This document shows, one piece after another, positions 1 through 64,000 of a DNA stretch of 64,000 nt (the first letter of the stretch is position 1; every line of letters starts with the position of its first letter). The position numbers and the translations under genes are program-made. Source of the stretch: Phaeospirillum sp. (lineage in GTDB: Bacteria; Pseudomonadota; Alphaproteobacteria; Rhodospirillales; Magnetospirillaceae); the NCBI GenBank assembly GCA_030651575.1, contig JAUSFB010000048.1:124001-188000 (forward strand), in the 5' to 3' direction. The notes beneath the pieces are model-generated. The model was not told the DNA's origin and did no database searches. It saw nothing but the letters and a program-made list of their open reading frames with translations.

Positions 1-1
1 G

Positions 2-421
2 TTCATCCAGGCGCTTGATGTGGACGACGTCATCGCCCATCTGCTGGTGACCGAAGGGTTCTCCTCGGTCGAGGAAGTGGCCTATGTGCCGCTGGACGAC
101 ATCGCCGGCATCGAAGGCTTCGACGAAACCGTCGCCGAGGAATTGCAGGGCCGCGCCCGTGGCTTCCTGGCCGAGCAGGACGAGCGCTACGACCAGATGC
201 GCAAGGATCTGGGCGTCTCCGACGAAATGGCGGCCCTCGACGGGCTGGCTCCGTCCATGCTGGTGAAGCTGGGCAATAAGGGGGTCAAGACTCTCGACGA
301 CCTCGGCGATCTGGCCGGTGACGAACTGACCGACATCCTCGGCAAGGACGGCTTGACCGAGGACGAGGCCAACGCGGTCATCATGGCGGCCCGCGCCCAT
401 TGGTTCGAGGGTGAGGGCTGA
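2..421 (+). CDS. nusA: Transcription termination/antitermination protein NusA, C-terminal part (5' truncated by window)
   Basis: The reading frame is open from base 2 and runs to the TGA at 419-421, so the gene enters from upstream and only about 139 C-terminal residues are visible. NusA binds RNA polymerase and nascent RNA and modulates pausing, termination and antitermination. What is seen is the acidic repeat region with two helix-hairpin-helix-like units (DIAGIEGFDETVAEELQ, then a second around LDGLAPSMLVKLGNKG), as in alphaproteobacterial NusA. The S1 and KH domains lie outside the window. The next gene (YlxR-like) follows within about 25 bases, the conserved nusA-ylxR-infB order, which makes the identity firm despite the truncation. 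Confidence 0.95.
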   Translation, partial: FIQALDVDDVIAHLLVTEGFSSVEEVAYVPLDDIAGIEGFDETVAEELQGRARGFLAEQDERYDQMRKDLGVSDEMAALDGLAPSMLVKLGNKGVKTLDDLGDLAGDELTDILGKDGLTEDEANAVIMAARAHWFEGEG

Positions 422-444
422 GGAGTTTGAACGGGACGGACGCC

Positions 445-1101
445 ATGGGCGACTCCCCGGATGACTTGGACGGGCCGGGTCTCGACGACGAGGAGCCGGA
501 GGCCGAGGAGACGGGGCCGGAGCGGCGATGCATCGTCACCGGTGTCGTTCGTCCCAAGGCGGAGCTGCTGCGTTTCGGCATCGCGCCGGATGGAACCGTT
601 GTTCCCGACCTGGGTCATGTCCTGCCCGGACGGGGATTCTGGTTGAGCGCCAGCCGGGATGTGGTAAATACGGCCGTGGCAAAAAAGTTGTTCGCCAGGG
701 CCGCGCGCCGTCAAGTCGCCGTGCCGGCCGATCTGGCCGACCGGATCGAGGCCTTGATGGTCCGCCGGTGTCTGGATGCGATCGGTCTGGCGCGCCGCGC
801 CGGGCAGGCCGTGATGGGGTTCGAGAAGGTGTGTGCCGAAGTCCGGTCCGGACGCGCCGCCCTTCTCTTCGCAGCCCGCGACGCAGCCCGTGACGGGCGC
901 GACAAGGTCCGCGCCCTGGGTGCCGGACTGACGGTGATCGATCTCTTCGACGGTGCCGAACTTGGCCCCGTTTTTGGCCGTGACGCGGCCGTGCATGTTT
1001 GTTTGTCCCCGGGCAAGCTGGCCCGCCGCCTGATCGAGGAGACCCGTCAGCTGGCGGGATTCCGAGACGGCAGACCCGGCGAGCCCGCCGGGACGGTGTG
1101 A
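445..1101 (+). CDS. YlxR/RnpM-family RNA-binding protein (DUF448) with L7Ae-like C-terminal domain
   Basis: About 218 residues. After an acidic leader rich in D and E comes the DUF448/YlxR core, with the ERRCIVTG motif and the LPGRGFWL signature of the RNA-binding fold. The C-terminal half (AIGLARRAGQAVMGFEKV onward) looks like an L7Ae/L30e-type RNA-binding domain, a two-domain form common in alphaproteobacteria. It lies between nusA and infB. Gram-positive YlxR (RnpM) modulates RNase P; the role in proteobacteria is less clear. Start choice: a TTG at 427 lies only one base after AGGAG, so the ATG at 445 behind GGGACGGA is preferred. Confidence 0.85.
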   Translation: MGDSPDDLDGPGLDDEEPEAEETGPERRCIVTGVVRPKAELLRFGIAPDGTVVPDLGHVLPGRGFWLSASRDVVNTAVAKKLFARAARRQVAVPADLADRIEALMVRRCLDAIGLARRAGQAVMGFEKVCAEVRSGRAALLFAARDAARDGRDKVRALGAGLTVIDLFDGAELGPVFGRDAAVHVCLSPGKLARRLIEETRQLAGFRDGRPGEPAGTV

Positions 1102-1167
1102 ATTCTATTGGGGTTTTTCGGCGGCATTTCAGCCGCTATTCTGGCCGCGTGAGAGACGAAGTCCTAC

Positions 1168-3762
1168 ATGAGCGATGATTCCAAGGATCAAGAGCGTAAG
1201 ACCCCGCTGAAGCTGTCCCAGCCGGGCAAGCTGGAGCTGAAGAAGACTGTCGAGACCGGTCAGGTCCGTCAGAGCTTCTCCCATGGCCGGTCAAAGGCCG
1301 TGACTGTCGAGGTCCGCAAGAAGCGAACCTTCACCAGTGCCGGCGGCTCCATGCATGAGGTCAAGGACGGCGTTCATTCCGCCGCCGAAGCCGATCTGGC
1401 CGCAGCAGTCGCCAAGGTCGAGGCCGCGGCCCGCGCCGTCAGCGCCCATGACCTGACCAATCACGAGAAAAGCACTCGTGCACGGGTCCTGGCCGACGCC
1501 CAGCGGGCCGAGGAAGAGGCCCGACGCCGCGCCGAAGAAGCCGCCGCCCGCTTCGCCCTTGAAGAGGACGCCCGCCGCCGGACCGAGGAAGAGGCCGCCG
1601 TTCGCGCCGCCGAGGAGGCCGCCCGTCGCGCCGCCGAGCCCGTCGTGGTCGAAGAGCCCGCCCCCGTCGCGGCAGCTGCTCCCGCCGCCGTCGCCCCTGT
1701 CGCCGCCGCTCCCGCCGTCGCCGGCGCCGCTCCCGCCGCGGCCGTTGTCCCGGCTGCCGGGGCCGTGGTGCCCAAGCCGCGTACCGACGAGGAAGACGAA
1801 GAGGAGGAGCGCGCCAAGAAGCGCGCCGCCGCCCACAAACCGGCCCCGGTCAAGCGGACCGAGCCGCGCCGCCGCACCGGCAAGCTGACCATCACCGACG
1901 CCCTGACCGATGACGACCGCTCCGAGCGCGGCCGTTCCCTGGCCGCCGTCAAGCGCGCCCGTGAGCGCGAGCGCCTGAAGCACATGCAAAAGGGCTCGGA
2001 GAAGGTCATTCGCGAGGTCGTCATTCCCGAGACCATCACGGTCCAGGAACTGGCCAACCGCATGGCCGTGCGTGGCGCTGACGTGATCAAGAGCCTGATG
2101 CGCATGGGCGTCATGGCCAATATCAACCAGAACATCGACGCCGACACCGCCGAGCTGGTGGTCGCCGAGTTCGGCCACAACACCAAGCGCGTGTCCGAGG
2201 CCGACGTCCTGGTCGGCCTGGAAGGCGCGGCCGACGCCGACGAGCATCTGATGTCGCGTCCGCCGGTGGTCACCATCATGGGCCATGTGGATCACGGCAA
2301 GACCTCCTTGCTGGACGCGTTGCGCGAGACCGACGTGGTATCGGGCGAGGCTGGCGGTATCACCCAGCACATTGGCGCCTATCAGGTGACCATGAGCACC
2401 GGCGGCAAGATCACCTTCATCGACACCCCCGGTCACGAGGCGTTCACCGCCATGCGGGCTCGTGGCGCCAAGGTGACCGACATCGTCGTGCTGGTGGTCG
2501 CCGCCGATGACGGTATCATGCCGCAGACGGTCGAGGCGATCCGCCACGCCCGCGCGGCGCAGGTGCCGATCATCGTCGCCATCAACAAGATCGACAAGCC
2601 GGGTTCCGACAGCACCAAGGTCCGCCAGGGCCTGTTGCAGCACGAACTGGTGACCGAGGATCTGGGCGGCGACGTGCTCGCCATCGAGGTCTCGGCCAAG
2701 AAGCGCATCAACCTGGAAAAGCTTGAGGAAGCCATCCTCCTCCAGGCCGAAATCCTCGACCTCAAGGCCAATCCCGACCGCGCCGCCCAGGGCGTCGTGA
2801 TCGAGGCCAAGATGGAAAAGGGTCGCGGCTCGGTGGCGACCGTGCTGGTCCAGAAGGGCACCCTGAGGGTGGGCGACGTCTTCGTCGCCGGCGCCGAATG
2901 GGGCCGGGTCCGCGCCCTGGTCGACGATCATGGCAACACCATCAAGGAAGCCGGCCCGTCCAGCCCGGTCGAAGTCCTCGGCTTGCAGGGCACGCCCTCT
3001 GCCGGCGACGATTTCACCACCGTCGAGGATGAGGGCCGCGCCCGCGAAATCGCCAGCTACCGTCAGCGCGTCGACCGCGAGGCCAAGGCCAAGCTGGGTC
3101 AGCGCGGCACGCTGGAGCAGATGTTCACCGACATCAAATCCGGCGTCGCCAAGGAACTGCCCGTGGTTATCAAGGGCGATGTCCAGGGCTCGGTCGAGGC
3201 GATCACCTCGGCGGTCGAGAAGATCGGCAATGACAGCGTCAAGGTTCGGGTTCTGCACGCAGCCGTCGGCGGCGTCAACGAGTCCGACGTGACCCTGGCC
3301 CGCGCCACCGGCGGCCTGATCATCGGCTTCAATGTCCGCGCCAATCCCCAGGCGCGCGAGCTGTCGCGTCGCGACGGCGTCGATATCAACTACTATTCGA
3401 TCATTTACGACGTCACCGACGACCTGAAGAAGATGCTGTCCGGCATGCTGGCGCCGACGCTGCGGGAACGCTTCCTGGGCTACGCCAACATCCGCGAGGT
3501 GTTCAACATCACCAAGCATGGCAAGGTCGCAGGCTGTATGATCACCGAAGGCACCGTCAAGCGCGGCTCCAAGGTGCGCCTGCTGCGTGACGACGTGGTC
3601 ATCCACACTGGCGATCTGGCCCAGCTCAAGCGCTTCAAGGACGACGTCAAGGAAGTGCGCGAAGGCTATGAGTGCGGCATGTCCTTCACCAATTACGAAG
3701 ACATTCGTGCCGGCGACGTCATCGAGTGCTTCGAGATCGAGGAGGTGGCGGGCGTCCTGTAA
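1168..3762 (+). CDS. infB: Translation initiation factor IF-2
   Basis: 864 residues, usual length for an alphaproteobacterial IF-2. This GTPase places initiator fMet-tRNA on the 30S subunit and promotes subunit joining. The N-terminal third is charged and low complexity (Ala/Glu/Arg coiled stretch near residues 110-155, then an Ala/Pro/Val linker to about 205). The IF2_N domain follows ([12 protein letters not shown], about 292), then the GTPase domain with G1 GHVDHGKT near residue 372, DTPGHEAF and NKID, and domains II to IV. It follows the ylxR-like gene by 66 bases and precedes rbfA by 42. The repetitive linker also creates long antisense open frames that are not genes. Confidence 0.98.
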
Positions 3763-3804
3763 GGGACGATCCGCGCCGTTCTTCGGCCAACCTCGGAGGA
3801 AGTC

Positions 3805-4230
3805 ATGCCCAGAGGGAACAAGCCCCCGACTCAGCGTCAGCTGAGGGTCGGCGAGGAACTGCGCCACGCCATCGCTAATGTGATCGAGCGCGGCGAGTTC
3901 CGCGACCCCGATCTGCAAGGCCGCCTGATCACCGTGACCGAGGTCCGTGTCGGCCCCGACCTACGCAACGCCACCGTGTTCGTGGTGCCGCTGGGCGGCG
4001 GCGACATCGCGCCGATCCTGGCGGGATTGAAGCGGGCCAAGGCCTTCCTGCGCCATGAGATCAGCCGCGCCGTGCAATTGCGCGCCGTGCCCGACCTGTA
4101 CTTCCAGTCCGACGCCACCTTCGATGAGGCCAGCCGCATCGACGCCCTGCTGCGCAGCCCCGAAGTCCGCCGCGACATCGAGGCCCAGGCCGCGGACGAA
4201 TTTCCCTCCGACGCCGAGGACGGCGCGTAG
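3805..4230 (+). CDS. rbfA: 30S ribosome-binding factor RbfA
   Basis: 141 residues. RbfA is a single KH-fold protein that binds immature 30S subunits and assists 16S rRNA 5' end maturation and cold adaptation. The typical start (RQLRVGEELRHAIANVI) and the ITVTEVRVGPDLRNATVFV core are present. The C-terminal tail is acidic. The ATG at 3805 is preceded by GGAGGA at 3795-3800. It lies between infB and truB, a classical position. Confidence 0.96.
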   Translation: MPRGNKPPTQRQLRVGEELRHAIANVIERGEFRDPDLQGRLITVTEVRVGPDLRNATVFVVPLGGGDIAPILAGLKRAKAFLRHEISRAVQLRAVPDLYFQSDATFDEASRIDALLRSPEVRRDIEAQAADEFPSDAEDGA

Positions 4231-4259
4231 GGGCGGCTCACTCAATCGAAGGCGCTCCC

Positions 4260-5222
4260 ATGGCCCGTAAGCGGAAAGGCACTCCCATCCACGGCTGGCT
4301 GGCCATCGACAAGCCGCTGGGGCTCAGTTCGGCCCAGGTGGTCGGCAAGGTGCGGGGCATCCTGGGCGCGGCCAAGGTCGGGCATGGCGGCACGCTCGAC
4401 CCGCTGGCCACCGGGGTGCTGCCCATCGCCTTGGGCGAGGCGACCAAGACGGTGTCCTATGTGATGGACGGGGCCAAGACCTATCGCTGGCGCGTCCGCT
4501 GGGGCGAGGCCACCACCACCGACGATCGTGAAGGCACGGTGGTGGAGACCTCCGACATCCGTCCCGACCGCGCCGCCATCGAGGCGGCCCTGACCGGCTT
4601 CATGGGCGAGATCGAGCAGGTGCCGCCGGCCTTTTCGGCGATCAAGGTCGACGGTGAACGCGCCTATGACCTGGCCCGCGCCGGCGAGACGGTCACGTTG
4701 AAGTCCCGTATCGTCCGCATCGACGGCTTCACCCTGCTGGACATGCCCGATTCCGACCACGCCGATTTCGAGACGGTGTCCGGCAAGGGTACCTATATCC
4801 GCTCGCTGGCCCGCGATCTGGCCCACACCCTGGGCACGGTCGGCCATGTGGTGGTGTTGCGGCGCACCGCCTGCGGCCCGTTTCGCGAGCAAGACGCGAT
4901 TTCCCTTGAATCTCTGCGAGAGCTGGGGCAAGGTCCCGGCCCTCGGGCCTATTTGCTGCCCGTCGAGACCGCGCTGGACGACATCCCGGCCCTGGCCCTG
5001 ACGGAAGCGGAGGCCCGCCGCCTCCAAAACGGCGGCCCCGTGTCTTTGTTGCACGTGGCTTCCCGGTTTCCGCAGGCCAAGTTCGAGCAAGGCAGTGTAT
5101 GCCGGGCCATGGACGGTAAGCGGATGGTGGCGTTGGCCCGTATCGAAGGCGGCGAAATCCGCGCGGTGCGTGTGCTGAACCTCACAAACGATGAAGGAGT
5201 ATACGATGTCGATCACGCCTGA
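4260..5222 (+). CDS. truB: tRNA pseudouridine(55) synthase TruB
   Basis: 320 residues. TruB isomerises U55 in the T loop of tRNAs. The N terminus [17 protein letters not shown] and the catalytic motif [15 protein letters not shown] (catalytic Asp in TLD) are visible, as are [11 protein letters not shown] and the C-terminal PUA-like extension. It starts 29 bases after rbfA, and its last 17 bases overlap the start of rpsO, so truB and rpsO are probably translationally coupled. Confidence 0.97.
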
Positions 5223-5475
5223 ACGTACCCAGGAACTGGTGAAAGAATTCTCGACCAAGGAAAACGATACCGGTTCGCCGGAAGTCCAGGTCGCCATTCT
5301 GTCGGAGCGTATTCGGAACCTCACCGAGCACATGAAAGAGCACAAGAAGGATTTCCATTCGCGTCGCGGCCTGCTGATCATGGTCGGCCAGCGTCGTCGC
5401 ATGCTGGACTACATGAAGGGCAAGGACCCGAAGCGCTACGAGGGGCTTATTGCCCGCCTCGGCCTCCGCAAGTAA
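5206..5475 (+). CDS. rpsO: 30S ribosomal protein S15
   Basis: 89 residues, the normal S15 length. The protein binds the central domain of 16S rRNA early in 30S assembly. The start [12 protein letters not shown] at 5206 is chosen over an in-frame ATG at 5191 because AAGGAG (about 5194-5199) sits 6 bases before it and other S15 proteins begin here. The core ([35 protein letters not shown]) is well conserved. The start lies inside the end of truB; pnp follows after about 200 bases of structured leader, as in most proteobacteria. Confidence 0.97.
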
Positions 5476-5520
5476 GCGGGGCGTGAATCTTGCGACGGGG
5501 GCGCGGCCAATGACGCCGTC

Positions 5521-5651
5521 CGCCCGGCGCTTGATGGGCTTTGCAAGAAAACGGCCGGACGTCGGCCTGGACGGTGCCCGCGTGGGGATGGCTTCACGCG
5601 GGTTGCCGCATTTGTGATTTATGACGTCGGGACCGCCCGCAATCCGGCGGT
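5521..5651 (+). promoter_or_regulatory. Structured rpsO-pnp intergenic leader with three hairpins
   Basis: The 203-base gap between rpsO and pnp contains three inverted repeats: GGCCG 5553-5557 with CGGCC 5563-5567; CCCGCGTG 5577-5584 with CACGCGGG 5595-5602; and ACCGCC 5632-5637 with GGCGGT 5646-5651. In enterobacteria the pnp leader folds into a hairpin cut by RNase III, after which PNPase represses its own mRNA; the same arrangement is inferred here. The middle stem is followed by a T-poor tail, so it is not a clear terminator. At 5521-5534 there is also a 14-base match to the repeat described at 32267-32370. Confidence 0.5.
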
Positions 5652-5678
5652 GGTCCTAAGGAAAAGGATTTGTCTGTA

Positions 5679-7835
5679 ATGTCGATGTTCAACGTATTCC
5701 GCAAGGAAATCACCTGGGGCGGCCGCAAGCTGGTTCTGGAAACCGGCAAGGTCGCCCGTCAGGCCGATGGCGCCGTGATGGCCACCTATGGCGACACCAC
5801 CGTGCTGTGCACCGTGGTCGGCGTCAAGAGCCAGCGCCCCGGAATCGACTTCTTCCCGCTGACCGTGAACTACCAGGAAAAGGCGTTCGCCGCCGGCAAG
5901 ATCCCTGGTGGCTTCTTCAAGCGCGAAGGCCGTCCGTCCGAGAAGGAGACCCTGGTCTCCCGCCTGATCGACCGCCCGATCCGCCCGCTGTTCGCCGATG
6001 GCTTCCGTAACGAAGTCCAGGTGGTCTGCACCGTGCTGAGCCACGATCTCGAAAACGACCCCGACATCGTCGCCCTGGTCGGCACCTCCGCCGCCCTGAC
6101 CCTGTCCGGCCTGCCCTTCATGGGTCCGGTGGGTGCGGCTCGCGTCGGTTACGTCAACGGCGCCTATGTCTTGAACCCGCTGGTCGCCGACATCAAGGGC
6201 AGCGACCTCGATCTGGTCGTCGCCGGCACCGTCGAAGGCGTGCTGATGGTCGAGTCCGAGGCGCGTCAGCTGTCGGAAGAAGTCATGCTGGGCGCCGTGA
6301 CCTTTGGTCACCAGTCGTTCCAGCCGGTCATCCAGGCCATCATCGAACTGGCCGAGATGTGCGCCAAGGAACCCTGGAGTCTTCCCGAGGCCCCGGCCGA
6401 GGTCGCCGTGGTCCGCGCCAAGCTCGTCGACGCAGGCATCCCCGCCGCGCTGGCCGAGGCCTATAAGATCGTCAAGAAGCAGGACCGCTATGTCGCCGTC
6501 GGCGACATCAAGAAGAAGGCGCTGGCGACCCTGACCGAGGCGGCCGAGCTGGCCGTCGCTCCCGGCATCCTCAAGGGCCTGGAATCCGACGTCGTGCGCG
6601 GCAACATCCTGAAGACCGGCGTTCGCATCGACGGCCGCGACACCAAGACGGTTCGCGCCATCGAGGTCACCGCCGGCCTGCTGCCCCGCGCCCATGGCTC
6701 CGCCCTGTTCACCCGTGGCGAGACCCAGGCCATGGTGGTCGCCACCCTCGGCACCGGCCAGGACGAGCAGATCATCGACCAGCTGGCGGGCGAGTACCGC
6801 GAGCACTTCATGCTGCATTACAACTTCCCTCCCTACTCGGTGGGTGAAGCCGGCCGCATGGGTTCGCCCGGCCGTCGCGAGATCGGTCATGGCAAGCTGG
6901 CTTGGCGCGCCATCCGTCCCTGTCTGCCGGACAAGGCGTCGTTCCCCTACACCATCCGCATCGTCTCCGAGATCACCGAGTCCAACGGCTCGTCCTCGAT
7001 GGCGTCCGTGTGCGGCGCCTCGCTGGCCATGATGGACGCCGGTGTGCCCCTGCCCAAGCCGGTGGCGGGCATCGCCATGGGCCTGATCAAGGAAGGCGGC
7101 GACTTCGCGGTTCTGTCCGACATCCTGGGCGACGAGGATCACCTCGGCGACATGGACTTCAAGGTGGCCGGCACCGTCGATGGCGTCACCGCGCTCCAGA
7201 TGGACATCAAGATCACCTCGATCACCGAGGAGATCATGAAGATCGCCCTGAATCAGGCCAAGGATGGCCGTATTCATATCCTGGGCGAGATGAACAAGGG
7301 TCTCGACCATGCCCGTGACTCGGTGTCGGGCAACGCGCCCCGCATCACCACCATGAGCATCCCCAAGGAAAAGATCCGTGAAGTGATCGGCACCGGCGGC
7401 AAGGTCATCCGCGAGATCTGCGAGCAGACCGGCGCCAAGATCGACATCGACGACGACGGCACCATCAAGGTCGCCTCGGTGGACAGCGATGCCGCCCAGC
7501 GCGCCATCGACTGGATCCGCGGCATCGTCGCCGAGCCGGAGCTGGGCGTGGTCTATAACGGCAAGGTCGTGAAGGTCGTCGATTTCGGCGCTTTCGTGAA
7601 CTTCCTGGGCTCACGCGATGGTCTGGTCCACATCTCCGAACTGTCGCGCGAGCGGGTGGCCAAGGTCGCCGATGTGCTCAAGCAAGGCGATGCGGTCAAG
7701 GTCAAGGTTCTGGGCTTCGACGATCGCGGCAAGGTGAAGCTGTCCATGAAGCAGGTGGATCAGGCCACCGGCGAGGACATCTCCGCCCAGCTCGACGCCG
7801 AGAAGTCCGAGCGCAAGCGTCACCACGAAGACTAA
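5679..7835 (+). CDS. pnp: Polyribonucleotide nucleotidyltransferase (PNPase)
   Basis: About 718 residues. PNPase is a trimeric phosphorolytic 3'-5' exoribonuclease and a degradosome component. Two RNase PH-like domains are visible (first with [17 protein letters not shown], second with [15 protein letters not shown] and FPPYSVGE), then a KH domain ([15 protein letters not shown]) and a C-terminal S1 domain ([20 protein letters not shown]). The ATG at 5679 is preferred over TTG 5670 because of the AAGGAAAAGG ribosome binding site; an ATG two codons later is also possible. The gene ends just before a strong terminator. Confidence 0.97.
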
Positions 7836-7867
7836 GCCTTCGGGTTCGGTCCGACGGGTAAGGATCG

Positions 7868-7900
7868 GCGCGGCCTCGCGAGAGGCCGCGCTTTTTCTTT
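7868..7900 (+). terminator. Rho-independent terminator after pnp
   Basis: Perfect 10-bp stem GCGCGGCCTC (7868-7877) and GAGGCCGCGC (7882-7891) with a GCGA tetraloop, directly followed by CTTTTTCTTTT. It closes the nusA-pnp operon 32 bases after the pnp stop codon. Confidence 0.93.
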
Positions 7901-7939
7901 TGGGCCGCCCCCCCATATCAAGGAAAACAGGAGGCCGGC

Positions 7940-8335
<396 letters not shown>

Positions 8336-8390
8336 GGAGCGCCGCCCCCCGAGCGACAGGCCCTTTCCCGCGATCCGGTTCCGGAGAGTC

Positions 8391-8436
8391 TTGACAGGTT
8401 GGCACGGGATGGTATTTATTGAGAATGCGTCGCATT
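8391..8436 (+). promoter_or_regulatory. Promoter with Fur-box-like palindrome upstream of the DUF2325 gene
   Basis: TTGACA at 8391-8396 is a perfect -35 element; TTTATT (8415-8420, 18-base spacer) or TATTTA (8413-8418, 16-base spacer) can act as -10. Immediately downstream lies AATGCG-T-CGCATT (8424-8436), a perfect 13-base inverted repeat within TTGAGAATGCGTCGCATT. This closely resembles Fur operators of the TTGAGAATGATTCGCATT type. Its position over the predicted transcription start suggests repression. Assignment to Fur rather than Irr or another regulator is inference. Confidence 0.5.
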
Positions 8437-8490
8437 TACACTCTATATCGTCTGACGCTCCATTCTCTTTCGCCGCAGGACCATCCCGCC

Positions 8491-9705
8491 ATGTGCGATC
8501 AATGTCTCCATCCGACGTCTGCCGCCGCCATTCCCCGCCGTCGCACCAAGCTGTGGGAGATCGACGGTCAGTGGCACTGCACCATCATCGGCACCTGCCT
8601 GACCCTGGGAGAGTTGAAGGCGACCGCCACCAGGCTCGGGGTGCAACTGCACTCGGCCAAGCCGAGCGACCACGAGGTCCACACCGCCATGATCCTGTTG
8701 GTCAAGCGCGAACGGGTCGTGGGCAAGGCGGTGAACAAGCTGCTGGATCGCAAGCACGGCCCCATGGTCCGGCGGTTCGACAAGGTCGAGGGTGAGGATG
8801 CCCTGACGATGCTGTGGCAGGAAATGCTGGCCAAGGGAGAGGTCGCCGCCGCTTGCTGGGCGGTGCTGTCGCATCCCGACGCCACCGACGCCCTGCGCAA
8901 TCTGGTCTTCGGCGATATTCACATGCTGTCGCATCAGGTTGGGGCGGCCAGCCGGGCCGATCTGCGCCGGGTTCATGCCCTGGAGCGGGAAAAGGCCGAA
9001 TTGGAGGCCCGAATCGCCCGCCAGCAAGGACGGTTGAGAGGCGAAGTTTCCAGGCGCAACACCGTGATCCGAGAATTGCGGCAAAGACTGGATTGCGAGA
9101 TCGCCGAGACCCGCCGGCTTGCCTTCGCCGCCCAGCCGGCCGAGGAAATGGAGCGCCTGCGCCGGGCGGTCCTCGACTTTCAGAGCGACCTGAAGAACGA
9201 GCTGGCATTGCGCCGGACGGCGGAAGGCGAGGCGCGCCAGGCCATGATGGTCATGCGCGATCTTGACCTGCGGCTGGCCCAGGCACTTCAGGATAATAAC
9301 GAGCTAAAGGGTGATCTTGCCGCCTCGGAAGGACGGCTGGCGGCCTTTCTCGGCAGCCAGGACGGAGTGGGGGGATGCTCGGCCGAATGCGCCAGTCTCG
9401 ATCTGTGCGGTCGCTGCATCCTGTTCGTCGGTGGCCGCAGCCAGCATCTCCCCCATTTCCGGCGGCTGGTGGAGGAGTGCAACGGCACCTTCACCCATCA
9501 TGACGGTGGGTTCGAAGAAAGCATAACCAAGCTGCACGGATTGTTCGGTCGCGCCGACGCCGTGATGTTTCCGGTCGACTGCGTCAGCCACTCGGCCCAT
9601 GACGAGGTCAAGCGGCTGTGCCGCCGTTGGGAAAAACCCTTTGTTCCGATCCGTCATTCGGGAATGGGGGCCTTCATCCGCGCCCTGGCCAGCGTCGCCG
9701 AGTAA
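8491..9705 (+). CDS. DUF2325 domain-containing protein with coiled coil
   Basis: About 404 residues from ATG 8491. The N terminus has a Cys motif (MCDQCLHP) and a globular part. The middle (about residues 155-290) is a charged coiled coil (VHALEREKAELEARIARQQ and following). The C-terminal DUF2325 domain reads CILFVGGRSQHLPHFRRLVEE, then HHDGGFEES, and ends with VPIRHSGMGAFIRAL. The C-terminal domain function is not established. The promoter carries a Fur-like palindrome, and the gene converges on the fez-like operon with only 15 bases between, so an iron- or redox-related role is inferred from context. An upstream in-frame ATG at 8419 would lie inside the operator and is rejected. Confidence 0.8.
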   Translation: MCDQCLHPTSAAAIPRRRTKLWEIDGQWHCTIIGTCLTLGELKATATRLGVQLHSAKPSDHEVHTAMILLVKRERVVGKAVNKLLDRKHGPMVRRFDKVEGEDALTMLWQEMLAKGEVAAACWAVLSHPDATDALRNLVFGDIHMLSHQVGAASRADLRRVHALEREKAELEARIARQQGRLRGEVSRRNTVIRELRQRLDCEIAETRRLAFAAQPAEEMERLRRAVLDFQSDLKNELALRRTAEGEARQAMMVMRDLDLRLAQALQDNNELKGDLAASEGRLAAFLGSQDGVGGCSAECASLDLCGRCILFVGGRSQHLPHFRRLVEECNGTFTHHDGGFEESITKLHGLFGRADAVMFPVDCVSHSAHDEVKRLCRRWEKPFVPIRHSGMGAFIRALASVAE

Positions 9706-9720
9706 TAATCGGGGACGGGT

Positions 9721-11799
9721 TCAGGCAGCGCCCTGCCGCCGTCGTCTCAGCGCGTTGAGCAAGATGCCGATGGTGGCGCCGTTGTGCAGCACCGAGGTGG
9801 CGATGGGCGACAGCAGACCCAGGGCCGCCGCCCCCAGAATGGCGGTGTTGAGGCCGACCGTCGCCCGGTAGTTGGTCTTGATCAGGCCCATCACCGCATT
9901 GGCCGCTTCCTTGGCATCGGCCACCCGCTCGACCTCGTCTTCCAGCAGGGCGATATCGGCGGTCAGGCGGGCGATGTCGGCACCCTTTTGCATGGCGATG
10001 CCCACATGGGCTCCGGCCAAGGCGGGGGCGTCGTTGACGCCGTCGCCGATAAAGGCGATCCGTGCCCCTTGGGCGCTCATTTCCTCGATGATGCGGGCCT
10101 TGTCCTCGGGCATCAGCTCGGCGTGAAAGCCATCCAGACCCAGAATGGCGGATAGCTCCTCCGCCCGGTCACGATGGTCGCCGGTCAGCATCAGGATGCG
10201 CCGCGCCCCCAGCTCGCGCAGCCTGCGGATAGTGGCCGCGCTGGTCGGGCGAATGCTGTCCTTGAGGGCGAGCAATCCCAGCAGCCGGCCGCCGAAACCG
10301 ATGAATAGCAGGGTCTTGCCCTCGCGGTACAGGCGGTCGATCTCGTCCTTGTGCTCCGAGGTGTCGATAGCCTCGTCTTCCTCGATGAAATGGCGCGATC
10401 CCACCACGATCCGCTTGCCGTCCACCACGCTGGCCACGCCGTGGGCAACGATGAACTGCACCTCCTGATGGTCGAAATGGCGGTTGTGTGTGGCTCGCGC
10501 CGCGTTGACCACCGCCATGGCCAGCGGGTGAAAGTAGTGCTCCTCCACCGAGGCCGCCAGACAGATCAGGTCTTCGGGGCTGTACTGGGTGTCGAAGGTG
10601 ATGGCGTCGGTGACCTCCAACATGCCGGTGGTCAGTGTGCCGGTCTTGTCGAAGACGAAGGTGTCGGCTTGGGCCAGACGTTCCAGCGCCATGGCGCCCT
10701 TGACCAGGATTCCAGCCTGCCCGGCCGCGAACATCGCCGATTTGAAGGCGACCGGTGTGGCCAGCTTCAGGGCGCAGGAATAATCGGCCTGTAGAACCGA
10801 GGCGGCGCGGCGCCAGTCGCCGGACAGCAGGAAGGAGCCCCCGGCCAGTTTCAGCACGGTGGGCACCAGCCGGTCGGCCAGCCGCGACGCCTCCAACTGC
10901 GCCTCGCTCTTGGCGACCAGGGATTGTTCGACGTAATCGGCGATGCGCGCCGCCGCCGTGCTGTTTCCCACCTGTTCGGCGTAAACGGCGAGGCGGCCTT
11001 CCTCCACCAGGGTGCCGGACAGCACCGATGAGCCCCGGGTCTTGACCACCGAAATGCTTTCGCCGGTCATGGCGGCCTCATTGACGGTGGCTTCGCCACT
11101 CAGCACGGTACCGTCTACCGGGACGACCGAGCCGGTGGCGATGATCACCGTATCGCCCACCGCCACGGCGATGACGGGTTCCAGCATCTCGACCCCGTCG
11201 CGCAACACCCAGACCTCGTCGCTGGCCGGGCGCAGCAGATGTTTCAGCAATTCGTCGGAGCGACGGGCGATGGAATCTTCCATGTACTCGCCCAACGCCA
11301 GCATGAAGGTGGTGGTGTTGGCGGCGGTATGGTCGGACCGGCCGAGCGAAATGGCGACCGCCATGCCTTCCAGCACATGCGAGGTCACACCGCTTTGGCG
11401 GTAATCGGCCAAGGCATGGCGCAGCAGCGGCAAGGCGCCGGCCAGCGAGACCGGCAGCCGCAACGGCGCCGGCAACAAGCCGGTGCCCAACAAGGTGACC
11501 AGGGCGGCGGTCACCGGCCCGCGATCGCATCGCCGCGCCGGCTTCGTTCCGGATGGCTGCGTCAGCAGGGACAGCCTGTCCCGCACGGACTCGGCGTCGG
11601 TGGCGGCGGGGTCGAAGGCCACCACCAGCGAATGGGCGCAGGCATTGGCCCGCGCCGATGTGACGCCGGAAAGGCCGGCGGTCAGACGCTCCAGATCACC
11701 GATATCGGCCGCCATCCCACGCGGAAAGCGATAGCGCAGCCGGACCCGTCCAGGCAGGCGGTGGACGATTTCCACCGCCGCCAGCCAAGGCTCGGTCAT
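9721..11799 (-). CDS. fezB: P1B-type metal ATPase, FezB-like (ferrosome)
   Basis: 692 residues from the ATG at 11799, which overlaps the TGA of the preceding gene (ATGA). Residues 1-80 form a degenerate HMA-like domain with HRLPGRVRLR instead of a CxxC metal site. P-type ATPase landmarks follow: TGES (245-248), the phosphorylated Asp in DKTGT (384), the P1B HP pair (424-425), TGDH, and GDGVNDAP (585 on). The intramembrane CPC position reads YSC (340-342), without proline. No cysteine-rich metal-binding domain exists. It is the last and largest of six co-directional genes, matching ferrosome operons, where FezB (a P1B-6 ATPase) is thought to load iron into a membrane compartment. The substrate is inferred. 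Confidence 0.8.
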   Translation of the reverse strand: MTEPWLAAVEIVHRLPGRVRLRYRFPRGMAADIGDLERLTAGLSGVTSARANACAHSLVVAFDPAATDAESVRDRLSLLTQPSGTKPARRCDRGPVTAALVTLLGTGLLPAPLRLPVSLAGALPLLRHALADYRQSGVTSHVLEGMAVAISLGRSDHTAANTTTFMLALGEYMEDSIARRSDELLKHLLRPASDEVWVLRDGVEMLEPVIAVAVGDTVIIATGSVVPVDGTVLSGEATVNEAAMTGESISVVKTRGSSVLSGTLVEEGRLAVYAEQVGNSTAAARIADYVEQSLVAKSEAQLEASRLADRLVPTVLKLAGGSFLLSGDWRRAASVLQADYSCALKLATPVAFKSAMFAAGQAGILVKGAMALERLAQADTFVFDKTGTLTTGMLEVTDAITFDTQYSPEDLICLAASVEEHYFHPLAMAVVNAARATHNRHFDHQEVQFIVAHGVASVVDGKRIVVGSRHFIEEDEAIDTSEHKDEIDRLYREGKTLLFIGFGGRLLGLLALKDSIRPTSAATIRRLRELGARRILMLTGDHRDRAEELSAILGLDGFHAELMPEDKARIIEEMSAQGARIAFIGDGVNDAPALAGAHVGIAMQKGADIARLTADIALLEDEVERVADAKEAANAVMGLIKTNYRATVGLNTAILGAAALGLLSPIATSVLHNGATIGILLNALRRRRQGAA

Positions 11800-12113
11800 C
11801 AGCCTTGCCCGGCCGCCAGTTCCGCCTGGATATCGGCGGCCTGTTCCTTCATCTCGGCCAACCCTCCCGCCAGTTCGGAATACAGCTTGAGACCCGAGCG
11901 GATCAGCTTGCCGCGCAGCGCCTCGTCGGCCAGGACATAGGTGACGGCGGCGCCGATCAGGGCGCCCACCAGGAACTGTTCGGACGGCTGGCCGGGCAGC
12001 AGGCGGGTCAGGCCGCTCAACATGCCGCCCTGGCCGTCGCCCCGAGCGGGAGTGGCGCTCCAATTGTCGTTGCGCTTGCCGTTTTTCGCCTTTTTACGCT
12101 TCTTCTTGGCCAA
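11799..12113 (-). CDS. Small membrane protein with glycine-zipper helix, fez-like operon
   Basis: 104 residues from a TTG start with AGGAG seven bases upstream. The N terminus is very basic (KKKRKKAKNGKR) and Gly-rich. One hydrophobic helix with small-residue spacing (FLVGALIGAAVTYVLA, about residues 47-62) is followed by an amphipathic helix (LKLYSELAGGLAEMKEQAADI) resembling YtxH-type or PspA-like tails. The stop codon overlaps the start of the ATPase gene and its own start overlaps the preceding gene by 20 bases, so the genes are translationally coupled. The family is not recognised with certainty. The small, basic, single-span architecture suits a membrane-compartment structural protein. 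Confidence 0.7.
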   Translation of the reverse strand: MAKKKRKKAKNGKRNDNWSATPARGDGQGGMLSGLTRLLPGQPSEQFLVGALIGAAVTYVLADEALRGKLIRSGLKLYSELAGGLAEMKEQAADIQAELAAGQG

Positions 12114-12423
12114 GGGGGTTCTCCTGAGTGTGGGGGATCTGCAATGCGGTTTCGGCCGTCACGATGGCGGCTGCGGCGACGATCACGGCCGTGACGCCGG
12201 TGCGGTAGTCGCGGCGTCCGATCGCCTCGGCCGCCTTGGTGCCGGCGGCCAGGGCCGCGCCGCCCTGGATGCCGTGGCGGAAGATCTTCCGCCAGGGGGG
12301 CGGAGTGCTTGCCGCGGCGCGATCCTGCAAGGCCGACAACAACGCCGTAGCGATGAAGCCGCGCAGGAACACTTCGGCGGTGGAAGCCGCCGCAGCCTTG
12401 CCGCCGCGCCGCTTGCGCTTCAC
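12094..12423 (-). CDS. Small Ala-rich membrane protein, fez-like operon
   Basis: 109 residues from a GTG that overlaps the previous stop (GTGA, 12420-12423). A basic N terminus (KRKRRGGK) precedes a weakly hydrophobic helix (VFLRGFIATALLSAL). After a PPPWRKIF segment come Ala/Gly-rich stretches (GIQGGAALAAGTKAAEAI, then TGVTAVIVAAAAIVTAETAL) that could insert in or bend a membrane. No known domain is recognised. The tight packing between two other small membrane proteins is the main clue to its role. Confidence 0.68.
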   Translation of the reverse strand: MKRKRRGGKAAAASTAEVFLRGFIATALLSALQDRAAASTPPPWRKIFRHGIQGGAALAAGTKAAEAIGRRDYRTGVTAVIVAAAAIVTAETALQIPHTQENPLGQEEA

Positions 12424-12737
12424 GGGGCGGTTCCGCCGTCAGCCGTCGGGGCGGCCTTGGCTTTGCGGGCAGCCGGCTTGCGGACACGGACGGGCTTGGC
12501 CGTCGTGACGGGATCGGCGGCGGCGGGAGTCAGTTTGGCCCGCAGATTGGCCGAGGATGTCTCGATGGCCGTCAGACCGGAGACGGTCGCGTCGCGCAGA
12601 CTGGCCTGCGCCTGGGTCAAGCCCTGACGAGCCTTGCCGCCGATTCCTTCCAATTCCAGGGGCGGGGCCTTCTTCAGCAGCCGGATGCCGACAATGCCGG
12701 CGACCAGTCCCGAGGCGAAGGTGAGCAAAGGATGCAT
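12420..12737 (-). CDS. Small N-terminally anchored protein with Lys/Ala/Pro-rich tail, fez-like operon
   Basis: 105 residues from ATG 12737, with GGTAAC-type spacing but a weak ribosome binding site. One N-terminal membrane helix (LLTFASGLVAGIVGIRLLKK) is followed by an amphipathic stretch and a disordered tail rich in Lys, Ala and Pro. This layout resembles DUF5132/DUF1490-type PacL-like proteins, which form platforms with P1B ATPases in mycobacteria. That resemblance is by architecture only. It sits third in the six-gene operon. Confidence 0.7.
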   Translation of the reverse strand: MHPLLTFASGLVAGIVGIRLLKKAPPLELEGIGGKARQGLTQAQASLRDATVSGLTAIETSSANLRAKLTPAAADPVTTAKPVRVRKPAARKAKAAPTADGGTAP

Positions 12738-12760
12738 GGCGTTACCTTTCAATGGGGGGA

Positions 12761-13063
12761 TCAGGCGTGGGCCAGGGACCGCAGCAACTGTTCCGCATGG
12801 GGAGAGCGCGTTCCGTCGACAATATCTTGCCAGGCGGAGGGGGAGATAAGGGCGGTGTCGTACTCCACCACGCAAGAGCGGGCCAAAAGGTTGACGTTGA
12901 CCGAGCGGATTCCCGAGGTCCGTGATGCGGCATCGACGAAATGCCGCACATCCGCCGCCGCGCCATCGGCCTTGCCCTCCAACTTGAGGCGGACCCGGCC
13001 AGGAATATGGTGGGCGATTCGCGCCTGCCGGGCGAACCGCCAGAGACCTTCGATGGTATTCAA
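12761..13063 (-). CDS. HMA-like domain protein with PGRxR motif, fez-like operon
   Basis: About 100 residues if started at TTG 13063, which has GGGA eight bases upstream and lies after the stop of the preceding gene; an earlier in-frame ATG (13153) would overlap that gene heavily. HHIPGRVRLKLEG at about residues 18-30 matches the motif in the ATPase N terminus and in the first gene. The rest (SGIRSVNVNLLARSCVVEYD) follows the beta-alpha-beta pattern of HMA_2 domains lacking CxxC. No membrane span is obvious. Possibly it interacts with the ATPase or with iron; the function is unproven. Confidence 0.7.
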   Translation of the reverse strand: MNTIEGLWRFARQARIAHHIPGRVRLKLEGKADGAAADVRHFVDAASRTSGIRSVNVNLLARSCVVEYDTALISPSAWQDIVDGTRSPHAEQLLRSLAHA

Positions 13064-13097
13064 TGAGAGAGTCCCTATCTGCGGCCAAAGCGCGGAA

Positions 13098-13523
13098 TTA
13101 CTGCAATATCTTCTTGCGATGATTGGCGAGGTGAACCAGCAGGAAGGCCACATGCACGGCCCCGAACACCGCGTGCAGCTTCTTGCCCACCGACAGGGCG
13201 ATCAGCGTTCCCGCCAGGGCGGTCAGCATGCCGATCTTGGCCGGACGGTTGAGACTCCACAGGGACAGCCCCTCTTCGGAGGAAGCCTCTTCATCCACAC
13301 TGAACATGGCGCCAATCCGGGCTTCAGTCACGGCAGGCGCCATCCGGGCGAGATCGTAGCATAGCACGATGCTGCCGCAGGCCGGGTTGCCCTCGGCCGC
13401 CGTCACGCCATCCCAACCGGCCAGCACCGTCACGAACTCGGCATTGCGCACTGCCGAGCGCAGACGGGGATGCCGCAGCCTCAGGCGGCCGGGCACATGC
13501 GACGCGATACAGGTCATGCTCAT
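13098..13523 (-). CDS. HMA-like domain membrane protein with PGRxR motif, first gene of fez-like operon
   Basis: 141 residues. ATG 13523 is preferred over 13559 because GGGGGAGA lies 8 bases before it. HVPGRLRLRHPRL stands at about residues 9-21, followed by an HMA_2-like fold (VTVLAGWDGVTAAEGNPACGSIVLCYD) and two C-terminal hydrophobic helices (IGMLTALAGTLIALSVG and LHAVFGAVHVAFLLVHLA) ending in a basic tail. First gene behind the promoter at 13590-13618. In known six-gene fez operons the small membrane proteins are needed for compartment formation; which one this corresponds to is not resolved here. Confidence 0.72.
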   Translation of the reverse strand: MSMTCIASHVPGRLRLRHPRLRSAVRNAEFVTVLAGWDGVTAAEGNPACGSIVLCYDLARMAPAVTEARIGAMFSVDEEASSEEGLSLWSLNRPAKIGMLTALAGTLIALSVGKKLHAVFGAVHVAFLLVHLANHRKKILQ

Positions 13524-13562
13524 GCCGAAATTCTCCCCCGCGCGGTGGTCACTCGCCACTGC

Positions 13563-13618
13563 TGCGAATGCTTCGCAAAATTAACCTGCTTCATAGGCTA
13601 CCAAGGCAAGCCCGTCAA
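13563..13618 (-). promoter_or_regulatory. Promoter and Fur-like operator of the fez-like operon
   Basis: Read on the minus strand: TTGACG (13618-13613), a 17-base spacer, then TATGAA (13595-13590) form a good sigma70-type promoter. About 12 bases downstream of the -10 lies TGCGAA-GCA-TTCGCA (13577-13563), a perfect 15-base inverted repeat of Fur-box type. An operator over the start site implies repression, so the operon would be expressed in iron starvation or another derepressing condition. The regulator is inferred. Confidence 0.6.
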
Positions 13619-13645
13619 GCCGGTCAATATCCCCACCGGGTGGGA

Positions 13646-14266
13646 TCAGTCTCGCTTCTTGGGCTTACCCTTGGGTATGCGAGATTCCAGCAGTTGATGC
13701 AGCTTGTTGTCGAACAGGAAGATCACGGTGCCTTCGTTGTCGTCGGCCATCTGGGCCTCGACCGAGCCCGACACCCAGCGGATGAAGTGCGGCGACTTTT
13801 GGGCCGGCGCGCCCCACCGCTCGGTCAGAGCGGCGGCGGTCTTGTCGAACGCTTCGCGCGGCTGGCGGGCGGTCATCTGAAAGATCCGCTCGCTACCGGC
13901 CTCGTCCTCGATGGCCATGAACCAGAACTCGGTCAGAGTTCCGGCCAGCGGCACCTGACGCAAGACCCAGCGATCCTTGGCGACCTCGTTGAACAGGGCG
14001 CAGCGAACCACCCTGGCGGTCATCATGGCCCCCGGCAGTCCCAGCGGCGCATGCTCGGCCCCCGGCGGCTTGTCCTGATCTTGCGAGCAGACCAGTTTGG
14101 TGTCGGGGGGCCAGGCGGCGAAGCGCAACTGATTGAGCCGCATCCCGATCTGCGCCAGTCCGATATCGTAGGGCCTTGCCGACGACTGGGCCGCGGCCGG
14201 TTCCCCAACTGCGGCGAGGGCAGCCATCACCAGCATCGCGGTGGCGAAAAGCGAAATCTGACGCAT
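13646..14266 (-). CDS. Secreted protein of unknown function, paralogue of neighbour
   Basis: 206 residues with a clear signal peptide (hydrophobic LFATAMLVMAALAAVG, cleavage near AAAQ). The mature part contains two cysteines (KLVCSQDQDKP and VVRCALF) that could form a disulfide. It is homologous to the gene immediately upstream (14272-14892), also 206 residues: both have LVC-SxxDKP, RVxRC, WV, and a C-terminal LxxLL/LHQLL pattern. The gap between the two genes is 5 bases. No family name is recognised. Probably periplasmic. The very basic end (KGKPKKRD) is unusual. Confidence 0.75.
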   Translation of the reverse strand: MRQISLFATAMLVMAALAAVGEPAAAQSSARPYDIGLAQIGMRLNQLRFAAWPPDTKLVCSQDQDKPPGAEHAPLGLPGAMMTARVVRCALFNEVAKDRWVLRQVPLAGTLTEFWFMAIEDEAGSERIFQMTARQPREAFDKTAAALTERWGAPAQKSPHFIRWVSGSVEAQMADDNEGTVIFLFDNKLHQLLESRIPKGKPKKRD

Positions 14267-14271
14267 GGGCT

Positions 14272-14892
14272 TTACTCGGGACGGCTGGAGGTTCCGGGGG
14301 ATTTCAACAAGCGACGCAGCCGCAGGTCGCCGATGGCGACGGCGAACTCGTCGGGATATTTCTCGTCGATGAACATCATGGTTTCATGCTGATCGTCCTG
14401 CCAGGTCAGGAAACGGTCAGTGCCGGCGGTGCTGGCGCCCATGATGGCTTCCATGGATTTCGCCACCTTGTCCCAGCCGTTATCCCGCTTGGCCCACAGG
14501 CTGAACTGGGCGAGGCGGAACCGTCCGCCGATTCCCTGTTCCACGAAAGTCAGCCACAGCCGCGCCGGTCCGGCCAGACTCGGCACCATGCCCGGCACCC
14601 AAACATCGCCGCCGCCCGGCTGAAAGACCGAGCAGCGGCGAACGCGGGTGGGGCCACGGGCGGACTGAAGCTCCAGCAGGCTGGGATTGACCAGCTTGGG
14701 CTTGTCGGCGTCGCTGTCGCAGACCAGCCTTTGCCCGTCCGCCAGCTTGATTTCGCGCACGTCGTCGAAGGTGGCTCCCGGCAGGGGCAGTTGCAGACCC
14801 AGGGCCGCGACGGCGCGCGGATCGGCCCAGGCGTCGCCGGACGCCAGGAGTGCCAGAATCGCAATCACCGGAAACTGCTTGGGGGCCGGCAT
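14272..14892 (-). CDS. Secreted protein of unknown function, paralogue of neighbour
   Basis: 206 residues from ATG 14892 with GGAG eight bases upstream. The signal peptide (FPVIAILALLASGDAWA) is followed by a mature domain with paired cysteines (RLVCDSDADKP, RVRRCSVF), as in the paralogue at 13646-14266. The C-terminal part has FLTWQDDQHETMMFIDEKYPD. The two genes look like a tandem duplication that has diverged strongly. They are last in a run of five minus-strand genes beginning with the ABC ATPase at 17357. Confidence 0.75.
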   Translation of the reverse strand: MPAPKQFPVIAILALLASGDAWADPRAVAALGLQLPLPGATFDDVREIKLADGQRLVCDSDADKPKLVNPSLLELQSARGPTRVRRCSVFQPGGGDVWVPGMVPSLAGPARLWLTFVEQGIGGRFRLAQFSLWAKRDNGWDKVAKSMEAIMGASTAGTDRFLTWQDDQHETMMFIDEKYPDEFAVAIGDLRLRRLLKSPGTSSRPE

Positions 14893-14945
14893 GGGATCTC
14901 CGCCTTGGTTGCACCTGCGAAGTATGACACGGCCGGCACCGTTCG

Positions 14946-15932
14946 TCATTGTATCTCGGCAGCAAGCCGGGCCTCCGCCCGGAGGTCGGCTCCCGACGGC
15001 AGGGGGGCCTTGGGCGCTTCGATCCAGGCGACGATGTCGTCCACCACCACCCGCGCCTGAAGATCGCGCAACAGCATGTGCCAGCCATCGGCGTACAGCG
15101 CCACCCGCTGGCCGTCGCCCAGATGCGGCAGGCGGCGGATGGCGGCCCAGGTGGGGGCCGGCGGAATGATCTCGTCCTTTTCGCCATAAAGCAGCAGGGT
15201 CGGCAGTTCGACATCGGCGCTGGCCAGCTGGGCCGCGTCCATCAGGTCCACCATGCCGTGGATGGCGTCGACGCGGGTGGCCTTGATCACCAGCGGATCG
15301 CGCGACAGGGCGCGCAGCATCTCCATATTGTCGGAAGGCTGGATCTTGAGGCCGCCCCCGCTCAGCGTCCAGCCCGGAGCGACCCGATAGGCCAGCCACA
15401 GGGCGGTATGCTGGAAGAAGCCCATGGTCGAGCGCCCCCACACCGCCGGGGCCGACAAGATCAGCCCGGAGACGGCGGGTGGCGGCTGGGCGGCGGCGGC
15501 GACCAGGGCGACGGCGCCCCCCATGCTCTCGCCCAGGACATAGAGCGGCGCTTCCGGATGGCGTTCGCGCAACAACGCGGCGGCAACGCACAGGTCGTCG
15601 GCCATGGCGGCGGCGCTGGACCAAAAGCCGGGATGAGGACCGCCGCCAAAGCCGCGCTGGTCATAGGCATAGGTGGCGACCCCCTGGGCCGCCAGCGCCC
15701 GACCGGGGGCGTCGAAGGCGTTGGAATAGTCGTTCATGCCGTGCAGGGCCAGGATTACCGCCTTGGGGCGGCCCGAGGGCAACCAGGACCGCAGCGGCAG
15801 CCGGACGCCGTCGGCGGCGCGCCAATGGTCTTGCTCGATGGCGGGTTCCATGGAAATCGGCCCCCTCGGATAAAGCTGGGCGGCGCAACCCGACACCAGG
15901 ACAAGCAGGATGACGGCCAGTCCCCGCCTCAT
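14946..15932 (-). CDS. Alpha/beta hydrolase lipoprotein (monoacylglycerol lipase/lysophospholipase-like)
   Basis: 328 residues with a lipoprotein signal (VILLVLVSGCAAQ, lipobox Cys at about residue 16), so it is probably anchored to the inner or outer membrane. The serine hydrolase fold shows the oxyanion region ILALHGMNDYS, the nucleophile elbow GESMGG, the acid region LLLYGEKDEIIP, and a catalytic His in DGWHML. The family (Hydrolase_4) includes monoglyceride lipases and lysophospholipase L2; the true substrate is unknown. The start overlaps the stop of the bacteriohemerythrin gene by four bases. Confidence 0.85.
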   Translation of the reverse strand: MRRGLAVILLVLVSGCAAQLYPRGPISMEPAIEQDHWRAADGVRLPLRSWLPSGRPKAVILALHGMNDYSNAFDAPGRALAAQGVATYAYDQRGFGGGPHPGFWSSAAAMADDLCVAAALLRERHPEAPLYVLGESMGGAVALVAAAAQPPPAVSGLILSAPAVWGRSTMGFFQHTALWLAYRVAPGWTLSGGGLKIQPSDNMEMLRALSRDPLVIKATRVDAIHGMVDLMDAAQLASADVELPTLLLYGEKDEIIPPAPTWAAIRRLPHLGDGQRVALYADGWHMLLRDLQARVVVDDIVAWIEAPKAPLPSGADLRAEARLAAEIQ

Positions 15933-16351
15933 CCCGCCCAGGGCAGAATCCGCCCCCGCATCTTCATATCGGTCTTCAGGATATGCTGACTCAGCCAGAC
16001 GCCGAGGAAGGCCTGCATCTTTTCGGTCGCCGCCTTGGCCTCGCCCGCCCCGCCGCTTTGAAATTTTTCGATGAACACCGCCAGGGTGTGGGTCAGCTCG
16101 TCATGCTGGCGCTTGTTCTCCTCATAGCCGTCATAGCCGGCCTCGACCTGCAACAGCTCTTCCCGCGCGAAGTGGCCCTTCACATAGGCGTCCAGCCGCG
16201 TCAAGATCGCCGCCATCTGCCCGGCATCGACCGCGCCGCCCTGGGCCTGGGCGGCGGCGTTGAATTCCTGGATCAGGGCGAAGAGCTGGCGGTGGTCGTC
16301 ATCGACCACCTCGATCCCCACCTTCATCGCTTTTTGCCAAGTGTCCGACAT
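15929..16351 (-). CDS. Bacteriohemerythrin (non-heme diiron oxygen-binding protein)
   Basis: About 140 residues, one four-helix-bundle hemerythrin domain. Diiron ligands are visible in the usual places: the His in VDDDHRQLF, HFAREE (His and Glu), QHDELTH, and the C-terminal HILKTD segment. Such proteins store or sense oxygen, or deliver it to enzymes, in microaerophiles; magnetospirilla carry many. ATG 16351 is preferred over a TTG at 16363, which is too close to AGGA. Stop overlaps the lipoprotein hydrolase start. Confidence 0.92.
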   Translation of the reverse strand: MSDTWQKAMKVGIEVVDDDHRQLFALIQEFNAAAQAQGGAVDAGQMAAILTRLDAYVKGHFAREELLQVEAGYDGYEENKRQHDELTHTLAVFIEKFQSGGAGEAKAATEKMQAFLGVWLSQHILKTDMKMRGRILPWAG

Positions 16352-16382
16352 GGGAGTGAACAATTCCTAAGGAGCCGACAGA

Positions 16383-17357
16383 TTAGCCTTCACCGCCATG
16401 GCTGGCAATCTTCGACGAGGTCAGTTGGAGGAAGATGTCCTCCAGATCGGTCTCCTCGGTGGACAGATCCATGATGACCAGCCCGGCGGCGGCGAAGGCG
16501 TCGAGAATCCGGCTGATCGGCATGGCCGAGGGGCGATAGCGCACCACGATCCGCCGCTCGGGCCGCAACTCCGGGGCGAACGGCGCCAGCGCCGCCGGAA
16601 CCTCGGTCAGGTCGCGGTCAACGGTGATGGTCAGCGCCTTGCCGTCGATGCGCTTGAGCAGGTTGCCGGTGGTGTCGCAGGCCACCAGCTTGCCGTGATT
16701 GATGATGGCGATGCGGTCGCACAACTGCTCCGCCTCTTCCAGGTAGTGGGTGGTCAGCAAGATGGTGGTGCCGCGCGCGTTCAACTCGCGCACGAAGGCC
16801 CAGAGCTGCTGGCGCAGCTCGATATCGACCCCGGCGGTGGGCTCGTCCAGCACCAGCACCGGCGGCGCATGCACCATGGCCTTGGCCACCAGCAGGCGAC
16901 GGCGCATGCCGCCCGACAGGGTCCGTGCATAGGCTCCGGCCTTGTCGGCCAGCCCCACCGCCTCCAGAATGTCCATGGTGCGGCGCTCGGCCTTGGGCAC
17001 GCCGTACATGCCGGCCTGGACGTCCAGCAGCTCCAGCGGCGTGAAAAAGGGATCGAGATTCAGCTCCTGCGGCACCACGCCGATGGCGGCCTTGGCCCCG
17101 CGCCCGTCCTGGTCGATGTCGCGACCCCAGATGCGGGCGGTGCCGGCGGTCTTGACCACCAAACCGGCCAGAATGTTGATAAGGGTGCTCTTGCCCGCCC
17201 CGTTCGGCCCCAGCAGGCCAAAGAACGAGCCACGCGGCACCGATAGCGACACCCCGTCCAGCGCCCGCTTCGCCGGGCCGCGACCGTGATAAACCTTGAC
17301 CAATCCGTCGGTTTCGACGGCAAGATCGGGGATGGCGTGAGAGATTGATTGAACCAT
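16383..17357 (-). CDS. ABC transporter ATP-binding protein (ABC-2 type exporter), no permease adjacent
   Basis: About 324 residues. Walker A GPNGAGKST, signature LSGGMRRR, Walker B VLVLDEPTAGVD and the switch His (TTHYLEEAEQ) are all intact, so it should be catalytically competent. The C-terminal extension is typical of DrrA/NodI/CcmA-like ATPases that pair with an ABC-2 permease, but none is next to it: downstream come hemerythrin and a hydrolase. The ATG at 17357 has a poor ribosome binding site, and TTG 17366 is an alternative. Confidence 0.88.
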   Translation of the reverse strand: MVQSISHAIPDLAVETDGLVKVYHGRGPAKRALDGVSLSVPRGSFFGLLGPNGAGKSTLINILAGLVVKTAGTARIWGRDIDQDGRGAKAAIGVVPQELNLDPFFTPLELLDVQAGMYGVPKAERRTMDILEAVGLADKAGAYARTLSGGMRRRLLVAKAMVHAPPVLVLDEPTAGVDIELRQQLWAFVRELNARGTTILLTTHYLEEAEQLCDRIAIINHGKLVACDTTGNLLKRIDGKALTITVDRDLTEVPAALAPFAPELRPERRIVVRYRPSAMPISRILDAFAAAGLVIMDLSTEETDLEDIFLQLTSSKIASHGGEG

Positions 17358-17410
17358 GATCGTCAATGGGTATCATCCGGCCGTCACACAGGTCAACGGA
17401 GCACCATCGC

Positions 17411-17611
17411 ATGACTGCCGCCACCGTTTCCAAGTCTGGGGTCGAAACCATCACCGTCAGCACCGGCAAGGTCGCCTGCGAGGGCAATGCCGCCGAGGGC
17501 CTGGGCCATCCGCGCGTCTACCTGGACCTGACCGCCCATGGCGAGATCGTCTGCCCCTATTGCTCGCGCACCTATGTGCTGGCGGCAGGCGCCAAGGTCG
17601 GTCATCACTAA
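17411..17611 (+). CDS. Zinc-finger protein, NDUFS6-like (zf-CHCC)
   Basis: 66 residues from ATG 17411 with GGAG upstream. The motif C-x(9)-LGHPRVYLDL-x-CPYC matches the zf-CHCC family, whose mitochondrial member is the complex I accessory subunit NDUFS6. Alphaproteobacteria carry short homologues, and in Paracoccus one is a complex I component. Zinc ligands would be the first Cys (VACEG), the His in GHP, and both Cys of CPYC. Divergent from the ABC ATPase gene, about 50 bases away. Confidence 0.85.
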   Translation: MTAATVSKSGVETITVSTGKVACEGNAAEGLGHPRVYLDLTAHGEIVCPYCSRTYVLAAGAKVGHH

Positions 17612-17623
17612 TCGTGATAACCC

Positions 17624-17676
17624 TCAATCGCCGGGCGCATGCATCCGCATGCTTGGCTTTCGCGCCACGAGGCGCG
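17624..17676 (-). repeat. Dispersed palindromic repeat, copy in inverted orientation
   Basis: Reading the minus strand, 17676-17651 matches 32319-32344 at 25 of 26 bases, including a CGCGCC/GGCGCG hairpin and the core GGCGCGAAAGCCAAGC. After a 12-base variable spacer, 17638-17624 gives GCGCCCGGCGATTGA, one base different from the other copy. The element fills the gap before polA, and its hairpin (17661-17676) lies within 6 bases of the polA start codon. Confidence 0.8.
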
Positions 17677-17681
17677 GTGAG

Positions 17682-20429
17682 ATGACCGCGCCTCGCCACG
17701 TTTATCTGGTCGACGGTTCGGGCTTCATCTTCCGCGCCTTCCACGGTCTGCCGCCCATGACGCGGCCGGACGGCACGCCGGTGAACGCCGTCTATGGCTT
17801 CACCTCCATGCTGATGAAGCTGCTGTCCGAGACCGATGCCGACCATGTGGCGGTGGTGTTCGACACGTCGCGCCAGACCTTTCGCACCGCGATCTATCCC
17901 GAATACAAGGCCCACCGTCCCCCCGCCCCGGAAGAGCTGGTGCCCCAGTTTCCGCTGGTGCGCGAGGCGACGCGGGCCTTTGACGTGTGTTGTATCGAGC
18001 TGGAGGGCTTCGAGGCCGACGACCTGATCGCCACCTATGCCCGCGCGGCGGTGGCAGAGGGCGCCAGGGTCACCATCGTGTCCTCGGACAAGGATCTGAT
18101 GCAGCTGGTGGGCGACGGCGTCGAGATGTTCGACCCCATGAAGAACCGCGTCATCGGCGAAGCCGAGGTGCGCGAGAAGTTCGGGGTGCCGCCCGACAAG
18201 GTGGTGGACGTTCAGGCCCTGTGCGGCGACGCCTCGGACAATGTGCCGGGCGTGCCCGGCATCGGCGTCAAGACGGCGGCTCAGTTGATCCTCGAATACG
18301 GCGACCTGGACACCCTGCTGGCCCGCGCCGGAGAAATCAAACAGCCCAAACGGCGGGAAACCCTGCTGGAGAATGCCGAGTTGGCCCGCGTCTCGCGCCA
18401 GTTGGTGTTGCTGAAAAACGACGTGCCGCTGCCGGTTCCCATGGCCGATCTGGCGGTCAAGCCGACCAATCCCCAGACCCTGGCCGAATTCTGCGCCGCC
18501 CAGGGCTTCCGCTCGCTGATGTCGCGCCTCGTGGGCAAGGCCTCGCCCGCCGCCGCGCCGCCCGCCGCCGTGGCGGCCGCGACCGATTACCAGCTGGTGA
18601 CGACCGTCGAGGCGCTGGACCGCTGGATCGCCGCCGCGACCAAGGCCGGGATCGTCGCCATCGACACCGAGACCACCGGCCTCGACCCGCTGCGCTGCCA
18701 ACTGGTGGGCGTGTCGCTGGCCATCGAGCCGGGCGCGGCCTGCTACGTCCCGCTGATGCACAACCCGCCCCAGGCCCAAGGCATGCTGGACCTGGGCGGC
18801 GGCGGTCCCGCCACCGATGCTCCCACGCTGATTCCGCTGGACACGGCGCTGGCGCGGCTAAGGCCGCTGCTAGCCGATCCGGCGGTGCTGAAGGTCGGCC
18901 ATAACCTCAAATACGACATGCAGGTGCTGGCCGGGTCGGGTCTGGAGATGGTGGCGCTGGACGACACCATGCTGCTGTCCTACGTGCTGGACGGCGGCTC
19001 GCACGGCCATGGCCTGGACGAGCTGTGCCAGCTGCATTTCGGTCACGGCAATATCAGCTTCGCCGAGGTCTGCGGCACCGGCAAGGCCCGGATCACCTTC
19101 GACCGGGTGCCGCTGGACAAGGCCTGCGCCTATGCCGCCGAGGACGCGGACATGACGCTGCGGCTGCATCGGCTGCTCAAACCACGCCTGCTGGCCGAAC
19201 GCATGGTGACGGTCTACGAGACCCTGGAGCGGCCGCTGCTCCCCATCATCGTCGCCATGGAACGGGCCGGCGTCAAGGTCGACCGTCCCGTCCTGATGGC
19301 GCTGTCCGAGGATTTCGGCCGCCGCCTGACCGAGCTGGAATCCGAGGTCATCGCCCTCAACAACGGCGAAGCGTTCAACCTGGGCTCGCCGCAGCAGCTG
19401 GGCAAGGTGCTGTTCGAGACCCTGGGCCTTCCCGGCGGCAAGAAGACCAAGACCGGCCAGTGGGCCACCGGCGCCGATGCGCTGGAGGAGCTGGCCCCCC
19501 TGCACCCGCTGCCGGCCAAGCTGCTGGACTGGCGTCAGATCGCCAAGCTGAAGAGCACCTATACCGACGCCCTGGTGGCCCAGATCAACCCCGCCACCCA
19601 GCGCGTCCACACCAGTTACTCACTGGCGGCGACCACCACCGGCCGGCTGTCGTCGTCGGACCCCAATCTCCAGAACATCCCGATCCGCACCGAGGAAGGC
19701 CGCAAGATCCGTCGCGCCTTCATCGCCGAAAAGGGCTTCAAGCTGATCTCGGCCGACTATTCCCAGATCGAACTGCGCCTCGTCGCCCATGTGGCGGAGA
19801 TCGAGGGATTGCGCACCGCCTTCGCCTCGGGCCAGGACATCCACGCCATCACCGCGTCCCAGGTGTTCGGGGTGCCGGTGGAGGGCATTGATTCCGGTCT
19901 GCGCCGCCGCGCCAAGGCGATCAATTTCGGCATCATCTACGGCATCAGCCCGTTCGGTCTGGCGGCCCAGCTGGGCATCCCCCAGGGCGAGGCCAAGGCC
20001 TATATCGCCGCCTATTTCGCCCGCTATCCCGAAATCCGCGACTATATGGAACGGACCAAGGAGGAAGCGCGGGCCAATGGCTTCGTCGCCACCTTGTTCG
20101 GCCGCAAGGTCTACACGCCGGGCATCAAGGACAAGAACGGCGCCATGCGCGCCTTCGCCGAACGCGCCGCCATCAACGGCCCGATCCAGGGCGGCGCCGC
20201 CGACATCATCAAACGCGCCATGATCCGCCTGCCCGCCGCCCTGACGGCCGCCAGCCTGTCGGCCCGGCTGTTACTCCAGGTCCACGACGAACTGGTGCTG
20301 GAAGCCCCGGAGGCCGAAGCCGAGGCCACCGTGGCGGTGGTCAAACAGGTGATGGAAGCGGCGGCGGACCTGTCGGTGCCCCTGCTGGTCGAAGCCGGCA
20401 TCGCCGACAGCTGGGACGAGGCGCACTAA
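17682..20429 (+). CDS. polA: DNA polymerase I
   Basis: 915 residues. All three domains are present: 5' nuclease (residues 1 to about 290; YLVDGSGFIFRAFHGLP, VVSSDKDLMQLV, ALCGDASDN), the 3'-5' proofreading domain with intact acidic residues (AIDTETTG near 327, GHNLKYDM near 405, YAAEDADMT near 483), and the polymerase (SADYSQIELR near 689, KAINFGIIYG near 745, QVHDELVLE near 865). Used in Okazaki fragment maturation and repair. ATG 17682 is chosen because homology begins there; the upstream in-frame extension translates the repeat element. Confidence 0.98.
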   Translation: MTAPRHVYLVDGSGFIFRAFHGLPPMTRPDGTPVNAVYGFTSMLMKLLSETDADHVAVVFDTSRQTFRTAIYPEYKAHRPPAPEELVPQFPLVREATRAFDVCCIELEGFEADDLIATYARAAVAEGARVTIVSSDKDLMQLVGDGVEMFDPMKNRVIGEAEVREKFGVPPDKVVDVQALCGDASDNVPGVPGIGVKTAAQLILEYGDLDTLLARAGEIKQPKRRETLLENAELARVSRQLVLLKNDVPLPVPMADLAVKPTNPQTLAEFCAAQGFRSLMSRLVGKASPAAAPPAAVAAATDYQLVTTVEALDRWIAAATKAGIVAIDTETTGLDPLRCQLVGVSLAIEPGAACYVPLMHNPPQAQGMLDLGGGGPATDAPTLIPLDTALARLRPLLADPAVLKVGHNLKYDMQVLAGSGLEMVALDDTMLLSYVLDGGSHGHGLDELCQLHFGHGNISFAEVCGTGKARITFDRVPLDKACAYAAEDADMTLRLHRLLKPRLLAERMVTVYETLERPLLPIIVAMERAGVKVDRPVLMALSEDFGRRLTELESEVIALNNGEAFNLGSPQQLGKVLFETLGLPGGKKTKTGQWATGADALEELAPLHPLPAKLLDWRQIAKLKSTYTDALVAQINPATQRVHTSYSLAATTTGRLSSSDPNLQNIPIRTEEGRKIRRAFIAEKGFKLISADYSQIELRLVAHVAEIEGLRTAFASGQDIHAITASQVFGVPVEGIDSGLRRRAKAINFGIIYGISPFGLAAQLGIPQGEAKAYIAAYFARYPEIRDYMERTKEEARANGFVATLFGRKVYTPGIKDKNGAMRAFAERAAINGPIQGGAADIIKRAMIRLPAALTAASLSARLLLQVHDELVLEAPEAEAEATVAVVKQVMEAAADLSVPLLVEAGIADSWDEAH

Positions 20430-20463
20430 GAGCTTTCCCTTCCCCCCGGAAGCAGCGGGCTTT

Positions 20464-21525
20464 TTAAGCCTTCTCGGGCTTCTTGGCGGCGGTGACGAGG
20501 TCGGTTTCACTGCGCACCCGGTTGCGCCCGTCGTGCTTGGCCAGATAGAGGGCCTCGTCGGCGCGGTGGATGAAGGCTCCGACGCTTTCACCCGGCACAT
20601 AAATCGCGGCCCCGGCCGACAGCGTCACCTGGCCCAGCACCTGTCCGGTCCGGCGATTGGTGACCCGCTTGTCGGCGACCTGACCACGGATGGTCTCGGC
20701 CACCGCCATCGCCGCTTCCAGGTTGACGCCCGGCAGGATGACGGCGAATTCCTCGCCGCCATAGCGGGCGGCGGTATCCTTGATCTGGACCAGCTCGGTC
20801 AGGGTGCGCGCCACCAGCTTCAGGATCTGGTCGCCCAACGGATGGCCGTAGGTGTCGTTGAATTGCTTGAAGTGATCGATATCGATCATCAGCAGGCACA
20901 CGGGCGTGCCGTCCAGCCCCGCCTGATGAATCCCCAGCTTGAGGGCGTGGTCGAACATCTTGCGATTGGCCAGCTGAGTCAGCGCGTCGGTCGAAGCCTC
21001 GCGCTTGAGGTCGTCGAGTTCGTTGCGCAGCCGCGCGATCTCGGTACTCGACAGCTCCAGACTGCGGACCAGATGCTGGTTGATATCGGCCATGGCCTTG
21101 GTCTCGGCCATGATAGCCCCGACCGCCTCGGTGAGGTAATCGGGAGCGGGGCCGCCGCTCAGGCGGCCGGAGAAGGCTTCCAGCGCCGTGCCGTAACCGG
21201 TGGTTCCCTGGCTGGCGTTGCTGAGAAATTCCAGGACCCGGCCGACCGCTTCCTCGACCCGCAGGCCGACCTCGCGCAGTTCGGCCTTGTCCTGGCTGAA
21301 CACGGCGAAGCGCTCGTAAAGCTCATCATTGATTTTCTGGGTGAATTTGCGGGTGCCGCTCAGGACGGCGTCGATGGCCGCCGTCAGTTCGGGATTACGA
21401 CCACCGACGAAGGCGTACCAAATGGAGAAATTCTCGGGCGTCGGCGGCACCTTGTGGCGCTCCATCATGCCGAGCGCGGCACGGGCGCAATGAGAAGCGA
21501 CGTCGATCGGGTCGTTCGTTTTCAT
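20464..21525 (-). CDS. Diguanylate cyclase (GGDEF domain)
   Basis: About 353 residues from ATG 21525 (ribosome binding site weak). The C-terminal half is a GGDEF domain, with LTQLANRKMFD at its start and an active-site loop RYGGEEFAVILPG, so c-di-GMP synthesis is expected. No RxxD inhibitory site is evident before the loop. The N-terminal half is helical, has no membrane span, and is of an unnamed sensory type (FSIWYAFVGGRNPELTAAID), found with GGDEF domains in related bacteria. Converges with polA. Cytoplasmic. Confidence 0.92.
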   Translation of the reverse strand: MKTNDPIDVASHCARAALGMMERHKVPPTPENFSIWYAFVGGRNPELTAAIDAVLSGTRKFTQKINDELYERFAVFSQDKAELREVGLRVEEAVGRVLEFLSNASQGTTGYGTALEAFSGRLSGGPAPDYLTEAVGAIMAETKAMADINQHLVRSLELSSTEIARLRNELDDLKREASTDALTQLANRKMFDHALKLGIHQAGLDGTPVCLLMIDIDHFKQFNDTYGHPLGDQILKLVARTLTELVQIKDTAARYGGEEFAVILPGVNLEAAMAVAETIRGQVADKRVTNRRTGQVLGQVTLSAGAAIYVPGESVGAFIHRADEALYLAKHDGRNRVRSETDLVTAAKKPEKA

Positions 21526-21580
21526 TCCAGGCAAATCCCATGACCTTAAAATATCCAGCAGCTCCGATAATCCTGCCGCC

Positions 21581-22072
21581 TCAGTTACATTGCCCCAACG
21601 AACCCTCGGCACAGACCCGATTGCCATCGGTCCACCGCGCGCCGGACAGGTCCGCGCCGAGCAGATCCGCCCCCAACGTCTTTGCCCCGGTCAGATCGGC
21701 TCCACGCAGCGAGGCGTGAAAGAATCTGGCCCGCCGCAGATCGGCGCGGACCAACGAGGCCCCGGTCAGATTCGCCTTGGTGAAGTCTGCCTCACTGAAC
21801 AGGCCGTCATCCAGCTTTGCCCCCTTCAGCGCGGCGCTGATGAAGCGCACGCGGTAGGCGTCGACCTTGCGCAGATCGGCCCCCGACAGGTCCGAGCGTT
21901 GAAAGCTGGTCTCGCGCAGCCGAGACTGGGCAAGGTCATGGCCGGCAAAGTCGCGGCCATCCATATAGCAACGCTGCCAATCCACCCGGGGAGCGGCCGG
22001 CACGGTGCAATCGGCGGCAAAAGCGGCCGGAGCACCGGTCAGCAGGACGATGACGAAAAGAACAAACCTCAT
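21581..22072 (-). CDS. Secreted pentapeptide-repeat protein
   Basis: 163 residues. Signal peptide FVLFVIVLLTGAPAAFAA, then a right-handed beta-helix of pentapeptide repeats of the A(D/N)LxxA type (LSGADLRKV, FTKANLTGASLVRADL, LRGADLTGAKTLGADLLGADL). Four mature cysteines (DCTV, RCYM, RVCA, GQCN) may form disulfides that cap the helix ends. The function of secreted pentapeptide proteins is generally unknown. It lies upstream of the diguanylate cyclase on the same strand (55-base gap). Confidence 0.88.
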   Translation of the reverse strand: MRFVLFVIVLLTGAPAAFAADCTVPAAPRVDWQRCYMDGRDFAGHDLAQSRLRETSFQRSDLSGADLRKVDAYRVRFISAALKGAKLDDGLFSEADFTKANLTGASLVRADLRRARFFHASLRGADLTGAKTLGADLLGADLSGARWTDGNRVCAEGSLGQCN

Positions 22073-22192
22073 ATATCTAGATTTAATCCCGCCTTCGGTC
22101 AGTTGAAAGGGATATTTGTCACCGATTGGGTTTACCCGCGACGCGGCAAGGCATAGGCTTGTCTCCAAGATGGAACGATGAAGGATGGTGGC

Positions 22193-22963
22193 ATGACCCG
22201 AACCGAGGCCGATACCATTCTGGATGACGGCGAAAAGCTGTGGTTGGCCGGCGAAAAACAACAAGCGCGCGAAGCCTTCCGACGCGCCCGCCTGCTCTAT
22301 CACGAAATGGGCGACGCGGTGGGCGAAGCGATGGCGCTGGTCCAGGTCGGCGACCTGGAGGCCGAAACCGGCCACCGCCTGGCCGCGCGTGAATCCTATG
22401 TGGAGGCCCGCGCCATCCATGCCCGCGCCGGCGATCAGCGCCAGCAGGCCGGTGTCGTGGTCCGCCTCGCCCGACTGGCCCAGCACGACGGCGACGCCGC
22501 CGAGGCCGAGGGCTTCTACAAGGCGGCGTACGAGCTTTACGACAGCGCTTCCGACTATTCCGGCCTGGGCCATGTCAGCCGCCGCCTGGGGCATATGGAG
22601 CGCGACGCCAATCGCCACGATAAGGCGCTGGATCTTTACCGCAAGGCGCTGGCCTATTTCCGCCGGGGGGGCGATACCCTGGGCGAGGCCCATACCCTGC
22701 GCTCCCTGGCCGCCATCGCCCGCGGCCTGGGGCAGCTGGACCGGGCACGGACCGATTGCGAGAATGCCGTCGGCCTGTTCCGCGAGGCCGGCGACATCCT
22801 GGGCGAGGCCAAAAGCCTGCGCTTCATCGCCTATGTCCTGGCCGACGAAGGCGACAAGGCCGGCGCCCGTAAAAGCATGCACCAAGCCGCCAAGCTGTTC
22901 GCCCGCGCCGGTGACACCCGCGCCCATGACGAGACCGAAGCCGAGGCCAAGGCCCTGGGGTGA
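22193..22963 (+). CDS. Tetratricopeptide-repeat protein
   Basis: 256 residues, essentially all TPR-like helical hairpins spaced about 40 residues apart (ALVQVGDLEAETGHRLAARE, GLGHVSRRLGHMERDANRH, TLRSLAAIARGLGQLDRA, SLRFIAYVLADEGDKAGAR). Similar repeats to those of eukaryotic LGN/Rapsyn-type scaffolds. No signal peptide or catalytic domain, so a cytoplasmic protein-binding scaffold is likely. ATG 22193 is preferred over 22178 because AAGGA lies 8 bases before it. Confidence 0.85.
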   Translation: MTRTEADTILDDGEKLWLAGEKQQAREAFRRARLLYHEMGDAVGEAMALVQVGDLEAETGHRLAARESYVEARAIHARAGDQRQQAGVVVRLARLAQHDGDAAEAEGFYKAAYELYDSASDYSGLGHVSRRLGHMERDANRHDKALDLYRKALAYFRRGGDTLGEAHTLRSLAAIARGLGQLDRARTDCENAVGLFREAGDILGEAKSLRFIAYVLADEGDKAGARKSMHQAAKLFARAGDTRAHDETEAEAKALG

Positions 22964-22979
22964 TTGGCGCCTAGCGGCT

Positions 22980-24284
22980 TTATTTCTCCGCCTTCTCCAA
23001 GATCGCGCCGAAGAAGCCGTCGGTGGCGTGGGTCAACGGCGACAGGCGGAGATATGGTCCCTCCACCGGGCAGGCGGTGCCGATGACCTGTTCCCAGACT
23101 TCGGGAACCGGAACCACCCGGTAATCGGAGTGCAGGGCCAGGAAGTCCGCGATCTGCCCCTCGTTTTCCTCGGCCAGCAGCGAGCAGGTGGCATAGACCA
23201 GCCGGCCGCCCGGCTTGGTCAGGCGGGCGGCGCTGGCCAGGATGTCCTTTTGGCGGACCACCAGTTCCAGCAGGTCGGTCTCGCCCAGTTGCCACTTGGC
23301 GTCGGGGTTGCGGCGCCAGGTGCCGGTCCCGGTGCAGGGCGCGTCCACCAGCACGCGGTCAAAGCTGCCGGCGGCGCGCTTGATCCACTTGTCGGCCTCG
23401 CCGCCGATCACCCGTTTGGTCACGTTATGGACGCCGGCGCGACGCAGACGGTCGCCGGCGCGGTCGACCCGCCATTCGGCGACGTCGCAGGCCACCAGCC
23501 GACCCTTGTTCTGCATGGCGGCGGCCAAGCATAGAGTCTTGCCGCCGGCTCCGGCGCAGTAATCCACCACCGCCATGCCCGGTTTGGCGTCGGTCAGCAG
23601 CGCCACCAGCTGCGAGCCCTCGTCTTGCACCTCGATCAGGCCGTTGCGCCAGGCCTGGACCTGGACCAGCGGAACCCGGCGGCCGAGACGAATTCCCAGC
23701 GGCGAATGCGGCGTCGGAACCGACTTGATATCTTCCTTGGCCAATGCCCGCATGGCTTCCTCGCGGGTGGCCTTCAAGGTGTTGACCCGCAGGTCCAGCG
23801 GCGCTTCGTCACGCATGGCGCCCATCTCGTCGATCAGACGGTCGCCATACAGCGCGGTCAGGCGCGGCGTCAGCCATTCCGGGTACTCGCCGCGCACATG
23901 GGGCGGCATGTCGCGATGGAACTGCGACTTCAGTTCCAGCAGCATGTCCATGACCCGGCGTTCCGGCTCCTCCGGCGCATAGGCCGAATGGTGACCTCTG
24001 AACAGATCCGGCTCGGGCCGGATGCCCTCGAACGCCATGTCGGCCAGGACGCGGGCGCGGGCCGTCCCCAGTTCGGGGTGTTCGAGACGCTCCAGCCACC
24101 AGTCGATGCGGGCCTTGCGCCGCAACACCCGCCACACCACCTCGGCCACGGCGCGGCGATCGGCGCCGCCGATATAGCGGCGTTCGCGGAAATAGCGGGA
24201 GGCCGCCGAATCGGCCGGCTTGGCCGACTTTTCGATTTCGGACAGCAATTCGATGGCGGCCTGGAGGCGCGCGGCCGGGGTCAT
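22980..24284 (-). CDS. RsmB/NOP-family rRNA (cytosine-5-)-methyltransferase
   Basis: 434 residues from ATG 24284. N-terminal RNA-binding part, then a SAM-dependent m5C methyltransferase domain with DYCAGAGGKTLCLAA (SAM binding), VDAPCTGTGTWRRNP (PC motif) and the catalytic cysteine in VYATCSLL. This matches RsmB/RsmF-type enzymes that methylate 16S rRNA cytosines, but the exact target cannot be read from the sequence. It converges with the TPR gene (16 bases apart). The 219 bases beyond its start hold no recognisable gene or clear promoter. Confidence 0.9.
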   Translation of the reverse strand: MTPAARLQAAIELLSEIEKSAKPADSAASRYFRERRYIGGADRRAVAEVVWRVLRRKARIDWWLERLEHPELGTARARVLADMAFEGIRPEPDLFRGHHSAYAPEEPERRVMDMLLELKSQFHRDMPPHVRGEYPEWLTPRLTALYGDRLIDEMGAMRDEAPLDLRVNTLKATREEAMRALAKEDIKSVPTPHSPLGIRLGRRVPLVQVQAWRNGLIEVQDEGSQLVALLTDAKPGMAVVDYCAGAGGKTLCLAAAMQNKGRLVACDVAEWRVDRAGDRLRRAGVHNVTKRVIGGEADKWIKRAAGSFDRVLVDAPCTGTGTWRRNPDAKWQLGETDLLELVVRQKDILASAARLTKPGGRLVYATCSLLAEENEGQIADFLALHSDYRVVPVPEVWEQVIGTACPVEGPYLRLSPLTHATDGFFGAILEKAEK

Positions 24285-24503
24285 GGGCGGTCTTTCATAG
24301 AAGTGCCCCCTCCCATGGACGGGAGCGGGGGGAACCGACGGGTCGGTCGTGACGGCGGAGGATTTTCTGACGGAAACATATGGGCTTCTCCGGCAGGGTT
24401 TACTCCTGAATGGCTTCCAAGCGCCAGAGTGGTCGGACATTATCAGACTGAGACGGTTTAGCAAATCGTCACGGGCCTGGGGCGTCGAGGCGAAGACGGT
24501 CGG

Positions 24504-25358
24504 TTATTCCGCCCGGCGCAGGCCGATGATGATTTCCATGTAGTCGGGCTCCGCATCGGGCGACAGCAGCCCGTGGCGGATCAGAAAGTCGATGAGCACC
24601 AGATTAACGTTGAACTTGAAATTGCCGGTGTCGCGAACCTGACGCGCCACCTCGGCCACCGGCATCAGGGTGAAATCGGATATCTCGCCATCGGTGTTGC
24701 GCGGCGTGAAGCCCTCGGGCAGTTCCAGGTCGTAGCAGTACATGATATCGGGTTTCAGGCCCCATTCGTCTTCCATGCAATAGGTAATGGCGCCGACCGG
24801 GCACGCGGCAGCGGCGATTTCGGCGGGGATGTCGGCCTCTTCCGCCGCCTCCTTCAGCAAGTTGTCGTGCAGCGACAGCCCGGCGGGCTGGCCGCCAGCC
24901 ACCATGTTGTCCAACTTGCCCGGCGCCACCGACTTGTCCGCCGCGCGGCGGCCGATCCACAGATGCAGGCCGTCCGGCCGCCGGACGATGCCGTTGACAT
25001 GAACGCCAAAGGCGCGGATACCGAACAGGCTGACCACGCCGCGATCGATGCTCATCAGCGGCTCGTCGCCGAACCGGCGGACCACGCGGTAACGCTCGCC
25101 ACGCAGCCGGGGCGTGCCCCAGGCGTCGTGCAGCTCGGCCGCCACCGCGTCCACCATGGCGCTGCGCTGGTCCGGGGCGGTCAGGGCGGGGTGCAGCTGC
25201 ACCTTGTCGCGGATGATCCGGAACGCCTCGGGGAAGGCCGCCAGCCGCCGCGCCATGTCGTGGCGAACCCATCCGACCCGCGTTTCCTCCACCACGAAGG
25301 GAAGGAATTTCGAGAGGTCGTGATGGTTGCAGGCCACGATGTGGTCGAGGAACGCCAT
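24504..25358 (-). CDS. Nudix hydrolase with N-terminal DUF4743 domain
   Basis: 284 residues. Residues 1 to about 120 form the DUF4743 domain (FLPFVVEETRVGWVR, FGIRAFGVHVNGIVR); the Nudix domain follows (GLHLWIGRRAADKSVAPGKLD). The Nudix box is atypical: GQPAGLSLHDNLLKEAAEEA has Ser and Lys where the consensus has Glu and Arg, while the EAAEEA metal-binding core is kept. Related eukaryotic proteins (yeast YJR142W, plant NUDT20/24) hydrolyse oxidised thiamine diphosphate analogues, a plausible but unproven role. Confidence 0.88.
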   Translation of the reverse strand: MAFLDHIVACNHHDLSKFLPFVVEETRVGWVRHDMARRLAAFPEAFRIIRDKVQLHPALTAPDQRSAMVDAVAAELHDAWGTPRLRGERYRVVRRFGDEPLMSIDRGVVSLFGIRAFGVHVNGIVRRPDGLHLWIGRRAADKSVAPGKLDNMVAGGQPAGLSLHDNLLKEAAEEADIPAEIAAAACPVGAITYCMEDEWGLKPDIMYCYDLELPEGFTPRNTDGEISDFTLMPVAEVARQVRDTGNFKFNVNLVLIDFLIRHGLLSPDAEPDYMEIIIGLRRAE

Positions 25359-25468
25359 GGACCTTTTCTCCTTGCTGGATCCGGCGAAAGGGTCCGCCGG
25401 TTGGCGCGTTAAGTCAAGGCCTCCCCCGCCCCCTGTTCCCGCGCTGCAAAAAGAGGTAAAAGAGAGGA

Positions 25469-26140
25469 ATGAGAACCCTGTATCATCACCCGCTCTGCCC
25501 CTTCTCGCGCCTCGTGCGGGTCGTGATGGCGGAAAAAAAGCTGGAGTTCGAACCCCAGATCGAGAAGTTCTGGGAGCATCGGCCCGATTTCGTGGCGCTC
25601 AACCCCGCCGGCGAGGTGCCGGTGCTGGTGGAGGAGGGCGGCACCGCCCTGTCCGATTCGATCGCCATCGCCGAATTTCTCGACGAGGTCCACCGCGAGC
25701 CGCCGCTTTTGCCCTCCGATCCCCTGGCGCGGGCCGAAATCCGCCGGCTGGTCGCTTGGTTCGGCGTCAAGTTCCATGCCGAGGTCACCGCCAATCTGGT
25801 GGGTGAAAAAGTGTTCAAACGACTGTCGATCCAGCATGCCGAGCCCGATTCCCGCAAAATCCGCGCCGGCTGCACCAATATTCACGACCATCTCGATTAT
25901 GTGGGCTGGCTGACCGAGCGGCGGGCCTGGCTGGGCGGCGGCGCCTTCACCCTGGCCGATATCGCCGCTGCCGCCCAGGTCTCCACCATCGACTATCTGG
26001 GGGACGTGCCCTGGGACAGCCATCCCGGCGCCAAGGACTGGTATGCCAGGGTCAAGTCGCGTCCCAGCTTCCGCACCCTGCTGGCCGACCATCTGCCCGG
26101 CGTGCCGCCGCCCCGTCACTATATCGACCTGGATTTCTAG
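25469..26140 (+). CDS. fzlA: FtsZ-localised GST-fold protein FzlA
   Basis: 223 residues with a glutathione-S-transferase fold: thioredoxin-like N domain (TLYHHPLCPFSRLVRVVMAE, ALNPAGEVPVL) and a helical C domain (WLGGGAFTLADIAAAAQVS). The C terminus PPPRHYIDLDF is the conserved tail of alphaproteobacterial FzlA, which in Caulobacter binds FtsZ filaments and is essential for division independently of GST catalysis. Divergent from the Nudix gene. If it were an ordinary GST, this tail would not be expected. Confidence 0.8.
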   Translation: MRTLYHHPLCPFSRLVRVVMAEKKLEFEPQIEKFWEHRPDFVALNPAGEVPVLVEEGGTALSDSIAIAEFLDEVHREPPLLPSDPLARAEIRRLVAWFGVKFHAEVTANLVGEKVFKRLSIQHAEPDSRKIRAGCTNIHDHLDYVGWLTERRAWLGGGAFTLADIAAAAQVSTIDYLGDVPWDSHPGAKDWYARVKSRPSFRTLLADHLPGVPPPRHYIDLDF

Positions 26141-26161
26141 GCCGCGCCGCTGGCGGTCTGC

Positions 26162-26782
26162 TCAGACGAAGGCGAGACTGATCAGGGCGGCCAGGCCGAA
26201 CGCCATCAGCAAGGCCCCCGACAGGTGGTTGAAGCGCCGCATGCGTTCGGGAGAGAACCGCGACCGCGCCGCCGAGGCCGCCGCCGACAGCACCAGCCAC
26301 CACAAGGCCGAGCCACAGAAGATTCCCGCCACCAGCAGGCTGGACTGAGCGCCGCCCGGCCGTCCCGATGGCCCCAGGGCGGCGAAGACCCCGGCAACCC
26401 CCAAGATGGTGCCGGGATTGGTGATGGTGATGATGAAGGTGGACAGGAAGTCCCGCGCCATGCCAGGGCCTTTACCCGGCTCCGCCTCAACGGAGATGGC
26501 GGCACTCCGCCAAGTGTGCCCCCCCAGCCCGATCATGAACAGCCCGCCCACGATCTTGATCGGGATGATCTGGCCGTCGATCGTCTGCATCACGGCGCCG
26601 ACGCCAAAGGCCGCCACGCCCCCGAACAGGGTGTCGGCCAACGCCGCCCCCATCCCGGCGACGACGGCGGCCAGACGCCCGTCGGCCAGCGCCTTGCGGA
26701 TGCAAAGAATCCCCACCGGCCCGATGGGGGCCGCGATGGCGAAGCCGATGGCGATGCCTCGCAAGAAGACGGTGGGGTCCAA
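26162..26782 (-). CDS. LysE/RhtB-family transporter
   Basis: About 206 residues if started at TTG 26782 (GGAAG ten bases upstream), the normal size for the family; an ATG at 26878 would add 32 non-conserved residues. Six hydrophobic segments are visible, with the LysE signature FAIAAPIGPVGILCIRKAL near the start and TITNPGTILG in the middle. Predicted inner-membrane exporter of amino acids or similar small molecules. Converges with fzlA. Confidence 0.82.
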   Translation of the reverse strand: MDPTVFLRGIAIGFAIAAPIGPVGILCIRKALADGRLAAVVAGMGAALADTLFGGVAAFGVGAVMQTIDGQIIPIKIVGGLFMIGLGGHTWRSAAISVEAEPGKGPGMARDFLSTFIITITNPGTILGVAGVFAALGPSGRPGGAQSSLLVAGIFCGSALWWLVLSAAASAARSRFSPERMRRFNHLSGALLMAFGLAALISLAFV

Positions 26783-26923
26783 GGAGATAAGACTTCCATG
26801 AAGGAGGGCGAGCGCCGCATGGAAGACGAAAAGATCGCCCCTGGCAAGATGTTCGGGGCAATCGGACGAAGGAACCATGAATCAACCGACGGCCTCCCGC
26901 GACATCGCGGTGGAATAAGGGCG

Positions 26924-27988
26924 TCACGACTTTTTCAACAGGCTCCGTCCGCCCGACAGGAACCGGAACGCCAGCGGCGCCAGCATGATGACCAAAACAA
27001 CCCGCGCCACATGATGGGTGGAAACAAAGGCGACATCCTGGCCCAAGGCCAGCGCCACCAGACACATCTCGGCGATGCCGCCCGGCACGAAGGCCAGCAG
27101 CAGAGCGGGAAACGGCAGCCCCGACGCTATCGCCAGCAGGCCGGCGGCGGCGGCGGACACCACCAGCATGATGGCGGTAGCCCCCAGCGCGGGCCGGGCC
27201 ATCCTCGCCACCTCGGTCCAACTCAATCCCCGAAAGCGCGAGCCGATGGCGGCCCCGGTCGCCACCTGCGCCAGAATCACCAACTCGGCCGGCGGCTTGG
27301 ATACGGTCAGCCCCGCCAGATGCAGGCCGGCGCTGGCGATCATCGGCCCGGTCAGCATCCAGGCCGGCAGGCGGACCAGCCGGGCGAGGGCGCCGCCGAT
27401 CAGCGCGCATCCGGCCATCACCAGCGCGTCGACGCCGCCAAGATCCATCAGCCGCCCCATGCTCTGAGCCATGGGAACCGAATCCATATGGGCGATCAGG
27501 CGATAGCCGAACGGCACGGTGAAGACGATCAACAGGATGCGAAGGGAGTGGGACAGCGCGATGGTCGGCTCGTCCCCGCCCAGCGCGCCCCCCGTCACGA
27601 CCATCTCGTTGATTCCCCCCGGCGCGCCGGCGAAGAAGGCGGTAACCGGGTCCATCCGCGCCATCCGGCGGAGATAGAGCGTCACCAGGGCGGTCGTGAC
27701 GATCATGGCGGCCAGCAGCGTCGCCATGCTGCCGGCCCAGCGCCCGACACGATCCGACAGATCGGGGGAAAAGGCACTCCCCAGCATCAGGCCCAACACC
27801 GCGATCATGGCTGTGCGCAGATGTTGCGGCACCTCCGGCCGCCAGCCGGATAAAGAGGCGGTGATGGTGGCGGCAAGCGCCCCCAGCATCCACGGCAGGG
27901 GGAGGTCCAACCCGGCGAACAGTCCGCCGCCCAGCCCGCCCAGCCCCAGTCCCAGCGCCCAGTGACGGAGGGGCGCGTCATGACTCAT
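26924..27988 (-). CDS. AbrB-family integral membrane protein
   Basis: 354 residues from ATG 27988, which overlaps the nadK stop (ATGA). About ten membrane segments form two internally similar halves ([14 protein letters not shown] and [16 protein letters not shown] are matching positions), characteristic of the AbrB/DUF990-type duplication family (Pfam AbrB, PF05145). In E. coli AbrB a role in regulating aidB is suggested; transport substrates are unknown. Followed after 46+ bases by the LysE-type gene. Confidence 0.85.
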
Positions 27989-28752
27989 TGCAGGAACTGT
28001 TCGGCGATGATGCGTTCTTCCAGATTGTGCTCGGGATCGAACAGCAGGGTCAGGTCGCAACTGCGATCCTCGCGCACCAGGACCTCGACGACGTCGCGCA
28101 CCTCGGTATAGTCGGCCACGGCGCTGACCGGCCGTTTGGCGGCTTCCTGAATCTCGAACAGGACGGTGGCGGTATGAGGCAGCAGGGCGCCCCTCCAGCG
28201 TCGCGGCCGGAAGGGGCTGATGGGGGTCAGCGCGGTGATGCCGGCCCCCAGCGGAATGATCGGACCGTGGGCCGACAGGTTATAGGCGGTGCTGCCGGCC
28301 GGGGTGGACAGCAAGATGCCGTCGCAGATCAGCTCCTCCAGCCGGATCTTACCGTCGACGCGAATGCGCAGCTTGGCCGCCTGGCGGGTTTCGCGCAGCA
28401 GCGACACCTCGTTCATGGCCAGGGCCTCGACCACCTCGCCGGAACCGGTGCGGGCGATCATGCGCAGGGGGTGCAGGGTCACGGTCTGGGCGCGCGACAG
28501 CCGCTCGATCAGCCCATGCTCGCGGAAGCTGTTCATCAGGAAGCCGACCGAGCCCCGATTCATGCCGTAGATCGGCACCCGCCGCGCGATGAAGCGGTGC
28601 AGGGTCTCCAGCATGAAGCCGTCGCCGCCCAGCGCCACGATCAGGTCGGCTTCCTCGGGCGGCACATGGGGATAGCGATTCGTCAGCCGGTCCAGCGCCG
28701 CCTTGGCGACCTCGGTCTCGGCGCCGACGAATGCGATTGAGGAAAAGGTCAT
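27985..28752 (-). CDS. nadK: NAD kinase
   Basis: 255 residues. Phosphorylates NAD to NADP. The glycine-rich GGDG motif stands at about residues 42-45 ([10 protein letters not shown]), with [11 protein letters not shown], the NE motif ([10 protein letters not shown]), and [16 protein letters not shown] further on. Usual length for alphaproteobacterial enzymes. Start overlaps nothing; its end is coupled to the AbrB-family gene. Confidence 0.96.
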
Positions 28753-28798
28753 GACTGCGCCTCGGGGGGGCTGGGGAGGGCCGGAGTATATACCCTTC

Positions 28799-29785
28799 CT
28801 ATCCCCCCGTAACGCTCATGTGCCGGCCGACCGCCGGGTGGGCGTCGCGGTCGATGATGAAGTCGTGGCCTTTGGGCTTGCGGGTGATGGCCTCGGCGAT
28901 GGCGGCCTCCAGCAGGTGGTCGGACTCGCTAGCCCGGAGCGGCGCCCGCAGATCGGCGGCGTCGTCCTGGCCCAGGCACATGTACAAGGTGCCGGTGCAG
29001 GTCACCCGCACCCGATTGCAGGTCTCGCAGAAATTATGGGTCAGCGGCGTGATGAAGCCGATCCGCCGGCCGGTCTCGGCCACCTGGACATAGGTGGCGG
29101 GGCCGCCGGTACGATAGTCGATGTCAGTCAGCGTCCAGCGTTGCTCCAGCCGGCTTCGCACCAGTGACAGCGGCAGATACTGCTCGGTGCGGTCGGCGTG
29201 AATCTCGCCCATGGGCATGGTCTCGATGAAGGTGAGGTCGAAGCCGTGCTGGCCGCACCATTCCACCAGCCGGTCGTGTTCGTCCTCATTGCCGTTCTTC
29301 AGCGCCACGGTATTGATCTTGACCGCCAGCCCGGCGGATTTGGCGGCCATGATGCCGTCCAGCACCTGATCCAGCTTGCCCCAACGGGTCAGGGCCTGGA
29401 ACCGCTCGGGATCGAGGCTGTCCAGCGAGATGTTGATGCGGCGGACGCCGGCCTGGGCCAAGCCCTCGGCGTATTTGGCCAGCTGGGTGGCGTTGGTGGT
29501 CAGGGTCAGCTCGTCCAGGTCGCCGGACTTGACCAGCCGTCCCAGATTGTCCACCAGGGTCATGATATTGCGCCTGACCAGCGGCTCGCCCCCGGTCAGG
29601 CGGATCTTGCGCACTCCCTGACGCACGAAGACGGCGCACAGGCGCTCCAACTCCTCCAGCGACAAGATATCGGCCTTGGGCAGGAAATGCATATCCTCGC
29701 CCATGCAATAGACGCAGCGCAGATCGCAGCGGTCGGTCACCGACACGCGCAGATAGGACACATGGCGTCCAAAGGGATCGATCAT
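28799..29785 (-). CDS. moaA: GTP 3',8-cyclase MoaA (molybdenum cofactor biosynthesis)
   Basis: 328 residues. Radical SAM enzyme catalysing the first step of molybdopterin synthesis from GTP. The SAM cluster motif CDLRCVYC is near residue 20-27; the second C-terminal 4Fe-4S site is C-x2-C-x13-C ([18 protein letters not shown]). The protein ends RHMSVTGG, with the paired glycines essential in this family. ATG 29785 has GGAGG seven bases upstream. Divergent from the DUF2478-DUF364 gene. Confidence 0.96.
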
Positions 29786-29896
29786 CACACATCCTCCATA
29801 CCCCTCGGCGGGGGCCTATGGTGATGATATATAGGGAGCCGAATGAAAAACAGTAATGGCTTTGATCAAGCTTCGCCCCGGAGGATACCCGCCGTC

Positions 29897-31126
29897 ATGA
29901 CCGCTCTCCCCCATCCCGGCATTCCCGCCATCGGCGCCGTGATTTACGCGCCGGGACAGCCGCCGGAAGAGTTGCTGGCCAAGTTCGCCGGTCAGCTTCA
30001 GCAGCGCGGCTTTCGCATCGGCGGCCTGTTGCAGGACACCCTGCGCGCCCCCGACGGCCGCAAGACCGACATGACGGTGACCGAGCTGGACACCGGCCGC
30101 CGCCTGTCCATCGGCCAGGATCTGGGCAAGGCCTCCAAGGCCTGCATCCTGGACACCCAGGCGCTGGCCGAGGCTTCGGGCGCCATGCGCCGCGCTATCG
30201 AAGGCCGGGTCGATCTGCTGTTCGTCAATAAATTCTCCAAGTCGGAATGCGAAGGCCAGGGCCTTGCCGCCGAGATGCTGGCCGCCGTGGCTGAAGGGAT
30301 TCCGGTCATCACCGCCGTGCCCGGCGTCCTGATCGACGAGTGGATCGCCTTTACCGGCGGCCGCACCGATTTGCTGGCCCCGACGCCGGAGGCCCTGTGG
30401 CGCTGGTGGGGACCGCGGCGGCTTTACGCCGACCTCGCCCATGGCGTCGCCGAGGCCGAGGTCCGGCGGGTGCTGATCGGCCTCAACTGGATCATGGTCG
30501 AAGGCCCCGACGGCGTCGGCCTCGCCCAGACTCCCGAACGCGGCACCCCCGGCTGCGTGTCCGCCCCCAAGGCGGGGCAGCGCGCCGGCGGCTCGCTGCG
30601 CGAGATGGCGGCCCTGGTCAACTCCACCAATCCGCTGGACGTGGCGCTGGGCGTCGCCGCCTGCAACGCCCATTACAACCGCTTCGATCTGGCCGCCGAG
30701 TCCGGCAACGGCCTCGACAGCTTTGGCCGGCCCGAGGGCGCGACGGTGGTGATCGGAGCCTTTCCCGCCATCTCCGAGCGCCTGCCCGGCGCCAGGATCA
30801 TCGACCGCCGCCCCGGTCCGGGCCAGTACCCGGAAGAAGCGGCCGAGATCCTGCTGCCCGCCGCCGAATCCCTGATCATCACCTCGGCCACCCTGGCCAA
30901 CCGCTCGCTGCCCCACCTGCTGGGATTGGCCCGCCATGCCCGAATCGCCCTGGTGGGGCCGGGCGCTCCCCTGACCGAGCGACTGTTCTCCTATGGGATC
31001 GAGGTGTCGTCCGGCCTGATCGCCGAGGATGTCGAGGGCCTGGCCCGCATGGTGGGCGAAGGCGGCGGCGCCAAGGATCTCAAGCGCCATTGCCGCCCGG
31101 CGACCCTGCGCCGTGGCGCTCCTTGA
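29897..31126 (+). CDS. DUF2478 - DUF364 (heavy-metal chelation) fusion protein
   Basis: About 409 residues from ATG 29897 (GGAGG twelve bases upstream). Residues 1 to about 165 form a DUF2478 domain (GAVIYAPGQPPEELL, GGLLQDTLRAPDGRK, VNKFSKSECEGQGLAAEM), a P-loop-less THEP1-like unit usually found near molybdate genes. From about 170 comes a DUF4213/DUF364 domain (LIGLNWIMVEGPDGVGLAQT, NSTNPLDVALGVAACNA, GAFPAISERL), described as a putative heavy-metal chelation domain. The gene faces moaA across a shared intergenic region, suggesting a link with molybdenum handling. Stop overlaps the next TTG start. Confidence 0.82.
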   Translation: MTALPHPGIPAIGAVIYAPGQPPEELLAKFAGQLQQRGFRIGGLLQDTLRAPDGRKTDMTVTELDTGRRLSIGQDLGKASKACILDTQALAEASGAMRRAIEGRVDLLFVNKFSKSECEGQGLAAEMLAAVAEGIPVITAVPGVLIDEWIAFTGGRTDLLAPTPEALWRWWGPRRLYADLAHGVAEAEVRRVLIGLNWIMVEGPDGVGLAQTPERGTPGCVSAPKAGQRAGGSLREMAALVNSTNPLDVALGVAACNAHYNRFDLAAESGNGLDSFGRPEGATVVIGAFPAISERLPGARIIDRRPGPGQYPEEAAEILLPAAESLIITSATLANRSLPHLLGLARHARIALVGPGAPLTERLFSYGIEVSSGLIAEDVEGLARMVGEGGGAKDLKRHCRPATLRRGAP

Positions 31127-32241
31127 CCAGGGCGGCCCCCCTCGCCATCCTGGTCAACGCCGTCCATTCCAAGAGCGGCGGCGGCCTGACCTATCTGCGC
31201 AATCTGCTGCCGCTGCTGGGAGCCGAGTTCGAGCTTCATGTGGCGATCCAGGCCGATCAGGAAAGCGAGGTCCGCCCCATCTGCGCCCAGGCCGGCCTGA
31301 CGCTTCACGTGATTCCCACCCTGTCCAAGCTGGCCACCGTGCTGATACAAGAGCAGGTGACCATCCCCCGGCTGGCACGGCGAATCGGCGCGGCGGTGAT
31401 CTTTTCGCCGGCCAATTACGGTCCGGTATTCGGCGGCCGCTCGGTGATCTTGCTGCGCAACGCCTTCGAGGTCACCACCTTGGAGCAACGTCTGTCGAAA
31501 CGGGCCTATTGGCTGGCGGTCAAGCTGCTGACCTGGGCCTGCTTCAAGACCTGCCGCCGCGCCATGGTGGTGTCGGCCCATGCCGGCCGCGCCTTTCTCA
31601 AGGTGTTCGGCTTGGGTGATGATCCCCGCCTTTGCGTGGTGCATCACGGCGTCGGCCCCGCCTTTCATCCGCCGGCCGAGGATGACATCCGCGTCGCCGG
31701 CCGGCTGCTGGCGGTGTCGGATATTTATGTGCAGAAAAGCTTCGAAACCCTGCTCCGCGCCCTGGCCCGGCTGCGGCCCGACCATCCCGGCCTGCACCTT
31801 CACATCGCGGGGCGCGAGCTGGACCCCGCCTATGCCGCCAGCCTGCGGGCACTGTGCGATGAACTGGGAGTGGCCGACGCGGTTTTCTTCCTGGGCGGCC
31901 TGCCGCCGGAGCGGGTCGCCGCGCTGTACCGGGAAGCCCGGGTCTTTGTTTTTCCATCGCTGGTGGAGACTTTCGGCAATCCCCTGGTAGAGGCCATGGC
32001 GTCCGGCATTCCGGTGGTGTGCACCGATGCCGCCGCCATGCCCGAAGTGGTCGGCGACGCCGCCCTGCTGGCTCGCCCCCGCGACGACGCCCACATGGCC
32101 CGCCAGATCGCCCGCCTGCTGGACGACCGCGACCTGTGGCGGGTCATGTCGGCCAAGGGATTGGCGCGGGCCGGCGATTTCTCGTGGGGAAAGACCGCAG
32201 CCCTGACCGCAGCCGTACTGCGCGAGGCGGCGAAGGATTGA
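31123..32241 (+). CDS. Glycosyltransferase family 4 protein
   Basis: 372 residues from TTG 31123, overlapping the previous TGA (TTGA). GT-B fold: the N-terminal acceptor domain begins ILVNAVHSKSGGGLTYLRNL; the C-terminal nucleotide-sugar domain has LLAVSDIYVQKSFETLL, the EX7E region VFVFPSLVETFGNPLVEAMA, and GIPVVCTDAAAMPEV. Predicted cytoplasmic enzyme adding a sugar to a surface polysaccharide precursor. First gene of the glycan region. Donor and acceptor cannot be assigned. Confidence 0.88.
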   Translation: MTRAAPLAILVNAVHSKSGGGLTYLRNLLPLLGAEFELHVAIQADQESEVRPICAQAGLTLHVIPTLSKLATVLIQEQVTIPRLARRIGAAVIFSPANYGPVFGGRSVILLRNAFEVTTLEQRLSKRAYWLAVKLLTWACFKTCRRAMVVSAHAGRAFLKVFGLGDDPRLCVVHHGVGPAFHPPAEDDIRVAGRLLAVSDIYVQKSFETLLRALARLRPDHPGLHLHIAGRELDPAYAASLRALCDELGVADAVFFLGGLPPERVAALYREARVFVFPSLVETFGNPLVEAMASGIPVVCTDAAAMPEVVGDAALLARPRDDAHMARQIARLLDDRDLWRVMSAKGLARAGDFSWGKTAALTAAVLREAAKD

Positions 32242-32266
32242 TGCGTGAAAGGGGGCATGGCAGGAT

Positions 32267-32370
32267 GCGCCCGGCGCTTGGTCTAATGTGGAGCAACGCG
32301 ACTAGCCCGTTGAGGGCGCGCGCCCCGTGGCGCGAAAGCCAAGCGAACGGAGTGAGCGCCCGGCGCTTGA
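32267..32370 (+). repeat. Dispersed palindromic repeat, full copy with internal 14-base direct repeats
   Basis: The segment begins and ends with the same 14-mer GCGCCCGGCGCTTG (32267-32280 and 32356-32369), 89 bases apart. Between them, 32319-32334 forms a 6-bp hairpin CGCGCC-CCGT-GGCGCG leading into GAAAGCCAAGC. From 32319 to 32370 the sequence matches the inverted copy at 17624-17676, and its last 14 bases match 5521-5534. It occupies the gap between the GT4 and deacetylase genes, ending 14 bases before the deacetylase ATG. Confidence 0.8.
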
Positions 32371-32383
32371 GGGACAAAATATC

Positions 32384-33115
32384 ATGAGAATCTCCTGGTC
32401 CCTGGGTCACTGGCGTCCCGCCATGCGGCATCTGGCCGATCCCTCCAGCGTGGCGATCACGGTGGATGACGCCCCCATGCCCGACACCATGCCGAAGATG
32501 CTGGACCTGCTGGACCGCTTCGACGCCAAGGCGACCTTTTTCATGAGCGGCTGCCGCGCCGTTCTTGCCGACGAACTGGTGGCCGAGACGGTGCGGCGCG
32601 GCCATGCCGTTTACGCCCATGGCTGGGACCACATCCGGCTGGACCGCGAAAGCCCCCGGCGCCTGCGCGACGACATGGAGCGTTGCGAGGCCCTGCTGGC
32701 CCGCCACCGCCCCACCCCGGAGCCCTATCTGGTGCGGCTCCCCTATAATGGCGGCTGGCGCAATTCGCGGGTGCATCGCACCCTGGCCCGCTGGCAACCC
32801 GGCTGCGCCGTGGTCCATTGGGGGCCGAGCACCGAGGACCACATGATTTCGACCCGTTGCGCCGCGCCGGAGCAGGTGGAGCCCGAATGCCGGCGCGAGG
32901 TCGAGCGGCTGATGGCCGATCCGCGCCTTCCCGGCGGCATCATCTTGATGCACGACCAGCCGATCAACGACCGCCCCGGCGGAGAGTTCAAACCCGCCGT
33001 CACCGTCACCTTGCTACGGCTGCTGCTGGAGGGGCTGGCGGAAAAGGGCCTGGCCTCCATCATCCTGCCGCCGCCGCCGCCGCAAGGCTGGTGGCGACGC
33101 TTTGCCCTGACCTAG
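32384..33115 (+). CDS. Polysaccharide deacetylase family protein (NodB-like)
   Basis: 243 residues from ATG 32384. NodB-type landmarks: AITVDDAPMP (catalytic Asp pair), ATFFMSGCRAV, a metal-site HGWDH, VRLPYNGG, and a C-terminal ILMHDQP with the catalytic His. No signal peptide, so it probably acts in the cytoplasm on a glycan precursor. Its leader consists of the repeat at 32267-32370. It is followed 11 bases later by a GT4 gene. Confidence 0.87.
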   Translation: MRISWSLGHWRPAMRHLADPSSVAITVDDAPMPDTMPKMLDLLDRFDAKATFFMSGCRAVLADELVAETVRRGHAVYAHGWDHIRLDRESPRRLRDDMERCEALLARHRPTPEPYLVRLPYNGGWRNSRVHRTLARWQPGCAVVHWGPSTEDHMISTRCAAPEQVEPECRREVERLMADPRLPGGIILMHDQPINDRPGGEFKPAVTVTLLRLLLEGLAEKGLASIILPPPPPQGWWRRFALT

Positions 33116-33126
33116 GAGAGTCCCGT

Positions 33127-34278
33127 TTGCGCATCCTTCACACCATCCCCGGACGCAATTGGGGCGGCATGGAACATCGCACCCTGGAACAGGTGCGCTG
33201 GCTGAACAATCATGGTCACGCGGTCTGGCTGGCCTCGCCCGCCGACGGCGAATCCTTTCAGCGGGCCGAACGGATGGGCCTGCCGGTCATTCCCTTCGAC
33301 TTCGACCGCCCCTGGCGGCCCGCCACCGTCCGGGACTTGCGCAAGCTGGCGATCGCGCGCGGGATCGAGGTGATCGACACCCATGTCACCCGCGACGCCA
33401 AGGCCGCCGCCGCCTGCCTGGACCTGTGCGCGGTGGTGCGGTCCCGCCACGTCAACCAGCCGCTGAAGCCGACCATGATCCGCCGCGCCCAGTGGCGCAT
33501 GGGGGCGGATCACATCATCACCGTGGCCGAATGCACCCGCCGGCACCTGATGGAAATCGGGCTGGCCGATCCCAAGCGCTCGGTCTCCATCGGCGGCTGG
33601 GCCGACGAGCGTTTCTTCGAACTGCCCGATCCCGTCGCCACCCGCACCCGCCTGCGTGCGGAGTTGAGCCTGCCCGCCGATGGTTACGTCTGGGTCTGCG
33701 TCGGCATGATCCGCCCCGATAAGGGCCAGGACCACCTGATCGAGGCATTGGCGCTGCTGGCGGCCAGGGGGCTGACGCCCCATCTGGTGATCGTCGGTTC
33801 GGCCACCGCCGAATGCGCCGATTACGAAGCCGGCCTTCACGCCCTGGTGACGGCCAGGGGCCTTGCCGGGCGGGTGTCGTTCACCGGCTATCGCGACGAC
33901 GTGTCCGAGTTGATGCAGATGGGCGATGCGGTGGTGATCCCCTCCCTGACCGAGGCCCAGCCCCGCGTCGCCGTCCAGGCCTTCGCCGTCGGCAAGCCGG
34001 TGGTGGCAAGCGCCGTCGGCGGCGTGCCCGAGATCGTGTTCGACGGCGAGACCGGCTGGCTGGTGCCGCCGGCCCGGCCGGCCCAACTGGCCGAGGCCAT
34101 GGCCAAAGTCATGACCGAGGCGGAGTCCACCGCCCGCATCGCCGCCAATGCCCGCAAGATGGCCGAGGAGGCCATGCGCTTCGACCATCGCATGGCCCAA
34201 ACGCTCGACGCCTACCGCACGGCCATGGCCCATGCCCGTGGCCGCGCCTTTCCGCGTTTTCGGGGGACAGGGCCATGA
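33127..34278 (+). CDS. Glycosyltransferase family 4 protein
   Basis: 383 residues from TTG 33127 (AGGAGAG seven bases upstream). The N terminus ILHTIPGRNWGGMEHRTLEQ is the usual GT4 acceptor motif; DTHVTRDAKAA, GMIRPDKGQDHLIEAL and the EX7E region VVIPSLTEAQPRVAVQAFAV follow, with GGVPEIVFDGETGWLVPP. Retaining transferase for LPS or capsule assembly. Overlaps the next gene by four bases (ATGA). Confidence 0.9.
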   Translation: MRILHTIPGRNWGGMEHRTLEQVRWLNNHGHAVWLASPADGESFQRAERMGLPVIPFDFDRPWRPATVRDLRKLAIARGIEVIDTHVTRDAKAAAACLDLCAVVRSRHVNQPLKPTMIRRAQWRMGADHIITVAECTRRHLMEIGLADPKRSVSIGGWADERFFELPDPVATRTRLRAELSLPADGYVWVCVGMIRPDKGQDHLIEALALLAARGLTPHLVIVGSATAECADYEAGLHALVTARGLAGRVSFTGYRDDVSELMQMGDAVVIPSLTEAQPRVAVQAFAVGKPVVASAVGGVPEIVFDGETGWLVPPARPAQLAEAMAKVMTEAESTARIAANARKMAEEAMRFDHRMAQTLDAYRTAMAHARGRAFPRFRGTGP

Positions 34279-35030
34279 CGACTCTCACCGCCCTGGTGGT
34301 GGTCTATAACGAAGAGAAGCGGCTGCCGTCCTGCCTGGACAAGCTGCGCTTCGCCGACGAAGTGGTGGTGGTGCTGGACAAGTGCACCGACCGCTCCAAG
34401 GAAATCGCCCTGGCGTTCGGCGCCCGCATCGTCGAAGGCAGCTGGGACCGCGAAGGCGACCGCCGCAACACCGGCATCGCCGCCTGCGCCAGCGACTGGA
34501 TCCTGGAGGCCGATGCCGACGAGCATGTTCCGCCCGCCCTGGCCGAGGAGATCCGCCGGGTCATCGCCGTCAGCCCCTTCGCCTGGCACGAGATCCTGGT
34601 GGATAATTTCATCGGCGAGCGCCTGGTCCGCCACGGCTGGGGCGCCAGCTACGGCAAGGCCGCCTATCCCGGCCTGTTCCGCAAGGAGGCCAAGACCTGG
34701 GGCAACGACCGCGTCCATCCCTCGCTGATCTGGCGTGGGACCAAAGGCCCCATGCTGGAAAACCGCCTGCTGCACTATGTGGACAAGAACATCTCGGACA
34801 TGATCCGCCGGCTGGATTCCTACTCCACCGCCCGCGCCCGCGATCTGCGCGAACGGGGCGAGACCTGGGGCGGGACCGCCTCCAATGTCAGACGCATGGT
34901 CAGCCGCTTTTTCAAATGCTATGTGCGGCGCGGCGGCTGGAAGGAAGGCGGGTATGGTTTCATCATCGCCGTTTGCGCCGGGTTATATCCCATGCTGTCC
35001 CACCTCAAGGCCAAGCATGAAACTGAATAG
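34275..35030 (+). CDS. Glycosyltransferase family 2 protein, WaaE/KdtX-like
   Basis: 251 residues. GT-A fold: TALVVVYNEEKRLPSCLD at the start, VVVLDKCTDRSKEIA, and ILEADADEHV as the DxD-type metal site. The C-terminal half (AAYPGLFRKEAKTWGNDRVHP, LLHYVDKNISDMIRRLDSY) resembles WaaE/KdtX-type LPS inner-core beta-glucosyltransferases. Start overlaps the preceding GT4 gene by four bases, so they act in one operon. Confidence 0.88.
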   Translation: MTTLTALVVVYNEEKRLPSCLDKLRFADEVVVVLDKCTDRSKEIALAFGARIVEGSWDREGDRRNTGIAACASDWILEADADEHVPPALAEEIRRVIAVSPFAWHEILVDNFIGERLVRHGWGASYGKAAYPGLFRKEAKTWGNDRVHPSLIWRGTKGPMLENRLLHYVDKNISDMIRRLDSYSTARARDLRERGETWGGTASNVRRMVSRFFKCYVRRGGWKEGGYGFIIAVCAGLYPMLSHLKAKHETE

Positions 35031-35045
35031 ATCGCCAGCCTGCCG

Positions 35046-36005
35046 TTATTTCCACTCGGTAAAGCGTCGCTCCGGCAATCCCTCGCAGTGCAGATTGCGG
35101 TCGGACAGGCGGGAGTCGAATGTCGGCTTGTCCTTGGCATAGGCCTCGGCGAGGCGGGCAGTGGCCGTCGCCATGTCGCCACCGTTCAAGGCGGCGGCGG
35201 CAAGGTCCAGCGCCTGGGGCGCCAGCTCGGCATAGCGATGGCGGTGGGCCAGCCACTCATTGACGTAAAGATCCCGGGCCAGGGGCTCGACCCGAGGCAG
35301 CATGACCGGCAGGACATTGCTGTGGTCGAGCACCAGCACGTTGACGCCGTTCAGCCAGCCGGCCTCGTGAGTCTCGCGGGTGGCGTCGTCCAGATTGGCG
35401 GGGTGGCCGGGGGAATAGGCCTCGAACACCATCTTGAACTCGGGATGCGACACCAGGAAGTCGCGGGTCGACTGGCGCACGTCGAAATAGTTGGCGTCAT
35501 CGACGATGACCACGGCGCGTTCGGCCAGATAGGGTCGGATCAGCAGCAGCGCCATCAGCTGGCTGCGATAATCATGGGCGCCGTCGATGAAGAACACCGC
35601 CACCTTGCGGTCGCCGATATGCTCGGACAGATGCTCCAGCGCCGCTTCGTAGTCGCGGTTGATCAGATGCGCGTTGACGGCTTTCAGCCGCCGGGTGCGG
35701 TCCTGGACGATGCCCAGATTCTCGCCCTTGGGGTCGAGGATCGAGAAATTGTCGATGCCGAAGCAGACGAATTCGGGATGCTCGATGGCCACCGACAGCA
35801 GCGACAGGCCCTGAAACACGCCGATTTCCAGATAGCATAGGCTGTTGCGGTCCTCGACCAGCCCGACCAGCCGCTGAAGCAGGCCGACGGTGGCGCGGCC
35901 CGACAGCCCGCCCAGCACGTCCGAGCCCTTGTCGGAGACCAGTCCGTCCCGATCGGCCTCGCCGATGGCCGCGATGACCTGCCTGAAGAACGCTTGAATG
36001 CCCAT
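35046..36005 (-). CDS. Class I SAM-dependent methyltransferase (Methyltransf_24 type)
   Basis: 319 residues. The SAM-binding motif is LCYLEIGVFQGLSLLSVA (about 57-74); VAVFFIDGAHDY and VVIVDDANYFD are the post-motifs typical of methyltransferases acting on glycans or small molecules. The C terminus (ALDLAAAALNGGDMATATARLAEA) looks like one TPR-like hairpin. It is the only minus-strand gene between 31 and 48 kb and shares a promoter region with the divergent gene at 36064. Confidence 0.8.
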   Translation of the reverse strand: MGIQAFFRQVIAAIGEADRDGLVSDKGSDVLGGLSGRATVGLLQRLVGLVEDRNSLCYLEIGVFQGLSLLSVAIEHPEFVCFGIDNFSILDPKGENLGIVQDRTRRLKAVNAHLINRDYEAALEHLSEHIGDRKVAVFFIDGAHDYRSQLMALLLIRPYLAERAVVIVDDANYFDVRQSTRDFLVSHPEFKMVFEAYSPGHPANLDDATRETHEAGWLNGVNVLVLDHSNVLPVMLPRVEPLARDLYVNEWLAHRHRYAELAPQALDLAAAALNGGDMATATARLAEAYAKDKPTFDSRLSDRNLHCEGLPERRFTEWK

Positions 36006-36063
36006 GGGTGTTTCCTTCGTCGCCTTGCGCGGGGGCCGGCACTATGCCACAACCCTTTCACCC

Positions 36064-37704
36064 ATGACCATCCTGCTGCGCACCTCCCGCGACCTGCCAC
36101 CCGACGCCGCATGGCGATATTGGCTGGCGGTCACCGATTCCGACACGTCGGGCCTGGACCCGTCGCGCAAACTGCCGCGTCTGGCCCATCGGCTGGAAAC
36201 GGCGTTCGAGGATTGCCGCGACACATGGTGGAGCCTGGCCCGCCAACTGGGCGCAACGCCTTCCGCCGAGTTGTCCCACAGCGTCGCCTGCGGCGCCTTC
36301 GGCTCGGATTTCGGGCTGATGCTGGCCTGGGATCGGATCGCCACCGAACTGGCGGCCCTGCCCGAGCCCCATCTGATGGTGTGCGACGACGCCTGGGCCT
36401 TTCGCCAACTGGCGTCGCGGCCGGGCGTCGCGGCCGGCGCTCCGCCGCCCCTGCGGGTCATGGCGGCCCGCCGTGCGCTGCGCGGATTCGCCGCGCGGGG
36501 CAAGCTGGCGCTGCGGCTGATCCGTTCGGCGCTGACGACGCGGCGGCTCGGGGCGGCCCTTCCGACCGGCTCGCGGGTGCTGCTGGTCTATGGCCATCCC
36601 GGCAGCCGCGCCGATGGCTTCGACGTCTATTTCGGCACCCTGATGCGCGAGCTGCCCGGCCTGAAGCGGCTGCTCCACTGCGACTGTCCGCCCGACCGCG
36701 CCGCCGAGTTGGCGCAAGACGGCCGCACCGCCTCGCTGCATGGCTGGGGTTCGGCGCTGTTCGCGCTCACCATGCCGTTCCAGGCGTGGCGGCCGACCCC
36801 GGAACAGACCTCCGGCGCGTTCGGCTGGCTGATCCGCCGGGCGGCGGCGCGCGAGAACAGCGGCGGCGGTCCGGCCATGAACGCCTGGCAGATGCATTGC
36901 CAGCGCCGCTTCCTGGATCAGGTCAGGCCGGCCGTGGTGTGCTGGCCGTGGGAGAACCACGCCTGGGAGCGCGATCTGTGCCGCGCCGCCCGACCCCTGG
37001 GAGTCCGCAGCCTGGGCTATCAGCACACGGTGATCGGACCGCACCAGATCAATTATTCTGTCCGCGCCAATGTGGACGGACTGGCCAGCATCCCGGACAT
37101 GGTCATCGCCGACGGCCCCGCCTATCGCGACGAGCTGATCGCCTGGGGCGTGCCGGCCGAGCGCCTTTGCATCGCCGGAGCATGGCGGCTGCCGCCGGTG
37201 ACCGGGGGACGCTTCGAGGCCGGGGCGCCGGTCTTCGTCCCGCTTTCGGCCATTCCCGCCATCGCCCGCCTTCAGGTGGAGGCGGGCCGCCAACTGGCGC
37301 GCACCGGCCGCCGGGTGCTGGTCAAGCCGCATCCCATGTATCCGCTGGCCTTCGCCGAGGAGGCCGATCTGGAGCGGACCGATATCGGCATCACCGGTCA
37401 TGCGGCGCTGTCGGCGGTGATCGCCGCCACCGGCACCTCCAGCCTGGAGGGCTTGCTGCTGGGGCTTCCCACCTTCCGGCTGCTGCCCGACGACCGGCTG
37501 GCGGTGGATATCTTGCCCCAGGGCGTCAAGGCGGTGGCGGTGACCCCCGAGGATCTGCCGCAGGCCCTGGCCGAGACGCCGCCGCCCGCGCCCCTGGCCT
37601 ACGCCGAACTGCTGGCCGCTCCGGACATGCAAGCCTGGAAATCCCTGCTATTTGGTGATATTGACCCGACAACCGATCAGCAGGGGACCGACCATGGCCA
37701 GTAA
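36064..37704 (+). CDS. Putative surface-glycan transferase (GT-B-like), family unassigned
   Basis: 546 residues from ATG 36064. There is no signal peptide or membrane span. The N-terminal half is not recognised. The C-terminal part has GYQHTVIGPHQINYS, LVKPHPMYPLAF and a GTSSLEGLLLGLPTFRL segment, a pattern shared by polysaccharide transferases of CDP-glycerol/KpsS/sialyltransferase-like GT-B type. Similar C-terminal signatures occur in the genes at 44583 and 62522. It begins the run of coupled genes leading to the Gfo/Idh/MocA pair (11-base overlap). Exact activity unknown. Confidence 0.6.
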   Translation: MTILLRTSRDLPPDAAWRYWLAVTDSDTSGLDPSRKLPRLAHRLETAFEDCRDTWWSLARQLGATPSAELSHSVACGAFGSDFGLMLAWDRIATELAALPEPHLMVCDDAWAFRQLASRPGVAAGAPPPLRVMAARRALRGFAARGKLALRLIRSALTTRRLGAALPTGSRVLLVYGHPGSRADGFDVYFGTLMRELPGLKRLLHCDCPPDRAAELAQDGRTASLHGWGSALFALTMPFQAWRPTPEQTSGAFGWLIRRAAARENSGGGPAMNAWQMHCQRRFLDQVRPAVVCWPWENHAWERDLCRAARPLGVRSLGYQHTVIGPHQINYSVRANVDGLASIPDMVIADGPAYRDELIAWGVPAERLCIAGAWRLPPVTGGRFEAGAPVFVPLSAIPAIARLQVEAGRQLARTGRRVLVKPHPMYPLAFAEEADLERTDIGITGHAALSAVIAATGTSSLEGLLLGLPTFRLLPDDRLAVDILPQGVKAVAVTPEDLPQALAETPPPAPLAYAELLAAPDMQAWKSLLFGDIDPTTDQQGTDHGQ

Positions 37705-38809
37705 CACCGTAAAAGTCGCGCTGGTGGGCTGTGGCCGCATCGCCGGCCACCATGCGCGCTCCATCGTCGCCACCGACGGCGTCGAACTGGCCGCCGTCTG
37801 CGATCTGGACCTGGGCAAGGCCAAGGCCTATGGCGACGAGTTCGCCGTTCCGTTCTACACCGATTACCGCCGCATGCTGGCCGAGCATGCCGATGTGGCG
37901 GTGGTGGCGGTGATCACCCCGTCGGGCATGCATTTCGAGCACGGCCTGGAGATGATGGAGCGTTTCGGCAAGCACATCATCCTGGAAAAGCCGACCATGA
38001 TGCGTCCCGAGCAGCTGGCAAGCGCCTGGGAGACCGCCGACCGGCTGGGCCTGTCCATTTTCCCGGTGTTCCAGAACCGCCACAACAAGGCGGTGCACCG
38101 CGTCCGCCAAGCCCTGGCCAGCGGCGAGCTGGGCGAGATCCGCATCATGAGCGTGCGGGTGCGGTGGTGCCGGCCGCAACGCTATTACGATATGGCGCCC
38201 TGGCGCGGCACGTTCAGCCATGACGGCGGCGCCCTGACCAATCAGGGCATCCACCATGTGGACCTGTTGCGCCATCTGGGCGGCGAGGTCGATCAGGTTT
38301 CCGCCACCATGCGCACCCTGGGGGCCGATATCGAGGTGGAGGACACCATCGTCGCCACGCTGCGCTACGCCACCAAGGCGGTCGGCGTGCTGGAAGTGAC
38401 CACGGCGGCGCGGCCCGATGATTTCGAGGCCTCCATCTCCATCGTCGGCGAGAAGGGCTTGGCCCAGATCGGCGGCATCGCCGTCAACGAATTGCAGGTC
38501 TTCACCCCCGATCCCAGCGCCTGCGCCGCCAATTCCGAGGACTTCAAGGGCATCGAGGGCCATGGCGCGGTCTATGGCTTTGGCCATGCCGTCATGTATC
38601 AGGACATTGCGGCGGCGTTCCATGCCGGCGTCCCTTATCCGGTCAGCCGCGAGGACTGCCTGGGCACCTTGAAGCTGCTGCACGCCTTCTACCGGTCCGA
38701 CGAGGCCGAGGGCGGCTGGGTGGCGGTGGACTCGCCCGAGCAGTCGAGCCGGCTGGGCCGGATCGACGAGGCCCTGTCCGATCTCTACCGGACCCCCGTC
38801 CATGACTGA
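37694..38809 (+). CDS. Gfo/Idh/MocA family oxidoreductase (first of two)
   Basis: 371 residues from ATG 37694, inside the end of the preceding gene. The Rossmann fold starts VALVGCGRIAGHHARSI, and ILEKPTMM is the conserved EKP catalytic segment. Then come NQGIHHVDLLRHLGGEV with the active-site His. Such NAD-dependent enzymes oxidise or reduce sugars, often nucleotide-sugar C3 (WlbA-like). The next gene is a distant paralogue overlapping it by eight bases. Confidence 0.88.
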   Translation: MASNTVKVALVGCGRIAGHHARSIVATDGVELAAVCDLDLGKAKAYGDEFAVPFYTDYRRMLAEHADVAVVAVITPSGMHFEHGLEMMERFGKHIILEKPTMMRPEQLASAWETADRLGLSIFPVFQNRHNKAVHRVRQALASGELGEIRIMSVRVRWCRPQRYYDMAPWRGTFSHDGGALTNQGIHHVDLLRHLGGEVDQVSATMRTLGADIEVEDTIVATLRYATKAVGVLEVTTAARPDDFEASISIVGEKGLAQIGGIAVNELQVFTPDPSACAANSEDFKGIEGHGAVYGFGHAVMYQDIAAAFHAGVPYPVSREDCLGTLKLLHAFYRSDEAEGGWVAVDSPEQSSRLGRIDEALSDLYRTPVHD

Positions 38810-39857
38810 TCGCCTGCGGGTCGGTATCGCCGGCTATGGCGTGGTCGGCCTGCGCCGCCGCCAGTTCATCGACCTGCATCCCGATCTGGTGACGGTGGCG
38901 GTGTGCGACCGCCGGCTGGAGGGCGAGGGAAGCTTTGCCGACGGAGTGCGCCACTACACCACCTATCAGCGCCTGCTGGAGGCCGAGCGACTCGACATCC
39001 TGTTCGTCTGCCTGACCAACGACATCGCCGCCGAGGTCACCATCGCCGGGCTGGAGCATGGTCTGCACGTCTTTTGCGAAAAGCCGCCGGGCCGCGATCT
39101 GGCCGATATCGCCGGCGTCATCGCCTGCGAAAAGCGCCATCCCGATCTGAGACTCAAATACGGCTTCAACCACCGCTATCACGATTCGGTGCGCGACGCC
39201 CTGGCCCTGGTGCAGTCGGGCGAATTGGGGCGGGTGCTCAATCTGCGCGGCGTCTATGGCAAGTCCACCATCATCGACTTCCGCTCGCCCGATCACTGGC
39301 GCACCAAGCGCGCCATCGCCGGCGGCGGCGTCCTGCTGGATCAAGGTATCCACATGGTGGACCTGATCCGGCTGTTCGGCGGCGAGTTCGAGGATGTGCA
39401 TTCCTTCGTCTCCAACGACTTCTGGAAGCATGATGTGGAGGACAACGCCTTCGCCCTGATGCGCTCGACCACCGGCGTGGTGGCCATGCTGCACAGCTCG
39501 GCCACCCAATGGCGGCACCGCTTCAACCTGGAAATCACCTTGTCCAAGGGCACCATCGTGCTGGCCGGCATCCTGTCGGGCTCAAAGTCCTATGGCGCCG
39601 AGACCCTGACGGTGGCCTGGGCGCTGCCCGACGATGGCGGCGACCCCAAGGAGCAGACCACCCGCTACAACCACGATCCCAGCTGGGAAGACGAGGTCGC
39701 CGAATTCGCCGGGGCGGTGAAGGAAGCCAAACCCATCGTCAACGGCTCGTCCCTTGAGGCGTTCAAGACCATGGAAATGGTCTACCGCATCTACTGCGCC
39801 GATCCGGCCTGGAAGGCGCGCTGGGGATTGACCGACACCGTACCCGACCAGGACTGA
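38802..39857 (+). CDS. Gfo/Idh/MocA family oxidoreductase (second of two)
   Basis: 351 residues. The N terminus VGIAGYGVVGLRRRQFI is the dinucleotide-binding loop, VFCEKPPGRD is the EKP motif, and LLDQGIHMVDLIRLFGGEF carries the conserved catalytic His/Asp. It overlaps the first Gfo/Idh/MocA gene and precedes the cytidylyltransferase by 17 bases. Two consecutive dehydrogenases of this family suggest sequential oxidation/reduction on one sugar intermediate. Confidence 0.88.
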   Translation: MTDRLRVGIAGYGVVGLRRRQFIDLHPDLVTVAVCDRRLEGEGSFADGVRHYTTYQRLLEAERLDILFVCLTNDIAAEVTIAGLEHGLHVFCEKPPGRDLADIAGVIACEKRHPDLRLKYGFNHRYHDSVRDALALVQSGELGRVLNLRGVYGKSTIIDFRSPDHWRTKRAIAGGGVLLDQGIHMVDLIRLFGGEFEDVHSFVSNDFWKHDVEDNAFALMRSTTGVVAMLHSSATQWRHRFNLEITLSKGTIVLAGILSGSKSYGAETLTVAWALPDDGGDPKEQTTRYNHDPSWEDEVAEFAGAVKEAKPIVNGSSLEAFKTMEMVYRIYCADPAWKARWGLTDTVPDQD

Positions 39858-39874
39858 CTCTCGGAGGCTTCGCC

Positions 39875-40642
39875 ATGACCAAGATCGTAGGACTGATGCC
39901 GGCGCGCATGGCGGCCAGCCGCTTCCCCGGCAAGCCGCTGTTCGAGCTGTGCGGCCGCCCCATGCTGGAGCATTGCTTTCACCGGGCGGCGCTGTTTCCC
40001 CGCTGGGACGTGCTGGCGGTCTGCACCTGCGACCAGGAAATCGCCGACTTTTCCCAGTCCAAGGGTTTTCCCGCCATCTGGACCGCGAACACCCACACCC
40101 GAGCCCTGGACCGGGTGGCCGAGGCGGCCGCCAAATGCGGCGTCGATCTGGCCGACGACGACATCGTGGTCTGCGTCCAGGGCGACGAGCCCATGATGCG
40201 GCCCGAAATGATCGAAGCGGTGGTCAAGCCGTTCGACGACGATCCGGCGGTCAAGGGCACCATGCTGGGGGTTCACATCGTCGATGAGGAGCTGTGGCGC
40301 AATCCCGACATCGTCAAGATCGTCCACGATCTGGCCGGCAATGTGCTGTACACCTCGCGCGCGCCCATTCCCTATGCGAAGCAATTCTCGCCGGAGCTTG
40401 GCGCGCGGCGGGTCGGCGGCATCTTCGGCTTTCGCTGGGCGGCGCTGAAATGGTTCACCGGCACGCCAGAATCGCCGCTGGAGAAGAAGGAATCCTGCGA
40501 TTCCAACCGCATTCCCGACAATGGCTGGTTCCAGCGCCTGGCGCCGTTTCCCGCCGTCACCTACTTTTCGGTGGACAGCCCGGCCGACGCCGATCTGGTG
40601 GAAGGCGCCATGCGGGCCGATCCCTATTGGGGAAAGTATTGA
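39875..40642 (+). CDS. CMP-sugar synthetase, KdsB-like cytidylyltransferase
   Basis: 255 residues. KdsB signatures: GLMPARMAASRFPGKPL (CTP-binding loop), VCVQGDEPMM with the metal-binding Asp, and YTSRAPIPYAKQF. KdsB activates KDO as CMP-KDO. The neighbours (two Gfo/Idh/MocA enzymes, HAD phosphatase, hydroxyacid dehydrogenase) and divergence from housekeeping KdsB suggest it activates another sugar acid. GGAGG precedes the ATG by 8 bases. Confidence 0.8.
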   Translation: MTKIVGLMPARMAASRFPGKPLFELCGRPMLEHCFHRAALFPRWDVLAVCTCDQEIADFSQSKGFPAIWTANTHTRALDRVAEAAAKCGVDLADDDIVVCVQGDEPMMRPEMIEAVVKPFDDDPAVKGTMLGVHIVDEELWRNPDIVKIVHDLAGNVLYTSRAPIPYAKQFSPELGARRVGGIFGFRWAALKWFTGTPESPLEKKESCDSNRIPDNGWFQRLAPFPAVTYFSVDSPADADLVEGAMRADPYWGKY

Positions 40643-40646
40643 GCCC

Positions 40647-41309
40647 GTGACCCATGCCGTCGTCTTCGACCTGGATGGAACCCTGATCGACAGCGCCCCC
40701 GACGTGGCGGCGGCGCTCAACCGCCTGCTGGCCGAGGAGGGCCGCCGCCGGCTGAGTCTGCCCGAGGTGCAGCAGTTGGTCGGCGAAGGCGCCGGCGCAC
40801 TGATCGAGCGCGCCTGGACCGCCACCGGCGCCCCCGCCGACCGGCAGGCCGTCGCGGCGCTGATCGAACGGTACCTCGTCTTCTACCGGGCGCATCCCGC
40901 CGACCACACCATCATCTATGACGGCGTGCCGGAGGAACTGGCCCGTCTGGCCGGCCTCGGCGTCAAGATGGGCATCTGCACCAACAAACCCCACGCCATG
41001 ACCCTGATCGTGCTGGACGCCCTGGGCCTGAGCGGCCGCTTCGACGCGGTGCTGGGCGGCGATTACCCCCGCCGCAAGCCCGATGGCCAGCATATCCGGG
41101 AAACCCTGCGCCTGATGGGAGCCGACGGCCTGCCCGCCCTGTATGTGGGCGATTCGCGCACCGACGTGCTGGCCGCCCGCGACGCCGGTCTGCCGGTGAT
41201 CTGCGTCACCTACGGCTATGCCCGCATGCCGGTGGAACAACTGGGCGCCGACCGCCTGATCGACCGCTTTGGCGATCTGGGCTGCGCCCTTGCGGAGATG
41301 TTGCCGTGA
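40647..41309 (+). CDS. HAD-superfamily phosphatase (phosphoglycolate phosphatase-like)
   Basis: 220 residues from GTG 40647. HAD motifs: VVFDLDGTLIDSA (nucleophile Asp), ICTNKPHAM (motif II Thr/Asn), a conserved Lys in RRKPDGQ, and YVGDSRTDVLAA (motif IV). The cap insertion is of the small helical type, as in Gph. Overlap with the next gene (GTGA) and proximity to a CMP-sugar synthetase point to dephosphorylation of a sugar-acid phosphate, rather than glycolate salvage. Confidence 0.85.
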   Translation: MTHAVVFDLDGTLIDSAPDVAAALNRLLAEEGRRRLSLPEVQQLVGEGAGALIERAWTATGAPADRQAVAALIERYLVFYRAHPADHTIIYDGVPEELARLAGLGVKMGICTNKPHAMTLIVLDALGLSGRFDAVLGGDYPRRKPDGQHIRETLRLMGADGLPALYVGDSRTDVLAARDAGLPVICVTYGYARMPVEQLGADRLIDRFGDLGCALAEMLP

Positions 41310-42265
41310 AGGTCGCCGTCGCATCGCGTTCATTCTCTCGCCACCCGGTGCTGCGCGCCGAGCTTCAGGCCCTCCATCCCGATGCCACCTTCAACGATGC
41401 GGGGGTCAGTCTGGCGGGCGACGGGCTGGTGGCTTTCCTGCGGGGGCACGACGCGGCCATAACCGCGCTGGAACGTCTGGACGAGGCGTTGTTCACGGCG
41501 CTGCCCGACCTCAGGATCATCGGCAAATACGGGGTCGGCCTCGACATGCTCGACCTGGAAACCATGCGCCGGCGCGGTATCCGGCTGGGTTGGACCGGCG
41601 GCGTCAATCGCCGGTCGGTGTCGGAACTGGTGATCGCCATGGCCATTTCCCTGCTCCGGCATGTGCCGCGCGGCAATCGCGAGGTTTGTTCCGGCGCATG
41701 GCGTCAGCTGATGGGCCGCCATCTGTCCGGGCGCACCGTCGGCATCATCGGCTGCGGCCATATCGGCCAGGATCTGGCGCCGCTGCTGCGCGCCTTCGGC
41801 TGCGCCGTTCTGGCCCACGATGTTCGGGACTTCCCCGATTTCTATGCCGCCCACGGCGTCGAGGCGCTTCCGCTGGACGAACTGCTGCGCCGGGCCGATG
41901 TGGTGACCCTACATCTGCCGCTGGACGCCACCACCCGCAACATCCTGTCAGCCCCGCGGCTGGCGCTGATGCGTCCCGACGCCATCTTGATCAATTGCGC
42001 GCGCGGCGGTCTGGTGGACGAGGCGGCGGTCAAGGACATGCTGATGTCGGGCCGGCTGGCGGCCGCCGGCTTCGACGTGCTCGACCGCGAGCCGCCCGAG
42101 GACCGGGAGCTGCTGAACCTGCCCAACATGCTGGTCACCCCCCATATCGGCGGCAGCGCCGAGGAGGCGGTCCTGGCCATGGGCCGCGCCGCCATCGCCG
42201 GCCTGTCGCGCAACGCGGTGCCGGAACCGGGCTCGGAAGTCTGGCGAAGCGCCGGGCTCGGATAA
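41306..42265 (+). CDS. D-isomer-specific 2-hydroxyacid dehydrogenase (phosphoglycerate dehydrogenase-like)
   Basis: 319 residues from GTG 41306. The NAD-binding loop is GIIGCGHIGQDLAPLL. The catalytic triad is present: Arg in INCARGGLVDEA, Glu in DREPPED, His in TPHIGGSAEEA. No ACT or ASB regulatory domain, so it is shorter than SerA. In this cluster it probably acts on a hydroxy acid feeding glycan synthesis; a serine-pathway role is less likely. Confidence 0.85.
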   Translation: MKVAVASRSFSRHPVLRAELQALHPDATFNDAGVSLAGDGLVAFLRGHDAAITALERLDEALFTALPDLRIIGKYGVGLDMLDLETMRRRGIRLGWTGGVNRRSVSELVIAMAISLLRHVPRGNREVCSGAWRQLMGRHLSGRTVGIIGCGHIGQDLAPLLRAFGCAVLAHDVRDFPDFYAAHGVEALPLDELLRRADVVTLHLPLDATTRNILSAPRLALMRPDAILINCARGGLVDEAAVKDMLMSGRLAAAGFDVLDREPPEDRELLNLPNMLVTPHIGGSAEEAVLAMGRAAIAGLSRNAVPEPGSEVWRSAGLG

Positions 42266-42283
42266 AAAGAGAAGGAGAAGGAG

Positions 42284-43564
42284 GTGCTGCAACTGGGGCC
42301 ATTGATTCTGGCGGTATTGGGCGGGGGCTGTCTGGTTCTGCTCCTGTCGGCCAGGGTCCGGACGGCGCTGTCCTTCCACCTGACCGCCGACACCTATTCC
42401 CAGCAGCGCGACGCCGCTATCGACGGCATTCGCGGCGTGGTCGCCTGTTCCGTCATGGTGGCCCATTACAGCCAGATGCCGACCCAGGCCCCCATCAAGG
42501 CATTCGCCGATGCCGGCTTCACCTTGTTCGCCGTCTCCATGTTCGCCGCCATGTCGGGCTATGTGCTGTATGCCGGCCTGTATCGGATCGAGACCAGCCG
42601 GGGCATCACGGCGGTGGACGTGAAATCCTTCCTGTGGCGGCGGTTCTTTCGTATCTATCCGCTTTACGTGGTCTATTTCGTTATCACCCTGGCCGCCATC
42701 CTGATCCTGTCGGATCATGTGGGAGCGCGCCTGATGGTGACGCTGCTATCCGACCTCCTGATGCTGAATCTGCTGAGTTTCGGCTGGTACATCGACTCGC
42801 CCATCTGGAGCCTTTACCCGGAAATGGTTTTTTCCGTGCTGCTGCCGCTGTGGATGCTGTTCGTGGGACGCGGCTGGAAAAGCGCCGTGGCGGCCTATGT
42901 CTTGCTGTCGGTCTTCTCCTGGGCCGGCACCCCCGCCGGCCCCACCGATCCCAGCTTTAATCTGATGCGCTATTTCTTTCTCGGCATCGTCATCTTCCGG
43001 GCTGTGGCCGCCCTGCGGGAGCGCCCCGCCTTGCTGGCCCGCCTGATGCCGGCGCTTTATGGCGTCTTCGTGCTGGGCTGCGTGGTGGCGCCGGCCTTCA
43101 ACCCCTGGCTGGACATGGGTCACGGCACCGTGCCCGGTTGGGTCGAGAGCGCCTATGGCCTTTATCGCAAGATCGGCGTCAGCTTCCATCAAGACCTCTG
43201 CATCATTTTGCTGCCGGCCCCCATCATTTTGTGCCCCTGGATCCGCAAGGCGTTCTCCAACCCGCCCATGGTGTTTCTGGGCGTGATTTCCTATGGCATC
43301 TACATCTTGCATCTGCCCCTGCTGGGGTTGTTCAGCGGCCTTGCCTTCTCGCCCGTCCGCGATGCCGGCATCGGCCGATCCTATGGCCGGGGCATCATCG
43401 ATATCGACTTTCTGGCGCCGGCGGCCGGGTTCGGAGAATGGTCGCATGCGGTCTACCTTCTGGCCGTGCTGGGAACCGCCACGATCTGCCACTTCATCAT
43501 CGAGCGCCCCATGATCCGTTACGGCTATGCCCTGGCCCGGCGGCTGGACGCGGCGCGGGGTTAG
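42284..43564 (+). CDS. Acyltransferase family 3 membrane protein (OafA/NodX-like)
   Basis: 426 residues from GTG 42284, with two overlapping GGAG sequences upstream. About ten membrane segments. After a first helix (LILAVLGGGCLVLLLSA) the Acyl_transf_3 core begins with AIDGIRGVVACSVMVAHY, including the catalytic His, then RRFFRIYPLYVVYF with the R-x-x-P motif. Family members O-acetylate surface polysaccharides in the membrane. It ends the first gene run; a palindrome and tandem repeat follow. Confidence 0.9.
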   Translation: MLQLGPLILAVLGGGCLVLLLSARVRTALSFHLTADTYSQQRDAAIDGIRGVVACSVMVAHYSQMPTQAPIKAFADAGFTLFAVSMFAAMSGYVLYAGLYRIETSRGITAVDVKSFLWRRFFRIYPLYVVYFVITLAAILILSDHVGARLMVTLLSDLLMLNLLSFGWYIDSPIWSLYPEMVFSVLLPLWMLFVGRGWKSAVAAYVLLSVFSWAGTPAGPTDPSFNLMRYFFLGIVIFRAVAALRERPALLARLMPALYGVFVLGCVVAPAFNPWLDMGHGTVPGWVESAYGLYRKIGVSFHQDLCIILLPAPIILCPWIRKAFSNPPMVFLGVISYGIYILHLPLLGLFSGLAFSPVRDAGIGRSYGRGIIDIDFLAPAAGFGEWSHAVYLLAVLGTATICHFIIERPMIRYGYALARRLDAARG

Positions 43565-43606
43565 GCCTGTCAGGCCGGGCCTTTATTTGTCCGGGCCTTT
43601 ATTTGT
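43564..43606 (+). repeat. Palindrome and 16-base tandem repeat upstream of the epimerase gene
   Basis: GGCCTG-T-CAGGCC (43564-43576) overlaps the start of two perfect adjacent copies of CCGGGCCTTTATTTGT (43575-43590 and 43591-43606). The T-rich ends could aid termination of the acyltransferase transcript. The second copy supplies a candidate -35 element for the following promoter. Confidence 0.75.
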
Positions 43607-43631
43607 ATTGACCGGCCGGCGCTGCTATAAG
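43603..43631 (+). promoter_or_regulatory. Candidate promoter for the 43659-48199 operon
   Basis: TATAAG (43626-43631) is a five-of-six -10 match; TTGTAT (43603-43608) at 17 bases distance is a weak -35 lying at the end of the tandem repeat. The following GTG start at 43659 has GAGGAA upstream. Only the -10 is convincing. Confidence 0.4.
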
Positions 43632-43658
43632 CTCGCCGGCATATAGCGAGGAACCGCC

Positions 43659-44576
43659 GTGAAAGTCGTCATTACCGGAGTCGGTGGCTTTATTGGGTCT
43701 CATCTGGCCCGGCGCTGTCTGGCCAAGGGCTGGGAGGTGATCGGCGTCGACGATTTTTCCAACGGCAAGCGGAGCAACGTGCCCGAGGGCGCGGCGCTGA
43801 TCGAAGGCGACTTGGCGCTGGCCGACACCTGCCGCCGTCTGCCCGCACGCTGTGACGCGGTCTTGCATCTGGCCGGGCAGTCCTCGGGAGAGATCAGCTT
43901 CGACGACCCGGTGGCCGACCTCAACAAGAACACCGTCTCGACGCTGAATCTGATCCGCTACGGTATTTCCGCCCAGGCGAACCGGCTCGTCTACGCCAGT
44001 TCCATGTCGGTCTATGGCGATCAGGGCGACGGAGCGGTCGCCGAGGACGCCCGCTGCCGCCCCTTGTCATGCTATGGCGTCGGCAAGCTGGCGGCCGAGG
44101 AATACCTGCGCATCTTCGCCCCCGACCTTCCCTTCGTCGCCTTTCGCATGTTCAACGTCTATGGCCCCGGCCAGGATCTGGACAATATGCGCCAAGGCAT
44201 GGTCAGCATTTTTCTCGCCCAGGCGCTGCGGACCGGCCGCATTCAGGTCAAGGGCAGCCTGGAGCGTTTCCGCGACTTCATCGCGGTCGAGGATGTGGTC
44301 AACGCCTGGGTCGCCGCCGCCGAGCGGGCCGACGCCGATAACCGCATCCTCAATCTCGGCACCGGCATCCGCACCACCGTGGGCAGCCTGCTGGAAGCCA
44401 TCGGCGCCTGCCTGCCCGGCATCGCGTGGTATTGCGAGGGCAGCACCCAGGGCGACCAGAGCGGCATCTATGCCGACCCCGCCCGGCTGCGGCAAACGCT
44501 GGGCCTGGGCCAGCCCATGGCCCTAACCGATGGAATCGGGCGCTTCGCCGCCTGGGCCAGAACCCAGGAAGGCTGA
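43659..44576 (+). CDS. NAD-dependent epimerase/dehydratase (SDR, nucleotide-sugar type)
   Basis: 305 residues from GTG 43659. Extended SDR: VVITGVGGFIGSHLARR (NAD loop), HLAGQSS, and catalytic YASSMSVYG with CYGVGKLAAEEY (Tyr and Lys of YxxxK). The family includes GalE, UDP-glucuronate decarboxylase and dTDP-glucose dehydratases; RDFIAVEDVVNAWV is typical of the epimerase class. The substrate cannot be told. First of four co-directional genes ending at 48199. Confidence 0.88.
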   Translation: MKVVITGVGGFIGSHLARRCLAKGWEVIGVDDFSNGKRSNVPEGAALIEGDLALADTCRRLPARCDAVLHLAGQSSGEISFDDPVADLNKNTVSTLNLIRYGISAQANRLVYASSMSVYGDQGDGAVAEDARCRPLSCYGVGKLAAEEYLRIFAPDLPFVAFRMFNVYGPGQDLDNMRQGMVSIFLAQALRTGRIQVKGSLERFRDFIAVEDVVNAWVAAAERADADNRILNLGTGIRTTVGSLLEAIGACLPGIAWYCEGSTQGDQSGIYADPARLRQTLGLGQPMALTDGIGRFAAWARTQEG

Positions 44577-44582
44577 TTCGAC

Positions 44583-46307
44583 TTGGACTCCTCTCGCCAG
44601 CCCGATGTTTTCATCGTCAACGAACTGAGCCTGATCCGTCTGGTCTATGGCCTGCTGCGGGGCCGGCCGGTCCGCATCCTGGGGGTGGCCGCCCTGCTGG
44701 CCCCGCTACAGGGGCGTCTTCAGCATCTGGTCGACCGCCTCATCGCCACGGGGCGCGCCCGGCGCATGGTGGACGAGCTGCCCGAGCTGAAAGCCGCCAG
44801 CGAATACGTCACCCTGATCTACGCCGGCGACATCTACCGCAAGCTGGAAGTCTGGCAGGCGAGACATTTCGACTATGACGGGGCCGACCGCGCGGACCCG
44901 GACCACGCCGCCGCCTACAAGCTGACCTCCGGCAAGTATTTCCATTGGAAATACGTTTTGATCCATTTGCTGGAAGCCACCCGGCGGCGCTATCCGCAAC
45001 GGCGGGTGTTCGGGGCCAGCGCCGACCTGCTGGCTCTGACGGAAGCCTATTTCGGCCCCGCCGCGGCAGCCGGCATTTCGGCGCAATGGATGCCGCGCCG
45101 GCTGATCAATCTGGGCGTGGCGATCCTGTCCACCCTTGTGGCCGCCGCCTGGACTCTCAGCCGCGTCCGCCGCCGCTGGGATGTGCGCGAAGTGTTCCTG
45201 GCCGCCGATTTTCTCAACGATCCTCGCGACAAATATCTGTTCGACGAGGTCGCCGACGGCGGCGAGATCCTGATCATTCCGCGCAATGCCGAGATCGAAC
45301 GAACTCTGCTGCCGGATATGCGGGGGTACAGCCGCTGCCTGTTGCGGCAGGGTTTCTTCGATCCCAAGGGCGCCGCCCAGGCCCTGGCGGAGCTGATCAG
45401 GGACGGGGTCGGCCTTTATCGCCGTCACGGCGGCCGCGACCCCGAACTGTACTACCATATCTCCACCTTCAGCTTCCGCCGGATGAATTACCGCGCCCTG
45501 TTCAACAGATATCGCCCAAAATTCTTCTGGGGCCGCGACGACTATCAGGTGGAAAGCCTGCTGCGACGAAGCGAACTGCACCGGGTTGGCGCCAAGTCGC
45601 TGGGCATCAGCCATGCCGTTCAGGGCATCTGCATCCTGATGGCCATGTGGCGCTGGATTTCGTTCGACATCTACTATGTCTGGGCCGATGTCATCCGCCG
45701 CCATTACCAGGACAGCTGGGCCAAGGACATGGCCGTGCGCGTGGTCGGCAGCTTTGGCTTCAGCCGCCAGCAGCTGCTGTCCGGGCGCCGGCCGGAAAAG
45801 TCCATCCTGCTCATGTGCCGCTATGTGGTGGGCGAGCCCGAGATGATTCGCCTCGTGCGGGAAACCGCCGAAGCCTTCCCCGATTACGAGATCTGGGTTC
45901 AGGCCAAGGCGGGATACGCCCATGATCGGCTGGTGCCGGACTATATCGCCGCCTGCCGCCAGAGCTTGAGCAATGTCCACCATGCGACCGGCGACGTCTA
46001 TCAGCTGGTGCTCCGGGCCGGTTACGTGGTCACCGACGCCTCCAGCGTCATTTCCGAATGCCTGCAAGTGGGCGTGCCCACCTTGATGTTCGACGCCATC
46101 GCCGATCACGAGACCTGTCTGTACCGCGAGTTCCCCGGACTTTGCATCACCAATGCCGACGATATGCTGGCGGCGCTGAAGCGTCTGATCCGAGACGGCG
46201 AGCCCTATCCCATCGAAGCCTATGCCGACCTGTACAACGCTTCGGGCCGCTTGATATACGACATCATTCGCGAAGACCTTGGACTGCCCGCCAAGGACAG
46301 GGTTTAA
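44583..46307 (+). CDS. Large putative glycan transferase, family unassigned
   Basis: 574 residues from TTG 44583 (AGGAAGG upstream). One hydrophobic segment (LGVAILSTLVAAAWTLS, about 178-195) suggests membrane association. The C-terminal part (RPEKSILLMCRYVVGEPEM, VTDASSVISECLQVGVPTLMFD) resembles CDP-glycerol glycerophosphotransferase-like and capsule GT-B domains, where a conserved SS-E segment binds the nucleotide. Similar in style to the proteins at 36064 and 62522. Role in surface glycan assembly is inferred. Confidence 0.6.
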   Translation: MDSSRQPDVFIVNELSLIRLVYGLLRGRPVRILGVAALLAPLQGRLQHLVDRLIATGRARRMVDELPELKAASEYVTLIYAGDIYRKLEVWQARHFDYDGADRADPDHAAAYKLTSGKYFHWKYVLIHLLEATRRRYPQRRVFGASADLLALTEAYFGPAAAAGISAQWMPRRLINLGVAILSTLVAAAWTLSRVRRRWDVREVFLAADFLNDPRDKYLFDEVADGGEILIIPRNAEIERTLLPDMRGYSRCLLRQGFFDPKGAAQALAELIRDGVGLYRRHGGRDPELYYHISTFSFRRMNYRALFNRYRPKFFWGRDDYQVESLLRRSELHRVGAKSLGISHAVQGICILMAMWRWISFDIYYVWADVIRRHYQDSWAKDMAVRVVGSFGFSRQQLLSGRRPEKSILLMCRYVVGEPEMIRLVRETAEAFPDYEIWVQAKAGYAHDRLVPDYIAACRQSLSNVHHATGDVYQLVLRAGYVVTDASSVISECLQVGVPTLMFDAIADHETCLYREFPGLCITNADDMLAALKRLIRDGEPYPIEAYADLYNASGRLIYDIIREDLGLPAKDRV

Positions 46308-46338
46308 TCCAGCTTCCGTACCGGAGATCAGGAAAACA

Positions 46339-47238
46339 ATGAGCCTCAGACACGCCCTGCCCGCGCCGCTCAAGACCATGCTGCGCCCCTTTTACCGTGG
46401 CTTCATGCGGGGGTTGCGCCTGCTGGTGGACGGCGTGCTGTGGGTGCTTTCCGCCCTGCTGGGGCCGTCGCGCTTCCTGACTGTCCGCCACTATCTCACC
46501 GCCAACCTGGACAGCACCGTCACGGTGGCGGGCATCCGGTTCGACGGCGCCGAGGAAATCCCGTTTTTCCGTGCGACCTCGTTGCTCACCAAGGAGCCCG
46601 ACACCATCGCCTGGCTGGACGAGTATGTCAGGGAAGGCGAGGTATTCTACGATATCGGCGCCAATATCGGCGTCTACACCCTGTACGCCGCCTTGAAGCG
46701 CCGCGCCCAGGTGGTGGCGTTCGAACCCATGGCCGAGAACTTCGCCATCTTCTGCCGCAATCTGTACCTCAACGGTCTGTCGGGTTCGGTGGTGCCGCTC
46801 AACATCGCGCTGCACGACAAGACCACCCTGGCCAATCTTTCCATCTCGGCCATGACGCCGGGCAAGGCCACCCATGGTTTCGACACCAATGTCGCCGGCT
46901 CCGACCTGGCCACCTTCACCCCGCAATTTCGCCAGCCCATCCTGGGCTTTCGCGTTGACGACATCATGCGGCAGTTCGATCTGTGGTTCCCCAACCACAT
47001 CAAGATCGACGTGGACGGTAACGACCCGCTGGTTCTGGACGGCTGCGGCGACATCTTGAAGGACCCGCGCCTGCGTTCGGTGGCCATCGAGCTGAATGTC
47101 GGCGTGCGGCCCAAGGATGCCGAGGTGATCCAGCGCCTGACGGGCCTGGGTTTTCGCGAGCTGACCGACCCGCGCTATATCAACCACGAATACATTCGCT
47201 CGGGCCAATCCCACAATCACTTCCTGATCCGGGATTAG
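46339..47238 (+). CDS. FkbM family methyltransferase
   Basis: 299 residues from ATG 46339 (AGGAAAAC upstream). SAM-binding motif FYDIGANIGVYTLYAAL near residue 98, followed by VVAFEPMAENF and IKIDVDGNDPLVLDG, as in FkbM-type O-methyltransferases that modify glycans and polyketides. The N terminus (RPFYRGFMRGLRLLVDGVLWVL) has a hydrophobic helix that could tether it to the membrane. Confidence 0.87.
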   Translation: MSLRHALPAPLKTMLRPFYRGFMRGLRLLVDGVLWVLSALLGPSRFLTVRHYLTANLDSTVTVAGIRFDGAEEIPFFRATSLLTKEPDTIAWLDEYVREGEVFYDIGANIGVYTLYAALKRRAQVVAFEPMAENFAIFCRNLYLNGLSGSVVPLNIALHDKTTLANLSISAMTPGKATHGFDTNVAGSDLATFTPQFRQPILGFRVDDIMRQFDLWFPNHIKIDVDGNDPLVLDGCGDILKDPRLRSVAIELNVGVRPKDAEVIQRLTGLGFRELTDPRYINHEYIRSGQSHNHFLIRD

Positions 47239-47281
47239 CGCCGCAAAACGGTACGCCCGCACAAAGAGTTCGAGAACCGCC

Positions 47282-48199
47282 ATGTCGCTTCCATCCCGCT
47301 GCCCTCTTTGCCAAGCCGGTCCCGATCATCAGGGCGTGGTCACGCCCTGGGTCTATGGCGGCGCTCCGGGCCAGGCTTTCTTCCACTGCGAAGCCTGCGA
47401 CGTCCGTTACCTGTTTCCGCCGCTGACCCAAGATGAGGCCATGCGGTTCTATGCCGCCGAATTCTCCGGCTTCATGGAAAAGCGTTCGGGCGAGGGCGGC
47501 GGCTGGGACCAGCCCGAACGCCACGTACGGGCCAACCAGTCGCAATGGGAACGCCGCTGGCGTTATCTGGCCGACCACCTGCCCCCCCAAGGTCGGGTGC
47601 TGGAGATCGGCTGTTCGTCGGGCTTCATGCTCTACCCCCTGGAGCAAAAGGGCCTGGAATGCCTCGGCGTCGAGCCGTCGGGCGTGTTCGGCGCTTATGT
47701 ACGCGCCCGGGGGCTTGCCTGTTACGACGATATGGACGCCCTGGTGGCGGCCGGCGCGCATGAGGCGGGGTTCGACCTCATCATGCATTTTTTCGTGCTG
47801 GAACACATGGTCGATCCCGTCGCCGCCATTGCCCGGCAGATGGCCATGCTGCGTCCGGGCGGGCGGCTGGTGTTCGAGATTCCCAACTGCGCCGACGCCT
47901 TGCGCACCGTCTACGATTTGCCGGCCTTTGAACGCTTTTACTGGTCGGTGGCGCATAACTGGTACTTCTCGGAAGACTCCACCCGTCATCTACTGGAGCG
48001 GTTGAGCCCGAATGTCGAGATTTTGCGCGACCAGCGCTATGATCTATCCAACCACATGGTCTGGGCTCGCGACGGGAAACCCGGCGGCATGGGCCGCTTC
48101 ACCCCGGTCTGGGGCGAAGAGGTCGAGCGCCAATACCGCGAGGCTCTGATCGCTTCCGGCCACTGCGACACCCTGGTCGCCATCCTCCATAAAGATTGA
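47282..48199 (+). CDS. SAM-dependent methyltransferase with N-terminal zinc motif
   Basis: 305 residues. An N-terminal zinc-ribbon-like pair (CPLCQ and CEACD) precedes a Methyltransf_23 core: VLEIGCSSGFMLYPL (SAM), HFFVLEHMVDPVAAI and RPGGRLVFEIPN. This arrangement is typical of C- or O-methyltransferases that act on nucleotide sugars (for instance the TylCIII/NovU type, with an N-terminal Cys zinc site). C-methylation of a keto sugar is therefore possible. Confidence 0.82.
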   Translation: MSLPSRCPLCQAGPDHQGVVTPWVYGGAPGQAFFHCEACDVRYLFPPLTQDEAMRFYAAEFSGFMEKRSGEGGGWDQPERHVRANQSQWERRWRYLADHLPPQGRVLEIGCSSGFMLYPLEQKGLECLGVEPSGVFGAYVRARGLACYDDMDALVAAGAHEAGFDLIMHFFVLEHMVDPVAAIARQMAMLRPGGRLVFEIPNCADALRTVYDLPAFERFYWSVAHNWYFSEDSTRHLLERLSPNVEILRDQRYDLSNHMVWARDGKPGGMGRFTPVWGEEVERQYREALIASGHCDTLVAILHKD

Positions 48200-48451
48200 C
48201 CGCCCCGGTCTCCGGGCCGGCATGACAGTAACGTTTCAGTTCATATTGGGGCCTGACTCTACGGAACGCCTTGAAAAGCTAGATTTTGCTGCATTGCGGG
48301 ATGAAAAAAGATGGTGATTTGGCGGATCGTAGTCCTTTGATGGTCTTTTCTTCATCTCAGACTGTGCCATACTCGCTTTCGACTCCTGTGCCGGGGCGGT
48401 GATCCGGGTTTTTCGGCACAGGGACCGGAAAGATTTTCACAGGAGGGACTA

Positions 48452-48928
48452 ATGAAGAAGTGGATTGCTTCGGCTCTTGTCGCTGCGGCCGCCATGTTCA
48501 CCCTTAGCGGGGAAGCGAAGGCCGAAGGTGGTGTTGTTCTGGGTGTGCTGACCTGCTCCAAGGCCAGCCCTGGCTTTACCTATGTCCTGCACTCCCGGAA
48601 CCCTGTCAACTGCACCTATGACGGTGTGGGCGGCCCGCAGAAGTACACCGGCATCGACGGCATTCTGTTCGGCATCGATCTCGAACTCAACAAGTATGCC
48701 GGCATGGGCTACCTGGTGATCGGTGGCACTTGGAAGGATAAGGCGAGCCTGGAAGGCAACTTCATCGGTGCCAAGGTCTCCGCCACGGTCGGCGTCGGCA
48801 TCGCGGCTCAGGCCGGTCTCGGCGGCATCGGCAACGATATCAGCCTGGTTCCGCTGGGTCTCGGCGGTCAGGTCGGTCTCGGCGCTTCCGCCGGCATCGG
48901 CTATCTCAGCATCGACGGCGCCAAGTAG
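48452..48928 (+). CDS. Secreted DUF992 family protein
   Basis: 158 residues with a clean signal peptide (MKKWIASALVAAAAMFTLSG, cleavage near AKA-EGG). The mature part matches DUF992 of alphaproteobacteria: VGVLTCSKASPGFTYV-like opening with a Cys pair (LTCSK and VNCTYDG), then a Gly-rich beta domain (VSATVGVGIAAQAGLGG). The gene is isolated, with a consensus AGGAGGG and its own terminator, which suggests high expression. The 252 bases upstream contain no other gene; no clear promoter was found. Function unknown; periplasmic or surface. Confidence 0.85.
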   Translation: MKKWIASALVAAAAMFTLSGEAKAEGGVVLGVLTCSKASPGFTYVLHSRNPVNCTYDGVGGPQKYTGIDGILFGIDLELNKYAGMGYLVIGGTWKDKASLEGNFIGAKVSATVGVGIAAQAGLGGIGNDISLVPLGLGGQVGLGASAGIGYLSIDGAK

Positions 48929-48962
48929 GGGGGATCCCCTTCAAGGCATCCGGCTTTGAAAG

Positions 48963-48997
48963 AAACGGCGGGATCTTCCGATCCCGCCGTTTTTTTA
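48963..48997. terminator. Bidirectional terminator between the DUF992 gene and the GHMP kinase gene
   Basis: An 11-bp or longer stem, ACGGCGGGATC (48965-48975) with GATCCCGCCGT (48980-48990) and loop TTCC, flanked by AAA on one side and seven Ts on the other, so it can stop transcription from both converging sides. Confidence 0.92.
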
Positions 48998-49999
48998 TCT
49001 GTTTTCCAGGCCATCGGGTTCGTAAACGACAATCTTGCTGCCCGAATTGTCGATGTCGAAATCCACATGGATCAGCTTGTTCAGGCGCTCCTTGACCTTG
49101 GCCTGATTCTCGGGCTCCACATAAAACAGCATGAAGCCGCCGCCACCGGCGCCCAGCAGCTTGCCGCCGATGGCGCCGGCATCGCGGGCGGCGTCATAGA
49201 TGGCGTCGATTTCAGGCGTGGTCACCGCGTCGGCCAGCTCGCGCTTCAAGCGCCAGCCGTCATGCAGCAGCCGACCCAGATCGTCCAGCGGCCGGCCATC
49301 GGTGGCCAGGATGGCGATGGCTTCATCGACCATGGCCACCATCTTGTGAATATGAGCCTCGCGATTGCCCAGATTGGCGATCTGCTTGGCGGCCACCTTG
49401 TCGGCATAGCGCGAGAAGCCGGTAAACACCAGCATCAGCGAGCCCAGCAACTGCTTGCGCCGCTCCGGCGGGACGATCAGCGGGGTGATGTCGACGCTGT
49501 CATCGCGGTGGAAGTCGATGCGGTTCAATCCGCCATAGGCGGCCCAGACCTGATCTTGCGAGCCGACATTCTCACCGATCACCTTTTGCTCGATGCGAAT
49601 GGCCTCCTCGGCCAGTTGGCGTTTGGTCGCCATCCGACCCTGCCGCGCCATCAAGGTGTTGATCAGACCGACGGTGAAGGACGAGCTTGACCCCATGCCG
49701 GAGCGGGCGGGCAGGTCGCCGTCATGGTGGATCTCGATACCGGTGGTGATGCCGAACTCGGACAGCACGGCCCGCACCGCCGGATGCTGAATCTCGGAAA
49801 TCTCGTTGACCATCTCGACCTTGGAGTAGGCGATACGATGGCGATGCTCGAAGAAGGGCGGCAGCGTGCGAAGCGTGATGTAACAGTATTTGTTGATGGT
49901 AAAGCCCATCACCGACCCGCCGTTCTGCCGGAACCAAGCGGGATAGTCCGAGCCACCACCGAACAGGGACACGCGAAATGGGGTGCGGCTGATGATCAT
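48995..49999 (-). CDS. GHMP kinase, D-glycero-D-manno-heptose 7-phosphate kinase-like (HddA)
   Basis: 334 residues from ATG 49999, overlapping the guanylyltransferase stop by four bases. GHMP features: RTPFRVSLFGGGSDYPAWF at the N terminus, the P-loop-like GDLPARSGMGSSSSFTVGL, and the C-terminal KLLGAGGGGFMLFY. Pairs of HddA-type kinase and HddC-type guanylyltransferase convert heptose 7-phosphate to GDP-D-glycero-D-manno-heptose. Last gene of the minus-strand glycan cluster. A fucokinase-like role is an alternative. Confidence 0.85.
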   Translation of the reverse strand: MIISRTPFRVSLFGGGSDYPAWFRQNGGSVMGFTINKYCYITLRTLPPFFEHRHRIAYSKVEMVNEISEIQHPAVRAVLSEFGITTGIEIHHDGDLPARSGMGSSSSFTVGLINTLMARQGRMATKRQLAEEAIRIEQKVIGENVGSQDQVWAAYGGLNRIDFHRDDSVDITPLIVPPERRKQLLGSLMLVFTGFSRYADKVAAKQIANLGNREAHIHKMVAMVDEAIAILATDGRPLDDLGRLLHDGWRLKRELADAVTTPEIDAIYDAARDAGAIGGKLLGAGGGGFMLFYVEPENQAKVKERLNKLIHVDFDIDNSGSKIVVYEPDGLENR

Positions 50000-50724
50000 G
50001 TCTCGGTCTTTCCCCTGGGAAGCACGCCGCTGGCCTCGGCCAGACTGTCGGGCGTGCCGATATCGATGAAGGCGGCGCCATCCGCGCGCCAGCCGTGAAT
50101 CCAACCCGACGGCAATTGCCCCAGAAAATCTTGTTCCAGCGACGGCCCGGATTGAGCGGCGAGGCGGTCGAGCGCCCGACGCGACAGCAGCAGGGCGCCG
50201 CCGTTGATCAGACCGGGCCGGGGCCGGCCGGGAGCCTTCTCGGCAAACCGGGTCACGCTTCCGTCATCGGCCAATTCCACCTGCCCATAGCGCGAAACGT
50301 CGTCGACCGTGACGCAGAGCAGCGAGACCGGCCGTTCGGCGCGATAATGTTCGGCCAGGAAGGCGGTGAAATCGGTTTCCAGCCAGGTGTCGCCGTTCAT
50401 CACCATGACCGGATCGCTGGTCAGGGCCGGCAAGGCGTGACGCAGCGCGCCGGCGGTACCCAGCGGAGCCGGCTCGAGCACCGACGCCACCGGCAGCGGC
50501 GGTGGATGGCGGTCGAGGTGAGTCGTCACCCGATCGGCGCCGACTCCCAGGCACAATACGGCCCGACCGGCGCCCAGACGGGCCAGATGGTCAAGCAGGT
50601 GGTCGAGAAAAGGGCGGCCGTTGATGGGCGCCAGCACCTTGGGCGTGTCGCCGAGAACGCCACGGATGCGGGTTCCCAGCCCCCCCGCCAGCACGACCAC
50701 ATCGATTCCGAACAGCCCCTGCAT
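49996..50724 (-). CDS. Nucleotidyltransferase, D-glycero-D-manno-heptose 1-phosphate guanylyltransferase-like (HddC)
   Basis: 242 residues. NTP transferase signature VVVLAGGLGTRIRGVLGDTPK; metal site VMNGDTWLETD; C-terminal FIDIGTPDSLAEAS as in HddC and other sugar-1-phosphate nucleotidyltransferases. Coupled to the HddA-like kinase, which favours a GDP-heptose product. The isomerase and phosphatase (GmhA/GmhB) are not in the window. Confidence 0.85.
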   Translation of the reverse strand: MQGLFGIDVVVLAGGLGTRIRGVLGDTPKVLAPINGRPFLDHLLDHLARLGAGRAVLCLGVGADRVTTHLDRHPPPLPVASVLEPAPLGTAGALRHALPALTSDPVMVMNGDTWLETDFTAFLAEHYRAERPVSLLCVTVDDVSRYGQVELADDGSVTRFAEKAPGRPRPGLINGGALLLSRRALDRLAAQSGPSLEQDFLGQLPSGWIHGWRADGAAFIDIGTPDSLAEASGVLPRGKTET

Positions 50725-50786
50725 GACTCCGGCGGCATCCCTGTTTGAATGATATGCCGAGTGTTACCAGAAGTGCCGGGACGGTG

Positions 50787-52271
50787 CTACTCCGTGCAGC
50801 GCCAGAGGTCGAAATAGGTTCCGCTGGAGTCCAGGCGGTGATGGTCGGCGAAAGCCTGACGGAAGGCGTCGTTATAGATGGTCTGATTGTAATAGCCGAT
50901 CAGGGAGAACGGGGCCTCACCATGGGGAATCAGCCACAGCCGGGTCTCGCAGGCGGCCATGCGGCGGATGGTTTCGGCCGGCATGGCAACCCCCAGCTTG
51001 GTCATTTCCATGACGATGGCGGTATCCAGGGTATAGGGGCCTCCGGCGAAGACCAGCAGGTTGCGCCAGGAATACAGATAGAACTTCTCTTCGGTCCGGG
51101 GACCGCCGACGCCCATCTGGATCGGTACGCCGGGGTTGGCGCGGATCACGGAATCGATTTCCGCCGAGACCTCCCGCGCGTCTTTCCATTCCAGCGTCTT
51201 GAAGAATCGCCGCTCGGTCTGCGCCGCCATGAACAACAACAACACCGCGACGATCGCCAGCGCCCGCCGGACGATGAGGCGCTCGCCCGCCACCGCCAGG
51301 GCGCGGAGGGACAGATCGATCAGAACCGGCAGAAGCGGCAGGTAATAATGGTGACTGCCGCCGACCTTGGTCGCCGGAAACAAGACCAACAGGCCGCAGC
51401 CCACATAGGTGGCGAGGTACAGCCGCTGGCGACCGCGCAAGGCGGAGAAGCCGGCCAATCCCCAGACCAGCAGGGGGGTGCCCAGGTAGAAAGCGAACTT
51501 CATCCACAGGACGCGAAAGCCGTTCCAGCTATTCTCCTTGCCCGACATCGGCCCGAACCACGACAGATAGTCCGAGAGGGGAAACAAGGGCGACAGGAAC
51601 GGCGCCGCCAGGGCCAGCGCCCCGGACGCCGCCATGGGGAACAACCGCCGCCAGTTGCCCGAGAGGTGGAGCAGCGCCGCCGGGGCCATGTACAGTCCGG
51701 CATGGATCTTGACGTTGACGGCGATGCCGCCGGCGATGCCGATCACCAGAGTCTCGGCCCAGGCCATGTCGCTTCTGGCCTCGGCCCGCGCCGCCGCCAG
51801 GACGGCCACGGTCACCAGGGCGCTCAACAGCGAATCGGGGCGGATGGTGATGGGAAAACCCAGGTGAAACAGGATGAAGCCGGCGGCCAGCGCCACGGCC
51901 AGCGCCTCGCCCAGCCGGCCATGGCGTCGCCCCAGAGCCCAGGCGCCGACCACCACCAGAATGGAGCCGAGAAGCCCGGCGATCTTGCTGGTGGTCAGCG
52001 ACGCCCCGAACAGAACCATGGCCCAAGTCTGCCAAAGATAGGTCCAGGGGCCGTAAACGTTGGAAATCCGCTCGGCCGCGTCAAACGGGTAATAGGCCGG
52101 AAACCCCCGCAGCAACCGGAAGGCGGTGGCCGAACTGGCGGCCTCGCCATGCTCCAGGTAACCCGGATAAAGGGCATAGGCGACGATCACGGCCACTAGG
52201 TTGACGACGGCGAACACCGCCAGTCCAAAAACGAGGCGCGACGCCCAGTCCCGCGAAGAATGGGCCGTCAT
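50787..52271 (-). CDS. Polytopic membrane glycosyltransferase-like protein (GT-C fold, GT39/PMT-like)
   Basis: 494 residues with roughly ten to eleven hydrophobic segments (VFGLAVFAVVNLVAVIVAYA, then LLGSILVVVGAWALG, etc.). The first large loop has acidic residues (EHGEAA, FDAAER) as in GT-C transferases that use lipid-linked sugars. The last 130 residues are soluble and probably periplasmic. The start overlaps the stop of the GT2 gene by four bases; a DPM-type GT2 next to a GT-C protein is the usual arrangement for making and using polyprenyl-phosphate sugars. Confidence 0.75.
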   Translation of the reverse strand: MTAHSSRDWASRLVFGLAVFAVVNLVAVIVAYALYPGYLEHGEAASSATAFRLLRGFPAYYPFDAAERISNVYGPWTYLWQTWAMVLFGASLTTSKIAGLLGSILVVVGAWALGRRHGRLGEALAVALAAGFILFHLGFPITIRPDSLLSALVTVAVLAAARAEARSDMAWAETLVIGIAGGIAVNVKIHAGLYMAPAALLHLSGNWRRLFPMAASGALALAAPFLSPLFPLSDYLSWFGPMSGKENSWNGFRVLWMKFAFYLGTPLLVWGLAGFSALRGRQRLYLATYVGCGLLVLFPATKVGGSHHYYLPLLPVLIDLSLRALAVAGERLIVRRALAIVAVLLLFMAAQTERRFFKTLEWKDAREVSAEIDSVIRANPGVPIQMGVGGPRTEEKFYLYSWRNLLVFAGGPYTLDTAIVMEMTKLGVAMPAETIRRMAACETRLWLIPHGEAPFSLIGYYNQTIYNDAFRQAFADHHRLDSSGTYFDLWRCTE

Positions 52272-53233
52272 GCGCGGATGACCGCCCGATCGGGAACCAC
52301 CTCCAGCCCTTCCGCTTCGGCGATCAGCCAGCGGGGGCGGCCGCGGGCCTCCTTATAGGTCCGGGCCACGTAAAGGCCGGTGATGCCCATGGCCAGCATC
52401 AGACTGCCCCAGAAGAAGAAGGCCAGCGCCGCGATCAGCCAACCGGCGGGCGAGGCCCCCAGGGACAGCGCGGCAAATCCAGCCAGCACCAGCACGGGCG
52501 TCAGGGCAAGGCCGGCAAAACCGGCCCATCCCACCAGATAGAGCGGCAGGAACGAGAACGACGTCACACCGGAAACCATGGTTTTGACCGCGTTGCGGTG
52601 CAGGCCGGAGAACTTGCTGTCGCCGCAAAAGCGCGGCTGGCGTTCGTAATCGACATAGACCTGCTGAAAGCCCATCCATACGGCAAGGCCGCGGATATAG
52701 GGGTCTTGCTCGCGCAGGGCCAGCATATGCTGGGCGGCGCGGCGCGACAGCAGCTTGAAATCACCCGACTCGATGGGCATCTGGCCGCGCGAGGTCCAGT
52801 TGATCACCTCGTAGGCGCGGCGGGTCAGCCACATGCGCAGCGGGTCCTCGCCAAGGCGGATAGTGCGCCGGGTATGAACGATGTCGCAGCCGGCCCGCCA
52901 ATGCCCCAGCATTTCGGGGATCAGTTCCGGCGGGTCCTGGAGGTCGCAATCCATATAAATCATCGCGTCGCCGGTGGCGGCGGCCAGACCGGCCAGTACG
53001 CCCTCGGACGGTCCGACCCGGCGCGCCGTGGTCACGAATTTGACGCGGGGATCCTGGGCGCGAGCCTCCAGCAGGATGGCGCGCGACCGGTCGTCCGAGC
53101 AGTCGTTGACGAAGATGAATTCATAGCCCTCCGACCGGCTGTCGGCCAGGAGGGTCAGGCGGCGGAGCAACTCCGGCAGGTTGCCTTCCTCGTTGCGAAA
53201 CGAGAAGATAATGGAAACCAAATCGGACTTCAT
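52268..53233 (-). CDS. Glycosyltransferase family 2, polyprenyl-phosphate sugar synthase-like
   Basis: 321 residues. GT-A domain: SIIFSFRNEEGNLPELLRRL, FIFVNDCSDDRS, and IYMDCDLQDPPELIPEM (DxD region). Two C-terminal membrane helices (LVGWAGFAGLALTPVLVLAG and WLIAALAFFFWGSLMLAMG) match the DPM1/ArnC/GtrB group that loads a sugar on undecaprenyl phosphate. Coupled to the membrane transferase at 50787. Confidence 0.9.
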   Translation of the reverse strand: MKSDLVSIIFSFRNEEGNLPELLRRLTLLADSRSEGYEFIFVNDCSDDRSRAILLEARAQDPRVKFVTTARRVGPSEGVLAGLAAATGDAMIYMDCDLQDPPELIPEMLGHWRAGCDIVHTRRTIRLGEDPLRMWLTRRAYEVINWTSRGQMPIESGDFKLLSRRAAQHMLALREQDPYIRGLAVWMGFQQVYVDYERQPRFCGDSKFSGLHRNAVKTMVSGVTSFSFLPLYLVGWAGFAGLALTPVLVLAGFAALSLGASPAGWLIAALAFFFWGSLMLAMGITGLYVARTYKEARGRPRWLIAEAEGLEVVPDRAVIRA

Positions 53234-53320
53234 TGAATACCGCCATGACCTGTCGCTGAGTGCGACCGTACTTTAGGGAATGGAAACCCGCATTTCAATC
53301 GTCGCCGCCCGCAAGAGCGG

Positions 53321-54724
53321 TCACAGATTGCGGAGATAGCGGATCGCCATGCGCGCCTTCTGGCGCAACGGCGTCTGTCCCGAATAGAAACGCGCCATGC
53401 GGGTGGTGTAGATGGCCTCGTAGATAAAGCGCAAGACGATCCGGGGCAGGGCCAGAAGCACCGCCTGGATAAAGGCGTTGCGATAGAGCGCCGGCCACGA
53501 GATGAACACCGGGAACAGGCACATCAGCTTGTAGATGAAGACCTTGTAGGCGTCGTCGAATTCCAGGACGCTGGCGGTGAAATAATCCTTGGGCACCATG
53601 TTGCCGGGATTGTAGTAGCCGCCGGTGACGGCGTATTCGGTCAGTTCCACGCCGGGAAACGGTACGAAGATATTGGCGAGGCCCATGGTCGGCCGGGCCG
53701 AGATGTTGACCTCCAGCGTCTGGCGCGCCATGGCCTCGGTCTCGCCGGGCAGACCGATGATGTTGCCGATGCGAAAGGGGATGGCGTGCTTATGCAGCAG
53801 GTCCGCCGCACCCTGAATCTGCTCCAGCGTCATCTTGCGCTTCAGCACTTCGTTGCGCAGATGGTCGTTGCCGGCCTCGATGCTCCAGTTGACGTTCGCG
53901 CAGCCGCTGGCGCTCAGGCCGCGGGCGATGTCTTCGGTCATCAGATTGGCGCGGATGTTACAGGTATAGGCCAGCCCCGCCTCGGACGGGAAGCGCGAGA
54001 AGAATTCGTCCATCCACTTGCGGTCAAGGATGAAAGTGTCGTCGTTGAAGATCACCGTATGAAGCGGGTAGCGAGCCTTGATCGACTTGACCTCTTCGAT
54101 GAGGTAATCGACGCTTTTCTTCCGGACGATCTTGCCCTTCTTGCTGAACATCTCGTTGAAGGCGTGGTTCATGCAATAGGTACAGCGATAGGGACAGCCG
54201 CGCCCCGACAGGAACTGCTTGCTGGGGGCATTGGCCAGCAGGCTGTCCACGTCATAGATCACCGAACGATCCGCAAGGGGGAGAGAGTTGGGGTCGATCA
54301 GCTGGTTGAACCCGCCGCTCGCCCGCTCGCCCCGCCGGACGATATTGCCGCCCGGCAGGCCGCTCTGAAGGAATGCGGGCAGCGCGATCTCGCCCTCGCC
54401 GACGCAATAGGCGTCGATGGTCGATTCGTCGATGGCGCCGTGGTCATAGGTCACGCCGGGGCCGCCGATCACCGAAACAACGTGGGGCATCACCGACTTC
54501 AGCATACGATCGAAGGCGATGGCGTTGGGGACCGTGGTGGAAAAGCAGGAGTAAAGGACGAAATCGGGCTTCAGCTCCAGCACCCGCTTGAGGGCGCGGG
54601 CGGGGCTGCGCGACGCGACATAGCGGGTGTCGAAACCGTCCCGCTTCAGGACCGCCGACAGGGAATAGATGCCGTGTTGATCCCAGAAAAGATCGAGCAG
54701 ATCGACAAATACGGCGAGTCCCAT
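53321..54724 (-). CDS. B12-binding-domain radical SAM protein (first of two)
   Basis: 467 residues. The N-terminal Rossmann part (VLYSCFSTTVPNAIAFDRML, VSVIGGPGVTYDHG) has the cobalamin-binding-domain fold, but the full DxHxxG ligand motif is not present. The radical SAM cluster is C177-x3-C181-x2-C184 (GCPYRCTYC). A C-terminal helical region with hydrophobic stretches follows. Such enzymes methylate unactivated carbons or rearrange skeletons. Its place between sugar-modifying enzymes and transferases suggests work on a glycan intermediate. Confidence 0.85.
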   Translation of the reverse strand: MGLAVFVDLLDLFWDQHGIYSLSAVLKRDGFDTRYVASRSPARALKRVLELKPDFVLYSCFSTTVPNAIAFDRMLKSVMPHVVSVIGGPGVTYDHGAIDESTIDAYCVGEGEIALPAFLQSGLPGGNIVRRGERASGGFNQLIDPNSLPLADRSVIYDVDSLLANAPSKQFLSGRGCPYRCTYCMNHAFNEMFSKKGKIVRKKSVDYLIEEVKSIKARYPLHTVIFNDDTFILDRKWMDEFFSRFPSEAGLAYTCNIRANLMTEDIARGLSASGCANVNWSIEAGNDHLRNEVLKRKMTLEQIQGAADLLHKHAIPFRIGNIIGLPGETEAMARQTLEVNISARPTMGLANIFVPFPGVELTEYAVTGGYYNPGNMVPKDYFTASVLEFDDAYKVFIYKLMCLFPVFISWPALYRNAFIQAVLLALPRIVLRFIYEAIYTTRMARFYSGQTPLRQKARMAIRYLRNL

Positions 54725-54829
54725 GTCTTGCTCATCCTGCGCAGTGACCCTGGAAAGGGCCGCACCTATAGCATACTCGCCGCTCGTGGTGAAAGGCGCG
54801 CGGGCGCCGCGACGATAATCATCGGGTGA

Positions 54830-56323
54830 TTAGCTGGCGTCTTCCACCAGCTTTCTCTTCAGGCGATGAACCGCCATCTCCTCGATGTGGCGGCGGGTTT
54901 CCCAGCCGAACCGCTGCGCCACCATGCCGAGATAGCGGTCGTCGGCGAAGTACTCGTGGAAGGCGTCATCGCGGAACTTCAGCACCTCGGCGGCACTGCA
55001 ATGCTCGGTCGGCAGCGGCTTGCAGTCGTAGGAGTGCTGGGAATAACCGGCCCAGCCATCGGGCAGCGGCCAACCATTCGTCACCGCCTGGGTGTAGAGC
55101 CCGGAACCGGGATAGGCCATGGCGGAATAAAAATTGGCGAACTCGCAGTTCAGTTCCTTGGCCAGATCCAGGGTTTCGCGCATGGTGGCCAGACTGTCGT
55201 CGGGCAGGCCGAAGATGTAGTTGCCGATGACGCTGATGCCGGCCTTTTGGATGTCACGGACGATCCCGACGATGTCCTCGTAACGCAAATTCTTATCGGC
55301 GCCGTCGCGTACATGCTTCGAGCCCGATTCGATGCCCAGCGCCAGCCAGCGGATCCCGGCCTTGCGCAGCTTGGCCAGCATGGCCGGCTTGACGGTGTCG
55401 ACGCGGGCGTAGGCCCAGAAATTCAGCTGATCGGAATAGCCCAGCTCGATCAACCCATCGCAGATGGCGGTGACGTGGCGGTCGTTCAGCACGAACATCT
55501 CGTCGATGATCTTGAAGGTCTTGACGCCATGGGTGCGGTACAGCCGATCCACCTCGGCCACCACCTGGACGGGGGAGCGCATGCGATAGCGATTGGCGTC
55601 GAACGGCGCGTTGATGCAGCAAAAGCTGCACTTATAGGGGCAGCCCAGCGAGGTATAGATGCTGGCATAGGGCTGCCGGTTCTCCACATCGCCAAAGCAC
55701 TGCCAGTTATGGGCGCGGTACTTCGCCATGGGCAGCAGGTGCCAGACATTGCCGTGCAGGTCGGCGTCGAGATCGTTGAGCAGCGGGGCCGACGGATTGA
55801 CCCGGATCTCATCCTCGCCGTCGCGCCAGACCAGCCCCGCCACCTCGGCGGGCTCGTCCACCGCGCCGGAGTCCAGCCAGTCCAGCAATTGGACCACGGT
55901 GACCGGACCCTCGCCCTTGCAGGCGAAGTCCACCGCTTCCTCGGTCAAGGTGCGTTCCGGCAGGGCCGAGACATGGCCGCCGACGATCAGGATCGGAATC
56001 TCCGGAACCAACCCCTTGATGGCGGTGCAGGACTCACCGGCCGCGACCATCTGCTGGGTCGAGGCCGAGGGCTGGTGGCCGAACACCACCATCACCACCA
56101 AGACGGGGTTCAACTCCTTGATGCGCGCCGCCACCGCCGCCGGCCCCATTTCCTCGGCCTCGGAATCGATGATCACCGCCTGCTTGCCGCGATCGATGGC
56201 ATAGCCGGCGATCAGGCGGCACCACAGCGGCGGCTCGATGGCGGTCAGTTCGCCGCCGAGCTGCTGATAGATGCGCTCGCGGCCGCCGGGGTTGACGAGG
56301 ACGAGGTCGGGGCGGCTGGTCAT
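54830..56323 (-). CDS. B12-binding-domain radical SAM protein (second of two)
   Basis: 497 residues. The N-terminal cobalamin-like domain has ILIVGGHVSALPE near 112-124, and the radical SAM motif is C228-x3-C232-x2-C235 (GCPYKCSFCC), with SAM-binding regions further on (LALGIESGSKHVRDG, GNYIFGLPDDSLATM). Only distantly similar to the other radical SAM protein, so these are not a simple duplication. It follows the SDR gene by 4 bases and is clearly in the same operon. Confidence 0.87.
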   Translation of the reverse strand: MTSRPDLVLVNPGGRERIYQQLGGELTAIEPPLWCRLIAGYAIDRGKQAVIIDSEAEEMGPAAVAARIKELNPVLVVMVVFGHQPSASTQQMVAAGESCTAIKGLVPEIPILIVGGHVSALPERTLTEEAVDFACKGEGPVTVVQLLDWLDSGAVDEPAEVAGLVWRDGEDEIRVNPSAPLLNDLDADLHGNVWHLLPMAKYRAHNWQCFGDVENRQPYASIYTSLGCPYKCSFCCINAPFDANRYRMRSPVQVVAEVDRLYRTHGVKTFKIIDEMFVLNDRHVTAICDGLIELGYSDQLNFWAYARVDTVKPAMLAKLRKAGIRWLALGIESGSKHVRDGADKNLRYEDIVGIVRDIQKAGISVIGNYIFGLPDDSLATMRETLDLAKELNCEFANFYSAMAYPGSGLYTQAVTNGWPLPDGWAGYSQHSYDCKPLPTEHCSAAEVLKFRDDAFHEYFADDRYLGMVAQRFGWETRRHIEEMAVHRLKRKLVEDAS

Positions 56324-56327
56324 GGGA

Positions 56328-57266
56328 TCAGATATTTCCGTAAATGCTGTTCTTGATCATGGTGTAGCCCTTGATCAGGTCCTGGATGCCGGCGTCCAGC
56401 GAATGAGCGGGCTTGAAGCCGGCGCGCTCGATCTTCTCGTTGGATACGATGTAGTCGCGCTTGTCGGGATCTTCTCCGATGGGAGCTTCGAGGAAGACGA
56501 ACTTGGGCAGGTGCTTTTGAATCACCCCGGCCAGCTCCCACTTGGACAGGTTGGCGTCGGACAGGCCCACGTTATAGGCCTGATCCTTCATGGCGTCGAA
56601 ATTGGCCAGACCGTGCATGAAGGCCCGCGTCACGTCGCGCACATGGATGTAGTTACGCTTGAAGTGCGGCTCGAACAGCACCACGGCGCGGTCGGTGACG
56701 GCGCGATAGGTAAAGTCGTTGACCAGCAGGTCGATCCGCATGCGGGGCGCCATACCGAACACGGTGGCAAGGCGGAAGCTGATGGCATTGCCGCGCTCCA
56801 TCAACGCCTTCTCGACCTCCACCTTGTGGATGCCGTACAGCGACAGCGGCCGCAGCGGCGATTCCTCGGTGCAGAACTTGCCATGCTCGCCGACGCCGTA
56901 GCCCGAATTGGTGATGGGCATCAACACCCGCTGATTGGGCGACAGCATCTTGAACAGCGCCAGCGGCGAATCCAGATTGGTGGTGGTGGCCCCGATGGGG
57001 TCCAACGAGCACAGCGGCGCCCCGACCAGGGCGGCCAGCGGAATCACCACATCGGCGCCGACGATCAGCTTCTTCATCAAGGCTTCATCGCGGCAATCGC
57101 CCTTGACCACCGAAAAATTAGGGTTGGCGCAGCAATGGGCCAGCGAGTTCTGCTTGAACATGAAATTGTCGAGCACGGTGACCTTGTGCCCGGCCGCCAG
57201 CAGCTCGGGAACCATGATCGAACCGAGATAACCAGCGCCGCCGGTCACCAGAATGCTGTAGCTCAT
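56328..57266 (-). CDS. NAD-dependent epimerase/dehydratase (SDR)
   Basis: 312 residues. ILVTGGAGYLGSIMVPELL is the NAD loop; TNSGYGVG and SLYGIHKVEVE hold the catalytic Ser/Thr and YxxxK. The C-terminal part (FLEAPIGEDPDKRDYIVSNE) is typical of nucleotide-sugar dehydratases and epimerases. Placed between the ColD-like dehydratase and the radical SAM genes. It could be the 4,6-dehydratase, epimerase or 4-reductase of the pathway; the sequence does not decide. Confidence 0.87.
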   Translation of the reverse strand: MSYSILVTGGAGYLGSIMVPELLAAGHKVTVLDNFMFKQNSLAHCCANPNFSVVKGDCRDEALMKKLIVGADVVIPLAALVGAPLCSLDPIGATTTNLDSPLALFKMLSPNQRVLMPITNSGYGVGEHGKFCTEESPLRPLSLYGIHKVEVEKALMERGNAISFRLATVFGMAPRMRIDLLVNDFTYRAVTDRAVVLFEPHFKRNYIHVRDVTRAFMHGLANFDAMKDQAYNVGLSDANLSKWELAGVIQKHLPKFVFLEAPIGEDPDKRDYIVSNEKIERAGFKPAHSLDAGIQDLIKGYTMIKNSIYGNI

Positions 57267-57311
57267 TGCTTTGCTCCCTTTATTCTTTATGGGTTTGACC
57301 CTGCTGCCTGT

Positions 57312-58483
57312 TCACCGGCAAACCGTGTCCAGAACCTCGCGCAAGGTGGTGATCTGGGGCGTGACGTCGAACGGATGATTGCCGACGAAAAAGCCGTGGT
57401 CATGGGCGGTGTCGGCATTGGGCACCGCGCCGCCGACCACGTCGTAGTCGTAGTGCCTGATCACGTCGTGGCGCAGGAAATTGCCGCCGGTGATGATGCG
57501 AAAGCCGATATCGGCGTCCTTCAGCGCGGCGAAGACCTTGTTGCGGTCGATGGTCTTGGCCGGGTTCAAGATGATGGTCAGGGCGAAGGCCGAGCTTTTG
57601 CCGTTCTCGCGCTGGATGATAAAGCGGTCGTCACCTTCGAACAGCTTTTGAAACAGGGCCAGATTGCCCCGGCGGCGGGCGGTGAAACCCGGCAGCTTCT
57701 TCAACTGCTCGCGACCGATGGCGGCCTCGATTTCCAACGGCCGCACATTGTAGCCGGGCAGCACGAAGCGGTAGGCCTCGAAAAAGTCGTTGCCCTTCTT
57801 CTGGAACACCGGGCTGTCATTGGGCAGGTCGCGTGTCCAGCCATGGGCGCGCAAGGACCGGCACAGATGCGCAAGCTCGGTGTCATCGGTCAGAATCATC
57901 CCGCCTTCCATGGTCGAGATGTGGTGCGAGAAGAAGAAGCTGAAGGTGTTGAGATGGCCGAAGGTGCCGCACTTCCTGCCGTTCAGCTCGGCGTCCATGC
58001 TCTCGCAATTGTCTTCCAGCAGATACAGGCCATGGGCGTCGGCGAAGGCGCGCATCACGTCCAGCGCCGCCGGATTGCCCAGGATCGACACCGCCACGAT
58101 GGCCCGCGTCTTGGGGGTCAGCGCCTTTTCCAGCTGGGCGACATCGATATTCAGGGTCTGGAGGTCCACATCGACGAAGCGCAAGCGCAACCCGTATTGC
58201 TGTAACGGGTGATAGGTGGTGGCCCACGAGATCACCGGCACGATGACCTCGTCGCCGCGCTGCAAGGGACGCTCGGCCTTGTAGGCCAGGGCGGCGACCG
58301 CGATCAGATTGGCCGACGAGCCGGAATTGACCATGATTCCGTGTTTGACGCCGTGATAGGCGGCGAACTCTTCCTCGAACGCCTTGACATGGGCGCCCAT
58401 GGTGTAAAAACCGGAATCGATGACGGCCTTGGCGGCGGCTTCTTCCTCAGGTCCCCAGGACGGGGCGGCAAGCTCGTAAAACA

Positions 58484-58484
<1 letters not shown>
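57312..58484 (-). CDS. DegT-fold PLP enzyme with His replacing the PLP lysine: ColD-like sugar 3-dehydratase
   Basis: 390 residues. DegT/DnrJ/EryC1 fold: NSGSSANLIAVAAL, VIVPVISWATT, LLEDNCESMDAE. At the position of the aldimine-forming lysine the sequence is FSFFFSHHISTMEGG, with His187-His188 and no Lys. Loss of this lysine marks the 3-dehydratases ColD (GDP-4-keto-6-deoxymannose) and RfbH/E1 (CDP sugar). It lacks the RfbH Fe-S cysteine pattern and has ColD-like length, so a GDP-sugar 3-dehydratase is the best reading. Start overlaps the E1 beta stop (TGATG). Confidence 0.82.
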
Positions 58485-59537
<1,053 letters not shown>

Positions 59538-59551
<14 letters not shown>

Positions 59552-60503
59552 TGGTGTGCAGCTCCTCGGGCTTGGGCGGCGGGCTTTGCTCGGCGAAGGT
59601 GACGGCGGCGGCGATCTCGGCCTCGATCCGGTCATCGATGGCGGCGCGGATCGCCGGGTCGATCAGGGCGGCGAGGCGGGTGACCTCGTCATTGGCCATC
59701 CAGGGCTCGGCCTCGGAGCGGCAGCGGTAGTCCTGGTCGAAGTCCTCGTTCGGCCCCACATGCTCGCGCCAGCGATAGACCTGGGCCTCGATGAATTCGG
59801 GACCGCCGCCCTTGCGGATACGCTCGATGGCGGAGCCGGCGGCGTCGCGCACCGCGAAGGTGTTGCCGTCGGCGACGCGGCGGGCGGGAACGCCCATGGC
59901 GTTGGCGATGGCGCACAGCGCGTCGGGACGGGCGCGGCGCTTGGCGATGGGTTCGTGGATGGCGTAGCCGTTATTCTCGCAGACGAACAGCAGCGGCAAG
60001 TTCATCAGGGCGGCGAAGTTCAGCGTCTCGTAAAAACAGCCCTCCTCGGTGGCGCCGTCGCCGAAGAACACCACGGCGACGCCGCCCTTGGCCTGATGCT
60101 TCAGCGCCAAGGCATAGCCGGCCATCATGGGAATCTGGGTGCCCACCACCGCCGACGAGCCCGCCACCCCGACGGCGGCGTCGCCGATATGCATGGAGCC
60201 GCCCTTGCCGCGGCAACAGCCGGTGTCCTTGCCGTACATCTCGGCCATCATGGCGTTGAGGTCGCCGCCCTTGGCCAGGAAGACGGCATGGCTGCGATAC
60301 GAGCCGCCGACCACGTCGCCGGGCTTCAGCACATCACAGACCGCGACCGAGACCAGCTCCTGGCCGATGGCGAGATGGACGGGGCTCTTGATCTTGTCCG
60401 ACGGATAAATGTCGGCGGTGACTTCCTCGACGCGGCGGATACGCTTGATGGCGCGGTAGACGCGCTCGATATCCGCGGGTGAGGCCGCAAAGGCCTTCGG
60501 CAT
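59538..60503 (-). CDS. ThDP-dependent E1 component, alpha subunit
   Basis: 321 residues. The ThDP motif is intact: GDGATEEGCFYE, with the terminal NN in VCENNGYAIHEP. Active-site loop segment RGKGGSMHIGD and the SYRSHA helix are as in acetoin/pyruvate dehydrogenase E1 alpha. First gene of the ten-gene minus-strand cluster; GGAGG lies ten bases before the ATG. In antibiotic pathways such as avilamycin, E1 alpha/beta pairs near keto-sugar enzymes are proposed to add acetyl branches to sugars; I propose the same here. Confidence 0.88.
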
Positions 60504-60714
60504 ACCGGAACAGCCTCCGAGATGGGCGTTTAAATGACAGGCGGGCCATATCTAGCAAATCAAATCTAGTCCTCCAAGAAAACATATCGACGGGCCGATG
60601 AATCGGCTTGCTGGTTTTGCCGTCCCTCTATCGCCGGACGGGCCACAGGCGAGGTCCGGTTCGATTTTCATCGTGGCGACATTTCAGATTAAGCCAAGGG
60701 ATTGCCCCATATGA

Positions 60715-60906
60715 TATGGCGCGGACATCATGCGGTGTTGCGAACTTCTATCCGGCTCTCCCGCTATCGACCGCAACCGCGAGGGACTTCGTTGCGACAC
60801 TCGCAGCTTCCCGGTCGGACGCCACATCGTGTTCTACAGCCCAAGCTCCGATGGGATCGAGGTTGTCCGCGTTCTTCACGGAGCACGGGATGTGCGGAGT
60901 CTCCAG
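60715..60906 (+). pseudogene. Remnant of a ParE-family toxin gene
   Basis: The frame running from 60730 encodes a piece that strongly matches the C-terminal half of ParE/RelE-type toxins: ELLSGSPAIDRNREGL, RSFPVGRHIVFYSP and GIEVVRVLHGARDV. The N-terminal half is missing: an in-frame stop lies at 60712-60714, and the upstream 150 bases do not encode it in any frame. No ParD antitoxin is present. The remaining parts of the gap 60504-60955 hold the promoter region of the minus-strand cluster and no other recognisable feature. Confidence 0.78.
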
Positions 60907-60955
60907 GGTCGAAACCCCTTGATTCTTGCGCCGGTTCCGACGAAAACCCAAAGCC

Positions 60956-62542
60956 ATGAGCATTCTATCCGAATCCCTGGCGCTGCGGCGCACCTTCGCC
61001 ATCATCTCGCACCCGGATGCGGGCAAGACCACCTTGACCGAAAAGCTGCTGCTGTTCGGCGGAGCCATTCAGCTGGCCGGCGCGGTGCGCGCCCGTGGCG
61101 AGCAGCGGCGCACCCGGTCCGACTGGATGTCCATCGAAAAGGAGCGCGGCATTTCGGTGTCTGCCTCGGTGATGACCTTCGAACATGACGGCCTGACCTT
61201 CAACCTGCTGGACACTCCCGGTCACGAGGACTTTTCCGAGGACACCTACCGCACCCTGACCGCCGTCGATTCGGCCATCATGGTGCTGGACGCCGCCAAA
61301 GGCATCGAGACCCAGACCCTGAAGCTGTTCGAGGTCTGTCGCATGCGCGACGTGCCCATCGTCACCTTCATCAACAAGGTCGACCGCGAGGGCCGCGACA
61401 CCTTCGATCTGCTGCACGAGGTCGAAAAGACCCTGGCGCTGGATGTCTGCCCGGTCACCTGGCCCATCGGCATGGGCCGCGACCTGAAGGGCGTGTTCGA
61501 TCTGGTGCGCGACCGGGTCATCCTGTTCGATCCCGGCCGTGGCGACCATATCGCCGAGATCGCCGTCGACGCGCCCCTCGATTCGCCCAAGCTGGACGAG
61601 GCGGTGGGCGCCGCCGCCGCCGCCAAGCTGCGCGAGGAGGTCGAACTGGTGCGGGGCGGCTATCCCGAATTCGATATCGAAAGCTTCCTGGCCGGCCATC
61701 TGACGCCGGTGTTCTTCGGCAGCGCCCTGAAGACCTTCGGCGTCGCCGAACTGCTGAAAGGCGTCGGCCGGCTGTCGCCGCCGCCCCTGCCGCGCAAGGC
61801 GCAGACCCGCTCGGTCCAGCCCGACGAGACCAAGGTTACCGGCTTCGTGTTCAAGGTCCAGGCCAATATGGACCCCAACCACCGCGACCGCATCGCCTTC
61901 TTCCGCATCTGCTCGGGCCGCTTCCGGCGCGGGATGAAGCTAAAGCATGTGCGCTCCGGCAAGATGATGGCCCTGGTCAATCCGGTGTTCTTCCTGGCCC
62001 GCGACCGCGAACTGGCGGAGGAAGCCTTTCCCGGCGACATCATGGGCATCCCCAATCACGGCCAGCTGCGCATCGGCGACACGCTGTCGGAGAGCGAGGA
62101 GCTCAACTTCCTCGGCATTCCCACCTTCGCCCCGGAAGTGCTGCGCCGCGTCCGCCTGGACGACCCCATGAAGGCCAAGCAGTTGCGCAAGGCGCTGGAA
62201 GACCTCGCCGAGGAAGGCGTCTCCCAGGTGTTCAAGCCACTGGACGGCTCGACCTGGATCGTCGGCGTGGTGGGGGCGTTGCAGTTCGACGTGCTGACCA
62301 CCCGCATCGAAAGCGAATACTCCATCAAGGCCGGCTTCGAGGAAGCCCCCTTCGTCACCGCCCGCTGGGTCGCCTGCGACTCCGAGGTCGAGATGAAACG
62401 CTTCATGGACGCCAACAAGTCCAACATGGCCGAGGATCGCGACGGCGGCATCGTCTACCTTGCCCGCAACACCTGGCAGATGAACCGGGCGCAGCAGGAC
62501 TTCGAGACGGTGCGGTTCACCTCAACGCGTGAGCAGCATTAG
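60956..62542 (+). CDS. prfC: Peptide chain release factor 3
   Basis: 528 residues. This GTPase removes RF1/RF2 from the ribosome after termination. G1 is ISHPDAGKTTLTEK near residue 15-28; the RF3-type insertion GAVRARGEQRRTRSDWMSIEKERGISV is conserved, as are DTPGHEDFSEDT and NKVDREGRD. Full-length C-terminal domain. ATG 60956 agrees with homologues. The 3' end overlaps the convergent gene at 62522 by 21 bases. Confidence 0.97.
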   Translation: MSILSESLALRRTFAIISHPDAGKTTLTEKLLLFGGAIQLAGAVRARGEQRRTRSDWMSIEKERGISVSASVMTFEHDGLTFNLLDTPGHEDFSEDTYRTLTAVDSAIMVLDAAKGIETQTLKLFEVCRMRDVPIVTFINKVDREGRDTFDLLHEVEKTLALDVCPVTWPIGMGRDLKGVFDLVRDRVILFDPGRGDHIAEIAVDAPLDSPKLDEAVGAAAAAKLREEVELVRGGYPEFDIESFLAGHLTPVFFGSALKTFGVAELLKGVGRLSPPPLPRKAQTRSVQPDETKVTGFVFKVQANMDPNHRDRIAFFRICSGRFRRGMKLKHVRSGKMMALVNPVFFLARDRELAEEAFPGDIMGIPNHGQLRIGDTLSESEELNFLGIPTFAPEVLRRVRLDDPMKAKQLRKALEDLAEEGVSQVFKPLDGSTWIVGVVGALQFDVLTTRIESEYSIKAGFEEAPFVTARWVACDSEVEMKRFMDANKSNMAEDRDGGIVYLARNTWQMNRAQQDFETVRFTSTREQH

Positions 62543-64000
62543 ATCACGGACCTGGGCGGCGGCGATGATGGCGTCCCAGGTGGCGGCGACCGGGTCGCCG
62601 ACCACGCCCAATCCACACAGATGGCCCAGCAGGCGATCCCGGTCGGGGACGATTCCGCTTTTCAGCGCCCCGGCCAATTGCGCCGCATCATCGACGATGA
62701 CCGCGCCGGGCAACAGATCGGCGGTGATGGTGCTGGGAAGCGGCCGCATCACGTAATAGGGCTTCCCGCCGGCCACGGTTTCCAGGAAGGTGCTGCTTCC
62801 CACCGGCCCGACCACCACATCGGCCCAGGCGACATGCTGTTCGAACGAGCCGCCGGCATGAACCTCGCAGGGCAGGTCGAGCCGTTCGACCAGATGCCGG
62901 TAGAACCCCACCACGTCCTTGCTGGGATGAAGCTTCAGGCGGATGCCGGTAAAGCCGAGATCGGCCATCATGCGGACCGTCTCGACCAGACTCGAAATGA
63001 TCCGGCTGCGGGTGGTCTCCATGTCGTTGGACCAGGCATAGCCGGGAAGAATCAGGCCGTGGCGCAACTTCGGCGGCGCCAACGGCCCCGGCTGGGGGCG
63101 GCCCAACGCCGGGTAGCCGGTGACCACCCGCTCGATCCGCGCCCCTTGATCGTTAAGCCAACGTTCCGATCCGGGGCCTTGGGCCAGCTCTCGCGTCACC
63201 GTCGCCGGCATGGAACGGTCGCCGCAACGCGGCGCGTTGCGAAACGGCAGGACAAAGACGCCGTTCAAGGTCTCGTCGGCGGGAATGCCGCGCGCCAGGG
63301 CCAGCTCGCACATGGCGCGGCCCAGCGGACTGCCGGAATCGCCGGTGACCACCCGGTCGATTCTCAACCGGTCGAGCAGATGGGCCAACTGGTCCACCAG
63401 CGCCATCAGGGAGGTCAGGATGCCCGGCCGGAACAGGCTGGAGCGGACGGTCTCGCGCTGGACGGCCTCCAGACCGGCGGTGGGGTGGGACCGCCAATGC
63501 GCCTCCATGGCCGCGATGATCCGCGCTTCCTCGGCCCGGCGTTTACCATCGGAACCGGCTGCTTCCATGGCGACCGGCCAAATGCCGCCCCTCCAACAGG
63601 TCGTCAGGAAGGAGCGGGTCTTGGGCGAGGGGCCGAAGGGAATCACCGGCACGATGCCGCGTCCGTCAAAGCCGTCCACCAGATGGCGAAGACTGAGCAG
63701 GCTGATATAGAAAAACACCCGTGGCCGGCGACGACGGGCCAGCAGGTGCAACCGGAACAACGCCTCCACCCTGCCGGCGACCCATTCGCGCAGCCGGTCC
63801 TTCAGTCCGGGCGGCCGCGCCGGTTTCGGCGTCATGCACCCTTGAAGAAACGGCAGGGCGTTCTCGGTCGCCGCCGGCGGGTCGAGGCGGTCATCGACCT
63901 CGGCGTCCACGGCGGCGGCGGCATCGGCGGCGATGGCCCGCTTGGCGGCGGCGGTCAGGACGTCATAGGGGGCCGACAGGTCGAACAGCACCAGTTGCTC
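62522..64000 (-). CDS. Putative surface-glycan transferase, 5' end outside the window
   Basis: At least 492 residues; the frame stays open to the window edge (GTG at 63991 is possible but unlikely to be the true start). The C-terminal part (IRLKLHPSKDVVGFY, VVVGPVGSSTFLETVAGGKPYYV) has the KxHP and SS-E signatures of capsule/CDP-glycerol-type GT-B transferases, like the genes at 36064 and 44583. No membrane span. It suggests that another glycan region continues beyond 64 kb. Confidence 0.6.
   Translation of the reverse strand, partial: EQLVLFDLSAPYDVLTAAAKRAIAADAAAAVDAEVDDRLDPPAATENALPFLQGCMTPKPARPPGLKDRLREWVAGRVEALFRLHLLARRRRPRVFFYISLLSLRHLVDGFDGRGIVPVIPFGPSPKTRSFLTTCWRGGIWPVAMEAAGSDGKRRAEEARIIAAMEAHWRSHPTAGLEAVQRETVRSSLFRPGILTSLMALVDQLAHLLDRLRIDRVVTGDSGSPLGRAMCELALARGIPADETLNGVFVLPFRNAPRCGDRSMPATVTRELAQGPGSERWLNDQGARIERVVTGYPALGRPQPGPLAPPKLRHGLILPGYAWSNDMETTRSRIISSLVETVRMMADLGFTGIRLKLHPSKDVVGFYRHLVERLDLPCEVHAGGSFEQHVAWADVVVGPVGSSTFLETVAGGKPYYVMRPLPSTITADLLPGAVIVDDAAQLAGALKSGIVPDRDRLLGHLCGLGVVGDPVAATWDAIIAAAQVRDLMLLTR

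Follow-up and report, generated by a model that had tools for sequence, protein, structure and literature searches.

A predicted Rhodopseudomonas-type ferrosome (fez) operon in a Phaeospirillum genome

We analyzed a 64,000-nucleotide stretch of a Phaeospirillum sp. contig (the window) and identified a six-gene locus that we take, with a probability of about 0.86, to be a genuine Rhodopseudomonas-type ferrosome (fez) operon, predicted from its sequence to transport iron and form the organelle. An earlier note on this DNA had proposed a fez-like operon. We retain that reading because of the gene-by-gene and gene-order agreement with Rhodopseudomonas, the ATPase tree, the FezC-like character of the first gene and the iron genes that neighbor the operon in other loci. 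The locus looks like a further example of an already known ferrosome system rather than a new type of system. The Magnetospirillum group is a main model group for magnetosomes, and an intact, fully collinear ferrosome-type operon is now placed within it.

Operon layout and coding evidence

Six open reading frames on the minus strand, spanning window positions 9721-13523, constitute one tightly packed operon, and the close-set genes of 141, 100, 105, 109, 104 and 692 residues listed in the earlier note are all present. The operon and its flanking features are as follows.

Palindrome TGCGAAGCATTCGCA, 13563..13577, no strand: a candidate Fur-type operator, some 40 bases upstream of gene 1
Gene 1 (o1), 13098..13523, minus strand: 141 aa, ATG start; N-terminal HMA_2 domain, PGRLRLR motif, then two membrane helices; FezC-like putative heme cytochrome
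Gene 2 (o2), 12761..13063, minus strand: 100 aa, TTG start; HHIPGRVRLK motif in an HMA_2 domain, neither CxxC nor a membrane helix
Gene 3 (o3), 12420..12737, minus strand: 105 aa, ATG start; N-terminal membrane helix, C-terminal tail rich in Ala/Pro/Lys
Gene 4 (o4), 12094..12423, minus strand: 109 aa, GTG start; a single clear membrane helix, a QGGxAL motif and a basic N-terminus
Gene 5 (o5), 11799..12113, minus strand: 104 aa, TTG start; a single membrane helix, the N-terminus basic and the C-terminal half strongly conserved; weak resemblance to YtxH
Gene 6, 9721..11799, minus strand: 692 aa, ATG start; FezB-type P1B ATPase with DKTGT phosphorylation site and SCAL replacing CPC in the membrane motif
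DUF2325 protein gene, 8419..9705, plus strand: convergent with the ATPase gene; PF10087 match at E 1.4e-22

Genes 3 and 4 overlap by 4 bases, genes 4 and 5 by 20 and genes 5 and 6 by 1. When the window is compared with Paramagnetospirillum caucaseum SO-1 (L110) and Magnetospirillum sp. SS-4 (L047), the third codon position differs most in all six genes; the 100-aa gene, for example, shows 15, 8 and 37 differences from SO-1 at codon positions 1, 2 and 3, respectively. Together with the recurring gene order described below, this divergence shows that the six genes are coding, beyond chance. The six open frames and their mostly third-position divergence also make it extremely unlikely that the window organism has lost the ability to make ferrosomes and keeps the operon as a silent copy or a remnant. 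That might be suspected from the location of the operon, which differs across the genus: six of the seven relatives fetched retain pnp-msrB, and the genes after pnp-msrB were not found there.

Membrane helices were called by hydropathy (19-residue mean of at least 1.5, with gene 1 taken as a 139-aa version and gene 4 trimmed to 92 aa). The expectation that the small proteins carry one or two helices holds for four of the five, with two helices in the gene 1 product and one each in the 105-, 109- and 104-aa proteins, and fails for the 100-aa protein, in which hydropathy finds none. Similarly, the basic tails proposed earlier are seen by eye at the C-terminus of the 105-aa protein; in the 109- and 104-aa proteins the basic stretch is N-terminal instead. 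A motif scan found CxxC in none of the six products, including the 692-aa ATPase, for which the earlier note had said the same. Among the small proteins, gene 2 matches the Pfam HMA_2 domain (E 4.3e-07), genes 3 and 4 have no Pfam match, and the resemblance of gene 5 to YtxH falls short of the cut-off (E 0.044).

Gene order shared with Rhodopseudomonas and other loci

All six products have homologues in identical order in four Rhodopseudomonas genomes, from strains other than CGA009, one of them named. The ATPase is 72-73% identical to FezB of these genomes whereas the small proteins have diverged, with only 34-55% identity. Gene 2 shares 48-49% identity with its homologue, gene 3 55% over 71 aa and gene 5 49% over 61 aa, and the gene 4 homologue was found with a family HMM at an E-value of about 1e-28 (gene 2 family searches used the query 12761-13060, which is one residue short). 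The earlier note had named a lack of similarity between the small proteins and any fez product as an outcome against it; instead, all five match those of a fez-type operon in the same order in the four Rhodopseudomonas genomes.

The six-gene fez operon RPA2333-2338 of R. palustris CGA009 has been reported to make ferrosomes (PMC12016538), and from its gene count and map position CGA009 would carry the FezB type found here. The genus is not uniform: the FezB of one of its genomes (G335) belongs to another type, 43% identical, and 11 of 16 Rhodopseudomonas genomes yielded no FezB at E 1e-150. More broadly, the six-gene order recurs at 54 of the 83 loci examined. The gene 5 family was found at all 83, and the gene 1 homologue lies on the opposite strand in 12. 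The Aromatoleum/Thauera/Azoarcus-type loci (among L059-L123) have the same families around FezB but, unlike the window, often add a rubrerythrin/ferritin-like gene and have FeoAB in the vicinity.

Two other ferrosome systems resemble the locus by description. Desulfovibrio magneticus RS-1 has a P1B-type FezB and a DUF4405-related FezC (PMC10979944), but it also makes magnetosomes, whereas the genome of the window lacks the magnetochrome domain. In Clostridioides difficile the membrane protein FezA and the transporter FezB are needed for ferrosomes and are Fur-repressed (PMC12574912); two genes are named there versus six in the window.

The P1B ATPase and its genomic context

The gene 6 product matches TIGR01525 at an E-value of 9.4e-137, and the curated families that it matches best are general models of heavy-metal, Cd and Cu ATPases, as they would be for a Cu, Zn or Co efflux ATPase lying beside unrelated small genes. 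However, the hallmarks of Cu/Zn exporters, the CPC membrane motif and an N-terminal CxxC, are missing from this protein. SCAL stands in place of CPC, and the N-terminus carries a degenerate HMA_2 with an LPGRVRLR motif that scores under the cut-off (E 0.0043). Among 83 FezB proteins the membrane motif is SCAL in 72, ACAL in 10 and SCSL in one, versus CPC in 19 of the 22 non-FezB rows of the ATPase tree. The N-terminal motif is looser, with PGRxR proper in only 36 of the 83 FezB proteins and GRxR in 74.

In the ATPase tree, the 19 FezB-type rows fall on one side of a branch with an SH-aLRT of 100, although branches are long and none of the tree's rows is a reference labelled as P1B-6, P1B-4 (Co) or P1B-5. 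The earlier note had named placement in a Cu, Zn or Co clade as the outcome against it. The ATPase is found outside the sampled CPC-type (Cu/Zn-like) ATPases, in a tree that has no P1B-4 cobalt reference, suggesting, with the caveat of long branches, that gene 6 encodes a FezB-clade enzyme. P1B-6 enzymes are listed as Fe(II) ATPases (PMC7558416).

The surroundings of the operon in other genomes also speak against Cu, Zn or Co efflux, which we consider highly improbable. Among 88 loci, a sample that includes near relatives, FeoB is found near the operon in 19, FeoA in 13 (one of them the query) and a rubrerythrin/ferritin-like protein in 24. The operon on a Cereibacter plasmid is surrounded by FeoA, TonB receptors, FecR and a sigma factor, and an iron ABC transporter adjoins the Azospirillum operon.

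No iron gene adjoins the window copy, next to which lie only the candidate operator and the DUF2325 gene. The latter is a recurrent but not constant neighbor, present in 6 of the 88 loci (the window, L058, L066, L107, L116, weakly, and the Arcobacter plasmid L131). The palindrome at 13563..13577 is an unproven candidate for an iron-regulator (Fur-type) operator: the exact pattern TGCRAANNNTTYGCA occurs at two places genome-wide versus one for the reversed control, and the palindrome upstream of gene 1 is not conserved in relatives.

A FezC-like first gene, iron storage and magnetosomes

A public record annotates gene 1 of this operon type only as an HMA2 domain protein. FezC has been reported to be a heme cytochrome related to DUF4405 (PMC10979944). 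Gene 1 looks FezC-like because it combines an HMA_2 domain (Pfam, E 2.1e-08) with two helices and a histidine pattern, HxxxGx9H, formed by H117 and H131 and shared by 67 of the 68 family members, where shuffling leads one to expect 0.85. The link to DUF4405 is at the family level. The window protein itself has no DUF4405 match, and 24 of 34 family members, which are related and not independent, match weakly (best E 0.0027). With hhalign, the family scored 89% against DUF4405 segments for the C-terminal part, versus 0.1-1.5% for four control families, and 81% at full length. An AlphaFold2 model (mean pLDDT 89) places helices at residues 88-109 and 114-140, with both histidines in the second. 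The gene 1 product thus resembles a putative heme cytochrome fused to HMA_2, which ties the opening gene of the six-gene operon, so far HMA2-labelled, to FezC.

These features suggest a scheme in which we infer the metal, the direction of transport, heme binding, organelle formation and the roles of the small proteins. Ferrosomes are small membrane-bounded iron stores, and the P1B ATPase (FezB) would pump Fe(II) from the cytoplasm into such vesicles. The HMA_2 domains of gene 2, FezB and gene 1 have a common (P)GRxR motif and lack CxxC; the soluble gene 2 protein and the HMA_2 domains of the other two probably dock with one another and hand over iron. The FezC-like protein would be a membrane heme-b protein that binds heme in a dimer through its invariant histidine pair, spaced 14 residues apart on a single helix; it would carry electrons from one side of the vesicle membrane to the other and set the redox state of iron. 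The roles of the three small single-helix proteins are probably to give the vesicle its shape, to coat it or to tether it.

Most P1B ATPases are exporters, and the operon could alternatively be a detoxification module of the cell membrane, in which the ATPase, helped by accessory proteins, exports Fe(II) into the periplasm and no organelle forms. Plasma and vesicle membranes are indistinguishable from sequence alone, and iron-gene neighbors are compatible with efflux and ferrosome alike. Because both the FezC-like cytochrome and the conserved set of small membrane proteins match an operon type reported to make ferrosomes, we regard efflux as improbable and favor the ferrosome operon.

The earlier note had imagined this ferrosome as a second organelle, possibly beside magnetosomes. 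That suggestion finds no support in the genome of the window, where the magnetochrome domain PF18509, the one marker used, has no match. The domain is matched in 11 of the 17 genomes of the genus. FezB is found in all five near-complete genomes of the genus without this marker versus only 2 of the 11 that have it. In a tree of a single gene, the sister of the window genome is a genome that carries the magnetosome marker and lacks fez. Within the genus, ferrosomes and magnetosomes might be alternative iron organelles swapped by gain and loss, an idea that we put forward tentatively and consider unlikely. The magnetotactic relatives P. caucaseum SO-1 and Magnetospirillum sp. SS-4 carry both the fez operon and the magnetosome marker and are predicted to build both iron organelles; if the organelles are alternatives, these two strains would naturally house both, and the competition for iron could be watched in them.

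The six genes and the probable identity of gene 1

The six minus-strand genes described in the earlier note, encoding 141, 100, 105, 109, 104 and 692 amino acids, are borne out, with overlaps beginning at gene 3. Compared with the copies in P. caucaseum SO-1 and Magnetospirillum sp. SS-4, third-position differences exceed first- or second-position differences in all six genes, which therefore all behave as coding. The 692-residue protein, FezB, is a heavy-metal P1B ATPase (TIGR01525, 9.4e-137) with a degenerate HMA_2 region at its N-terminus (E 0.0043, below cut-off). As had been claimed, this ATPase lacks CxxC; a motif search found CxxC in none of the six window proteins. HMA_2 (PF19991) is present in the products of genes 1 and 2, the product of gene 5 shows a weak likeness to YtxH, and the Pfam search matched no family to the products of genes 3 and 4. 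Among relatives, GRxR is found near the N-terminus in 67/68 gene-1, 69/71 gene-2 and 74/83 FezB proteins, the fuller PGRxR in 65/68, 53/71 and 36/83, and CxxC in this region in 1/68, 0/71 and 0/83, respectively.

FezC has been described as a DUF4405-related haem cytochrome, with modelled haem sites built by a homodimer (PMC10979944). We scanned 34 of the 68 gene-1 family members against Pfam, allowing E values up to 10; HMA_2 was matched in all 34 and DUF4405 in 24 (best E 0.0027), and the implausible family CT_C_D also recurred in nine members. The window protein itself matches HMA_2 only, not DUF4405. The top match of a standalone 83-residue protein adjoining the Arcobacter plasmid operon is DUF4405 (E 0.0079). 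The motif HxxxGx9H occurs in 67 of the 68 gene-1 proteins against 0.85 expected from shuffling. The other five operon families lack it, and 15 of the 18 DUF4405 segments taken from relatives have it. When the gene-1 family was compared with these segments by profile, the probability was 89% for the C-terminal part and 81% at full length; the remaining four families of small proteins gave 0.1-1.5%. The AlphaFold2 model of gene 1 (mean pLDDT 89) consists of an alpha-beta domain, with HMA-domain likeness at middling Z, and two long helices, the second carrying both H117 and H131. We infer that gene 1 of the window operon encodes FezC.

ATPase class and the Rhodopseudomonas operon

In a 41-row ATPase tree subject to a long-branch warning, the 19 FezB-type rows, taking in Rhodopseudomonas, Aeromonas, Arcobacter, Vibrio and Cereibacter, share one side of a branch (SH-aLRT 100). 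CPC is found in 19 of the 22 other rows, the others being KdpB and rows that carry the motifs TPC and CSC. At this position FezB has SCAL (72/83), ACAL (10/83) or SCSL (1/83); two CPH matches in FezB proteins lie near the N-terminus, outside the membrane motif. With no labelled P1B-6 sequence in the tree, FezB is called P1B-6 on the basis of its clade-mates and of a table in which P1B-6 is assigned to Fe(II) (PMC7558416).

The ferrosome system itself is already known, and the six-gene fez operon of R. palustris (RPA2333-2338 in strain CGA009) is reported to make ferrosomes (PMC12016538). FezB was found at E 1e-150 in 5 of 16 Rhodopseudomonas-group genomes. Four of them carry a FezB 72-73% identical to that of the window and all six genes in window order; the fifth (G335) has a FezB 43% identical and a reduced gene set. 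In the closed Rhodopseudomonas genome G334 the operon is located at 2.55 of 5.27 Mb; RPA2333, out of about 4,836 genes, would place the CGA009 operon at the same genome fraction. CGA009 is not among our named loci, and we infer that its operon is the same as that in the Rhodopseudomonas genomes compared. Described as 'implicated in metal ion transport', rpa2333-2338 go down with iron genes under low light (PMC6879726).

Gene order, spread and magnetosome genes

A named-genome scan with the FezB alignment identified 137 relatives, the best 80 of which (L045-L124) include Magnetospirillum/Phaeospirillum, Azospirillum, Rhodoblastus, Rhodopseudomonas, Aromatoleum, Thauera, Azoarcus, Aeromonas and others. 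Together with two loci from relatives and the window, and with four duplicate loci removed, they form a set of 83, of which 54 keep the window gene order with all six genes on one strand. The remaining 29 have a subset of the genes, or their gene-1 homologue lies elsewhere. As several of them are short contigs, missing genes do not prove absence.

Four loci (L129, L130, L132 and L177) carry a second FezB type, 39-43% identical, with a smaller gene set. All four have a gene-5-like protein, FezB and HMA_2 proteins that resemble the product of gene 1 or gene 2; none matches gene 3, and gene 4 is matched at most weakly (L132), which suggests a smaller core. In L039 (G004:C22), from a relative with photosynthetic reaction-centre genes, genes 3-5 and FezB are kept, and neither gene 1 nor gene 2 was found adjoining them.

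Among 289 sampled alphaproteobacterial genomes, only the window's own and one more, whose FezB is 41% identical, have FezB at E 1e-120. Within the genus, 7 of 17 genomes, this one counted, have FezB orthologues at least 74% identical. Six of seven fetched relatives have pnp followed by msrB; the window genes that follow this pair were not found in the relatives' stretches, one only 4.5 kb long, and the SO-1 operon sits on another contig. The place of the operon thus varies within the genus. Among the open-access papers listed for ferrosome with Magnetospirillum, Paramagnetospirillum, Phaeospirillum or Azospirillum, we found no report of the operon in this group.

The magnetochrome domain, our one magnetosome marker, is present in 11 of the 17 genus genomes and was not found in the window's own (99.99% complete by tool estimate). 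The second iron organelle beside magnetosomes, raised as a possibility in the earlier note, is therefore not supported here, judging by this single marker. A photosynthetic reaction centre, present in three of the 17, was likewise not found in this genome. In two relatives, SO-1 and SS-4, the marker occurs together with an operon of all six genes:

L110 (P. caucaseum SO-1) and L047 (Magnetospirillum sp. SS-4), 4.2-8.1 kb: complete fez operon

Having both, these strains are candidates for two iron organelles per cell. FezB and the marker are negatively associated across 16 genomes (G012 left out; Fisher p 0.0048), an association that loses significance once independent pairs are counted.

Iron genes and other neighbours

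Neighbours were counted in 88 loci (the best 80 of 137, two from relatives, four on plasmids, L129 and the window), and because these include near relatives the counts are not independent. FeoB lies within reach of the operon in 19 loci (a 55-residue match in L104 left out) and FeoA in 13, one of these being the query; 24 loci have a rubrerythrin/ferritin-like protein within reach. FeoA, TonB receptors, FecR and a sigma factor surround the operon on a Cereibacter plasmid, and an iron ABC transporter lies near it on an Azospirillum plasmid. At the fez loci we also noted:

L059, L061, L063, L068, L091, L103, L107 and others, about 3.9-4.9 kb: extra rubrerythrin/ferritin-like gene, no Pfam family at cut-off
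Window 8419-9705, plus strand: DUF2325 protein gene adjoining the fez operon
Window 13563-13577: 15-base palindrome upstream of the fez operon, two exact copies in the genome

Many fez loci of betaproteobacteria carry the extra gene, as does the Arcobacter plasmid (L131), and the gene product has a C-terminal hydrophobic stretch. The assignment of this protein to a family is weak: Rubrerythrin matches run from 0.00054 to 0.069 and stay below cut-off, the L063 member had no match in the Pfam search, and ligand-type residues, judged by eye, differ among members. A DUF2325 gene also lies beside the fez operons of distant bacteria (L058, L066, L107 and L131), on either strand. The second copy of the palindrome (L136, G000:C68:272752-272766) lies where a solute-binding-protein ABC operon begins.
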